42,982 nt of DNA from Alphaproteobacteria bacterium (GTDB lineage Bacteria > Pseudomonadota > Alphaproteobacteria > Thalassobaculales > Thalassobaculaceae), in assembly GCA_013203465.1 (NCBI GenBank), contig JABMNR010000005.1, forward strand, positions 1 to 42,982, given 5' to 3'. Under the pieces are notes generated by a model. It searched no databases, was not told where the DNA came from, and was given only the letters and a program-made list of their open reading frames with translations. Of the stretch, positions 1 to 42,982 are shown piece by piece (the stretch's first letter is position 1; every line of letters starts with the position of its first letter). Both the position numbers and the translations under genes were made by a program.

Positions 1-99
1 CTGATATGTATACCACAATCGCACAGTGCTGGCGTCAAATGAACGGTGCACATGGGAAATCCGGGATAAGGTCACAAAGGAACACAGAGGGGGCCGTAC

Positions 100-1314
100 A
101 TGGCGTTGGATCTGGACTCTGAAATCGATCGGGAAGGCACTGGCTCGGTCAAATGGGAATATCACACCCATGGTGGCCAGTTCGCCCATTGGGACAAGCC
201 GAGCCGTCGTTACGGCGCCGACCGCACCCTGGCCATGTGGGTCGCCGACATGGATTTCCGTTGCCCAGAGCCGGTGCTGCGCGCCCTGCGGGAGCGGATC
301 GACCATGGCATCTTCGGCTATTCCGCCAAGACCGACGGCTATGTCGAGGCGGTCACCGCGTGGTTCGCGCGCCGTCAGGGCTTCCGAATCGATCCCGACT
401 GGCTGCTGACCGCCCCCGGCGTGGTGCCGACGCTGAACGTGGTGGTGCGCGCCTTCACCGATCCCGGCGACACGGTGATCGTGCAACGGCCGGTGTATTA
501 CCCGTTCTTTCGGGTGACCAAGAACAACGGCGCCGAGGTGGTGTCCAATTCGTTGATCTACGAAAACGGCGCCTATCGGATGGATCTGGAGGATCTGGAA
601 GCAAAGGCCGCCGACCCCAAGGCCAAGCTGCTGATCCTGTGCTCGCCGCACAACCCGGTCGGTGCGGTCTGGGGCGCCGAGGAGCTCACCGCCGCCGCCG
701 ACATCTGCGCCCGGCACGGGGTGATCGTGGTGGCCGACGAAATTCACGGCGATCTGATGATGCCCGGCGTCCGGTTCACACCGTTCGCCACCCTGGGTGA
801 GACCGCCGCCCAGAACACCATTGTGTGCACGGCACCCTCGAAAACCTTCAATCTCGCCGGGCTGCACACCTCCAACATCATCATCCCGAACCCGACGATC
901 CGTGCGCGGTTCCAAGAGGTCTACGCCGCCCATTCCCTGCCCGGTATGAGCCCGTTCGGCATCGTCGCGACCGAGGCCGCCTATCGCGAGGGTGAACCCT
1001 GGCTGGACGAAGTCATGGCTTATGTCGCCAGCAACGTCGACCATATGACCGCGTTCTTCGCGGCGCATATTCCCGAGTTCACGGTGATCCGGCCACAAGG
1101 CACCTATCTCTGCTGGTTCGACTGCCGCTCCCTGGGGCTCGACGCGGACGCCCTGGAGGATCTGATGCTGAACACCGCCAAGCTCTATTTCGACGAGGGT
1201 AAGATCTTCGGCCCCGAAGGCGACGGGTTCGAGCGCATCAACCTCGCCTGTCCACGGTCGATCCTGGACGACGCGCTCAACCGCATGGCCCACGCGGTGG
1301 AGACGATACGGTGA
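100..1314 (+). CDS. PatB/MalY-type PLP-dependent C-S lyase (cystathionine beta-lyase family)
   Basis: 404 aa fold-type I PLP enzyme of the MalY/PatB branch of the class I/II aminotransferases. These cytosolic enzymes cleave the C-S bond of cystathionine or cysteine conjugates to give thiol, pyruvate and ammonia. Visible marks are MWVADMDF near residue 47, the SPHNPVG loop, the VADEIHGDL segment with the PLP-binding Asp, and APSKTFNLAGL, whose Lys should form the Schiff base. The ATG follows a purine-rich AGAGGGGG six bases upstream. The stop overlaps the next gene (a D-cysteine desulfhydrase homologue) by four bases, so the two are co-translated and point to sulfur amino-acid catabolism. The family is clear; the substrate is inferred. 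Confidence 0.9.
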   Translation: MALDLDSEIDREGTGSVKWEYHTHGGQFAHWDKPSRRYGADRTLAMWVADMDFRCPEPVLRALRERIDHGIFGYSAKTDGYVEAVTAWFARRQGFRIDPDWLLTAPGVVPTLNVVVRAFTDPGDTVIVQRPVYYPFFRVTKNNGAEVVSNSLIYENGAYRMDLEDLEAKAADPKAKLLILCSPHNPVGAVWGAEELTAAADICARHGVIVVADEIHGDLMMPGVRFTPFATLGETAAQNTIVCTAPSKTFNLAGLHTSNIIIPNPTIRARFQEVYAAHSLPGMSPFGIVATEAAYREGEPWLDEVMAYVASNVDHMTAFFAAHIPEFTVIRPQGTYLCWFDCRSLGLDADALEDLMLNTAKLYFDEGKIFGPEGDGFERINLACPRSILDDALNRMAHAVETIR

Positions 1315-2375
1315 CCATTCGTCCCGCGTTGGCCGAAATCGGCCGCCTGGCGACCATGCCGCGCGTCAAAATGGCCCATGTACCGACCGCGATCGAGGCA
1401 ATGGACAACCTGCGCGGCGCGCTGTTCCCCGACGGCGACGGGCCGCGATTGCTGGTTAAACGCGACGACAACACTGGCATCGCCATGGGCGGCAACAAGG
1501 TCCGCCAGCTTGAATTCTATCTGGGCGACGCAGTCGACAAGGGCGCCGACACCGTCCTGATCACCAGTGCCGTGCAGTCGAACTTCGTGCGCACCTGCGC
1601 CGCCATGGCGGCGCGGCTGGGTCTGGCCTGTCATGTCCAGTTGGAGGAGCGGGTACCGAAGAACGACCCGCTGTATCGAACCAATGGCAATGTACTGCTG
1701 GACCGGATCGCCGGCGCCACGTTGCACGCCTATCCCGATGGCGAGGACGAGGCGGGCGCCGACCGGCAGCTTGAGGTTCTGGCTGACGCGTTGCGGGCCG
1801 AGGGCGCCAAACCGTATGTCATCCATCTGTCGGCCGACCACCCGCCCTTGGGCGCCATCGGCTACGTTCTGGCGGCGCGGGAGTTGCTGGAGCAGATCGA
1901 CGAGCAGGGTTTGGCGATCGACCGGCTGTTCCTGGGGTCCGGCAGTGCGGCCACCCATACCGGCATGCTGTGGGGGTTGCGCGCCTTCGGCTCCGACCTG
2001 CGGGTAACCGGGGTGTGCGTGCGGCGGGCCGCCGATCTTCAAGGCCCCCGGGTGCGGGCCAACCTGGGCCGGTTGTCGGCATTGCTCGACCACGATCCCG
2101 GCATCACCGAGGACGACGTCGAGGTGACCGATGTCTCGCTCGCCCCCGGCTACGGCCGGCTGAACGACGGGGTGCGCGAGGCGATCGCGCTGGCCGGGTC
2201 CAAGGAGGGTCTGTTCGTCGACCCGGTTTACACCGGCAAGGTCTTGGCCGGCATGATCAGCGCCCTGCGTGCCGGCGCGATGGCGACGGACGAGACCGCG
2301 CTGTTCCTGCATACCGGCGGCCAGCCGGCACTCTTCGCCTATGGCGACAGCGTGTTAGAGAGTGCCGACGCCTGA
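1311..2375 (+). CDS. D-cysteine desulfhydrase / ACC deaminase family protein
   Basis: 354 aa fold-type II PLP enzyme. GGNKVRQLEF near residue 61 carries the PLP lysine, and SAVQSNFVRTCAA is the phosphate/carboxylate loop of the DcyD/ACC-deaminase family. GSGSAATHTG and DPVYTGKVLAG near the C-terminus also fit. Family members turn D-cysteine into H2S, pyruvate and ammonia, or deaminate 1-aminocyclopropane-1-carboxylate; sequence alone does not separate these cleanly here. The GTG start sits inside the stop of the upstream C-S lyase gene (GTGA overlap), which favours the desulfhydrase reading because both enzymes would release sulfide and pyruvate. Confidence 0.87.
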   Translation: MTIRPALAEIGRLATMPRVKMAHVPTAIEAMDNLRGALFPDGDGPRLLVKRDDNTGIAMGGNKVRQLEFYLGDAVDKGADTVLITSAVQSNFVRTCAAMAARLGLACHVQLEERVPKNDPLYRTNGNVLLDRIAGATLHAYPDGEDEAGADRQLEVLADALRAEGAKPYVIHLSADHPPLGAIGYVLAARELLEQIDEQGLAIDRLFLGSGSAATHTGMLWGLRAFGSDLRVTGVCVRRAADLQGPRVRANLGRLSALLDHDPGITEDDVEVTDVSLAPGYGRLNDGVREAIALAGSKEGLFVDPVYTGKVLAGMISALRAGAMATDETALFLHTGGQPALFAYGDSVLESADA

Positions 2376-2388
2376 CGCGCGGACCGCG

Positions 2389-2817
2389 TCAGCTGCCCGC
2401 CACGTAGGCCGCCAGGTGTGCCACCTCGTCCTGCGCCTCGGCCAGACGGTATTTCACCACGTCGCCGATCGAGATCATCCCGACGACCCGGCCGCCATCA
2501 ACCACCGGCACATGACGAAACCGCCCGGTGGTCATCTTCTCCATCACATCGGCGATGGTTTGATCGGGCCGGCAGGTCACCACCGAGGATGTCATCAGAT
2601 CGCCGACCGAACGGTCGAGGCAGCCAGCCCCTTGTTCGGCTAACGCGCAAACGATATCGCGCTCGGACAGAATGCCGGCGATGGCGTCGCCGTTCATGAC
2701 CAGGACCGAGCCGATGCGCTTGTCTGAGAGCTGCCGCGCCGCCGCCGCAACCGTCGCCTTGGGCGTGGTCGATATGACCTCATATCCCTTGGTCTTCAGA
2801 ATGTCGGAAACAAGCAT
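2389..2817 (-). CDS. Two-CBS-domain protein
   Basis: 142 aa, essentially two tandem CBS domains and nothing else (roughly residues 8-60 and 75-130). The first has GSVLVMNGDAIAGILSERD and the second FRHVPVVDGGRVVGMISIGDVV, each ending in the usual ligand-binding G-I-(L/I)-S-x-x-D pattern. Stand-alone CBS pairs bind adenosine nucleotides and regulate partners; the partner cannot be read here. I start at the ATG preceded by GGGAGG with a five-base gap. The frame stays open another 60 codons upstream, but that stretch is arginine-rich and lacks a ribosome site. It ends just inside the gap after the convergent desulfhydrase gene. Confidence 0.88.
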   Translation of the reverse strand: MLVSDILKTKGYEVISTTPKATVAAAARQLSDKRIGSVLVMNGDAIAGILSERDIVCALAEQGAGCLDRSVGDLMTSSVVTCRPDQTIADVMEKMTTGRFRHVPVVDGGRVVGMISIGDVVKYRLAEAQDEVAHLAAYVAGS

Positions 2818-3040
2818 AGGTGCCTCCCGTTCTTGCGAGCGGGCGAGCCGACCAAGCCAAGCCGTCGAGCGCGGTCCACAGACATGCCCCAGCCGCGCTC
2901 TCCAGCGGCGTGGACGGCTCGTCCGAAACAACCCTAATTCGGCGGGCCGTATGCCCCATGATCGCGCCGAACGGCCGGCGTGTCTATCATTGGGCAAAGG
3001 TGGCGAAATCGCCTCGATCGCGGTATCTAGGGCGGTGGGC

Positions 3041-3117
3041 GTCCTCGTAGCTCAGTTGGATAGAGCACCAGATTCCTAATCTGGGGGTCGCAGGTTCGAA
3101 TCCTGCCGGGGACACCA
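3041..3117 (+). tRNA. tRNA-Arg (anticodon CCT)
   Basis: A complete cloverleaf. The acceptor arms GTCCTCG and CGGGGAC pair with one T-G wobble. The D-arm is GCTC/GAGC. The anticodon stem CCAGA/TCTGG encloses the loop TTCCTAA, giving anticodon CCT, which reads AGG. The T-arm GCAGG-TTCGAAT-CCTGC is canonical. Discriminator A and a genome-encoded CCA follow. AGG is a rare codon in high-G+C genomes. No integrase or repeated tRNA 3' end was seen nearby. Confidence 0.97.
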
Positions 3118-3144
3118 CCCGAACTCACACGCGGCACCGCGCCC

Positions 3145-4596
3145 TCAATACACGTCGAGCCCGTAATTGCCGACCGTGACACCGCCCCACTGATCGCTGC
3201 TCACGCCGATCAGCCGTACTACGGCGTCACCATGTTCATATGGTTTGATTACCGTGTCGCTGCCATCCTGTTGAATGGAATAGCTGCTTGACCAGAAGCT
3301 GCCCAGATCGATGCGGTCAACACCAACCTCGAAGTCATGGATCACATCGAGATCCGTCGCGGAGTTGAAGGCGCCGAAGGTGTCGGCGCCCGAGCCGCCC
3401 CAGAGCTGATCGTCGCCGTAGCTGCCCCCGATGATATCGTCCCCGGCGCCGCCACTGAGCGTGTCGTTGCCGAACCGGCCGTTCAATGTGTCGTCACCCG
3501 AGGTGCCGACCTTGTAATCATGCGAAAAACCCGTGCCGACCCAGGAGATTGGCGGGGTCGGCGCTTCTCCGCCGGTGAACCAGGAACTCGACACCGAGGA
3601 CACAGATTGACCGACCAGGACCGCCGAGCCGCCATCCGACACGGTAACAACCGCACCGGCGGCCCCGTCGGTGATGCTTCGCACCGACCCGCTGATCCGG
3701 TCACCGGCATCGTAGTTGAAGTCCAGGATCGAAGATTGGCCGGTTTCCAGGACAAACAAATCACCATCGAGGTTGCCAAACAACAGATCGCCGCCGCCGC
3801 CATACAGCGTGTCGCTGCCCTGCCCGCCGTAGAGAAAATCCGTGCCCTCGCCACCGTACAGCGTGTCCTCGAACTTATTGCCGTAGAGAACATCGCCAGC
3901 GCTCCCGCCGCTTAGCTGGTCGCGGCCCTGGCCACCAAACAGAGTATCCTCGCCACCATTCCCGGCGAGCGTGTCGTTTCCTTGATTGCCATAGAGGATA
4001 TCGGCGTCGGCGCCACCCGCCATATTCTGGTCACCCTGCCCGCCATAACGCGCAATCGGCCCGATTGGAGTCGACGTGTCACCCGCCGGACCATACAGCG
4101 TGACCATCGAGTTGATATCGTACGACGTCGGTGCGTCGGCCATCGCGTTGTAATACGGCTGCATGGAGGAGTTGAACCCGGTGACATGATCCAAGCCGTT
4201 GACGTGACCCAACTCATGCAACGCCACGCGCTGAAGATCGAACCAACCAAGGTCCCAGACGTCGAAGACGATCTCTTTGTCCCACGTGGCATAGGCCAGG
4301 ATGCTGCCAACGTCATCGATGAACCCGCGATTGATGTAGAGCGTGTTTTCGGCCGAGCCGGTCTCGACATAGTCGATCGCGGCCACGTCCTCCCATTGGT
4401 CCCACGCGGTCCGGATCGCTGACTTTTGCGTGACCGTCCAGCCAGAACCCCAGACGACGTTAACCGTCGTCAGCCCATCGCCGTTGCTGTCCTGGAATTT
4501 AGTCGACCAGAAGCGTTCCTCGGTCGCGCCACTCGCCTCCATTTGAGCGGCGCACGCCGTGCATGCGCACAATCCATGATGATCGGAGTGAGCCAT
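3145..4596 (-). CDS. Secreted RTX metalloprotease (matrixin/serralysin-like, M10)
   Basis: 483 aa. The N-terminal half is a zinc protease domain: HELGHVNGLDH at about residue 127 is a full HExxHxxGxxH metal site, and NSSMQPYY about ten residues later can supply the Met-turn. Two blocks of GGxGxDxLx calcium-binding nonapeptides follow (about 185-280 and 365-405), each closed by a serralysin-type tail such as VIHDFEVGVDRIDLGSF. There is no Sec signal peptide, as expected for type I secretion through a C-terminal signal. No ABC exporter, MFP or TolC gene lies in the window. I use the ATG at 4596, 11 bases after AGGAG; a GTG three codons upstream is only two bases from it. The product probably degrades extracellular protein. 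Confidence 0.9.
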   Translation of the reverse strand: MAHSDHHGLCACTACAAQMEASGATEERFWSTKFQDSNGDGLTTVNVVWGSGWTVTQKSAIRTAWDQWEDVAAIDYVETGSAENTLYINRGFIDDVGSILAYATWDKEIVFDVWDLGWFDLQRVALHELGHVNGLDHVTGFNSSMQPYYNAMADAPTSYDINSMVTLYGPAGDTSTPIGPIARYGGQGDQNMAGGADADILYGNQGNDTLAGNGGEDTLFGGQGRDQLSGGSAGDVLYGNKFEDTLYGGEGTDFLYGGQGSDTLYGGGGDLLFGNLDGDLFVLETGQSSILDFNYDAGDRISGSVRSITDGAAGAVVTVSDGGSAVLVGQSVSSVSSSWFTGGEAPTPPISWVGTGFSHDYKVGTSGDDTLNGRFGNDTLSGGAGDDIIGGSYGDDQLWGGSGADTFGAFNSATDLDVIHDFEVGVDRIDLGSFWSSSYSIQQDGSDTVIKPYEHGDAVVRLIGVSSDQWGGVTVGNYGLDVY

Positions 4597-4637
4597 CGCC
4601 AGCACTGCTCCTCATGGCGACGATCATGTCACCATGG

Positions 4638-4657
4638 ACCACAATAGATGCTGTGGT
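4638..4657. repeat. Inverted repeat upstream of the RTX protease gene
   Basis: Perfect six-base arms ACCACA and TGTGGT separated by eight bases, about 40-60 bases upstream of the protease start and downstream of the hspQ stop. It could be an operator for a dimeric regulator or a small hairpin. No promoter hexamers that clearly go with it were recognised. Confidence 0.4.
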
Positions 4658-4725
4658 GAGTGTATGTCCATCATGAGGTGTGTATCTCGCCCGCGCCAGA
4701 CGATTGAACACCCATTAACAAGAGC

Positions 4726-5058
4726 TTACGCGTGGGTCTGTTTCAGCACGTAGCGCCCGCTGTCGCCAGACTTAAACAGCTCGGCGATCTGTGGATGGCC
4801 GACCGGACCATTGATCGCGTCCTCGACCAAATTCTGTTCCGACACGTAGGCGATGTAGTAGCTGCTCGGGTTCTCGGCGAGCAAATGATAGAATGGCTGG
4901 TCCTTGCGCGGCCGCGTCTTCTCCGGGATCGCCGCCCACCACTCGTCGGTGTTGGCGAATTCGGGGTCGATATCGAACACCACGCCGCGGAAATCGTGCA
5001 CGCGGTGTTTGACAATGGCGCCCAAGGCGAATTTCGATTCGACGATCTTCATAGCCAT
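4726..5058 (-). CDS. hspQ: HspQ-family heat-shock protein (YccV-like, hemimethylated-DNA-binding fold)
   Basis: 110 aa covering the whole HspQ/YccV domain: KFALGAIVKHRVHDFRGVVF near the N-terminus, then DPEFANTDEWW, QPFYHLLAE and YVSEQNLVED. In enterobacteria HspQ is a small cytosolic protein that promotes Lon-dependent proteolysis and was first described as binding hemimethylated oriC. I start at the ATG at 5058; a second ATG two codons later and a TTG six codons earlier are possible, and none has a strong ribosome site. It lies about 75 bases downstream of the CueR-like gene on the same strand and may be expressed from that gene's promoter. Confidence 0.88.
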   Translation of the reverse strand: MAMKIVESKFALGAIVKHRVHDFRGVVFDIDPEFANTDEWWAAIPEKTRPRKDQPFYHLLAENPSSYYIAYVSEQNLVEDAINGPVGHPQIAELFKSGDSGRYVLKQTHA

Positions 5059-5132
5059 CCGAGAAAACTCGTACAATGCTTAGTAATTAATGCTCCGCGC
5101 ACCCGCTGGCAAGGCCGCGGCCGCGTCACCGG

Positions 5133-5546
5133 CTATTGCCGCCCGCCCGCGAGAGCATCAAGGCCCGCGAGATCATCGAGGATCGGGCATTCTGGCCGAT
5201 GGTCGCCATGACACGCCTCGACCAGGTGATCGAGTTGATCGCGCAAACTCCGCAGTTCAGCGATCTTGTTGTCGATCGCAGACAGATGCTCGGCGGCGAT
5301 GGCGCGAACCTCGGCGCTGGAACGTGCCGGGTCCTCCCATAGCGACAGCAGACGCCGGCAGTCCTCGATCGAGAATCCAAGCGATCGCGCTCGTTTGAGA
5401 AACACCAGCTTATGCACGTCAATGCCGCGGTACGCCCGGTAGCCGTTCGGCCGCCGGGCCGGCACCACCAGGCCGATCTGCTCGTAATAGCGCAATGTCT
5501 TTGCCGGCAGACCGGCGCGCGAACCCGCGTCTCCTACGGTGATCAT
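5133..5546 (-). CDS. CueR-like MerR-family metal-responsive regulator
   Basis: 137 aa. The N-terminal winged helix (GLPAKTLRYYEQIGLV, RPNGYRAY) is followed by a dimerisation helix and then CHGDHRPECPIL. With the start used here the two cysteines fall at 112 and 120, the positions of the Cu(I) ligands in E. coli CueR, with the same seven-residue spacing. The ATG at 5546 is preceded by AAAGGA four bases away and gives a CueR-like length; another ATG five codons upstream lacks a good site. A MerR-type promoter lies about 90 bases upstream (5634-5664), so autoregulation is likely. No copper ATPase or chaperone gene is in the window. Metal specificity is inferred from the cysteine pair. Confidence 0.88.
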   Translation of the reverse strand: MITVGDAGSRAGLPAKTLRYYEQIGLVVPARRPNGYRAYRGIDVHKLVFLKRARSLGFSIEDCRRLLSLWEDPARSSAEVRAIAAEHLSAIDNKIAELRSLRDQLDHLVEACHGDHRPECPILDDLAGLDALAGGRQ

Positions 5547-5633
5547 GGCTTCCTTTGTCATCGGGCAGTCATCCGGCTGATGGTGCGATAAACAGAATCA
5601 ACGGTATCGCTCAAACCTCTATCTCATCCTGGA

Positions 5634-5664
5634 AAGTTAACCTTTCCGCCAACCGGGGGGTCAA
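5634..5664 (-). promoter_or_regulatory. MerR/CueR-type promoter with 19-bp spacer
   Basis: On the minus strand, reading toward the CueR-like gene: -35 TTGACC (5664-5659), a spacer of exactly 19 bases, and -10 TAACTT (5639-5634). The overlong spacer is the hallmark of MerR-family promoters. It holds an imperfect dyad ACCCCCC-N7-GGAAAGG, matching 10 of 14 positions of the CueR-type ACCTTCC-N7-GGAAGGT. The predicted transcription start is near 5627, about 80 bases before the gene. Confidence 0.72.
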
Positions 5665-5771
5665 GGTCACCAACTCACGCGAGCCGTTCACTCTCCGTTA
5701 ACGGTTCCACCCGCATCATGACAACGTCATTTGAATTTGGGCTCGACACTATGAGCCAAGGAGCAAGACCC

Positions 5772-6827
5772 ATGGGTGATGCCGCCATCGCCGCACCGCT
5801 GGTCGACAAGCGCCCGAACAAGCTGGACGACATCGACCGCGATTCCCTCCACACGATGCCATTGTCGATCGTGCCATTGCGCCTGGCGGCCTTGGGACGG
5901 GCTCGACTGATCAAGACGGCAAGGCTGGAATCCCAGCTTGAAATGTTCCGTGGCGGTGGCACGGGCGCCGGGCTGATTGATATCAACGACCTGGCGGATT
6001 TCGTCCAGGCCGACAAGGAAGACATAGAGGCCGACATCGAGATTCTGCACCAACTCGCGGACCTCAACAGTTTCGATGTGTTCTCGCTCCGCAACTCGCT
6101 CCGCGATTTGAAGATCGACGTGCGGCAAGCCTCGGACCTGAAGCTGTCGCCGGAAATGGAGGGGCAACTCACGGAGTACATGAAGTCGTTCACCCGACCC
6201 CTGGTGGCCAACGTCTTTGGAGCGACCAACGACAACGTCGAGAACTCGGGCCAGATCATCAACATGTTCATCAACATCGACCGCAAGGTGGCGTTGGAGA
6301 ACATGCGCAAGATCGCGGAGATGATGGGGATCACCATGGCCGATATCCCCGACTTCCTGGAGAAGTACGGCGATATCTATCTCTCGCTCTCGTACTTCCG
6401 ACGTTGCCTCGACGAGATCGTGCCGACCTTTGACCTGTTCACCAAGTGGATGGACGAGCTAAGGGAAACCATGCTGCGCGACAACGCCCAGCTGATGAAG
6501 CAATGCGATTTCGTGAACGAAGAGCTGAACGGATTGCTGAGCTCGCTCACCGGCCGGTTCGAATCCTTCGACCGAAATTCCCAGACGTTCTGGGACAACA
6601 TCTCGATGGACAGCTTTCAGCGCCTTCACTCCCTGATCACCAGCCACCATGAGACCATCGGCGGCGTGCTGTGCGGGCTGACTGTGAAGCTCGACTCCTG
6701 GGAAGAGAAGTTTCCGACCCGCTCGGGTAACCCCTACAAACGAGCCGAATTCATTCAATCGGAGATGGCGCCAGGTCTGGAGCAGTTGAAGAAAATCGAG
6801 GCCTCAGCGCCGTCGACAATCATGTGA
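5772..6827 (+). CDS. Unrecognised soluble helical protein
   Basis: 351 aa that I cannot place in a named family. No signal peptide or membrane segment is visible. The composition is helix-prone and acidic, with many Met, Asp and Leu. Landmarks are a stretch rich in IDINDLADF near residue 76, then NDNVENSGQIINMF, YLSLSYFRRCLDEIVP and a long helical C-terminal half. The start rests on AAGGAG eight bases before the ATG at 5772; an ATG 18 codons upstream has no such site. It stands alone on the plus strand between the divergent CueR-like regulator and the convergent rhomboid gene. The stop codon sits in a 15-base tandem duplication. Similar proteins are probably restricted to relatives, but I cannot verify this. 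Confidence 0.75.
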   Translation: MGDAAIAAPLVDKRPNKLDDIDRDSLHTMPLSIVPLRLAALGRARLIKTARLESQLEMFRGGGTGAGLIDINDLADFVQADKEDIEADIEILHQLADLNSFDVFSLRNSLRDLKIDVRQASDLKLSPEMEGQLTEYMKSFTRPLVANVFGATNDNVENSGQIINMFINIDRKVALENMRKIAEMMGITMADIPDFLEKYGDIYLSLSYFRRCLDEIVPTFDLFTKWMDELRETMLRDNAQLMKQCDFVNEELNGLLSSLTGRFESFDRNSQTFWDNISMDSFQRLHSLITSHHETIGGVLCGLTVKLDSWEEKFPTRSGNPYKRAEFIQSEMAPGLEQLKKIEASAPSTIM

Positions 6828-6854
6828 CCGAGAAACGTCTGACCGAGAAACGTC
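6825..6854 (+). repeat. 15-bp perfect tandem duplication at a stop codon
   Basis: TGACCGAGAAACGTC occurs twice back to back (6825-6839, 6840-6854). The first TGA is the stop of the preceding gene. Because the unit is five codons long, the second copy puts another in-frame TGA five codons later. This looks like a recent replication-slippage duplication. Confidence 0.9.
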
Positions 6855-6873
6855 GGGCGCTTGCGTCGGTCCG

Positions 6874-7557
6874 TCAGGTTATCGACCGCAGGCGTGGTCG
6901 TCCGCCACCCGCCAGGATCATCCCCGCCACGAACCCGGCGCCGTGGGCCAGGAAGGCAACAGGTTGGTCAGCGGCGAAGGCAATCCCAGCAGTCTGTACC
7001 ATCAGCCATGTGGCGATCAGCGGCAGCACCGGGATCGACGCCAGATACGGCCCTTTTCGGCCAATCCATGGTAATCGCACACGGGCCCGCGGGTTCCGCC
7101 GGGCCAACGCGCCAATAACCCCGGCAACAGCGGCGCTGGCACCGATGATCGGCACGATGGATGCCGGCGTGGCCGCCGCTTCAACCAGCAGGCCGAGCCC
7201 GCCAGCGACAACATAGACGGCCAGAAACCGTAGACGGCCGACCGCCGCCTCAGTCGCCGGGCCGACCAAGATCAACGCGGCAACATTGCCCAGCAAATGC
7301 CCGATCCCGCCATGCAGGAACTGTGCGGTGACCAATGTGGCCACCGGCGGAACGACGGCGAGATGCGCGGGGGGAATGCGCAATCCCCAGAGATGCGCTG
7401 GCAGCAGCCCGTAGCCGTACACCGCAAGGGAGTCATGGTAGCCGTCGAGCCCGCTCTGCCAGAGATAGATCAGCCCGAGGGACGCGCTCAGCAGCAGAGT
7501 CGCAACAGGCCAGCCCGTACGGACCGGCGGACCGGCGAGGATTGCCAGGCGGATCAT
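6874..7557 (-). CDS. Rhomboid-family intramembrane serine protease
   Basis: 227 aa with about six hydrophobic segments. Rhomboid signatures are all present: HGGIGHLLGN (about residues 82-91) in TM2, IIGASAAVAGVIGA with the probable catalytic Ser141 in TM4, and AHGAGFVAG with catalytic His205 in TM6. The usual GxSG is GASA here, so the residue after the catalytic Ser is Ala instead of Gly. That may be tolerated, but activity is not certain. I start at the ATG at 7557; a TTG 19 codons upstream would overlap the pagL-like gene. Same strand as that gene with a 46-base gap, so possibly co-transcribed. Confidence 0.85.
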   Translation of the reverse strand: MIRLAILAGPPVRTGWPVATLLLSASLGLIYLWQSGLDGYHDSLAVYGYGLLPAHLWGLRIPPAHLAVVPPVATLVTAQFLHGGIGHLLGNVAALILVGPATEAAVGRLRFLAVYVVAGGLGLLVEAAATPASIVPIIGASAAVAGVIGALARRNPRARVRLPWIGRKGPYLASIPVLPLIATWLMVQTAGIAFAADQPVAFLAHGAGFVAGMILAGGGRPRLRSIT

Positions 7558-7603
7558 GTGACGGACCCGGGTTCGCGGTATCGTCCTTTGTCGTCGCGCC
7601 GGT

Positions 7604-8104
7604 TCAATCGGCAAACAATCGGTCGAACGGCATTGAGTACATCAACACCAGCGATTCGACGCCCGGGTTCCGATCGCCGATACCGGCGTTCGAGATATGT
7701 GTGAAGGACAGTCCGAGACGGGAATAGTCGTCGAACCGATAGGCCACTTCCAAGCCCGAACGGAACTCGATCGCCTCGCCGAGATCCTTGCCGTTGCCGT
7801 TGCCGTAGATGCCGGCGGCAAACGTCGGTGTGGCGACCCAGCGCTGGCCGAAGAACACATCGATGCCAATGCCGGCATAGCCGTAGGTGGCGGCATCGGT
7901 GGTCGCGGCCGCGCCGACGAACGGGGTAAAAACCCAGAGTTTGTGTTGCTCGCCGAAGCGGTACTCCAGGCGTGCTTCCCCAGCGGCTTGATCGTCGAAC
8001 AGATCATAGTAACCAGCTCCAAAACTCAGGAAGGCTGGTTCCTCGGCTCGTACGGGCAGCGCCCATAATACCATGGCGAGGGTGACGAGAAACGAGCGGT
8101 GCAC
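7604..8104 (-). CDS. PagL-like lipid A 3-O-deacylase (acyloxyacyl hydrolase family)
   Basis: 166 aa outer-membrane beta-barrel protein with an N-terminal signal peptide ending near PVRAEEP. The C-terminal signature FTHISNAGIGDRNPGVE holds the His136/Ser138/Glu150 triad known from PagL, which removes the 3-O-linked acyl chain of lipid A. The chain ends MPFDRLFAD; a terminal aromatic residue is usual in such barrels and here it is third from the end. The best start is GTG at 8104, seven bases after AGGAG; an ATG five codons upstream overlaps that site. It would remodel the outer leaflet of the outer membrane. Confidence 0.87.
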   Translation of the reverse strand: MHRSFLVTLAMVLWALPVRAEEPAFLSFGAGYYDLFDDQAAGEARLEYRFGEQHKLWVFTPFVGAAATTDAATYGYAGIGIDVFFGQRWVATPTFAAGIYGNGNGKDLGEAIEFRSGLEVAYRFDDYSRLGLSFTHISNAGIGDRNPGVESLVLMYSMPFDRLFAD

Positions 8105-8179
8105 GGGGTATCTCCTCATGATCAGTCGCGGCATCATAACCGGACACGGCCACCCTTCAAGATGCGGTCGCGGTTATGC

Positions 8180-9133
8180 TTAGGCACCAAAGCGGGTTTT
8201 GAAACGCTCGGTCGCCTGCACAAGTTGCCGACGAATGCCCGGCTCCATGGCGGCGTGACCGGCATCGGGCACCACATGGAAGTCCGCGCTCGTCCAAATT
8301 CGCGCCAGCGCGTCGGCGCTCACCATGGGACATATCGCATCGTAGCGCCCCTGAACGATCGTTGCTGGAAGATGGAGGATCCGGTCCATGCCGGCCAACA
8401 GCCCCTCGGGCGGCAGGAACAGCCGATTGGCGAAGTAGTGCGCTTCCAACCGCGCCAAGCTGAGCGCGTGATCGTCATCCTCCTGCTCGGCCAGGGTGGC
8501 CGGATCCTGGATCAGCGCCGAGCACATTGCTTCATAACGCGCCCAACTGCGCGCCGCTGGTAGATTGGTCTCGGGATCGGTGGACTCCAGCCGGGCACGG
8601 TAACTGGACAGCGGATCGCCGCGTTCGGCCTCCGGCAAGAACTCGACGAAGCGGCGCCAAACCTCAGGAAAAATGGTGCGAATGCCGTTCAGGAACCAGT
8701 CCACCTCGCGCGCTCGGCCAAGAAAGACTCCACGCAATATGAAACCGAGACACCGTTCCGGGCAGGCTTGGCCGTAGGCCAGCGCCAAGGTGGAACCCCA
8801 CGACCCGCCGAAGACCAGCCAGGATTCGATATCCAGATGCCGTCGCAACCGTTCGAGATCGGCGATCAGGTGATCGGTGGTGTTGGCGACGATCGAGGCG
8901 CGCGGCGTCGATCGGCCGGCGCCTCGCTGATCGAACAGCACAATCCGATAGGCGGCGGGGTCGAAAAAACGGCGTTGCGCCGGTGTCGTTCCCGAGCCGG
9001 GACCGCCATGCAGGAAGATAACCGGCACCCCATGCGGATTACCGCTCTCCTCCCAATACAGCTTATGGCCGTCGCTGGCATCAAGCATGCCGTGCTGTCG
9101 GCACGGGATTTCGGGGAAAAGATCGTCGCGCAC
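8180..9133 (-). CDS. pip: Proline iminopeptidase (alpha/beta hydrolase, S33)
   Basis: 317 aa, normal length for the family. HGGPGSG forms the oxyanion loop, GGSWGS carries the nucleophile Ser, GRYD supplies the Asp and DAGHA the catalytic His. The N-terminus LFPEIPCRQHGMLDASDGHKLY and DQRGAGRSTP are typical of Pip, which removes N-terminal proline from peptides in the cytosol. I start at the GTG at 9133, seven bases after a GCGAGG-like site. The open frame runs further upstream into the oxyR gene and has arginine-rich, non-family sequence there. It follows oxyR by 37 bases on the same strand. Confidence 0.9.
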   Translation of the reverse strand: MRDDLFPEIPCRQHGMLDASDGHKLYWEESGNPHGVPVIFLHGGPGSGTTPAQRRFFDPAAYRIVLFDQRGAGRSTPRASIVANTTDHLIADLERLRRHLDIESWLVFGGSWGSTLALAYGQACPERCLGFILRGVFLGRAREVDWFLNGIRTIFPEVWRRFVEFLPEAERGDPLSSYRARLESTDPETNLPAARSWARYEAMCSALIQDPATLAEQEDDDHALSLARLEAHYFANRLFLPPEGLLAGMDRILHLPATIVQGRYDAICPMVSADALARIWTSADFHVVPDAGHAAMEPGIRRQLVQATERFKTRFGA

Positions 9134-9170
9134 GACGGGGCCTCGCTCGGGGTGGGTTGCCGTTATCGAC

Positions 9171-10121
9171 TCACATCGACCTGTTGTCAAAATTCGGGTC
9201 AAAATCCGGCGCGGCCTCGGCCCCGGGCGGCGGATGGCGTCGCAGCACGGCGGCCAGCAACCGAACGTCACGATCTGGCTGCCGGGAAGCGCGCCACGCC
9301 AAGGCCACCTGCCGATGGGCCCGTTGGTCCCGCAGCGCGCGATAGCGAATCAATCCACCATGGCTGGCCTCGTCCGTCACCGCGCTGGCCGGCAGCAAAC
9401 TAAACCCCTCGCCAACCGCGATCATCGCTTTCAAGGTCTCCAGGCTCATCGCCGTATGGCAGGGCCGAGCGCCGGTCGCGGCGCACAGCGACAGCGATTG
9501 ATCGCGCAGGCAATGCCCTTCTTCCAGCAAGACCGCCTTGCTCATGTCGAGGTCGTCGAGCGCCACCGTCTCTTGCGCCGCCAAGGGCCAGCCACGAGGG
9601 ATCGCCAGACGAAACGGTTCGCGATACAGCGGTTCGATGACCAGTCCGACCTCAGCCAACGGGGGCGACAACACCACCGCGTCGAGTGCCCCGACGCGCA
9701 GCCGCGCCACCAGATGGCTGGTTAGTCCCTCCTCGATTTGCAGTTCCAGCCTCGGATGGGCCGAGCGTAGCGGGGCAAGCGCATGCGGAAACAGATAAGG
9801 GCCGACCGTGGTGATCGCGCCCAACCGGAAGACGCCGCTCAGCGGGTCGTCCGCTTCCGCCACCGGCGCCAGGAAGCGATCGGCCGCCGCCAGCACATGG
9901 CGCGCCCGCTCAATCGCCAGCGCGCCGTCTCGGGTCAACAGGACCCGGCGGCTGGCGCGCTCAAAGACGCGCAGGCCCAATATGTCCTCGACCTTTCGAA
10001 TGCCGGCCGACAGCGACGGCTGGCTCACCCCGCAAGAGGCCGCCGCGCGGCCGAAATGGCCGTGCTCGGCAACCGCCACCAAATACTCCAGATCACGCAG
10101 GGAAAGACCACGCATCGCCAT
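9171..10121 (-). CDS. oxyR: OxyR, LysR-family peroxide-sensing regulator
   Basis: 316 aa. The N-terminal LysR helix-turn-helix (LRDLEYLVAVAEHGHFGRAAASCGVSQPSLS) is followed by a periplasmic-binding-like effector domain. EEGHCLRDQSLSLC places Cys204 and Cys213 nine residues apart, as the redox pair C199/C208 of E. coli OxyR, so H2O2 sensing by disulfide formation is well supported. dps is divergent and the shared region contains an OxyR-type operator that overlaps this start codon. The second ATG at 10115 is an equally good start and would leave the operator just upstream. Confidence 0.93.
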   Translation of the reverse strand: MAMRGLSLRDLEYLVAVAEHGHFGRAAASCGVSQPSLSAGIRKVEDILGLRVFERASRRVLLTRDGALAIERARHVLAAADRFLAPVAEADDPLSGVFRLGAITTVGPYLFPHALAPLRSAHPRLELQIEEGLTSHLVARLRVGALDAVVLSPPLAEVGLVIEPLYREPFRLAIPRGWPLAAQETVALDDLDMSKAVLLEEGHCLRDQSLSLCAATGARPCHTAMSLETLKAMIAVGEGFSLLPASAVTDEASHGGLIRYRALRDQRAHRQVALAWRASRQPDRDVRLLAAVLRRHPPPGAEAAPDFDPNFDNRSM

Positions 10122-10156
10122 AGTGAAAAGCTATCACAAATCTCGAAACAATCGAT
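10120..10156. promoter_or_regulatory. OxyR operator between oxyR and dps
   Basis: The sequence reads ATAG-N7-CTAT-N7-CTCG-N7-CGAT with exact spacing. Against the OxyR tetramer consensus ATAG-N7-CTAT-N7-ATAG-N7-CTAT it matches 13 of 16 bases, with the two half-sites nearest oxyR perfect. It covers the first ATG of oxyR and ends against a possible -35 (TTGGAG, 10156-10161) of dps. That arrangement suits repression of oxyR and activation of dps. Confidence 0.78.
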
Positions 10157-10168
10157 TGGAGTTTCATC

Positions 10169-10198
10169 TACGTCAGCCACATATATGTGGCTGACGTA
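10169..10198. repeat. Perfect 30-bp palindrome in the dps promoter/leader
   Basis: The 15-base arm TACGTCAGCCACATA is followed directly by its exact reverse complement, with no spacer. It lies 13-42 bases downstream of the OxyR site and 34-63 bases before the dps ATG. Its AT-rich centre (CATATATG) falls where the dps -10 would be if TTGGAG at 10156 is the -35. It may be the operator of a second dimeric regulator, or an RNA/DNA hairpin. Confidence 0.85.
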
Positions 10199-10231
10199 TC
10201 AGGTGTTACATCAAAACCACAGGAGACATCG

Positions 10232-10678
10232 ATGACCCAGAACCTCAATCCCGTTGTCAAATCGCTTGAGCAGGCGCTAGCGGACACCTTCGCGTTGGCG
10301 CTGAAAACGCAAAATTATCATTGGAACGTCGTGTCCCCCAACTTCTTCGGACTGCACACGATGTTCGAGGAACAGTACGACGACATGCACGCTGCCGTGG
10401 ACGAGTTGGCGGAACGCATCAGAGCACTCGGGGCAACCGCGCCCGGAAGCCTGCGCGCGTTCCTGGAGACCACCTCGATCGCCGACGCTATCGACGATGC
10501 GGACGCGATCGCCATGCTCGACGACCTCATCGCCAGCCAGGCGATGCTGGCCAAAACCCTGAAGGCTGGGGTCGCCGCCGCCGAGAAAGCCGGCGACACG
10601 GCGACCGCCGACATGCTGACCGAGCGGCTGACCCGGCACGACAAGCAAGCCTGGATGCTGCGCGCCACCCGTGGGTAG
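10232..10678 (+). CDS. dps: Dps, ferritin-like DNA-binding starvation/peroxide protection protein
   Basis: 148 aa, a complete Dps monomer. The inter-subunit ferroxidase ligands are visible: His30 in NYHWNV, His42, then Asp57 and Glu61 in VDELAERIRALG, with an acidic residue at Glu46. Dps dodecamers oxidise Fe(II) with H2O2, store iron and protect DNA. The ATG is preceded by AGGAG at six bases. Divergent from oxyR across the operator and a perfect palindrome, so peroxide induction is expected. Confidence 0.95.
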   Translation: MTQNLNPVVKSLEQALADTFALALKTQNYHWNVVSPNFFGLHTMFEEQYDDMHAAVDELAERIRALGATAPGSLRAFLETTSIADAIDDADAIAMLDDLIASQAMLAKTLKAGVAAAEKAGDTATADMLTERLTRHDKQAWMLRATRG

Positions 10679-10729
10679 CGCCGCTGCCAACCAAGGACGC
10701 CTGGCCAATCCGCTGCTAAAATCCCGCGT

Positions 10730-11542
10730 ATGGCGTGGATGATCGACCGTCGAAATGTCGTTTTTGGCCTGCTGGGGCTACCCGCCGCGGCCATGTCCGG
10801 CCACGCCGCTCGTCCAGGGCCGACCTTGCCGGCGGGTTTCATCATGGGCGGCCGGGGACGCGTCACCACCGTTCTTTCGGGCGACCGGCTGAACCTCGAC
10901 GATGGCACGCAGATCCGGTTGGCGGGCGTGCAGGCACCGACGCTCGGAACCGGCACGGCTCGGGCCGAGCCTCTGGCCGCCGATGTTTCGAATGCGCTTG
11001 GCCGGATGTTGGTGGGGCACTACGTCGACGTGCACCTACCGACCGATCCGACCGACCGATGGGGCCGAACCGTGGCGCATCTGGTTCGCGCCGACGACGG
11101 TCTGTGGGTTCAGGGCGCGCTGCTAAGCCGGGGCCTAACGCGGGTCCGCACCTTCCCCGGCACCGCGACCGGCGCCCGCGCGATGCTGGAACTCGAACGC
11201 ACCGCCCGGGCCGGCCGCCTGGGGTTATGGGCACACAGGCATTTCCGCGTCCGCAACCCCGGCGAGACCTGGGGCGACCTTGACAGTTTTCAGGTCGTCG
11301 AAGGCCGCGTGGTCGATGCCGCCGTGGTTCGCGGCACCGGATACCTGAATTTCGGCCGCGACTGGCGGCGCGATTTCACCCTGCGCCTGAAACCCCGTGT
11401 CCGCACCCTCTTCGATCGGGCCGGGCTTGATCCGCGCGCGCTGGCCGGTCAGCGTGTCCGGTCGCGGGGTTGGGTGTTCCCGACCAACGGACCGATGATC
11501 GATCTGACCCATGTCGAACAATTGGAGGTATTGGAGGAATGA
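10730..11542 (+). CDS. Tat-exported thermonuclease-fold protein, active site altered
   Basis: 270 aa. DRRNVVFGLLGLPAAA at the N-terminus looks like a twin-arginine signal. Residues about 42-170 match the staphylococcal-nuclease (TNase) fold: RVTTVLSGDRLNLDDGTQIRLAGV and DRWGRTVAHL. In the catalytic loop the usual R-x4-D-x2-E reads RLAGVQAPT, so Arg63 is kept but the metal Asp is Gln and the general-base Glu is Thr; the second Arg (R113 in DRWGR) is present. Residues about 185-270 form an extra C-terminal domain. Nuclease activity is therefore doubtful; binding or scaffolding is possible. No ribosome site is obvious, and ATG 10739 is an alternative start. Confidence 0.8.
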   Translation: MAWMIDRRNVVFGLLGLPAAAMSGHAARPGPTLPAGFIMGGRGRVTTVLSGDRLNLDDGTQIRLAGVQAPTLGTGTARAEPLAADVSNALGRMLVGHYVDVHLPTDPTDRWGRTVAHLVRADDGLWVQGALLSRGLTRVRTFPGTATGARAMLELERTARAGRLGLWAHRHFRVRNPGETWGDLDSFQVVEGRVVDAAVVRGTGYLNFGRDWRRDFTLRLKPRVRTLFDRAGLDPRALAGQRVRSRGWVFPTNGPMIDLTHVEQLEVLEE

Positions 11543-11606
11543 AGGGAAACCTCATATCCTCAACACCACGCTTGCGTATACCGCATCCTATTTCGGAGAC
11601 CCGCCC

Positions 11607-13079
11607 ATGATCCGGCCGCTCTCCCGCGCCGCTGCCCTCGCCGGCATGGCCTTTCTGCTGCTCGGCCTCTCCGCCTGCTCGACCAATCCGGCGACCGGCG
11701 AGCAGAGCTTCACCGCCTTCATGTCACCGGAGGATGAGCTGCGGGTCGGCCGCGAGCAACACCCCAAGATCCTGGAGGAGTTCGGCGGCGCCTACGATGA
11801 CCCAAGGCTTGCCGCCTATGTCACCAGGATCGGCAACAAACTGGGCGCCATTTCCCATCGCCCTGATCTGAACTACACCTTCACCATCCTCGACTCGCCG
11901 ATCGTCAACGCCTTCGCGCTCCCAGGCGGCTATGTCTACGTCAGCCGAGGCCTTCTCGCCCTCGCCGACAACGAGGCCGAGCTCGCTGGCGTGATCGGCC
12001 ACGAGATCGGACACGTAACCGCGCGTCACTCGGCCGAGCGTTATAGTCGGAGCGTTCTGGTGGGGTTGGGCGCCGGTGTGATCAGTGCCGTGATCGGCGA
12101 CGCCGGAGCCACCGATCTGCTGAATTTGGGCGCCGGTCTCTATGTCCGCGGCTACAGCCGCTCCCAGGAGCTGGACGCCGACCAACTCGGCCTGCGCTAC
12201 ATGATGGCCGGCGACTACGACCCCAACGCCATCGCTTCGTTCCTGGAGCGGTTGCGGGCGCGCGCGACGCTCGACGCGGCGCTGAACGGCACCGGCGGGA
12301 ACCCGGATGGCTACGATCTTCTGGCGACCCACCCGCGCACCATCGACCGAGTGCGCCAAGCCCAAGCGGCGGTTGGCGGGTTGCGCCACGCCGGGCGGCT
12401 CGAGCGCGAGACCTATCTCAACCAGCTCGACGGCATGCTGTATGGCGACAACCCGGAGCAAGGCTTCGTGCGCGGCCGGCGGTTCGTTCATCCGGTTCTG
12501 CGGTTCGAGTTCGTCGTGCCGCCGGACTATGCGTTGATCAACGGACAAACCCATGTCACGGCTATTGGTCCCGATAAAGCGCGCATCCTGTTCGATACGA
12601 CCTCTGTACCAGCCGGCATGTCGATGCGTCGTTACCTCGGCACCTCCGAATGGACGCGACAGCTCGTACCACTTACGAATCTTGAGGTAATCTCAGTCAA
12701 CGGGATGGACGGTGCGACCGCCATTGCGCGGCTGAGCGGATCCACCGGGAGCAGAGACGTCCGCGTGGTCGCGGTGCGTGCCGATACGACCAAAATCTAT
12801 CGTTTCATCTTCGTCGGCCCCACGCACATCATGCACCGACAGCAGGAGGAGCTGCGCCGCACGACCTACAGCCTGCGGCGGCTCGACGCGGCGGAGACGG
12901 TGAGCCTCAAGCCCTATCGGCTGCGCATCCATCGAGTAGAGCCCGGCGACACGGTTGGGCGCTTGGCGCAATGGATGCCCGAGGGCCCCGACTCCGAAGC
13001 CCGGTTTCGCGTGTTGAACGGCTTGACGCTGGGTCAGGAACCGGCCGTCGGTCAATTGGTGAAATATGTGAGTTTTTGA
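11607..13079 (+). CDS. M48-family metalloprotease lipoprotein
   Basis: 490 aa. The signal peptide ends in the lipobox LGLSAC, so the mature protein should be anchored to a membrane facing the periplasm. The M48 zinc site is intact: HEIGH at residues 132-136 and Glu188 in QELDAD. A long C-terminal region follows, and residues about 440-490 (VEPGDTVGRLAQWM to VGQLVKYV) resemble a LysM-like module. Relatives such as BepA and LoiP work in outer-membrane protein quality control. The ATG at 11607 has GGAG eight bases upstream; an earlier in-frame ATG overlaps the preceding gene and would bury the signal peptide. Confidence 0.88.
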   Translation: MIRPLSRAAALAGMAFLLLGLSACSTNPATGEQSFTAFMSPEDELRVGREQHPKILEEFGGAYDDPRLAAYVTRIGNKLGAISHRPDLNYTFTILDSPIVNAFALPGGYVYVSRGLLALADNEAELAGVIGHEIGHVTARHSAERYSRSVLVGLGAGVISAVIGDAGATDLLNLGAGLYVRGYSRSQELDADQLGLRYMMAGDYDPNAIASFLERLRARATLDAALNGTGGNPDGYDLLATHPRTIDRVRQAQAAVGGLRHAGRLERETYLNQLDGMLYGDNPEQGFVRGRRFVHPVLRFEFVVPPDYALINGQTHVTAIGPDKARILFDTTSVPAGMSMRRYLGTSEWTRQLVPLTNLEVISVNGMDGATAIARLSGSTGSRDVRVVAVRADTTKIYRFIFVGPTHIMHRQQEELRRTTYSLRRLDAAETVSLKPYRLRIHRVEPGDTVGRLAQWMPEGPDSEARFRVLNGLTLGQEPAVGQLVKYVSF

Positions 13080-13163
13080 CACCAGGCGGCGGCGCTCACG
13101 CGGCCAACGGCCAACCCCAATGCCGTTCAATCCGGCCCGATTCCCGCAGTATTGAACCGGCCA

Positions 13164-14000
13164 TCACGCAGCCGGGGCCGCGGCGTCGACCCGGTCTAGA
13201 ATCTCGCCGGAAGGCGCGAAGCACACGGCCGTTAACCCACCACCACGGCCGCAGCCGCTATCGATGGTCAGGGCGGCACCATCCTCGCGCCATCCCCCGC
13301 CATCGGGATCAAATCCCCTCACGATGCGCGCGAACCCTGCATAACCGCCCGCCGCGCCTGCGAAAGCTCCGCTTTCCCACCAGAAGGCATCACGTTGTTC
13401 GGCCAGCGGGCGCGTCGGATCCAAGCCGGCGTGAACAAACAACACCCCCCCTGGACCGGTATGGGCATAGCGCCGAAGGTCCGCGAACCATGGCTGATGC
13501 CCCGGCACCGCTTGCATGGCGGCCTTGAGCCGGGCCGTCCACCGGGTCAACGCCACCATCCCCTCCGCCGCCGCGGCAAACCCCTGATCCCGGTCACCGC
13601 CATAGGCCGCCAGCGTGGCATCGACCCCGCGCGACAGCATCCACGTCAGCAAATCCTTGGGTTTCGGCGCGAAATGAATCTGCAGCAATTTATGCCACAT
13701 CTCCTCCTGCCGGCCGCGCAGGAACACCACATCCTCGGGCAGGTAGAGCGGTGGCAGCGCCAGGACCGAGCGGCGAAAGCGCAACAGTTCCGCCAATGTG
13801 CCCGCGACGTCCCCACCTCCCAACACATTGCCGAGATAGACAAGCCGGTCACCGGGCACGAACCGCGCGCCCACCGCATCATGCAACCGGGCTAAGATCT
13901 CGGCCTGACCGTGAATCGCGGCAATCGCCCAAACCCTGGGTGCCGTGGATAGGTTCACGGAGTGATCGAACACAGGCAAGGCGTCTGGGAGAGTGGCCAT
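13164..14000 (-). CDS. PPP-type metallophosphatase-fold protein with degraded metal site
   Basis: 278 aa with the order of motifs of PPP/ApaH-like phosphatases, but key residues are gone. GDxHG reads AAIHG, GDxVDRG reads GNVLGGG and GNHE reads GRQEE. Downstream hallmarks are kept: LFVHAGLDPTRPLAEQ and TIDSGCGRGGGLTAV. Two metal-ligand Asp, the Asn/His of GNHE and the catalytic Arg are therefore missing, so this is probably a pseudophosphatase or a repurposed binding protein. Its reading frame and domain order are intact, which argues against a decaying gene. It is convergent with the M48 gene and downstream of carD, separated from it by a terminator-like hairpin. Confidence 0.78.
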   Translation of the reverse strand: MATLPDALPVFDHSVNLSTAPRVWAIAAIHGQAEILARLHDAVGARFVPGDRLVYLGNVLGGGDVAGTLAELLRFRRSVLALPPLYLPEDVVFLRGRQEEMWHKLLQIHFAPKPKDLLTWMLSRGVDATLAAYGGDRDQGFAAAAEGMVALTRWTARLKAAMQAVPGHQPWFADLRRYAHTGPGGVLFVHAGLDPTRPLAEQRDAFWWESGAFAGAAGGYAGFARIVRGFDPDGGGWREDGAALTIDSGCGRGGGLTAVCFAPSGEILDRVDAAAPAA

Positions 14001-14124
14001 CCGGGTGCGTGATATCCGCCATGATGTTAGGGCATTGTGATAGCAGCCGAACCGCGCACGGGGAAGAGGTCGGCATTACCGCTCCCGCGTCCGTGACGAC
14101 GGCGTCGACGGACCGGAAACGAAC

Positions 14125-14145
14125 GGGGCGGCCAATGGCCGCCCC
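14125..14145 (-). terminator. Stem-loop after carD
   Basis: Perfect nine-base stem GGGGCGGCC/GGCCGCCCC with a three-base loop, beginning 24 bases beyond the carD stop. On the minus strand it is followed by GTTCGTTTCC, which is only moderately T-rich, so intrinsic termination is likely but not textbook. Confidence 0.62.
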
Positions 14146-14168
14146 GCGAAACCTCTATTGTCGAACGC

Positions 14169-14666
14169 TCACGCCGCGTCCATCAACTTCTCCAGCCGAT
14201 CGACCGCCGCGTCCTCGTCGATCTGCTCGATCTTCGCGAACTCGCGTGCCAGACGATCAATTGCCGCCTGATACATCTGCCGTTCGCTATAGGATTGATC
14301 GGCCTGATTGCTCGACCGCCGCAGATCGCGCACGACTTCGGCGATCGACACCGGATCGCCCGAGTTGATCTTCGCCTCGTACTCCTGAGCGCGGCGGCTC
14401 CACATGGTCCGGCGCACGCGGGCGCGGCCCTTCAACTTCTGCAACGCCTGGTCCATCTGCTTGCGGCTGCTGAGACGCCGAAGGCCACTGGTCTTGGCCT
14501 TCGCGACCGGAATGCGCAACGTCATCCGATCCTGCTCAAAATCGATCACTAGCAAATCCAGTTCGGTCCCCGCGATGGTCTGAGTCTCCGATCCCGTGAT
14601 CAGCCCGACGCCATGCGTCGGGTACACCACGTAGTCACCGGTGTTGAACTCGCTTTTTTTCGTCAT
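14169..14666 (-). CDS. carD: CarD/CdnL-family RNA polymerase-binding regulator
   Basis: 165 aa. The N-terminal RNAP-interaction Tudor-like domain is clear (FNTGDYVVYPTHGVGLI, then LVIDFEQDRMTLRIPVAKA), followed by the helical DNA-binding domain (TMWSRRAQEYEAKINSGD, VVRDLRR). CarD proteins bind the RNAP beta subunit and stabilise open complexes, notably at rRNA and housekeeping promoters. The ATG at 14666 is preceded by AGGA at about five bases; seven codons further upstream there is a weaker start. The 335-base leader back to fdxA suggests that it has its own promoter. Confidence 0.93.
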   Translation of the reverse strand: MTKKSEFNTGDYVVYPTHGVGLITGSETQTIAGTELDLLVIDFEQDRMTLRIPVAKAKTSGLRRLSSRKQMDQALQKLKGRARVRRTMWSRRAQEYEAKINSGDPVSIAEVVRDLRRSSNQADQSYSERQMYQAAIDRLAREFAKIEQIDEDAAVDRLEKLMDAA

Positions 14667-15001
14667 TGCTTCCTGCTCACTCCTCACCTACACCCCGTCG
14701 AGCCGACGGACGCCACCACCAATCCGGCGCCAGAATCGCGGCCAATTAGGCCGCTAAGCGACGGTCGAAAACGGATTTTCGTTGTGTCCCACGTTTTGCG
14801 GGGGCGGCGCCGATTAAGGCAATCCACACGGCACCGAACGAGGAACACGGTAACACAAAAATAGGGCGATTGGTAGCGTGACACCCGTGCGCGTAGGGCA
14901 TAACCGCTTCACGATGACGACTGCGCCATAAAATCAGACGTTTGTCACAAAACTCTTAATCCAAGGCGATAATTGGACGTGCCATCCAGCTTGTGAGAGG
15001 T
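14667..15001. other. 335-base gap between fdxA and carD (carD leader)
   Basis: No convincing gene on either strand. On the carD side it holds a perfect inverted repeat GCGGCC-N5-GGCCGC (14738-14754) about 72 bases before the start, and a smaller one, CGAAAA-N4-TTTTCG (14766-14781). The stretch is more AT-rich near 14860-14960, where a carD promoter would be expected, but no -35/-10 pair stands out enough to call. Confidence 0.6.
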
Positions 15002-15340
15002 CTAATTGCCTTCGCCCGGTTCCGGTGAAAAGTATTTCTCAAACTTCCCAGCCTCGTCCTTGTACTTGTCGGCCTCGGGCATTTCCGGAGTTTTGCGCGT
15101 GATGTTCGGCCATTCCTCGGCGTATTGGCGGTTTAGCGTCAGCCACTTCTCCGCCTCCACCTCGGTATCGGGCAGAATAGCCTCGGGCGGACATTCCGGC
15201 TCGCACACGCCACAGTCGATGCATTCGTCCGGATGGATGACCAACATGTTCTCGCCCTCGTAGAAGCAATCCACGGGGCACACCTCGACGCAGTCGGTGT
15301 ACTTACATTTGATACAGGCTTCGGTGACGATATAGGTCAT
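15002..15340 (-). CDS. fdxA: FdxA-type 7Fe ferredoxin (3Fe-4S + 4Fe-4S)
   Basis: 112 aa. Cysteines 9, 12, 17, 21 and 25 in the N-terminal part and the second motif [11 protein letters not shown] (40, 43, 46, 50) match the FdxA family of low-potential seven-iron ferredoxins, with the usual C-terminal extension containing NITRK and ending near [15 protein letters not shown] six bases before the ATG makes the start secure. It is a cytosolic electron carrier whose partner is not evident here. Its position between the S4/helicase genes and carD recalls a gene order common in alphaproteobacteria. Confidence 0.95.
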
Positions 15341-15372
15341 CGATGGCTCCTTGGGGCGCGAAACACGGCTCT

Positions 15373-15852
15373 TTATCCGGTCGGTCCCGCCTCATCAAGG
15401 CCGAGGTTCTCACGAGCCCGCTTACGCGCCTCGCCGCTTTCCCGATCTGGAACATACAACAACCCGGCCAACCGCCGCATCGTCTGCGCCTCGTAGTCGT
15501 GCAGGGTTCCGTCGGCGTAGACCACCTCCCACAACGCTTCCATCAACGCCAACCGGCCGTCGTGATCGAGCCGGTCCTTTACGATTCGGGTGAAACCATA
15601 GAGATCAACCGCGTCGGCGGCGGTCCTGGCCGCCTCGTCCATTATCTGCTCAACCTCGTCGCGCGGCACACCGAACCGTTGGGTCAACCGATCGGCGGCG
15701 GCGGCCCGCTCGCTCGCATCGATCCGGCCATCAAGCGCCGCGACCTTGGCCAGGAGCACCGCCACCGCCACAGCCAACTCGTCACGCGGTGTCGCGGCCG
15801 GTGTGCCGCCGCGCTCGACCCGGTCGAGAAACCGCTTCAATCGTGCGAGCAT
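15373..15852 (-). CDS. TerB-like (DUF/tellurite-resistance TerB fold) protein
   Basis: 159 aa. The central part ([38 protein letters not shown], then [32 protein letters not shown]) matches the TerB all-helical fold with two acidic D-G turns that may bind metal. It is related to the TerB domain of DjlA-type proteins; there is no other ter gene here, so a tellurite role is not implied. I start at ATG 15852, after GAGGCGG at about six bases, rather than the GTG 12 codons upstream. It lies 32 bases upstream of fdxA on the same strand. Confidence 0.8.
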
Positions 15853-15903
15853 GGAATACCGCCTCAGTTGTTCGAGAACGCGATCCACCGTACATAGGCT
15901 GCC

Positions 15904-16593
15904 ATGCGCCGCACGTCAGCCTCTATCGGTCCCGGCGATCTCGACACGCCGCCACCGCTCGATCTGCCGACGCCGTCAGGCGCCTTGGACGCCCCGGCCG
16001 CCCGTCGCAACGCCGCCCCCCTGCTCGCGGTGTTGCGCGCTGTCCTACCGGCGACCGGCACCGTGCTTGAAGTCGGCTCCGGCACCGGCCAACACGCCGC
16101 CGCCTTCGCTGCGGCTCTAACCCCGCGTCTCTGGCTTCCGACCGAGGTCGACGACGACCGTCGGTCATCAGTCGCCTTGTGGGCGGCGTTGACGCCACCG
16201 GACACGCGTCCGCTGCCCGCCCGTGCGCTCGATGCCGCCGCCTCATCCCAAACCTGGCCGATCTCGCGCGCCGACAACATCCGGGCGATGGTCAGCTCCA
16301 ACGTCATCCACATCGCCCCCTGGGAGGTCGCGCACGGCCTGATCGCCGGAGCCGCCCATTGGCTTGAACCGGGCGATCCGCTGATCCTGTACGGGCCATT
16401 CCACCGCGATGGCCGCGTGACGAGTGACGGCAATGCCGCGTTCGACGCCGAGCTGCGCCGACGCGACCCGCGTTGTGGTATTCGTGACCTGGAGCGCGAG
16501 GTTGTCCCTGCCGCCGAGGCGGCGGGAATGCGGCTGGACACCCTGCACCCGATGCCGGCGAACAATCTGGCTGCGGTGTTCCGGCGAACCTAA
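15904..16593 (+). CDS. DUF938-type SAM-dependent methyltransferase
   Basis: 229 aa class I methyltransferase. VLEVGSGTGQHAAAF near residue 54 is the SAM-binding motif I, preceded by the DUF938-like RRNAAPLLAVLRAVLP. SSNVIHIAPWEVAHGLIAGAAHWLEPGDPLILYGPF is the family's conserved middle. The substrate is unknown for DUF938 proteins. It is the only plus-strand gene in this stretch, divergent from terB with about 50 bases between, and its 3' end overlaps the convergent aminotransferase gene by four bases. No ribosome site is apparent. Confidence 0.85.
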   Translation: MRRTSASIGPGDLDTPPPLDLPTPSGALDAPAARRNAAPLLAVLRAVLPATGTVLEVGSGTGQHAAAFAAALTPRLWLPTEVDDDRRSSVALWAALTPPDTRPLPARALDAAASSQTWPISRADNIRAMVSSNVIHIAPWEVAHGLIAGAAHWLEPGDPLILYGPFHRDGRVTSDGNAAFDAELRRRDPRCGIRDLEREVVPAAEAAGMRLDTLHPMPANNLAAVFRRT

Positions 16594-17762
16594 CTTTCGC
16601 TCACGACCCGTGCGAACCGCTCGATTTCGGCCTCGGTGTTGAGATAATGCACGCTTGCCCGTACCGCCTGGGTGATGCCACGTCGGTCGTAGCTGACCCG
16701 AGAGCCGCTATCGCCGGAAACGCTGACGTGGATTCCCTGATCCGCCACGCGTTTCTTGATCGCCTCGGCACCCTCATCGGCCTTGCGGAAGGTGACGATA
16801 CCGCATTTCTCCGCCCCCTCGTCGAGCACCTCGACACCCGGTATCGTTGCCAGGCGGGTGCGCAGATCGGCGGCCAACGGCTGCACACGATCGCGGATCG
16901 CCCCGATGCCCCAACCGACGGCGTAGTCTATGGCGACACCGAGCGCCGCCTTGCCGGCGAAATGGCACTCCCAATTCTCGAACTTACGGGCGTCCTCGCG
17001 GACCACGTATTCGGTCTCGGAGATCAACTCCGCCGCGTGCTGGTCCAACAACGGCGGATCGAGCGTCGCCAGCCAATTCCGCCGCACGTACAGAAATCCT
17101 GTGCCGCGCGGCCCCCGCAGGTATTTGCGTCCGGTCGCCGCCAGAAAATCGCAACCGATCTCCTCGACATCAAGTGGTATCTGGCCGGCCGATTGGCAGG
17201 CGTCCAGCAAATAGGGAATGCCATGCCGTCGGGCCACCGCACCGACCCGCGCCGCCGGGTTCACCAAGCCACCGCCGGTCGGAATGTGACTGATCGAGAT
17301 CAGCTTCACCCGACCGTCGATCATGCGGTCCAGCGCCGCCACATCGATCTGACCGTGATTGTCACTCGGCACGATATCGATGACGCAGCCGGTGCGCTTG
17401 GCGCGATGCAGATAGGCGATCATGTTCGAGCCGTATTCGCATTCGGCGGTCAAGATTCGATCGCCCGGGCCCAGGTCCAACCCGTAGAATGCCATGTCCC
17501 AAGCGCGGGTCGCGTTCTCGATGAACGCCACCTCATCCCGGTGGCAATTCAAGAGCCGCGCGGTCGCGTCGTAGAAGTTCTCCAACATACCCCGGTGCCG
17601 GGCAGCGGTTTCGTAGCCGCCACGAAACTCCTCCTCGCGTTGCCACCCGATGAGCGCGTCGGCCACCGGGATCGGCATCAACGACGAGCCCGCGTGGTTC
17701 AGGTGCAGGATGCTTTCGCAGCCCCGCGTCTCGGCGCGGGCACGAGCGATGTCGAGCGGCAT
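16590..17762 (-). CDS. Class V aminotransferase-fold PLP enzyme (cysteine desulfurase-like)
   Basis: 390 aa fold-type I PLP enzyme. ENATRAWDMAFYGL binds the cofactor phosphate, DACQSAGQ (Asp197) is the PLP pyridine contact, and TGRKYLRGPRGTGF holds the Schiff-base Lys213. The sequence is closer to the isopenicillin-N-epimerase/EgtE-like branch than to IscS: the cysteine loop of desulfurases is not recognisable. The reaction is therefore left open (lyase, epimerase or desulfurase). GGAG seven bases before the ATG supports the start. It follows the S4 gene by 45 bases on the same strand. Confidence 0.85.
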   Translation of the reverse strand: MPLDIARARAETRGCESILHLNHAGSSLMPIPVADALIGWQREEEFRGGYETAARHRGMLENFYDATARLLNCHRDEVAFIENATRAWDMAFYGLDLGPGDRILTAECEYGSNMIAYLHRAKRTGCVIDIVPSDNHGQIDVAALDRMIDGRVKLISISHIPTGGGLVNPAARVGAVARRHGIPYLLDACQSAGQIPLDVEEIGCDFLAATGRKYLRGPRGTGFLYVRRNWLATLDPPLLDQHAAELISETEYVVREDARKFENWECHFAGKAALGVAIDYAVGWGIGAIRDRVQPLAADLRTRLATIPGVEVLDEGAEKCGIVTFRKADEGAEAIKKRVADQGIHVSVSGDSGSRVSYDRRGITQAVRASVHYLNTEAEIERFARVVSES

Positions 17763-17807
17763 GATGTTTCTCCGGCGGGACGTGATGAGCCATGTATCGG
17801 CTCGACG

Positions 17808-18239
17808 CTACCCAGCCTCGTCGCCTTCGTCCATGGGGGAACCATCCATCAACCGATCGATCGCCCGGCGATCCCGCTTGGTCGGCCGCCCAGCCCCTTT
17901 GTCGCGGTTCGTCCCCGATGTGGCGAAGATCGTCGGGTCGGCCGGCTCCGGGCGGCGTTCAGAGGGTGGCGACAGATCATTGTAGAGGGTACGGGCCTCG
18001 GGCGCGGGACCGCGACGCTCCGCCAGACTCAATACCTCGACCACACGCACATGCGGGCCCTGGGGAAAGGTCAACACATCGCCGACCCGAACTCTCTGAT
18101 GGGCCTTGGCCACCACCTTGCCGGACAGCCGCAGGTGGCCGGCGCCGAGCACCTTGCTGGCGAGGCCGCGCGTCTTGAAGAACCGAGCGCACCACAACCA
18201 TTTATCCAGCCGCTGGGTGTCGTCGCCGTCGTCCGTCAT
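17808..18239 (-). CDS. S4-domain RNA-binding protein (Hsp15-like)
   Basis: 143 aa. Residues about 9-70 form an S4 domain (QRLDKWLWCARFFKTRGLASKVLGAGHLRLSG, then VRVGDVLTF), the pattern of Hsp15/HslR. The basic C-terminal GRPTKRDRRAIDRL is typical of the alphaproteobacterial version. Hsp15 recognises stalled 50S subunits carrying nascent peptide. It lies 24 bases downstream of the SUV3-like helicase on the same strand, a pairing that suggests joint work on RNA or ribosomes. Confidence 0.9.
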   Translation of the reverse strand: MTDDGDDTQRLDKWLWCARFFKTRGLASKVLGAGHLRLSGKVVAKAHQRVRVGDVLTFPQGPHVRVVEVLSLAERRGPAPEARTLYNDLSPPSERRPEPADPTIFATSGTNRDKGAGRPTKRDRRAIDRLMDGSPMDEGDEAG

Positions 18240-18263
18240 GCGCGATACGTCATGCGCAACCCG

Positions 18264-21200
18264 TCAGGCGCCGCCGGAAGAGCCGCCCGATACTTTGATC
18301 TTGAGCTGGGCAAGCACCGCGAACGGCGAGTTCGGATCGATTTGCGGCTCCCGTGGCGGTCTCGGGAGGTGTTGGCCACCACCATGCTTCGCGTGGGGCG
18401 GCCGACCACGGTCGGGTTTGCTCTCGGCCCCTGCCGCCGTCGTGTTGGCTGGACGCGCGTCCGCCGGCTTGCCACGACGACCGCGACGGGTTTTCCTCGG
18501 GGGTTTGTTCGACTCAATCGGGTCGGTCGCCGGTTCCGTCGCGGCGGCATCGCCAGACGCCGCCCTTTGACGCCCTTTCGTTCGGCGCGCGCGCTGCTGG
18601 CGTTGGAACAGAGGCACCATGGGACGCGGAGGCGGCGCCTCGGCCTCGGTGGACTCGGTTTCGGTGGGTTCGACCTCCGAGGACTCGGTCTCGGGAGCGT
18701 CGGTTTGTTGAAGATCGACACCCGCCACCTCGGACACAACGGCGGGCGTGGGAGTCTCCGATACGGCGACAGAGACCGGCATGACCGTCTCGGTTTCGGT
18801 CGTTGGCGACAGGTCGCCGGAGTCTAGCGAGTCACGAGAATCCTCAGATGTTTCTGTAACGGGCGGCATTGCCGGCTGGCCGGGCGCCCCTGGCCCCGTA
18901 ACCTCGCTCTTCGGTGCATTCGGCGTCGGTGTGTCTGGCGCCGCTGGCACCTCACCGACCTTGCGGTATCCGAGATCGTCGAGCATCGCGGCGAATGTGG
19001 TGTGGTCGACACCCGCCAACGACAGCATGTCGGCGGAGATCACGAACGGGCCCTGACGCGCAGCCTGACGCACGGCGGCGGCCAAGCGTTCGACCATGTC
19101 GACGCGAACCGCACGGCCACCAAGTCGCGCATACCCGATCGCCACGTCATAGGCCGCCGGTGTTTCGGCCGCGCGCGCGACCTGAACACGACCCTCGGGC
19201 GGTGGCCCCTCGTCCGGCCATTGATCGTTGGCGACCGACCACAGCAGCGCGCGCAGCCGCACCGCCTTGGGTTTGAGAAGCTGCGGGATATAGAGGCTCT
19301 CGGTGCCGAGCCGCACCCCGATCCGGGCCAGATCCTTGCGCCCCGAATCGTCAAGGTCCTTGACCAGACTGTCGACCGACGGCGACGGTGCGCCGCCCAA
19401 ACCTTCCAACACCTGGTAGAGGATGCCGCGCGCCGTTCCCGTCAAATCGGCCCGCCGCAGCTGAACCAGCTTCGGCACCGCGTCCTCCAGATGCGCCTCA
19501 AACCAAGTCTTCAACCGAGCGTGCAACCGGTCGCGCAACGGTGGGGTGATCAGCTCGTTGGCATCGACGCGAATCTCCGGGCTCCAGGCGGAATCGCCAG
19601 GAACCAGATGCGCCACTCGCGCGCCTCGCCACATCACCCGCGCCCGGTCGTCGAGGGCAAACAGCGCATCGACATCCGCTTCCAGGCGCGCCACTCGGCG
19701 CGCGATCTCGTCCGGCAAGACCCGGCGCGCCGCCGCCAGAAGCGGTTTGGTCTCAGTGCTGTCGCCCGCTTCCGGGACGAAGGAGAAACCATCCAAATGC
19801 CCGACCCGGTGACCTTCCACCAGAACCGAGCCATCGATCGTCACCGCCGCCATAAGTTCCGCATCCTCGTCCTTCAACTTTCGTATCAAGGTCGCCGCCC
19901 GTCGGTCGACGAACCGCTGGGTTAATCGGTCATGCAGGGCATCCGACAACCGATCCTCGATCGCCCGAGCCCGCTGTTGCCACTCGCCCGCATCAACCAA
20001 CCAGTCTCCACGATGGGTAATGTACGTCCAGGTGCGAATATGCGCGACTCGACTGGACAGTGTGTCGAGATCACCGTCGGTGCGGTCGAACCGGCTCATC
20101 TGCTCGGCCACCCAATCGCTCGGCAACCGCTCCGACCCATCCGTGAGATGGGTGTACACCTGCGCCAGGAGACGGGCATGGGATTCCGTCATGGTTTTCT
20201 GGAAATCTGGAATTTGGCACACATCCCACAGCAACCGAATCCGCGACCGCGACGTGGCCCGGTCGGCGATGTCGGGCAATCGCGACAGGGCTTCCAGCGC
20301 CTGCTGGTCGTCGGCGTCACGCGTGCGGATCAGGAACGCGTACGGCGGCCGCTCCTCCAGCGTGCGCATAAGATCCCTGATGGTATCAAAGCTGAGCGCC
20401 TCGTTCCGCCAATACAGCGTCTTGATGGGCTCGAACTGATGCGTCTCGACCGCCGCCACCAATTCGTCCTCAAGCGGCGGGCAATCGCCGGTGGTTCCGA
20501 AGGTTCCATCGTTCATGTGGCGGCCGGCACGACCGGCGATCTGCGCTAACTCCGGCGCGTATAGCTTGCGTGGCACCCGGCCATCGAATTTCGAGGCGGC
20601 GGCGAACGCCACATGGTCGATGTCCATGTTCAACCCCATGCCGATCGCATCGGTCGCAATCAGGTAGTCGACCTCGCCATCCTGATACATCGCCACTTGG
20701 GCGTTGCGGGTACGCGGGCTCAGCCCGCCCGTGACCACGGCCGCCCCACCGCGCTGGCGACGTACCAACTCGGCCAAGACGTAAACATCGGCGACGGAGA
20801 ACGCGACCACCGCACTGCGCCGAGGCAACCGGGTAATCTTGCGCGGCCCGATGAACTCCAGCCGGGACAACCGCCTCCTGGTCTGGAACCGCGCCTTGGG
20901 GATCAGGCGCGCCAGCAACGGCCGGATGGTCTCGGCGCCCAGGAACAAGGTTTCTTCAAGCCCGCGCGCCCGCATCAGCCGGTCAGTGAAGACGTGGCCA
21001 CGTTCCGGGTCGCCGGCCAGCTGGATCTCATCAACCGCCAGAAAATCGACCTGGCGGTCGAGCGGCATGGATTCCACCGTGCAGACGAAATACCGCGCCT
21101 CGGACGGCAGTATCTTCTCCTCGCCGGTGATCAGCGCCACCGCCCGCACACCCTTGAGCCGGACGATCTTGTCGTAATTTTCCCGTGCCAGCAGACGCAA

Positions 21201-21320
21201 CGGAAAGCCGATCATACCGGTCTTGTGGCCCAACATCCGCTCGATCGCGAGATGGGTCTTGCCGGTGTTGGTCGGCCCCAGGACGGCGGTCACGGGTGCG
21301 GGGGAAACATCAAAGGGCAT
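18264..21320 (-). CDS. SUV3-like RNA helicase with long disordered C-terminal tail
   Basis: 1018 aa superfamily 2 helicase of the SUV3 (mitochondrial degradosome) type. Walker A is GPTNTGKTH at residues 15-23, the Walker B box is DEIQ at 97-100 (the SUV3 variant of DExH), and motif VI is QIAGRAGRH. Helical accessory domains follow. From about residue 870 the chain becomes low-complexity: first Thr/Glu/Ser-rich and acidic, then Arg/Lys-rich and basic, ending in a short conserved-looking DPNSPFAVLAQLKIKV. RNA unwinding is well supported by family; partners are unknown. It is divergent from htpG with a 115-base shared region and co-directional with the S4 gene. Confidence 0.92.
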   Translation of the reverse strand: MPFDVSPAPVTAVLGPTNTGKTHLAIERMLGHKTGMIGFPLRLLARENYDKIVRLKGVRAVALITGEEKILPSEARYFVCTVESMPLDRQVDFLAVDEIQLAGDPERGHVFTDRLMRARGLEETLFLGAETIRPLLARLIPKARFQTRRRLSRLEFIGPRKITRLPRRSAVVAFSVADVYVLAELVRRQRGGAAVVTGGLSPRTRNAQVAMYQDGEVDYLIATDAIGMGLNMDIDHVAFAAASKFDGRVPRKLYAPELAQIAGRAGRHMNDGTFGTTGDCPPLEDELVAAVETHQFEPIKTLYWRNEALSFDTIRDLMRTLEERPPYAFLIRTRDADDQQALEALSRLPDIADRATSRSRIRLLWDVCQIPDFQKTMTESHARLLAQVYTHLTDGSERLPSDWVAEQMSRFDRTDGDLDTLSSRVAHIRTWTYITHRGDWLVDAGEWQQRARAIEDRLSDALHDRLTQRFVDRRAATLIRKLKDEDAELMAAVTIDGSVLVEGHRVGHLDGFSFVPEAGDSTETKPLLAAARRVLPDEIARRVARLEADVDALFALDDRARVMWRGARVAHLVPGDSAWSPEIRVDANELITPPLRDRLHARLKTWFEAHLEDAVPKLVQLRRADLTGTARGILYQVLEGLGGAPSPSVDSLVKDLDDSGRKDLARIGVRLGTESLYIPQLLKPKAVRLRALLWSVANDQWPDEGPPPEGRVQVARAAETPAAYDVAIGYARLGGRAVRVDMVERLAAAVRQAARQGPFVISADMLSLAGVDHTTFAAMLDDLGYRKVGEVPAAPDTPTPNAPKSEVTGPGAPGQPAMPPVTETSEDSRDSLDSGDLSPTTETETVMPVSVAVSETPTPAVVSEVAGVDLQQTDAPETESSEVEPTETESTEAEAPPPRPMVPLFQRQQRARRTKGRQRAASGDAAATEPATDPIESNKPPRKTRRGRRGKPADARPANTTAAGAESKPDRGRPPHAKHGGGQHLPRPPREPQIDPNSPFAVLAQLKIKVSGGSSGGA

Positions 21321-21359
21321 GGCCAGAGAAATCTAGAGATTGAGGCGCGGGCGCAAGGG

Positions 21360-21387
21360 CTTGCGGTCGCGGGGCTAGCCACCATAT
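21360..21387 (+). promoter_or_regulatory. Sigma-32-like heat-shock promoter of htpG
   Basis: CTTGCG at 21360-21365 and CACCATAT at 21380-21387 are separated by 14 bases. The -10 matches the sigma-32 consensus CCCCATNT at 7 of 8 positions (counting N) and the -35 keeps the CTTG core. The predicted start is near 21395, about 40 bases before the htpG ATG. Confidence 0.65.
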
Positions 21388-21435
21388 CTCGGGGCGCCGT
21401 TAGACCCGAGGAAAAAGCAAAAAGGGCACTGGCCG

Positions 21436-23340
21436 ATGGCCGCTGAGACCCGTTCCTTCCAAGCCGAAGTCTCCAAACTTCTGCACATTGTCGCCAACGC
21501 GATGTACTCCGAGCGCGAGGTGTTCCTGCGCGAGCTGATCTCCAACGCCGCCGACGCCTGCGACAAACTCCGCTTTCTCGCTCTGTCCGACGCGACGTTG
21601 GTCGAGGGTGACACGGAGTTTCGTATTCGCATCACTGCCGATCCCAAGGCCGGCACCCTGACGATCTCGGACAACGGCATCGGCATGACCGACGCCGAAT
21701 TGCACGCCAACCTCGGAACCATCGCCAGTTCCGGCACCGCCGCTTTCGTCGACAATCTGTCGGGCGACGCGAAGAAGGACGTTGGCCTGATCGGTCAGTT
21801 CGGCGTCGGCTTCTATTCCGCGTTCATGGTCGCCGACAAAGTCGAGGTGCTGACCCGCACGGCGGGTACCGATAAAGCGTGGCTGTGGACCTCCGACGGA
21901 CTTGGTGAATACACCGTAACCGCGTCCGAGAAGGCGGATCGGGGCACCATCATCACGCTGTATCTGAAGAAAAACGCCCGCGCGTTCGCCGAGAAGGAGC
22001 GCCTGCGGACCGTGGTGCGCACCTACTCCGACCATATTCCCTTCCCGATCGGTTTCGTCGAAACCAACGAGGACGGGGTCGAGGAGGTCGACTCCCTGAA
22101 CCGGGCGTCGGCGCTGTGGACCCGTCCGAAGTCGGATATCTCCGAGGACGACTACAAGGAATTCTACCACCACACCGGTCACGCCTTCGACGACCCGTGG
22201 ATGACCCTGCATTGGAAGGCCGAGGGGCGCATCGAATATCACGGCCTGCTGTTCGTGCCGACCCAGGCGCCTTTCGACTTGTTCCACCCGGAGCGCCGCC
22301 ATCATGTGAAGCTCTACGTCAAGCGGGTGTTCATCACCGACGAGGTCGAGGGTCTGGTGCCGTCCTGGTTGCGCTTCATGAAGGGCGTGATCGATTGTGC
22401 GGATCTGCCGCTCAACATCAGCCGCGAGATGCTGCAGAGCAACCCCGTCGTCACCAGCATCAGCCAAGCGGTGACCAAGCGCGTGCTGAGCGAGCTGAAG
22501 AAGAAGGCGAAGAAGGACCCGGAGGCTTATGCGACGTTCTGGCGGAGCTTCGGCGCCGTCATCAAGGAGGGCCTGTACGCCAACGGCCAGGAGCACAAGG
22601 ACACCTTGCTCGAGTTGGCGCGGTTCCGCTCCAGCGCCGGTGACGATCTGGTCAGCCTCGCCGACTACATCGCCCGCATGAAGGAGAATCAGACGGCGAT
22701 CTACTATATCGCCGCCGAGAACGAGGAGACCGCCAAGGCGTCGCCGCAGCTCGAAGGGTTCGTGAAGAAAGGGGTGGAGGTACTCTACCTCACCGACCCG
22801 ATCGACGAGTTCTGGGTGCAGGCGCAGTTCGACGGATACGATGGCAAACCACTGAAATCGGTCACCCGCGGCGGCGCCGACCTGTCGACGATCAAGGGCG
22901 CGGCGTCCGACGACGACACCAAGACGGCAGCCGAGGACAAGGACCCCGGGGCCGCGAGCGCGGTCGACGCCCTGGTGGCCAGCGTCAAGCTGGCGCTGGG
23001 CGAGGCGGTCAAGGACGTGCGGTCGACCGACCGATTGGCCGACAGTCCGGTCTGTCTGGTGGCCGACGACAACGACCTGGACATGAACCTGGAGCGCATG
23101 CTGCGCCAACACAAGCAGCTCGACATGGCCCCCAAGCGGGTGCTGGAACTTAATCCCGACCATATGCTCATCAAGGGGCTGGCCAAGCTGGTGAAGGACG
23201 GCAAGGCCGGGGTCGGGATCGAGGACGCGGCGTTCCTGCTGCTGGACCAGGCCCACATTCTGGAAGGCGAGCCGGTGGCCGACGCCAAGGCGTTCACCAA
23301 GCGCTTATCCGAGGTGATGGTGAAGGCGCTGGGGGCGTAG
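21436..23340 (+). CDS. htpG: HtpG, bacterial Hsp90 chaperone
   Basis: 634 aa. The GHKL ATPase domain is complete: REVFLRELISNAADACDKLRF, DNGIGM and IGQFGVGFYSAFMVADKVEV. The middle domain (SDISEDDYKEFYHH, DLPLNISREMLQ) and the C-terminal dimerisation domain follow, with no EEVD tail, as in bacteria. ATP-driven cytosolic chaperone that finishes folding of selected clients and works with DnaK. A sigma-32-like promoter is present upstream. The next gene begins 11 bases after the stop and is likely to be co-transcribed. Confidence 0.97.
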   Translation: MAAETRSFQAEVSKLLHIVANAMYSEREVFLRELISNAADACDKLRFLALSDATLVEGDTEFRIRITADPKAGTLTISDNGIGMTDAELHANLGTIASSGTAAFVDNLSGDAKKDVGLIGQFGVGFYSAFMVADKVEVLTRTAGTDKAWLWTSDGLGEYTVTASEKADRGTIITLYLKKNARAFAEKERLRTVVRTYSDHIPFPIGFVETNEDGVEEVDSLNRASALWTRPKSDISEDDYKEFYHHTGHAFDDPWMTLHWKAEGRIEYHGLLFVPTQAPFDLFHPERRHHVKLYVKRVFITDEVEGLVPSWLRFMKGVIDCADLPLNISREMLQSNPVVTSISQAVTKRVLSELKKKAKKDPEAYATFWRSFGAVIKEGLYANGQEHKDTLLELARFRSSAGDDLVSLADYIARMKENQTAIYYIAAENEETAKASPQLEGFVKKGVEVLYLTDPIDEFWVQAQFDGYDGKPLKSVTRGGADLSTIKGAASDDDTKTAAEDKDPGAASAVDALVASVKLALGEAVKDVRSTDRLADSPVCLVADDNDLDMNLERMLRQHKQLDMAPKRVLELNPDHMLIKGLAKLVKDGKAGVGIEDAAFLLLDQAHILEGEPVADAKAFTKRLSEVMVKALGA

Positions 23341-23351
23341 ATTCGGGCACC

Positions 23352-24833
23352 ATGACCATCGACGCGCGCTCCATTCCCGATGCGCTGGCCGAGGCCGGCC
23401 GACTTTTCGCGTCGGAGGATTTTGGCAGTGCGGCATCCGCCTACCACGCGGTGCTGGCGCGGTCGCCGGGCCATCCGGCCGCCCATGGCCAGCTTGGCGT
23501 GATCGCCCTGCGCCGCGACGATCCGGCCGCCGCCATCGAGCACCTGACCGCCGCACTGCGGCGGGCCCCGCACGCGCCAGCCCTGCACCATACCCTGGCG
23601 ACCGCCTGCCGCCGACACGGCCAGCTTGAGGTGGCGGCGCACGCGTTGCGGCGGGCCTTGATCCTGCAACCGCACAACCAGGACGCCTTGGCGGCCCTGG
23701 CCGACGTCCGGCTGACCACCGGCGAGCCGAACGGGGCGGCATGGGCGTTCGATATCTTGGCGCGGCTGCGCCGCGTCGAGCCCACGCTCTGGTACAATCT
23801 CGGGGTGGCGCTGGTGACCGCCGGCCGGCTGGGCGACGCCGCCACCGCCTACCGCCGGAACGCGCGGCTGCTGCATGGCCGCGCCCTGAATCTGGCTGAC
23901 CGCGACCCCGATCCAGACCTGCCGGTGGAGCCGGTCGCGCCGGTCTCCCGCCTTACCTGCTGGCACCGGTTGGAGCATGACCGGCGGCAACTCACCCATC
24001 TGCGCGAGCGAGGGTTGCTAGCCGACGACCTCGCCGACGAGCCGGAGCGCTACCAGACCCTGATCGACGGTCTGAGTGTCGAGGAACGGACGGCGATCTC
24101 CTTCACCCTGGACGAGGCCCGGTTCGACACCATCGCCCGCAGCTATAATCGGGTTGTCCACCAAGCGGAAACCGGTTGGGGTGATACGGCCGCCCTGTCC
24201 GACGTGGTCGATTGGCAGGCCAAGGAAGAGAAATTCCTGGCCGGCGATCCCCGCGCCCTCACCATCGACGGCTTGCTCACCGAGGACGCGCTGGCGGCGC
24301 TGCGGCGGTTCTGCTGGGACAGCACGATCTGGCATCAAATCAAGGGCGCCGGCTATCTTGGGGCCTATTTCCGCGAAGGATTCGGCGACCCGTTGGTGGT
24401 GCGCATCGCCGAGGAGCTCAAGGCGCGGATGCCGCGCGTGCTTGGCCCGCTGCCGGTGAAGGTGATCTGGGCCTACAGCTACGAGCAGTCGATGGTCGGC
24501 ATCAACCCGCACGCCGATTTCGCCGCCATCAACCTGAATTTCTGGATCACCCCGGACGAGGCCAATCTGGACCCGGAGAGCGGGGGGTTGCTCGTCTACC
24601 GCAAGGCGGCGCCGGCGGACTGGGATTTCCGCACCTACAACACCACCTCGGCCGCGTTCATCTACGACCATCTGGGCGACCGCCGAGATGACGTCGTCCG
24701 CGTGCCGCACCGCGCCAACCGGGCGGTGATGTTCGACAGCCGGCTGATCCACGAGACCGACCGATTCTCCTTCGCCCCCGGCTTCACCAACCGGCGGATC
24801 AACATCACCATGCTGTTCGGCGAGGGCGGATAG
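23352..24833 (+). CDS. TPR-repeat / 2-oxoglutarate-Fe(II) oxygenase fusion protein
   Basis: 493 aa in two parts. Residues about 10-180 hold four to five TPR-like repeats (for example AAAIEHLTAALRRAPHAPAL and LEVAAHALRRALILQPHNQD). The C-terminal part is a double-stranded beta-helix oxygenase: His387-x-Asp389 in NPHADF, distal His467 in RLIHETDRF, and Arg481/482 in NRRINITMLF for the 2-oxoglutarate carboxylate. The facial triad is complete, so activity is expected, probably hydroxylation of a protein or peptide held by the TPRs; the substrate is unknown. Only 11 bases separate it from htpG, which suggests a shared transcript and perhaps a link to chaperone clients. Confidence 0.85.
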   Translation: MTIDARSIPDALAEAGRLFASEDFGSAASAYHAVLARSPGHPAAHGQLGVIALRRDDPAAAIEHLTAALRRAPHAPALHHTLATACRRHGQLEVAAHALRRALILQPHNQDALAALADVRLTTGEPNGAAWAFDILARLRRVEPTLWYNLGVALVTAGRLGDAATAYRRNARLLHGRALNLADRDPDPDLPVEPVAPVSRLTCWHRLEHDRRQLTHLRERGLLADDLADEPERYQTLIDGLSVEERTAISFTLDEARFDTIARSYNRVVHQAETGWGDTAALSDVVDWQAKEEKFLAGDPRALTIDGLLTEDALAALRRFCWDSTIWHQIKGAGYLGAYFREGFGDPLVVRIAEELKARMPRVLGPLPVKVIWAYSYEQSMVGINPHADFAAINLNFWITPDEANLDPESGGLLVYRKAAPADWDFRTYNTTSAAFIYDHLGDRRDDVVRVPHRANRAVMFDSRLIHETDRFSFAPGFTNRRINITMLFGEGG

Positions 24834-24933
24834 GCGGCGAGTAGGTTCCTTGGCCCCATCCACGAGCGGCCTTCGGCCCTAGCCGTTCACCGCCGCGACA
24901 CCCATCCTATCCTGCAAACTTACGGAGGATGCC

Positions 24934-25125
24934 ATGGCCGATGCCCCGACCCTCGCCGAGGCGATCAACGACACCTGCCCGTGGTCCGGCAAGCCGATCG
25001 CCGAGGATTCGCTGACCACCTACAACGGCCACGTGGTCGGCTTCTGCAACCCCGGCTGCCGCGACAAGTTCGAGGCGGCAACCGGTCATTTCGAGGCGGC
25101 GCTGAATAGTGAGGTGGCCGAGTAA
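24934..25125 (+). CDS. Small YHS/TRASH-like cysteine protein
   Basis: 63 aa. DTCPWSGKPI and GFCNPGCRDKFEAATGHF place Cys15, Cys38 and Cys42 in the pattern of YHS-type metal-binding domains, with the typical C-x3-C-x3-F end. The start is secure: GGAGG lies five bases before the ATG. Such domains occur in metal handling or as add-ons to other proteins, and no specific role can be given. It sits alone, 100 bases after the oxygenase gene and convergent with the TPP-enzyme operon (10 bases between stops). Confidence 0.8.
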   Translation: MADAPTLAEAINDTCPWSGKPIAEDSLTTYNGHVVGFCNPGCRDKFEAATGHFEAALNSEVAE

Positions 25126-25135
25126 ACGACCCCCG

Positions 25136-26869
25136 TTACGCTACCCGGTCGCCCTTCTTGATCTGGGCGGTGCGGTTGTCGACACCGGGCAGCATCTTGG
25201 CCGGATCGCGGGTGACCACCACGTCGAGCACGGTGGGCCGGCCGCTCTCGGCCAGGGCGGCGCGCAGGGCGGGGGCGATGTCCTCGGGCCTCTCGACCCG
25301 GATACCCTTGCAGCCGAACGCCTCCACCACCTTGGCGTAATTGGTCTCGGCGAGGTCGGAGGATTGATAGGCGTCTTGGCCGTACATCAGATGCTGCAGC
25401 GCTTTGACATAGCCCGAGGCGGCGTTGTTGACGACGATCACGGTGAAGGCGAGACCGAGGCGGCGGGCGGTCTCCAGCTCACCCATCACCATGTTGAAGC
25501 CGCCATCGCCGGTCAGCGCCACCACCGGACCCAGCCCGTCATGGGCGGCCCCCAAACAAGCGCCGATGCCGCCCGGCACACCGTAGCCGATCGAGGCGAA
25601 CCCCCGGTCCGGCACGAAGCCGCGCCCGGCCTGCTTGGTGTCGTACAGCAACCCGCCCCAGTGCGCGGCGAAGCCGCCATCGGCGACCAGGGTCGCGTCG
25701 GCCGGCAAGACCTGGTTCAACTCGTGCAGCAGCCGCGCCATGTTGATCGGCGTCTCGTCCGAGGTCAGACGCGGGTCCACATCCTGGCGCCAGACGGCCA
25801 TGCGCGCCGGCACCTGGGCCGCCCAACCGGCCAACTTGTCCTTCAGCCCGGCATCGGCCAAGGCGGCGTGCAGATCCTCGATCCCGGCCTCGGCGTCACC
25901 CCATAGGCTGAGGGCCGGGGTCACCGTACGGCCCATCTCCTCGGCGACGATGTCCAGATGGATCAGGGTCTTACCCTTGGGCGGCACGGAATAGCGCTTG
26001 GTGGCGATCTCGCCGAGCTTGCAGCCGACCACCAGCAGCACGTCGGCCTCGTCGATCAGGCCGTTGGCGATCCGGTCGTAGCGGCCGAACAACCCGGCCG
26101 ACAGCGGGCTGGTGCAGGCGATCGCCCCCTTGCCGCTCATGGTGTGAGCAACCGGGATGTTGTTCGCCTCGGCGAAGGCGGTGATGGCGCCCGAGGCGCG
26201 GCTGATGTGCACGCCGCCGCCGCACAGCAGCATCGGCCGCTCGGCCGCGCGCAGCATATCGGCGGCGGTGTCGATGCCGGTGGCGCTGGGCCGCGCCCGC
26301 AGCGCCGGGGCGGCCCGGTGGATCGGATCGACGACGAAATCCTCGTCCTCGAACGGATAGGTCGCGTGGCAGATGTCCTCCGGCAGATCGAGCACCACCG
26401 GCCCCGGCCGGCCACTGGTGGCAACCGCGAAGGCCCGGCGCACCAGCTCGGGAATGCGCTCGATGTACTCGACCCGGATCACCTCCTTGGTCGCCGGACG
26501 CAGGATATCGAGCTGCCGGCTTTCCTGGGTCATGTTCTTCCAGGAGTGCAGGCGGTGACTGTCGCCAACGATCGCCACGATGGGAATGCCGGCGTTCAGG
26601 CTCTCGACCAGTGCGGTCACCAGATTGGTCGCCCCCGGACCGAGCGTCGCGTCGACCACGCCGACCCGGCCGGTCACCTTGGCGTAGGCGTCGGCGGCGA
26701 AGGCACCGCAACGCTCGTCATTGATCAGATAATGCTTGAGCCCCAGCCGCCGGACGGCGTCATAGAACGGCAGAAGCTGGAACCCTCCCATGCCGAACAT
26801 CGGCCCGATCTCGTACGCCCGCAGCATCCGGGCAAGCGCTTCGCCGCCGGTCATCTCGTTGCTTGCCAT
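25136..26869 (-). CDS. Thiamine-diphosphate-dependent enzyme, acetolactate-synthase-like
   Basis: 577 aa with the three-domain layout of the POX/AHAS family. The N-terminal Pyr domain has DERCGAFAADAYAKVTG, whose Glu should activate the cofactor, and TLGPGATNLVTAL. The central domain is followed by the PP domain with GDGGFNMVMGELETARRLGLAFTVIVVNN, the GDG-x(about 25)-NN ThDP motif. True biosynthetic IlvB is a different branch, and there is no IlvN small subunit next to it, so a catabolic 2-oxoacid decarboxylase or synthase is more likely. GAGGG at four bases supports the start. Last gene of a three-gene minus-strand operon with two E1 subunits. Confidence 0.85.
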   Translation of the reverse strand: MASNEMTGGEALARMLRAYEIGPMFGMGGFQLLPFYDAVRRLGLKHYLINDERCGAFAADAYAKVTGRVGVVDATLGPGATNLVTALVESLNAGIPIVAIVGDSHRLHSWKNMTQESRQLDILRPATKEVIRVEYIERIPELVRRAFAVATSGRPGPVVLDLPEDICHATYPFEDEDFVVDPIHRAAPALRARPSATGIDTAADMLRAAERPMLLCGGGVHISRASGAITAFAEANNIPVAHTMSGKGAIACTSPLSAGLFGRYDRIANGLIDEADVLLVVGCKLGEIATKRYSVPPKGKTLIHLDIVAEEMGRTVTPALSLWGDAEAGIEDLHAALADAGLKDKLAGWAAQVPARMAVWRQDVDPRLTSDETPINMARLLHELNQVLPADATLVADGGFAAHWGGLLYDTKQAGRGFVPDRGFASIGYGVPGGIGACLGAAHDGLGPVVALTGDGGFNMVMGELETARRLGLAFTVIVVNNAASGYVKALQHLMYGQDAYQSSDLAETNYAKVVEAFGCKGIRVERPEDIAPALRAALAESGRPTVLDVVVTRDPAKMLPGVDNRTAQIKKGDRVA

Positions 26870-26907
26870 GATTCCCTCTTTCCCGTCCCGGCTAAGGTGC
26901 CGATGTC

Positions 26908-27879
26908 TTACTGTTGCACCAACGTCCTGGCCATCTCGGCGATCTTCGCCGGCGTGACGCGCAGCATGTCCTCCAGCGGCGGCGCGTAGGCGATCGGCAC
27001 GCGCGGGCTGCCGAGCCGCTTGACCGGGGCTTTCAATTTGCCGAACAGGGCGTCCGCCACGGTCGCCGCCACCTCGGCGCCGAAGCCGCCAACCTGCACG
27101 CTTTCATGCGCCACGATCAGCCGGCCGGTCTTCTCGACGCTGGCGAACACCGCCCGCTTATCCCACGGCCACAGCGTGCGAAGATCGATGACCTCGGCTT
27201 CTATCCCCTCACTCGCCAGGCTCTCCGCCGCCTCGGTCGCGGCGTGCACGGTGGCGGACCACGAGACGATCGTCACGTCGGTCCCCGCACGCGCGATCCG
27301 CGCCACGCCGAACGGGATAGGGTCCCCGTCCGGCACCTCGCCTTCGAGCGCCCACAGGTTCTTGTGCTCCATGTAAACCACGGGATCGTCCGAGCGAATC
27401 GCGGTCTTGAGCAGCCCCCGGTTGTCATGCGGCGTCGCTGGACAGACGACGACCAGACCCGGGATGTGAGTGTACCAGCTCTCCAGCGATTGGCTGTGCT
27501 GAGCGGCGGAGGAGCGCCACATGCCCATGGGTTCGCGGACCACCAGCGGCACCTTGGTCTGACCGCCGAACATATAGCGCGCCTTGGCCGCTTGGTTGAC
27601 CAGCTCGTCGACGGCGCACAGCGCGAAATCGGCGAACCGCATCTCGACCACCGGCCGGGTGCCGGTCATCGCCGCGCCCACCGCCGCGCCGAGGATCGCC
27701 GCCTCGGAAATCGGCGCGTCGGAGATGCGTTGCGGGCCGAATTCCTCCGGCAGGCCCTTGTATTGCCCGAACACCCCGCCCCGGCCGAGATCCTCGCCCA
27801 GGCACCAGACCAGCGGATCGCGACGCATTTCCTCGGCCAGGGTGGTCTTGGCGGCGTCGGCATAGGTCATGACCGCCAT
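26908..27879 (-). CDS. 2-oxoacid dehydrogenase E1 component, beta subunit (PDH/acetoin DH-like)
   Basis: 323 aa. GEDLGRGGVFGQYKGL, RISDAPISEAAILGAAVGAA, RFADFALCAVDELVNQAAK and RSSAAQHSQSLESWYTHIPGL are the hallmarks of E1 beta of pyruvate/branched-chain/acetoin dehydrogenases, where the beta subunit completes the ThDP site of the alpha subunit. GGAGG seven bases before the ATG supports this start, which overlaps the alpha-subunit stop by one base. No E2 acyltransferase or E3 dehydrogenase is in view, so the physiological 2-oxoacid and acceptor remain unknown. Confidence 0.93.
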   Translation of the reverse strand: MAVMTYADAAKTTLAEEMRRDPLVWCLGEDLGRGGVFGQYKGLPEEFGPQRISDAPISEAAILGAAVGAAMTGTRPVVEMRFADFALCAVDELVNQAAKARYMFGGQTKVPLVVREPMGMWRSSAAQHSQSLESWYTHIPGLVVVCPATPHDNRGLLKTAIRSDDPVVYMEHKNLWALEGEVPDGDPIPFGVARIARAGTDVTIVSWSATVHAATEAAESLASEGIEAEVIDLRTLWPWDKRAVFASVEKTGRLIVAHESVQVGGFGAEVAATVADALFGKLKAPVKRLGSPRVPIAYAPPLEDMLRVTPAKIAEMARTLVQQ

Positions 27880-28883
27880 CAGAACGCCTCCACGCGTGGG
27901 TCGCCGGCGTCCTGCACGTCCTCATACCCCCGGCTCAGCGGCGGCCAGGGTGCCGCCTTGGCCTCGGTGTAGACCGCATCCATCTCCTGTTTCGCCGCGC
28001 GCTCGTTCTCGGCCAGATCGGCGCCACGGACACCGGCATCGGCCAGCATCTGGGCCAGCTTGGCGATCGGGTCGCGGCGCCACGCCGCCTCGACCTCGTC
28101 CGGCGCGCGATAGGTCGCGGGATCGGCGGCGGTGTGCCCGGTCAGCCGGTAGGTCTCGGCGACGATGAACCGTGGCCCACCACCGCCTCGGATCGCCGAC
28201 ACCGCGTCGGCCACCGCCTCATCGACCGCCAGGACGTCGTTACCGTCGACCTCGACCGAGGGAATACCCAGCGCCTCGGCCCGCGCCGCCGCGCCCGGCC
28301 CGGCGGTCATCGCGGCGGTGCGGGTGGTCGAGGCGTAGCCGTTGTCCTCGCACACGTACAACGCGGGAAGCACGAATACCTTGGCCCAGTTCAATCCCTC
28401 CAGGAACGGCCCCCGGTTGATCGCGCCATCGCCAAAGATCGAACAGGCGATCCGGTCCTCGCCACGCAGCTTGATGGCATGCGCGGCGCCGGCGGTGATG
28501 TGAATGTTGGCGGCCACCACCCCATTGGCGCCCAGCATGCCGACCTTGAAATCGGCGATGTGCATCGACCCGCCCTTGCCATGGCTGTTGCCGCCCTCGC
28601 GGCCCAACAGCTCGCGCATCATGGCCCCGGCGTCCGCACCCTTGGCCAGGGTGTGACCGTGCCCCCGGTGGGTCGAGGTCAGGATATCGTCGCGCCGCAG
28701 GTTGGAGCAGACGCCGACGGCGATCCCCTCCTGGCCGATCGACGGGTGAATGGCGCCGAGCACCAGCTTCTCGGTATTGGCCTGCAGCGCCGCTTCCTCG
28801 AACGCCCGAATACGCCACATCAGCCGATGGTGGCCAAGCAGACGATCGACATCGAGATTGCGCGCGGTTTTGCTGGCGGACAC
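27879..28883 (-). CDS. 2-oxoacid dehydrogenase E1 component, alpha subunit (PDH/acetoin DH-like)
   Basis: 334 aa. HPSIGQEGIAVGVCSNLRRDD, HRGHGHTLAKG, GKGGSMHIADF and the ThDP motif GDGAINRGPFLEGLNWAKV with its closing EDN are typical of E1 alpha, close to AcoA/PdhA. YRLTGHTAADPATYR matches the usual regulatory-loop region. The start is the GTG at 28883, five bases after GGAGGAG; the open frame further upstream is not family-like. First gene of the operon, transcribed from a TTGACC-N18-TAGACT promoter at 28946-28975. Confidence 0.92.
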   Translation of the reverse strand: MSASKTARNLDVDRLLGHHRLMWRIRAFEEAALQANTEKLVLGAIHPSIGQEGIAVGVCSNLRRDDILTSTHRGHGHTLAKGADAGAMMRELLGREGGNSHGKGGSMHIADFKVGMLGANGVVAANIHITAGAAHAIKLRGEDRIACSIFGDGAINRGPFLEGLNWAKVFVLPALYVCEDNGYASTTRTAAMTAGPGAAARAEALGIPSVEVDGNDVLAVDEAVADAVSAIRGGGGPRFIVAETYRLTGHTAADPATYRAPDEVEAAWRRDPIAKLAQMLADAGVRGADLAENERAAKQEMDAVYTEAKAAPWPPLSRGYEDVQDAGDPRVEAF

Positions 28884-28945
28884 GGGCACTCCTCCCTGAA
28901 GGCCCGACTTGCGTGTTGATTTTCTAGCGGGTCGCGGGCGGGCGA

Positions 28946-28975
28946 AGTCTAGGGAGAGGCGAGTCACCGGGTCAA
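28946..28975 (-). promoter_or_regulatory. Sigma-70-type promoter of the E1 alpha/beta operon
   Basis: On the minus strand, -35 TTGACC (28975-28970), an 18-base spacer and -10 TAGACT (28951-28946). The predicted start is near 28939, leaving a leader of about 56 bases to the GTG of the alpha subunit. No operator-like repeat is evident beside it. Confidence 0.55.
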
Positions 28976-29058
28976 GACAACGGCGGCGTCGACAAACACC
29001 CATATTGGCGCTATCACCCGCGCGCCCGACGTCGGCCCATCCGCCGCAGGAGTCCACC

Positions 29059-29616
29059 ATGCGCAGCGCCACCACTGAACGCACCGCCCTGTTCTCCGGC
29101 ATGATCGCCATCGGTCTTGTCGTCCTGGTGTCCAACATCGCGGTCGGCTATCCGATCAACGACTGGCTGACCTGGGGAGCGCTGAGCTATCCGCTGGCGT
29201 TCCTGGTGACCGATTTGACCAACCGAATCCTCGGCGTGACGTCGGCTCGGCGGGTGGTCTATGTCGGTTTCGCGGTCGGCGTGGCGCTGTCGCTGTATTT
29301 CGCAGACCTGCGCATCGCCGTTGCCAGCGGTACGGCCTTCCTGCTCGCCCAGTTGCTGGACATCTGGCTGTTCGACAAGCTGCGCCGTCAGGTGTGGTGG
29401 AAGGCGCCGCTGGTGTCTTCGATCCTCGCCTCGGCGCTGGACACCGCGATCTTCTTCGCCGCCGCCTTCGCCTTCACCGACCTGCCGTGGGTGACCTGGG
29501 CGATCGGCGATTACGGCGCCAAGCTGGCGATGGCGGCGCTCCTGCTGCTGCCGTTCCGGGTGTTCATCGCTACCTTGCCCGCCGAGTGGCAGAGGCCGCG
29601 CGCCGCCGAGAGCTGA
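29059..29616 (+). CDS. yhhQ: YhhQ/VUT-family queuosine precursor transporter
   Basis: 185 aa integral inner-membrane protein with about five to six hydrophobic helices. [23 protein letters not shown] is the conserved loop of the VUT (DUF165) family. E. coli YhhQ imports preQ0, and relatives take up preQ1 or other queuosine precursors. The ATG has AGGAG six bases upstream. It heads a run of four queuosine genes, which makes the assignment firm. No preQ1 riboswitch was recognised in the 175 bases upstream. Confidence 0.9.
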
Positions 29617-29632
29617 GACCGCGCGGCGCCCG

Positions 29633-30670
29633 ATGCGCGTCGAGCTGTTCGACTACCCCCTGCCCGAGGAGCGGATCGCCCAGCACCCCGCGAGCCCCCG
29701 GGATTCGGCGCGGCTGCTGGATCTGACGACCGGCGGTTTGACCGATCGGACGATCCGCGACCTCCCCAACCTCCTACGGCCGGGTGATCTGCTGATCTCC
29801 AACGACACCCGGGTCATCCCGGCCCGGCTGACCGGTCGGCGCGGGACGGCCAAGGTCGAGGCGACGTTGCACAAGCGCGACGGCGCCGACACGTGGCGCG
29901 CCTTTGCCCGGCCGGCCAAGAAGCTGCGGATTGGTGATCGTATCGATTGGGTGGACGGGTTCTCCGCCGACGTCGCCGCGAAGGGCGAGGCGGGCGAGGT
30001 CACCTTGACCTTCAACCACGCGGATGCGGATTTGATGGCCGCCCTGCACGCACACGGCGTGATGCCGTTGCCGCCCTACATCAAGCGGCCGGCGGGTGCG
30101 GACGCCGACGACGCGCGCGACTATCAAACCATGTTCGCCGCCCGCGAGGGGGCGGTCGCGGCTCCGACGGCCGGGTTGCACTTCACACCTGACCTGCTGG
30201 CGCGGATCGAGGCACGCGGTGTACGACATGTATTGGTGACCCTGCATGTCGGTGCCGGCACCTTCTTGCCGGTCAAGGCCGGCAACACCGACGATCACGC
30301 AATGCACACGGAGTGGGGCGAGGTGCCGGCCGAGACCGCGGCGGCGATCGCCGCAACCCGCGCGGCGGGCGGGCGCATCGTCGCCATCGGCACCACCACG
30401 CTGCGGGTGCTGGAGGCGGCGGCGCGCGACGACGGCACCGTGCCGGCCTGGAGCGGCGAGACCGATCTGTTCATCACCCCCGGCTATCGGTTCAAGGTGA
30501 TCGATCTGCTGCTGACCAATTTTCACCTGCCCCGGTCGACCTTGCTCATGCTGGTATCGGCGTTTTCCGGGCGCGAGCGAATCTTGGCGGCCTACGACCA
30601 CGCGATCCGGACGGGGTATCGTTTCTTCTCCTACGGAGACGCCTGTTTGTTGGAGCGCACTGAGCAATGA
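29633..30670 (+). CDS. queA: QueA, S-adenosylmethionine:tRNA ribosyltransferase-isomerase
   Basis: 345 aa, full length. The N-terminus [18 protein letters not shown], then [35 protein letters not shown] and the C-terminal [16 protein letters not shown] are diagnostic. QueA transfers the ribosyl part of SAM to preQ1-modified tRNA, forming epoxyqueuosine at position 34. It follows the transporter by 16 bases and overlaps tgt by four bases (ATGA), so it is translationally coupled. Confidence 0.97.
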
Positions 30671-31791
30671 CCATCGGCTTCGAGAGCTGGGCGCGGGATG
30701 GCGCGGCGCGGCGCGGGCGGCTGACCCTGGCCCATGGCACGGTGGAGACACCGGCGTTCATGCCCGTCGGCACCGCCGCCACCGTCAAGGCCATGCGCCC
30801 GGAAGCGGTGGCCGAGACCGGGGCCGAGATCGTGCTCGGCAACACCTATCACCTGATGTTGCGGCCGACGGCCGAGCGTATCGCCGCGCTGGGTGGGCTG
30901 CACCGGTTCATGAACTGGTCCAAGCCGATCCTGACCGACAGCGGCGGCTTTCAGGTCATGTCGCTCGCCGGTCGCCGTGAACTCGACGCCGATGGGGTGA
31001 CCTTCCAAAGCCATATCGACGGCAGCAAGCATCGGCTGACCCCGGAACGCTCGATCGAGATTCAACACCTGCTTGGCGCCGACATCACCATGGCGTTCGA
31101 CGAATGCACCCCACATCCCGCCACCCATGAGGCGGCGGCGGACTCCATGCGGCTGTCGATGCGCTGGGCCGAGCGCTCGAAGACCGCGTTCGTCGAGCGC
31201 GACGGACACGGTTTGTTCGGCATCGTGCAGGGCAGTGTCTATGACGATTTTCGGCGGGAGTCGGCCGAACTCCTGACAAGCATCGGCTTCGACGGTTACG
31301 CGATCGGGGGATTGGCGGTCGGCGAGGGGCAGGAGGAGATGTTCCGCGTGCTCGACGTCACGGTGCCGCATCTGCCCGATGACCGGCCGCGCTATCTGAT
31401 GGGGGTGGGGAAACCGGCCGATCTGGTCGGCGCCGTGCTGCGCGGGATCGACATGTTCGACTGCGTGCTGCCGAGCCGCTCCGGGCGGACCGCGCAGGCC
31501 CAGAGCCGGCGCGGTGCGATCAACCTGCGCAACGCCCGCCACGCCGCCGACCCGCGGCCTCTCGACCCGGACTGCGCCTGCCCGGCCTGCACCGGCTATA
31601 GCCGCGCGTATCTGCATCATTTGACCAAGGCGGGTGAAATCCTCGGCCCGATGCTGCTGACCTGGCACAACCTGCACTACTATCAGGAGCTGATGGCCGG
31701 GTTGCGGTCGGCAATCGAAGCGGGGCGGCTGGCGGATTTCGCTGCCGGCTTCCACGCGCAGCAGGCGGCGGGCGATCTGCCGCCTCTCTAG
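30667..31791 (+). CDS. tgt: Tgt, tRNA-guanine transglycosylase
   Basis: 374 aa, complete. [33 protein letters not shown] with the general-base Asp, GGLAVGEG, and [17 protein letters not shown] with the nucleophile Asp are all present. The zinc site [17 protein letters not shown] plus a later His closes the C-terminus. It exchanges guanine-34 for preQ1 in tRNA Asp, Asn, His and Tyr. Overlaps queA by four bases. Confidence 0.98.
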
Positions 31792-31809
31792 GAACGGCCT
31801 AGGAGCGGC

Positions 31810-32928
31810 ATGGATCCGACAACACGCATCAAGGACCGAGCACTGGCCGAGGGGTTCGACGCGGTCGGTATCACGACGGCGGAGATCGGCGTCCGTGAGC
31901 AGGCGCGGCTGGACGCCTTCGTGTCAGGCGGCGAGCATGGCGAGATGGCCTGGATGGCCGACACGCTGGCACGGCGGCGTGATCCCCGGGTCCTGTGGCC
32001 CGAGGCACGCAGCGTGATCGTCTGCGCCGCCAATTACGGCCCCGACCACGATCCGATCGACGATCTCGAACAATCGGACCGGGGTGCGATTGCCGTCTAC
32101 GCACGGAACAAGGACTATCACGACCTGTTGAAGAAACGGCTGAAACGCCTCGCCCGATGGATGCACCAGGAGCTGGGTGCCGAGGTCAAGGTGTTCATCG
32201 ATACCGCCCCGGTGCTGGAAAAGCCGCTGGCGACGCGCGCCGGAATCGGCTGGCAAGGCAAGCACACCAATCTGGTCAGCCGGGAATGGGGCTCGTGGCT
32301 GTTCCTGGGCGAGGTCTTCACCACGCTGGAGCTGACACCCGCTGCGCCGGAGGTCGACCATTGCGGCTCCTGCCGACGTTGCCTTGATGTCTGCCCGACC
32401 GACGCGTTTCCAACGCCCTACACCCTCGATGCCCGGCGTTGCATCAGCTATCTGACGATCGAGCACAAGGGGCCGATCCCGGCCGAGTTCCGCGAGGCGA
32501 TCGGCAACCGGATCTACGGCTGCGACGACTGCCTCGCGGTGTGCCCGTGGAACAAATTCGCCGCGCGGACCGAGGAGGTGGCGTTCGTCGCCCGCGATGA
32601 TTTGACCCTGCCGCTGCTCACCGAGCTTGTGGCCCTCGATGACACCGGGTTTCGCGACCGCTTTCGCGGCTCCCCCATCAAACGGACCGGACGCGACCGC
32701 TTCGTGCGCAACGAGCTGATCGCGCTGGGCAACAGCGGCGATGCGTGCGCGATCTCTCTTGTCGAGGCGCTGCTGGACGACGCGAGCCCGCTGGTGCGTG
32801 GCATGGCGGTGTGGGCGCTGGCTCGCCTCGGTCCGGCGCGGCTTGCACACCACGACACGCAGCGCGCAAACGAAACCGACGACCATGTCCGCGCCGAATG
32901 GCGCACCGCCCTGGGAGAACCCCGATGA
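31810..32928 (+). CDS. queG: QueG, epoxyqueuosine reductase
   Basis: 372 aa. After the N-terminal cobalamin-binding reductase domain ([28 protein letters not shown], then [19 protein letters not shown]) two [4Fe-4S] motifs follow, [16 protein letters not shown] and [11 protein letters not shown]. The C-terminal part is HEAT-like. QueG makes the last step, epoxyqueuosine to queuosine in tRNA. A gap of 18 bases separates it from tgt, and it overlaps queF by four bases. Confidence 0.96.
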
Positions 32929-33392
32929 CCGACCAGACGATCTACAGCGGCCTGAACCAGCTCGGCGGTGCCTCCGCCCTGCCCGCCTCGCCGGAGGAAG
33001 CCGTGCTGGAGCGGGTTGAAAACCCGCATGCCGGCACCGATTACGTGGTGCGGTTCACGGCGCCGGAATTCACCTCGCTGTGTCCGGTGACCGGCCAACC
33101 GGACTTCGCCTTCCTGATGATCGACTACGTGCCGACCGACTGGCTGGTGGAGAGCAAATCGCTCAAGCTCTACCTCGGCAGCTTCCGCAACCACGGCGCC
33201 TTTCACGAGGGCTGCACCGTCGACATCGCCAAACGCCTGGAAGAGCTGCTGGCGCCAACATGGCTGCGGATCGGCGGGTACTGGTACCCGCGCGGCGGCA
33301 TGCCGATCGACGTGTTCTACCAATCTGGCGAGCTCCCGAAAGGCGTATGGATTCCGCCCCAGGACGTGCCGTCCTATCGCGGACGGCCATAG
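32925..33392 (+). CDS. queF: QueF, NADPH-dependent 7-cyano-7-deazaguanine reductase (unimodular)
   Basis: 155 aa, the short unimodular form. Cys53 in [11 protein letters not shown] forms the thioimide with preQ0, Asp60 is the proton donor, and ESKSLKLYL with FRNHGAFHE supplies the NADPH and substrate contacts. It reduces preQ0 to preQ1. The ATG lies inside the queG stop (ATGA). With the transporter at the head of the operon, imported preQ0 could be converted straight to preQ1 for Tgt; queC, queD and queE are not in this window. Confidence 0.96.
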
Positions 33393-33421
33393 CGGAACGG
33401 CACTGAAATCCACCAGAAGCC

Positions 33422-34267
33422 ATGATACTCTCCAATATGTTGTGGTCATTTCGGATCAGACGGCGATCGGGGATTGCTGTCGCGGTTATCGCTGCCTTAG
33501 CCGTCTTGAATTTGACCAAGGCAAGCGATCTCATCGCGGTCGTCTGCACCGGCGCTGGCTACGACCGACTCTGCGAGGATCGCGAAATCGATAAGGAGTT
33601 CTGCGTCGCCTATGCAGCTGGCGACATGGGCAAGGCGGCGGAACGCGTGCGCCTCTTGCGCAATCCTCACGCGGTGCTGCCCACGGCGCATATGACCGCG
33701 TGCCGCTGGCTCGACGCCGGCGAACGGGATGCCGCACGGGAACTGCTCAACCAAGCGCTCGACAACACGGTCGTTGACATCACCAAGACCGAGCGGAGTG
33801 CCGGAGCGCTCACCCTGATTGCCGACGCGGCGCGTCTGCAAATCGCCGCCGAACTAATCAGCGACGCCGAGCGTACGATGAATGCCTTTGCCTGGATTGC
33901 CGACAGCTTTGCACCGACGGAGGAAGCGTTGCTGGCGCGGGCGATCGCGGCACGCGACTTCGCGGCGATCGGAGAGATCAGCCGGGCCAATGCCTTGTTA
34001 GACAAAGCCGCTGCCACAATAGACCAGGTCGCGGAGGTGAACGGCGTCCGCCCCGCTCGGTATCAGGCCGCATTCATGCTCACCCAGCTCGCCGCGGAAG
34101 CGGGACGATGGGAACGAGCCGAGGTGTTCCTCGAACGTCTGGATGCCGAATCGCCGATCATCGACAGCCTCGACCTCCCCGTCGCCGACCGCGACGCCAT
34201 CCGCCGTTCGGAACGCTGGTTGGCCGACGTTATCGCGACGCGCGTCTTCATAGCTCCTGCCAATTAA
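33422..34267 (+). CDS. Exported helical (TPR-like) protein of unknown function
   Basis: 281 aa. A basic N-terminus and one hydrophobic stretch (IAVAVIAALAVLNLTKA) make a signal peptide or anchor. The rest is almost entirely helical and Ala/Glu-rich, with segments such as AAERVRLLRNPHA, ERDAARELLNQALDN and AGRWERAEVFLERLDAES that look like degenerate TPR or Sel1-type repeats. Four cysteines lie shortly after the signal. It follows queF by 29 bases on the same strand but has no evident link to queuosine. No specific family recognised. Confidence 0.65.
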   Translation: MILSNMLWSFRIRRRSGIAVAVIAALAVLNLTKASDLIAVVCTGAGYDRLCEDREIDKEFCVAYAAGDMGKAAERVRLLRNPHAVLPTAHMTACRWLDAGERDAARELLNQALDNTVVDITKTERSAGALTLIADAARLQIAAELISDAERTMNAFAWIADSFAPTEEALLARAIAARDFAAIGEISRANALLDKAAATIDQVAEVNGVRPARYQAAFMLTQLAAEAGRWERAEVFLERLDAESPIIDSLDLPVADRDAIRRSERWLADVIATRVFIAPAN

Positions 34268-34337
34268 TATCCGCCCCCTGGACCCGCCCCATGCCGACCG
34301 TCAAGATGCGGTGTGCATCTATGGGGAACACGCGGAC

Positions 34338-35147
34338 ATGACGGATCTACCCGCTGGCGTCGTCGCGGCCGACACGGTCACTAGACCGACCGACATGTGG
34401 CACGGCGCCGTGCTGATCGCGGCGTCTCATGGCGGCGTTTATGCCGCCTATTGCGCGGTCAAGGCCGGGGTGCGGGGGGTGATCCTGAACGACGCCGGGC
34501 GCGGCAAGGATGACGCCGGCATCGGCGGCGGTGCCTATTGCGCCGCGCTTGGCATTCCCTACGCCGCCGTCGACACCCGTAGCGCGCGGATCGGCAACGG
34601 CGACAGCATGGCGTCGGAAGGCATCATCTCCTTCGCCAACCCGGTCGCCGAAGCCGCGGGGGTACGGTCAGGGATGGCGTCCGTCGAGGCGGCGCAGCGG
34701 ATGCTGGCCGCTCCCCTCTCCGACAAGCCGGTGCCGCACTACGACGAGGCGCGCACCGAGCTTGCTCCGGGGCCAAGCGGTCGGCGGATTATCCTGATGG
34801 ACTCGATCTCGCTGGCCGGCGACCAGGACATCGGCCAGGTCATCATCTCCGGCAGCCATGGCGGCATCCTGGGCCTGGAGAAGAAAGCGGCACTGAAGAT
34901 CGACGGCTACGCCGCCTTCTTCAACGACGCCGGCGAGAGCAAGGACGGGGCCGGGTGGACCCGCCTGCCGGCGCTGGACGAACGCGAGATCGCGGCGGGG
35001 ACGGTCGCGGCGATGAGTGCCAGGATCGGCGACGGCCGCTCGACCTACGAGGATGGGGTGTTGAGTCGTGTGAATGAGACGGCGATACGCTTGGGTGGTG
35101 TGATCGGCATGCGCCTCAAGGACTTCGCCAACAGCCTGATCGTATGA
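34338..35147 (+). CDS. Internally duplicated SHGG/NDAG protein of unknown function
   Basis: 269 aa made of two similar halves. SHGG at 30-33 and 163-166, NDAG at 51-54 and 186-189, and SARIG at 82-86 and 217-221 repeat with a period of 133-135 residues. KDxAG after each NDAG and a closing G-x3-GM are also shared. Ser/His, Asp and Lys conserved in both halves could form paired active or ligand sites, but I know no assigned function. No signal peptide. I prefer the ATG at 34338; a GTG nine codons upstream is possible. It heads a same-strand run with FAH, barrel, HyuA and HyuB genes, so a role in ring-compound or lactam catabolism is inferred. Confidence 0.75.
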   Translation: MTDLPAGVVAADTVTRPTDMWHGAVLIAASHGGVYAAYCAVKAGVRGVILNDAGRGKDDAGIGGGAYCAALGIPYAAVDTRSARIGNGDSMASEGIISFANPVAEAAGVRSGMASVEAAQRMLAAPLSDKPVPHYDEARTELAPGPSGRRIILMDSISLAGDQDIGQVIISGSHGGILGLEKKAALKIDGYAAFFNDAGESKDGAGWTRLPALDEREIAAGTVAAMSARIGDGRSTYEDGVLSRVNETAIRLGGVIGMRLKDFANSLIV

Positions 35148-35160
35148 GGGAGGGGATTCC

Positions 35161-36039
35161 GTGAAACTCGCCAGCTTCACCACTGACGGCCGTACCCGGA
35201 TCGGCGTCGTCGAGTACGAACGGATCGCCGATCCGTGCGCGGTCGACCCTTCGATCCCGACGGATATGACTGAATTCTTGACCGCCGGAGCCAAGGCGCG
35301 GACGGCCCTGGACGCAGCACTCCGTTCGGCCCCACGCCGGCCGCTGGCCGAGGTGACGCTGGGAGCACCGGTGCCGCGCCCCGGAAAATTCCTGGCGGTC
35401 GGGCTGAACTACGCCGATCACATCAAGGAATTGGGTGCCGCCACGCCGCAATTCCCGTCAACTTTCGCTAAGATGTCGAGCTGTATCACCGGGCCCTACG
35501 ACCCGGTGCACCGGCCCCGGGTGTCGGATTCCATGGACTACGAAGGGGAGCTTGGCTTGGTGATTGGCCGGCGCTGCCGCCATGTGCCGAAAGAGCGCGC
35601 GCTGGAGGTGGTCGCCGGCTACGTGGTGGTGAACGACCTGACGGTACGGGAGTGGGTCGGGCTGACCCCGCAGGTGGTGATCCCCAAAAGCTTCGACACC
35701 CATGGCCCGTTCGGCCCGTGGCTGACCACCGCCGACGAGGTTCCCGATCCTCAAGCATTGAGCGTCAAGACCACGGTAAACGGCGAGGTGCGGCAAAATT
35801 CCTCGACCGCCGAGATGATCTTCTCCTGCGCCGATCTGATCGCGCTGCTAAGCCAGGCGGTGACGCTGGAACCCGGCGACATCATCACCACCGGCACACC
35901 GCCCGGCGTCGGCGAGGGTTTTACGCCGAAACGCTACCTTCAGCCCGGCGATGTGGTTCGCGTTGAGATCGACGGGCTTGGCGCGATCGAGAACCGGGTG
36001 ATCGCCGAGCCGGATGACACCGCTTTCATCGACACCTGA
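35161..36039 (+). CDS. Fumarylacetoacetate hydrolase (FAH) family protein
   Basis: 292 aa. AVGLNYADHIKELG, the metal-ligand segment SMDYEGELGLVIGRRCRHV, VVNDLTVRE, KSFDTHGPFGPW and ITTGTPPGVGEGF are the usual landmarks of the FAH superfamily, whose members hydrolyse or decarboxylate 2-oxo/1,3-diketo acids with Mg2+. The GTG start is preceded by GGGAGGGG at five bases. The substrate cannot be fixed. Placed between the SHGG protein and the hyu genes, it probably handles a ring-opened intermediate. Confidence 0.9.
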   Translation: MKLASFTTDGRTRIGVVEYERIADPCAVDPSIPTDMTEFLTAGAKARTALDAALRSAPRRPLAEVTLGAPVPRPGKFLAVGLNYADHIKELGAATPQFPSTFAKMSSCITGPYDPVHRPRVSDSMDYEGELGLVIGRRCRHVPKERALEVVAGYVVVNDLTVREWVGLTPQVVIPKSFDTHGPFGPWLTTADEVPDPQALSVKTTVNGEVRQNSSTAEMIFSCADLIALLSQAVTLEPGDIITTGTPPGVGEGFTPKRYLQPGDVVRVEIDGLGAIENRVIAEPDDTAFIDT

Positions 36040-36059
36040 ACGACCGAACGGAGAGAACC

Positions 36060-36746
36060 ATGGGATTGCTCGGAACCGGCATGCTGCTGACCTTCACCGA
36101 AGTCGCCGACGTCGACGAGGAAGAGTTCAACGAGTGGTACAATCGCGAGCATATCGACGAGCGCGTGTTCATGCCCGGCTTCAAACGCGCGCGGCGTTAT
36201 CTCGCGGCCGACACCCAAACGAAGGTCAAGTACTTCGCGTCCTACGAGACCGAGAAGGTCACCGATCTCTCTGACCCGGAATACATGAAGCTGCTGGGCG
36301 ACCAGTCGCCGTGGTCGAAGAAGGTAATGGCCACGTTCACCTATTTCGACCGGCTGACCCTGACCTGCACCGTCGACCTCTGCCATGGTGTGGCGGGTGC
36401 GGCCGGATTGGCGCGGTTCACCGTCGCCGACAAGCACGCCGAGGGTCTGCGGGCGTCGCTGCGCGACCGCGTCTTGCCGGAGATCGTCAAGCGGCCCGGT
36501 ATGCTGGGCGCCTGTCTGCTTGAGAATGATCTCGGTGTGATGAACGAAGGGATGAAGGCACAGGGGCGTCCGATCCCCGACCAGCAACCGATCGAATGGG
36601 TGGTGATCCTTGACACCATGACGCCCGACATCGCGCGATCGGCACTGGCGGAAGGTTTTGGCAACGACGCGTTGGCATCCCTGGGCGTGGCAAGCGACGC
36701 GATTGAGACCGGCGCCTATAGCTTCATCTTCGGCAACCAGCGCTGA
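36060..36746 (+). CDS. Two-module dimeric alpha-beta barrel-like protein (DUF4286/EthD-like)
   Basis: 228 aa. The first half has FTEVADVDEEEFNEWYNREHIDERVFMPGFKRARRY, the pattern of small ferredoxin-like alpha-beta barrel proteins. The second half repeats the logic in LRDRVLPEIVKRPGMLGACLLEND. A tandem of two such modules in one chain replaces the usual dimer. Relatives include degradative or binding proteins with varied activities, so no reaction is assigned. GGAGAG four bases before the ATG fixes the start. It lies 20 bases after the FAH gene and 9 bases before hyuA. Confidence 0.75.
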   Translation: MGLLGTGMLLTFTEVADVDEEEFNEWYNREHIDERVFMPGFKRARRYLAADTQTKVKYFASYETEKVTDLSDPEYMKLLGDQSPWSKKVMATFTYFDRLTLTCTVDLCHGVAGAAGLARFTVADKHAEGLRASLRDRVLPEIVKRPGMLGACLLENDLGVMNEGMKAQGRPIPDQQPIEWVVILDTMTPDIARSALAEGFGNDALASLGVASDAIETGAYSFIFGNQR

Positions 36747-36755
36747 CGGACGGTC

Positions 36756-38807
36756 ATGGGTTGGCTCATCGGGGTCGATGTCGGCGGCACCTTCACGGAT
36801 TTCTACGCTATCGACCGAGCAACCGGCGCCATAGCGATTCACAAGACCCCATCCACTCCGGCGAACCCTGCCGACGCCATCCTTGCTGGTTTGGATGTGC
36901 TCAGCACGACCCACGGCATCCCGGCCGGTGCGATCGAGCGGCTGGCTCATGGCACGACGGTGGCGACCAACACGCTTTTGCAGCGCAAGGGCGCGCCGGT
37001 GGCGCTGATCACCACCGAGGGGTTTCGTGACTTGCTGGAGATCGGCCGCCAGATCCGGCCGAAAATGTTCGACCTGAAGGCCGACGCGCCACCTCCGTTG
37101 GTCCCCCGCGAACACCGCTTCGAGGTACGCGAGCGGATGACCGCCCGGGGCACCGCGCTGGTCGAGCTTGAAGACGCCGCGATCGACGCCGCGATCGACC
37201 AAGTGGCGGCGTCGGGTGCCGAAGCTTGTGCCGTGTGCTTGTTGTTCGCGTTCCTGAACCCCGTTCACGAACGCCGGATCGGCGCGCGGCTGGCCGAACG
37301 GCTGCCGGGGGTTTCGGTCTCGCTGTCCAGCGCAGTGCAGCCAGAATTCCGCGAGTACGAGCGCTTCTCAACCACCGCGCTGAACGCCTATCTACAACCG
37401 GTGATCGGCCGGTACATGCTCCGGCTCGGCCAAGAACTGACAAAGCGCGCACCGAATGCCCGGCTGGGCATCAACCAATCGAGCGGTGGGCTCATGTCGG
37501 TGGAGCGGGCGGCTGATTTTCCGGTTCGAACCGCCTTGTCCGGTCCGGCGGCCGGCGCCATAGGAGCCGCGCATGTGGCGACGCTTTCCGGCCATCCCGA
37601 TGTGATTACCCTCGACATGGGAGGTACCAGCGCCGACGTCGCGCTCATTCGCGGGTTCGAGGCGGAGATCGGCTTTGGCCGCGAGGTCGCGGGTTTCCCA
37701 GTGCGCCTGCCGATCGTTGACGTGCACACGGTAGGGGCCGGCGGCGGTTCGATTGCTTGGTTCGAACGCGACGGCTTGCTGAAGGTCGGGCCGATCTCAG
37801 CCGGCGCCGAGCCCGGGCCTGCGTGCTATGGCCGTGGCGGGATCGAGGCCACCGTGTCCGACGCCAATCTGATCCTCGGCCGGCTGTCGAGCACGCTGAT
37901 CGGCGGGGCGATAACACTGGACCCCGCGGCGGCGCGAGCGGCGGTGCAACCAATCGCCGCGCGGCTCGGCTTCTCCATCGAAGCGACGGCGGAGGGAATC
38001 CTCGGGATCGTCACCGCCAATATGGTCCGGGCCATCCGCACCGTCTCGATCGAACGCGGGCATGATCCACGCGACTTCGTGTTGATGCCGTTCGGCGGCG
38101 CCGGGGCGTTGCATGCCGGTGAGGTCGCCCGCGCGCTCGACATGACCACGATCATCGTGCCACCGGCGCCCGGTATCCTCTGCGCCCAAGGTCTTGTGGT
38201 CTCGGATCTCAAGGAGGATTTCGTAACGACCACCCGGATGGCATTCGAGCCGGGCAATCGGCAGGCCATCGAGAGTGTCATCGCCAGCTTGAACCGCGAA
38301 GCCCAGGCATGGTTCACCGTGGAGCCGGTACCGGCCGAGCGCCGCCGCCTGCGGCTGGCGATCGACCTGCGTTACATTGGCCAGAATTTCGAGCTCACCG
38401 TCCCCATCGCGCAGACCGGAGGCGCCTCACCAGCACTGCCCGACGTCGAGACCGTGCGACGGCAGTTCTTTGAGATTCATGAAAAGACCTATGGTCACTT
38501 CACACCGGACGATCCGATTGAAACCATGAATTTCCGGCTGACCGCCCTTGGTGAGACCGACCGGTTGCCGCCGCCCTCCACTGATACCACCGCAAGGCGC
38601 ACGCTGACCGCCATGAGCCGGCGCGACGTTTGGTTCGACGACGCCTACCGAACCACCCCGGTCTACGATCGATCGATGCTGATCCCCGGCCAAGCGTTCG
38701 ACGGTCCCGCGATCGTCGAGCAGCTGGACGCCACCACGGTGATCCATCCGGGCGATAGCGTCGGCGTTGATACCGCCCTCAATCTGGTCGTGGAGATCGC
38801 CCGATGA
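36756..38807 (+). CDS. hyuA: HyuA, hydantoinase/oxoprolinase subunit A
   Basis: 683 aa. GVDVGGTFTDF at the N-terminus is the ATP-binding phosphate loop of the acetate-kinase/Hsp70-like fold, and TLDMGGTSADVALI is the second phosphate motif. ANTLLQRKGAPVALITTEGFRDLLEIGRQ and GAGGGSIAWFERDGLLKVGPISAGAEPGPACYGRGG are family signatures. HyuA-type subunits hydrolyse hydantoins, 5-oxoproline or related lactams at the cost of ATP, or carboxylate ketones in related enzymes. Its stop overlaps hyuB by four bases, so the two subunits are co-translated. Substrate unknown. Confidence 0.94.
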   Translation: MGWLIGVDVGGTFTDFYAIDRATGAIAIHKTPSTPANPADAILAGLDVLSTTHGIPAGAIERLAHGTTVATNTLLQRKGAPVALITTEGFRDLLEIGRQIRPKMFDLKADAPPPLVPREHRFEVRERMTARGTALVELEDAAIDAAIDQVAASGAEACAVCLLFAFLNPVHERRIGARLAERLPGVSVSLSSAVQPEFREYERFSTTALNAYLQPVIGRYMLRLGQELTKRAPNARLGINQSSGGLMSVERAADFPVRTALSGPAAGAIGAAHVATLSGHPDVITLDMGGTSADVALIRGFEAEIGFGREVAGFPVRLPIVDVHTVGAGGGSIAWFERDGLLKVGPISAGAEPGPACYGRGGIEATVSDANLILGRLSSTLIGGAITLDPAAARAAVQPIAARLGFSIEATAEGILGIVTANMVRAIRTVSIERGHDPRDFVLMPFGGAGALHAGEVARALDMTTIIVPPAPGILCAQGLVVSDLKEDFVTTTRMAFEPGNRQAIESVIASLNREAQAWFTVEPVPAERRRLRLAIDLRYIGQNFELTVPIAQTGGASPALPDVETVRRQFFEIHEKTYGHFTPDDPIETMNFRLTALGETDRLPPPSTDTTARRTLTAMSRRDVWFDDAYRTTPVYDRSMLIPGQAFDGPAIVEQLDATTVIHPGDSVGVDTALNLVVEIAR

Positions 38808-40501
38808 CCAAGAACCTGGCGCCCGATCCCATAACCACCGAGATCATCTTCAACGCGTTGCAATCGGTCACCGATGAAAGCTTCGTGGCGCTGATGAAGA
38901 GCGCCTATTCGACCAACATCAAGGAACGGCACGATCACTCGACCGCGATCGTCGATCGAGGCGGACGTTTGGTCGTGCAGGCGGCGAATTCGATCCCGGT
39001 CCACATTGCCTCGATGCTGGGGCTGATGCGCACGTTGTTGGCGAAGTATCCGCTGTCCGACATTCACGAAGGCGACGTGTTCTGCGCCAACGACCCCTAC
39101 CATGGAGGCGGTACGCATCTGCCGGATGTCAACATCGCCAGGCCAGTGTTCGTGGACGGCGTTTTGATCGGTTTCGTTTGCAACATCGCCCACCACGCCG
39201 ATATCGGCGGGATGAGCCCTGGCTCAATGGCCGGCGGCATGACGGAGATCTATCAAGAAGGTTTGCGGATACCAGTGGTCAAGCTGTTCCGTCATGGCCA
39301 GATCGACCAGGATTTGTTCGATCTGATCCTGCTGAACGTGCGAGTCGTGGAGGAGCGGCGCGGCGATTACAACGCGCAGTTCGCCGCCTTGCGTCTGGCC
39401 CATCGACGTCTGCTTGAGATCGTCGCCAAGAATGGTGTCGACATGGTCACCGCCGTCTTCGCCTCGATCATCGACCGCACTTTCGCCCGCATGAAGACGG
39501 CGATCGCCGGCATTCCCGACGGGACCTATCGGTTCGAGGATGTGTTGGACAATGACGGCGCGGGCACCGACGACGTCAAGATCGCGTTGACCGTGACCGT
39601 CAGAGGTGACGGCGCGGTGTTCGATTTCACCGGCACCGATCGTCAGGTTCCCGGCAACGTGAACATTCCCCTGAACGGCACGATCGCAGCGGTCTGCTAC
39701 GTGGTCAAGGCGATGCTCGACCCCGAGTTACCGAACAATCAGGGGGTCATCGACTCGGTCACCGTGACCGCTCCACCGGGAACGGTGGTGAGCTGCGTAG
39801 CACCCGCCTCCGTCGCCTCACGCGCCCACACCTCGCAGCGGATCATCGACGTGGTGATCGGCGCCCTGGCCGAGGCATTGCCGGACAAGGCCGTGGGGGC
39901 GGCCAACGGTGCCAATTCCATGGCGATCTTCTCCGGAATCCACCCCACTACCGGCCGCCCCTATGTCTATCTGGAAACCCTTGGCGGCGGTTTCGGCGGT
40001 CGAAACGATCGTGACGGCAAGGATGGTGTGCAGGTGCATATCACCAACACCTCCAACCTGCCGATCGAGGCGATCGAGATGGAGTACCCGCTGTTGGTGG
40101 AAGCCTATGGATTGATCGAGGATACCGGTGGCGCCGGCACCTGGCGCGGCGGCATGGGGCTGCGGCGCGTGGTGCGGCCGATGGGTCACGATTGCCTGTT
40201 CACCGGGGTTGGGGAGCGGTTCCGCCACCAGCCCTGGGGTATTTTTGGAGGCGAGCCGGGACGCTCCGGCCGGTTCGCCATCCAAGAAGCCGACGGCACG
40301 GAACGGCCGATGCCGACCAAGTTTGGCGACGCGGTGCTGCGCCATGACCAGAGTGCCGTGATCGAAACCCCCGGCGCCGGCGGCTACGGCCCACCGTCCG
40401 GGCGGTCGGTCGAGAAGCGCGACGAAGATCGGCGTTCCGGCAAGTTCTCCGACGCGTACATGACCAAGCACTATGGAGTAGCGCCCTCCGGCGGCGGCTG
40501 A
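38804..40501 (+). CDS. hyuB: HyuB, hydantoinase/oxoprolinase subunit B
   Basis: 565 aa. DPITTEIIFNALQSVTDE at the N-terminus, HDHSTAIVDRGGRLV, NDPYHGGGTHLPDV and NIAHHADIGGMSPGSM are hallmarks of the B subunit. The C-terminus has GRNDRDGKDGVQVHITNTSNLPIEAIE and the GAGGYG end typical of the family. It forms the heteromeric ATP-dependent hydantoinase/oxoprolinase with HyuA. Last gene of the catabolic run; a strong stem-loop lies about 20 bases downstream. Confidence 0.94.
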   Translation: MTKNLAPDPITTEIIFNALQSVTDESFVALMKSAYSTNIKERHDHSTAIVDRGGRLVVQAANSIPVHIASMLGLMRTLLAKYPLSDIHEGDVFCANDPYHGGGTHLPDVNIARPVFVDGVLIGFVCNIAHHADIGGMSPGSMAGGMTEIYQEGLRIPVVKLFRHGQIDQDLFDLILLNVRVVEERRGDYNAQFAALRLAHRRLLEIVAKNGVDMVTAVFASIIDRTFARMKTAIAGIPDGTYRFEDVLDNDGAGTDDVKIALTVTVRGDGAVFDFTGTDRQVPGNVNIPLNGTIAAVCYVVKAMLDPELPNNQGVIDSVTVTAPPGTVVSCVAPASVASRAHTSQRIIDVVIGALAEALPDKAVGAANGANSMAIFSGIHPTTGRPYVYLETLGGGFGGRNDRDGKDGVQVHITNTSNLPIEAIEMEYPLLVEAYGLIEDTGGAGTWRGGMGLRRVVRPMGHDCLFTGVGERFRHQPWGIFGGEPGRSGRFAIQEADGTERPMPTKFGDAVLRHDQSAVIETPGAGGYGPPSGRSVEKRDEDRRSGKFSDAYMTKHYGVAPSGGG

Positions 40502-40519
40502 GCGCCAGCGCCCCCCACG

Positions 40520-40547
40520 GAGGAGGCCGTCATCACTCGGCCTCCTC
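40520..40547. terminator. Stem-loop at the hyuB / phage-module junction
   Basis: Perfect ten-base stem GAGGAGGCCG/CGGCCTCCTC with an eight-base loop, 19 bases after the hyuB stop and overlapping the last codons of the convergent small lipoprotein gene. Neither strand has a T-run after it, so it may be a weak bidirectional terminator or only an mRNA-stabilising hairpin. Confidence 0.4.
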
Positions 40548-40721
40548 GCACGCGATGATCTTCTTGCCGGCGGTCACGGTGTCGCGGATCGCCTCCTTGC
40601 CGGCGTTGGAAATACCGGCGCAATAGGCCGTGGTGGCGACACTCAGGCCGATGACAACGGTCTCCAGGGCGCAGCCGGACAGGCTCGCCACCAGCACGGC
40701 GGCGATGATGGGTCTCTTCAC
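40533..40721 (-). CDS. Small phage-module lipoprotein
   Basis: 62 aa. GTG start five bases after AAGGAGG, a basic start (VKRP), a hydrophobic run and the lipobox LSGC at about residues 16-19. The rest is short, with two more Cys (AYCAGI and IIACEE). It lies 17 bases beyond the DUF1353 gene on the same strand, in the place where phages often carry lysis (Rz1-like) or exclusion lipoproteins. The sequence does not decide which. Lower-scoring alternative frames here lack a ribosome site. Confidence 0.7.
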   Translation of the reverse strand: MKRPIIAAVLVASLSGCALETVVIGLSVATTAYCAGISNAGKEAIRDTVTAGKKIIACEEAE

Positions 40722-40738
40722 GATGTCCTCCTTGGGGT

Positions 40739-41119
40739 TCAGTCGTTGCGGAACGTCGACCAGCCGCCGAGGCGGACGGCCCAATACATGACCGTCGCCA
40801 GCCCCGAACGGACACCGCGAGCCTTGAGGGCTTCGAGGAAGATGCGGTCGGCATCGGCCCGGGTGATGGATGGGTGACCGGCGATCGACGCACGGCTGTA
40901 GAGCCAGTCGTGAACGACGGCCGGCTTGGTGTGGTCGCCGTCGCGGCTGACATACCAGCGCGCGAGGCGCGGGATCGACGCGAGGTCGGTCACGAACCCG
41001 GCCGGAACCGTGATCGTGCCGTAACGCCGGGAGATGTAGGTGAACGGCGCCAGAAGCTCCCAAGTCGGGCCGGCGGACTTGCGTGCGTCCAGATGATGCG
41101 GGAAGCGCTCCACACTCAT
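40739..41119 (-). CDS. DUF1353 phage protein
   Basis: 126 aa. TVPAGFVTDLASIPRLARWYV and AVVHDWLYSR, followed by RADADRIFLEALKARGV, are the conserved core of DUF1353, a family found mainly in tailed phages and prophages near tail and lysis genes. Biochemical role unknown; the conserved Asp/His residues suggest a metal or catalytic site. GAGGTG seven bases before the ATG sets the start. It lies just downstream of an intrinsic terminator that closes the tail-gene transcript, so it probably has separate or read-through expression. Confidence 0.85.
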   Translation of the reverse strand: MSVERFPHHLDARKSAGPTWELLAPFTYISRRYGTITVPAGFVTDLASIPRLARWYVSRDGDHTKPAVVHDWLYSRASIAGHPSITRADADRIFLEALKARGVRSGLATVMYWAVRLGGWSTFRND

Positions 41120-41133
41120 GATGTCACCTCATG

Positions 41134-41157
41134 AAAAAACCCCGCTCGACGGCGGGG
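41134..41157 (-). terminator. Intrinsic terminator after the phage tail genes
   Basis: On the minus strand CCCCGC-type arms (41140-41145 with 41152-41157) form a six-base G-C stem with a six-base loop, followed at once by TTTTTT (complement of 41139-41134). Textbook Rho-independent terminator for transcripts coming from the tail genes at higher coordinates. Confidence 0.85.
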
Positions 41158-41190
41158 CGGAGTCAATTCGCTGGATCAGGAACAGGCGTT

Positions 41191-41295
41191 TCACCCAACC
41201 ATGAAGGTATTTCCGATGATCACGCCGCGCTCAGCCCATTGATGCTTGTCAGCGCGCCAGAATGTCACGTTGGCGACAGGTAGAATGCTTCTCAT
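41191..41295 (-). CDS. 34-residue phage ORF
   Basis: 34 aa starting MRSILPVANVTFW and ending NTFMVG. The ATG has AAGGA at about six bases, and the frame ends 34 bases before the intrinsic terminator, so it would be the last gene of the tail transcript. The sequence (aromatic residues, WRADKHQWAERGVIIGN) is not low-complexity. Small genes of this kind are common between tail fibre and lysis genes. No family recognised; the calling rests on ribosome site and position. Confidence 0.5.
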   Translation of the reverse strand: MRSILPVANVTFWRADKHQWAERGVIIGNTFMVG

Positions 41296-41416
41296 GGGTA
41301 GTTCCTTACAAAAACATCTCGCGCGACGAGTAATGAAATTATAGTAACGTAGAAAAATATAAATATAGATATCAAAAATAAATAAAAATCATTTCGTATA
41401 TTTATGTATTTTAAAT

Positions 41417-42103
41417 TCATAACACAGGAGAATTAACATTATCATACCGAGCAACGTTAGATATACGTAATTCCGCAATTTTACCACCTAGATAAAAACT
41501 AGGGTCTGCTGTTCTATTTCCTATGGATGGCTGTTCTGTTCCACCACCTGTATTATTCCCGCTGTTTATACCGGTATCTGAAAGGGTTGAATTAACATAC
41601 AAGTAACCCGCCCCACTTTTCCGCGAAAATGCCAGAAATACCCATTCATTCTGTGGAAATATAATTGTTTTTTGGTAACTGTTTGGCGCAACTCCAGCGC
41701 TTAATTCCACACCAAATATCGCGAGTTCAAGTCCTGGTTGTGGGCCTCCGGCCTTAGTAGTAAAAACATATCTTTGAGATAATCCGCTATAGCTGCTGTC
41801 GAAATACACCCAGCTTTCTATTGTAAAATCCCCAATTCCATATATTGGATTAATCGACGTTCCAAATTTAAAATAATTATTTGAAGAATTAAAACTAAAC
41901 GATTGCGTTGAGTTAAGTCCTTTTTTGGATATTCCAATATTTTCTACCAAAACACTTCCAACTTCTGATAGGGCATAATTACCAGACACATCAATTTTTC
42001 CTTGGTCTGCTATCAACAAAAACTCCGTATTGTCGTCATCAACTAAACTTGTTGTGGCACCATTACTTCCAATCAAACCAAACCGAACCGCGCCAATAGG
42101 CAT
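41417..42103 (-). CDS. AT-rich LamG/concanavalin-like phage tail protein
   Basis: 228 aa. The C-terminal two thirds look like a LamG-type jelly-roll: FTIESWVYFDSSYSG, then NEWVFLAFSRKSGAGYLYVNSTLSDTG, and LGGKIAELRISNVARYD near the end. Such domains in tail proteins bind surface sugars or receptors. The base composition is markedly AT-rich, unlike every other gene in the window, pointing to recent acquisition. The ATG follows AGGAG closely (two bases), a tight spacing. It starts 15 bases after the stop of the tail fibre gene. Confidence 0.72.
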   Translation of the reverse strand: MPIGAVRFGLIGSNGATTSLVDDDNTEFLLIADQGKIDVSGNYALSEVGSVLVENIGISKKGLNSTQSFSFNSSNNYFKFGTSINPIYGIGDFTIESWVYFDSSYSGLSQRYVFTTKAGGPQPGLELAIFGVELSAGVAPNSYQKTIIFPQNEWVFLAFSRKSGAGYLYVNSTLSDTGINSGNNTGGGTEQPSIGNRTADPSFYLGGKIAELRISNVARYDNVNSPVL

Positions 42104-42118
42104 TACATCACTCCTGTA

Positions 42119-42982
42119 TTACGAGAAATGTTGACCAGCAGTGACGCCATACCAAATGATGCCGCCGTCTACAGTCATAAACGTCAGGATATCAATAGCG
42201 CTCGCGGTAGTCGTAAGAGTGGGCGCGGAACCCCCGGCCCATTTGACTGAGGCGGGCCATGTCGTAGTGCGCGACCCCGTGGCGTCTTGTCTCAAGACCA
42301 TCGTCAAACTGCCCGCCGTGCCGCTCGCGGGAGGATTGGAGAACGTGAACGTGCAATTGCCGGTCAGCGTTAACTCGAAGACGTTGCCGTTCTCCAGATC
42401 GACGGTATAAGTCGTCCCGGTATTCGCTTGAATTCGGGTCTCTCCATAATCCTTTAGGACCGACCGAGAGACCACATTGTCCGCCATTGAGACATCACCG
42501 CTCATCGTCAACGCCGTCGCAGACATTGAGCCTGCGTTGGTGATGTTGAACCCACTCGCATCAAGATTACCGCCAAGCGCCGCCGCAGACAGCGTACCAA
42601 TATTGGTGATGTCGAACCCGCCGGCGTTCAGCGGCTCCAGCAATTGAGCCAACTGCATGGAGACGGCGTGCGTGATCACCCAATCCGCCGCGGCGGCTCC
42701 GGCGGCGATCGTCGCGTTGATGGTCAACGTGGTGCCGGTAAAGCTGGTCACCGTGCCGATGGCGTATTTGGCTGTATCGGCGGCACTCGTGACCTTGACC
42801 AGGGCACCATCGGGGATCGGCACGGCCGAGGCGTCCTGATCGGTGGTGAAGATCAGGGTGCCGGCGGCCGGGGTCAGGTTGGTCGCCGAGGTGGCGCCGA
42901 GACCCTTGACGAAGCCGGCGTCGGTGGCGAAGTCCTGAAACATCGCGGGCAGGCCGTTGGCCTCGTCGGCGTAGGCGGTGCC
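42119..42982 (-). CDS. Phage tail fibre-like protein (5' end beyond the window)
   Basis: At least 287 aa; the frame stays open to the window edge, so the true start is outside and the Met near 42943 is probably internal. The middle carries imperfect repeats (GGFDITNIGTLSAAALGG, ASGFNITNAGSMSATALTMSG), a beta-helix-like pattern common in phage fibre shafts. The C-terminal part ends in GGIIWYGVTAGQHFS, resembling fibre tips. Composition is Thr/Ala/Gly-rich with normal G+C. It reads into the LamG-like gene, so the two may build one host-contact structure. Confidence 0.75.
   Translation of the reverse strand, partial: GTAYADEANGLPAMFQDFATDAGFVKGLGATSATNLTPAAGTLIFTTDQDASAVPIPDGALVKVTSAADTAKYAIGTVTSFTGTTLTINATIAAGAAAADWVITHAVSMQLAQLLEPLNAGGFDITNIGTLSAAALGGNLDASGFNITNAGSMSATALTMSGDVSMADNVVSRSVLKDYGETRIQANTGTTYTVDLENGNVFELTLTGNCTFTFSNPPASGTAGSLTMVLRQDATGSRTTTWPASVKWAGGSAPTLTTTASAIDILTFMTVDGGIIWYGVTAGQHFS

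Follow-up and report, generated by a model that had tools for sequence, protein, structure and literature searches.

A duplicated DUF1805-like protein family is linked to thiamine-dependent keto-acid enzymes rather than to ring-opening hydantoinase genes

The window, the whole stretch of 42,982 nucleotides analysed here, carries a five-gene run of open reading frames on the plus strand at 34338-40501, encoding in order the SHGG protein, an FAH hydrolase, a DABB protein, HyuA and HyuB. The SHGG protein bears an SHGG motif in each of its two halves, and comparison of its relatives shows that its family is linked to thiamine-dependent keto-acid enzymes rather than to ring-opening hydantoinase genes. 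The lead to pursue is this linkage, in a duplicated DUF1805-like family that is both widespread and undescribed. The genome that carries the window has its nearest named relatives in Thalassobaculum. The features concerned are as follows.

25136-26869, minus strand: acetolactate-synthase-like (ALS-like) thiamine-diphosphate enzyme (NCBIfam acetolactate-synthase models, below cut-off)
26908-27879, minus strand: E1 beta subunit, pyruvate-dehydrogenase type (NF006667, 335.2 bits, cut-off 321)
27879-29138, minus strand: E1 alpha subunit (TIGR03182 match from residue 100 of 419)
34338-35147, plus strand: SHGG protein, 269 aa, tandem DUF1805-like duplication (open reading frame, homologous halves, AlphaFold pLDDT 97.2)
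34353-34721, plus strand: N-terminal half of the SHGG protein, residues 6-128, with SHGG at 30, NDAG at 51, KDxAG at 57, SARIG at 82 and N101
34776-35144, plus strand: C-terminal half of the SHGG protein, residues 147-269, with SHGG at 173, NDAG at 196, KDxAG at 202, SARIG at 227 and N246
35161-36039, plus strand: FAH-superfamily hydrolase (PF01557, E 2.9e-72)
36060-36746, plus strand: DABB, two-module dimeric alpha-beta-barrel-like protein (AlphaFold pLDDT 87.7, Foldseek)
36756-38807, plus strand: HyuA, hydantoinase/oxoprolinase A family (PF01968, E 4e-92; PF05378, E 2.8e-54)
38804-40501, plus strand: HyuB, hydantoinase/oxoprolinase B family (PF02538, E 5e-181)

The close spacing of the SHGG, FAH, two-module alpha-beta barrel and HyuA/HyuB genes, described in an earlier note made from the sequence alone, is borne out by the position and strand of the reading frames. 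Gaps of 13, 20 and 9 bases separate SHGG from FAH, FAH from DABB and DABB from HyuA, and HyuA overlaps HyuB by 4 bases. An alternative start of the SHGG gene is possible at a GTG at 34311. The genes queA, tgt and queG lie between the thiamine set on the minus strand (25136-29138) and the SHGG operon; they form a queuosine-synthesis cluster (29633-32928, plus strand) just upstream of the operon, and tgt and queG also neighbour the SHGG gene in SAR116-type genomes. A TPR-like protein, poorly conserved among the relatives, is encoded 5' of the SHGG gene at 33422-34267 (plus strand).

A scan of one genome per species, covering 84,980 species, yields at least 138 relatives of the SHGG protein, including those of marine SAR116-type and Thalassobaculum bacteria; despite this number, the protein has no curated family. 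In the 80 loci kept for counts, thiamine-diphosphate enzymes comprise E1 alpha/beta, acetolactate-synthase-like or indolepyruvate oxidoreductase-like (IorAB) proteins. Such an enzyme is encoded at 64 loci, no more than 1 kb away in 60, and none is found within the examined flanks of the other 16. The linkage holds across several gene orders and strands, and thiamine contexts are distributed throughout the SHGG tree, extending to two gammaproteobacterial MAGs. Within the same flanks, Hyu genes occur at 7, FAH at 10 and DABB at 18 of the 80 loci, and the combination of Hyu and DABB seen in the window is limited in the tree to the window's own clade and one further locus (L057). The 11 control stretches used to gauge how often thiamine enzymes lie nearby as background, all from this order and each with HyuA or DABB at its centre, contain no E1 or ALS-like matches. 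Because Hyu genes accompany so few loci compared with thiamine enzymes, the hydantoin/lactam reading does not generalise, and the tie to hydantoinase/FAH ring opening proposed in the earlier note finds no support among the relatives, which mostly lack hyuAB and FAH, an outcome that the note itself had named as refuting.

Within the order, the SHGG gene is present in 22 of 36 genomes, its absences being scattered across several genera. The E1-beta orthologue is found in the same 22 genomes (22/22 versus 0/14), and the ALS-like orthologue in 21 of the 22, against 1 of the 14 without the SHGG gene. Fisher p-values for association with the SHGG gene are 2.6e-10 for E1-beta and 8e-8 for the ALS-like enzyme, and 0.02-0.03 for HyuA and 0.003 for DABB, all of which overstate independence because the 36 genomes are related. 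HyuA orthologues with approximately 61-64% identity occur in three genomes lacking the SHGG gene (G008, G010 and G032), in other surroundings. Of the overall picture first drawn from the sequence, the conserved, undescribed, duplicated protein stands, whereas its tie to Hyu/FAH ring opening is not supported: the thiamine set tracks the protein, and HyuA persists without it. The hydantoin-route reading thus has at most partial support. The exact match in distribution with the E1/ALS-like set makes the SHGG protein and the thiamine enzymes testable together.

The thiamine set of the window falls within the superfamilies of pyruvate-dehydrogenase-type E1 and acetolactate-synthase-like enzymes, but differs from the named enzymes in missing the equivalog cut-offs for acetolactate synthase, glyoxylate carboligase, Xsc and E1 alpha. 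The ALS-like enzyme scores 363.5 bits against TIGR00118 (acetolactate synthase large subunit; cut-off 538) and 237.4 bits against the Xsc model TIGR03457 (cut-off 676). The E1 beta subunit exceeds the cut-off of NF006667, a subfamily model that does not fix the substrate, and the E1 alpha subunit stays under the curated pyruvate dehydrogenase E1 alpha equivalog cut-off. Judging from where the TIGR03182 match begins, the true E1 alpha start probably lies about 80-90 codons inside the longest open reading frame. The ALS-like protein is 85-87% identical to its orthologues in Thalassobaculum-type genomes, yet remains under every curated equivalog cut-off. In SAR116-type and related genomes (L168-L172), its gene is found elsewhere, immediately following those for succinate dehydrogenase (sdhCDAB), for which Pfam identifies SdhA, SdhB and a membrane subunit in L171 and SdhA in L172.

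The SHGG protein consists of two homologous halves, as had been read from its repeated motifs. Comparison of the two half-profiles gives a probability of 100 and an E-value of 4.4e-42 over 118 columns with 31% identity, and local alignment scores 121 against 33 ± 6 for 1000 shuffles, approximately 15 standard deviations above and far beyond chance. Predicted secondary-structure elements follow the same order in the N- and C-terminal halves. The motifs repeat at 143-145 residues, correcting the earlier figure of about 134, and the earlier observation that polar motifs are conserved in both halves holds, each half retaining the S, H, D, R and N residues. Residues S30, H31, G32, A53, G54, N101, S173, H174, G175, D197 and N246 are invariant, D52, R84 and R229 are nearly so, and almost every member retains E137, R139 and D155, polar positions near the linker. 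Two genomes from farther away in the phylum encode single-domain relatives of 130-134 aa that align with either half, so the SHGG protein seems to have arisen by duplication and fusion.

The SHGG protein exceeds the cut-off of no Pfam or NCBIfam model, and all annotated plasmid relatives are labelled 'hypothetical protein', in agreement with the initial description of the protein as one of unknown function. Profile searches among sequences of solved structures return no relatives, the protein is absent from the phage records searched, and a literature search on DUF1805, YunC/TA1206 and OiaX/OiaK returns nothing on it. Against DUF1805 (PF08827), a family without known function, the window protein scores 14.2 bits where the curated threshold is 29.5 bits, and so falls outside the curated membership. 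Among 43 relatives, 38 match the same model below cut-off, with a best E-value of 1e-6. The relatives in which the matches were placed score 13.5-24.7 bits, and the matches are located in either half.

An AlphaFold model built on the 43 relatives reaches a mean pLDDT of 97.2. In structural realignment with VIA-align, its C-terminal half superposes on 1qw2 (TA1206), itself a functionally uncharacterised DUF1805 protein, at a Z-score of 8.3 and 3.1 Å over 95 of 102 residues, the top row though near the stated noise level; the runner-up reaches 5.3. The partial 1qw2 sequence scores 73.6 bits to DUF1805, and a presumed YunC sequence 93 bits. A Foldseek search of the model against the PDB yields nothing at an E-value of 0.001 or better, so the kinship with 1qw2 is drawn from VIA-align together with the Pfam and profile matches. 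By position, the SHGG motif seems to correspond to the GSKGY loop of TA1206. Recurrent Pfam matches to IMS (DNA polymerase IV) cover one helical segment of roughly 35-60 residues, set within another fold, and are treated as local resemblance, and weak Rossmann, PA-domain and peptidase rows of the realignment, with Z-scores of 5.3 and below, are set aside. The description that fits the SHGG protein best is two domains of about 120 aa, distantly related to DUF1805 and fused to each other. Weak profile matches in both halves connect it with DUF1805, and the predicted fold of its C-terminal half may be the same. Unlike DUF1805, it scores below the cut-off, contains two fused copies with an additional conserved NDAG and KDxAG stretch, and sits in catabolic operons.

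More distant relatives occupy other surroundings. In haloarchaea, where they are located on plasmids, the SHGG-type gene is followed by a RuBisCO-like gene nearest to OiaX and a kinase gene nearest to OiaK, usually with VOC and SDR genes and in several cases a phosphogluconate-dehydrogenase C-terminal protein; the same core set is present in a more distant alphaproteobacterial genome (G229). These neighbours of haloarchaeal and rhizobial relatives recall OiaX/OiaK catabolism of 3-oxo-isoapionate, but stay under the curated cut-offs (OiaX-like 515 and 454 of 700, OiaK-like 441 and 536 of 700), and the window has neither gene. In a paralogue of the SHGG protein, a carboxymuconolactone-decarboxylase-family (CMD) domain either forms part of the same chain or is encoded ahead of it. 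In Rhodococcus, genes for a thiolase, a crotonase, an AMP-binding enzyme and a ChsH2-like OB-fold protein come after that of the relative. In both Rhizobium and Rhodococcus, distant relatives neighbour genes of acyl-CoA and aromatic catabolism, and the chemistry of the whole family may therefore be broader. The thread common to these contexts appears to be catabolism through keto acids and decarboxylation, not through cyclic amides.

The SHGG protein is tentatively proposed, at a likelihood slightly short of even, to be a small-molecule enzyme or substrate-binding accessory in a 2-oxoacid (keto-acid/acyloin) catabolic module built on thiamine-diphosphate enzymes, namely E1 alpha/beta and the ALS-like enzyme. 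We infer an enzymatic activity, a keto-acid substrate and an isomerase type of reaction; isomerase or tautomerase activity as such is a guess. Each half would contribute its own S-H-G, N-D-A-G, S-A-R-I-G and N residues, and the two sets would make up either two pseudo-symmetric pockets or one pocket at the pseudo-dimer interface. Arg and Asn would grip the substrate carbonyl, with His and Asp shuttling a proton beside it. Keto-acid isomers or enol/keto forms would thereby be interconverted, allowing the decarboxylating thiamine partner to act.

It is unlikely that the SHGG protein instead has no catalytic role and, as a subunit or a ligand sensor, governs the regulation or assembly of the E1/ALS enzymes in the manner of acetolactate-synthase regulatory subunits. 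Its adjacency to and co-occurrence with the thiamine enzymes would agree with such a role, and the residues conserved in both halves could fit ligand binding; nevertheless, Pfam, NCBIfam and structural realignment reveal no likeness to known ACT-type regulatory subunits, some relatives adjoin RuBisCO-like or CMD genes in place of thiamine enzymes, and in several genomes the ALS-like gene lies apart, after sdhCDAB. A hydrolase or lactonase acting on lactones of sugar acids or keto acids, in place of an isomerase, is decidedly improbable. On paper, the conserved Ser-His-Gly of the two halves looks like a hydrolytic site, and the haloarchaeal relatives sit in an OiaX/OiaK-like sugar-acid operon, but no alpha/beta-hydrolase or lactonase family is matched at cut-off, no fold match is significant, and DUF1805 proteins are not known to have hydrolase activity.

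Extended beyond the window, the keto-acid proposal would make the SHGG protein the founder of an undescribed isomerisation/tautomerisation (or related) family feeding thiamine-diphosphate or RuBisCO-like decarboxylating enzymes in Alphaproteobacteria, some Gammaproteobacteria and haloarchaea, with the first DUF1805 chemistry; this larger claim is speculative and rather doubtful. It could yield a first function for DUF1805, a family with a solved structure (1qw2).

The remaining genes of the operon are assigned at the superfamily level. FAH exceeds the PF01557 cut-off with 243 bits, reaches 229.8 of 500 for the 2,4-didehydro-3-deoxy-L-rhamnonate hydrolase equivalog, and directly follows the SHGG gene in no locus other than the window and those of two close relatives. 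The earlier reading of DABB as a two-module alpha-beta barrel agrees with its predicted structure, which comprises two ferredoxin-like alpha-beta modules and matches two-module DABB proteins such as the anthrone-oxidase-like 5f9p (Foldseek E 4e-10); within the Thalassobaculum/SAR116-like clade, the DABB and SHGG genes are neighbours. HyuA and HyuB exceed the Pfam cut-offs for Hydantoinase_A and Hydantoinase_B (309 and 603 bits) and belong to the caprolactamase CapAB/hydantoinase-oxoprolinase superfamily, caprolactamase being the nearest curated model. Assignment as CapAB itself is rejected, the NCBIfam equivalog scores being 532.9 and 289.9 bits against a cut-off of 1000 each. The SHGG protein, in contrast, is unrelated to this superfamily and usually occurs without it.

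That the five genes form a pathway opening a lactam, hydantoin or similar ring, with the SHGG protein among its enzymes, is very improbable: the tight HyuA/HyuB operon in the window and five named relatives, with HyuA intact or partial downstream, and caprolactamase alpha as the closest curated model for HyuA speak for it, whereas the scarcity of Hyu genes among the loci of relatives, two close relatives (L051 and L052) in which HyuAB is missing from beside a retained set of SHGG gene, FAH and DABB, the HyuA orthologues in genomes lacking the SHGG gene, and the wide shortfall from the CapA/CapB cut-offs speak against it. HyuAB and FAH are best read as lineage-specific operon partners of the SHGG gene, which in the window's lineage would have come to head an operon with DABB, HyuAB and, in three genomes, FAH. 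This is a local arrangement rather than a family-defining context, and within this one lineage the SHGG protein could still act in the same pathway as HyuAB.

Several minor features accompany these loci. Directly after the operon, 40739-42982 (minus strand) encodes DUF1353, Laminin_G_3 (concanavalin-like) and tail-fibre-like proteins and appears to be what is left of a prophage or gene-transfer agent. At one locus (L086:3-3203), the acylating sulfoacetaldehyde dehydrogenase SauS, above its curated cut-off, precedes the SHGG gene, with succinate-CoA-ligase-like subunits adjoining; a sulfonate link of the family is possible through this locus. In Reyranella-type loci, among them L123 (5921-6205), the SHGG gene is often flanked on one side by IorAB and on the other by a free-standing biotin/lipoyl carrier domain (94 aa) that touches or overlaps it. 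A membrane dipeptidase (M19) gene adjoins the SHGG gene in L073 (9817-10827) and L075, and lies farther off in L079.
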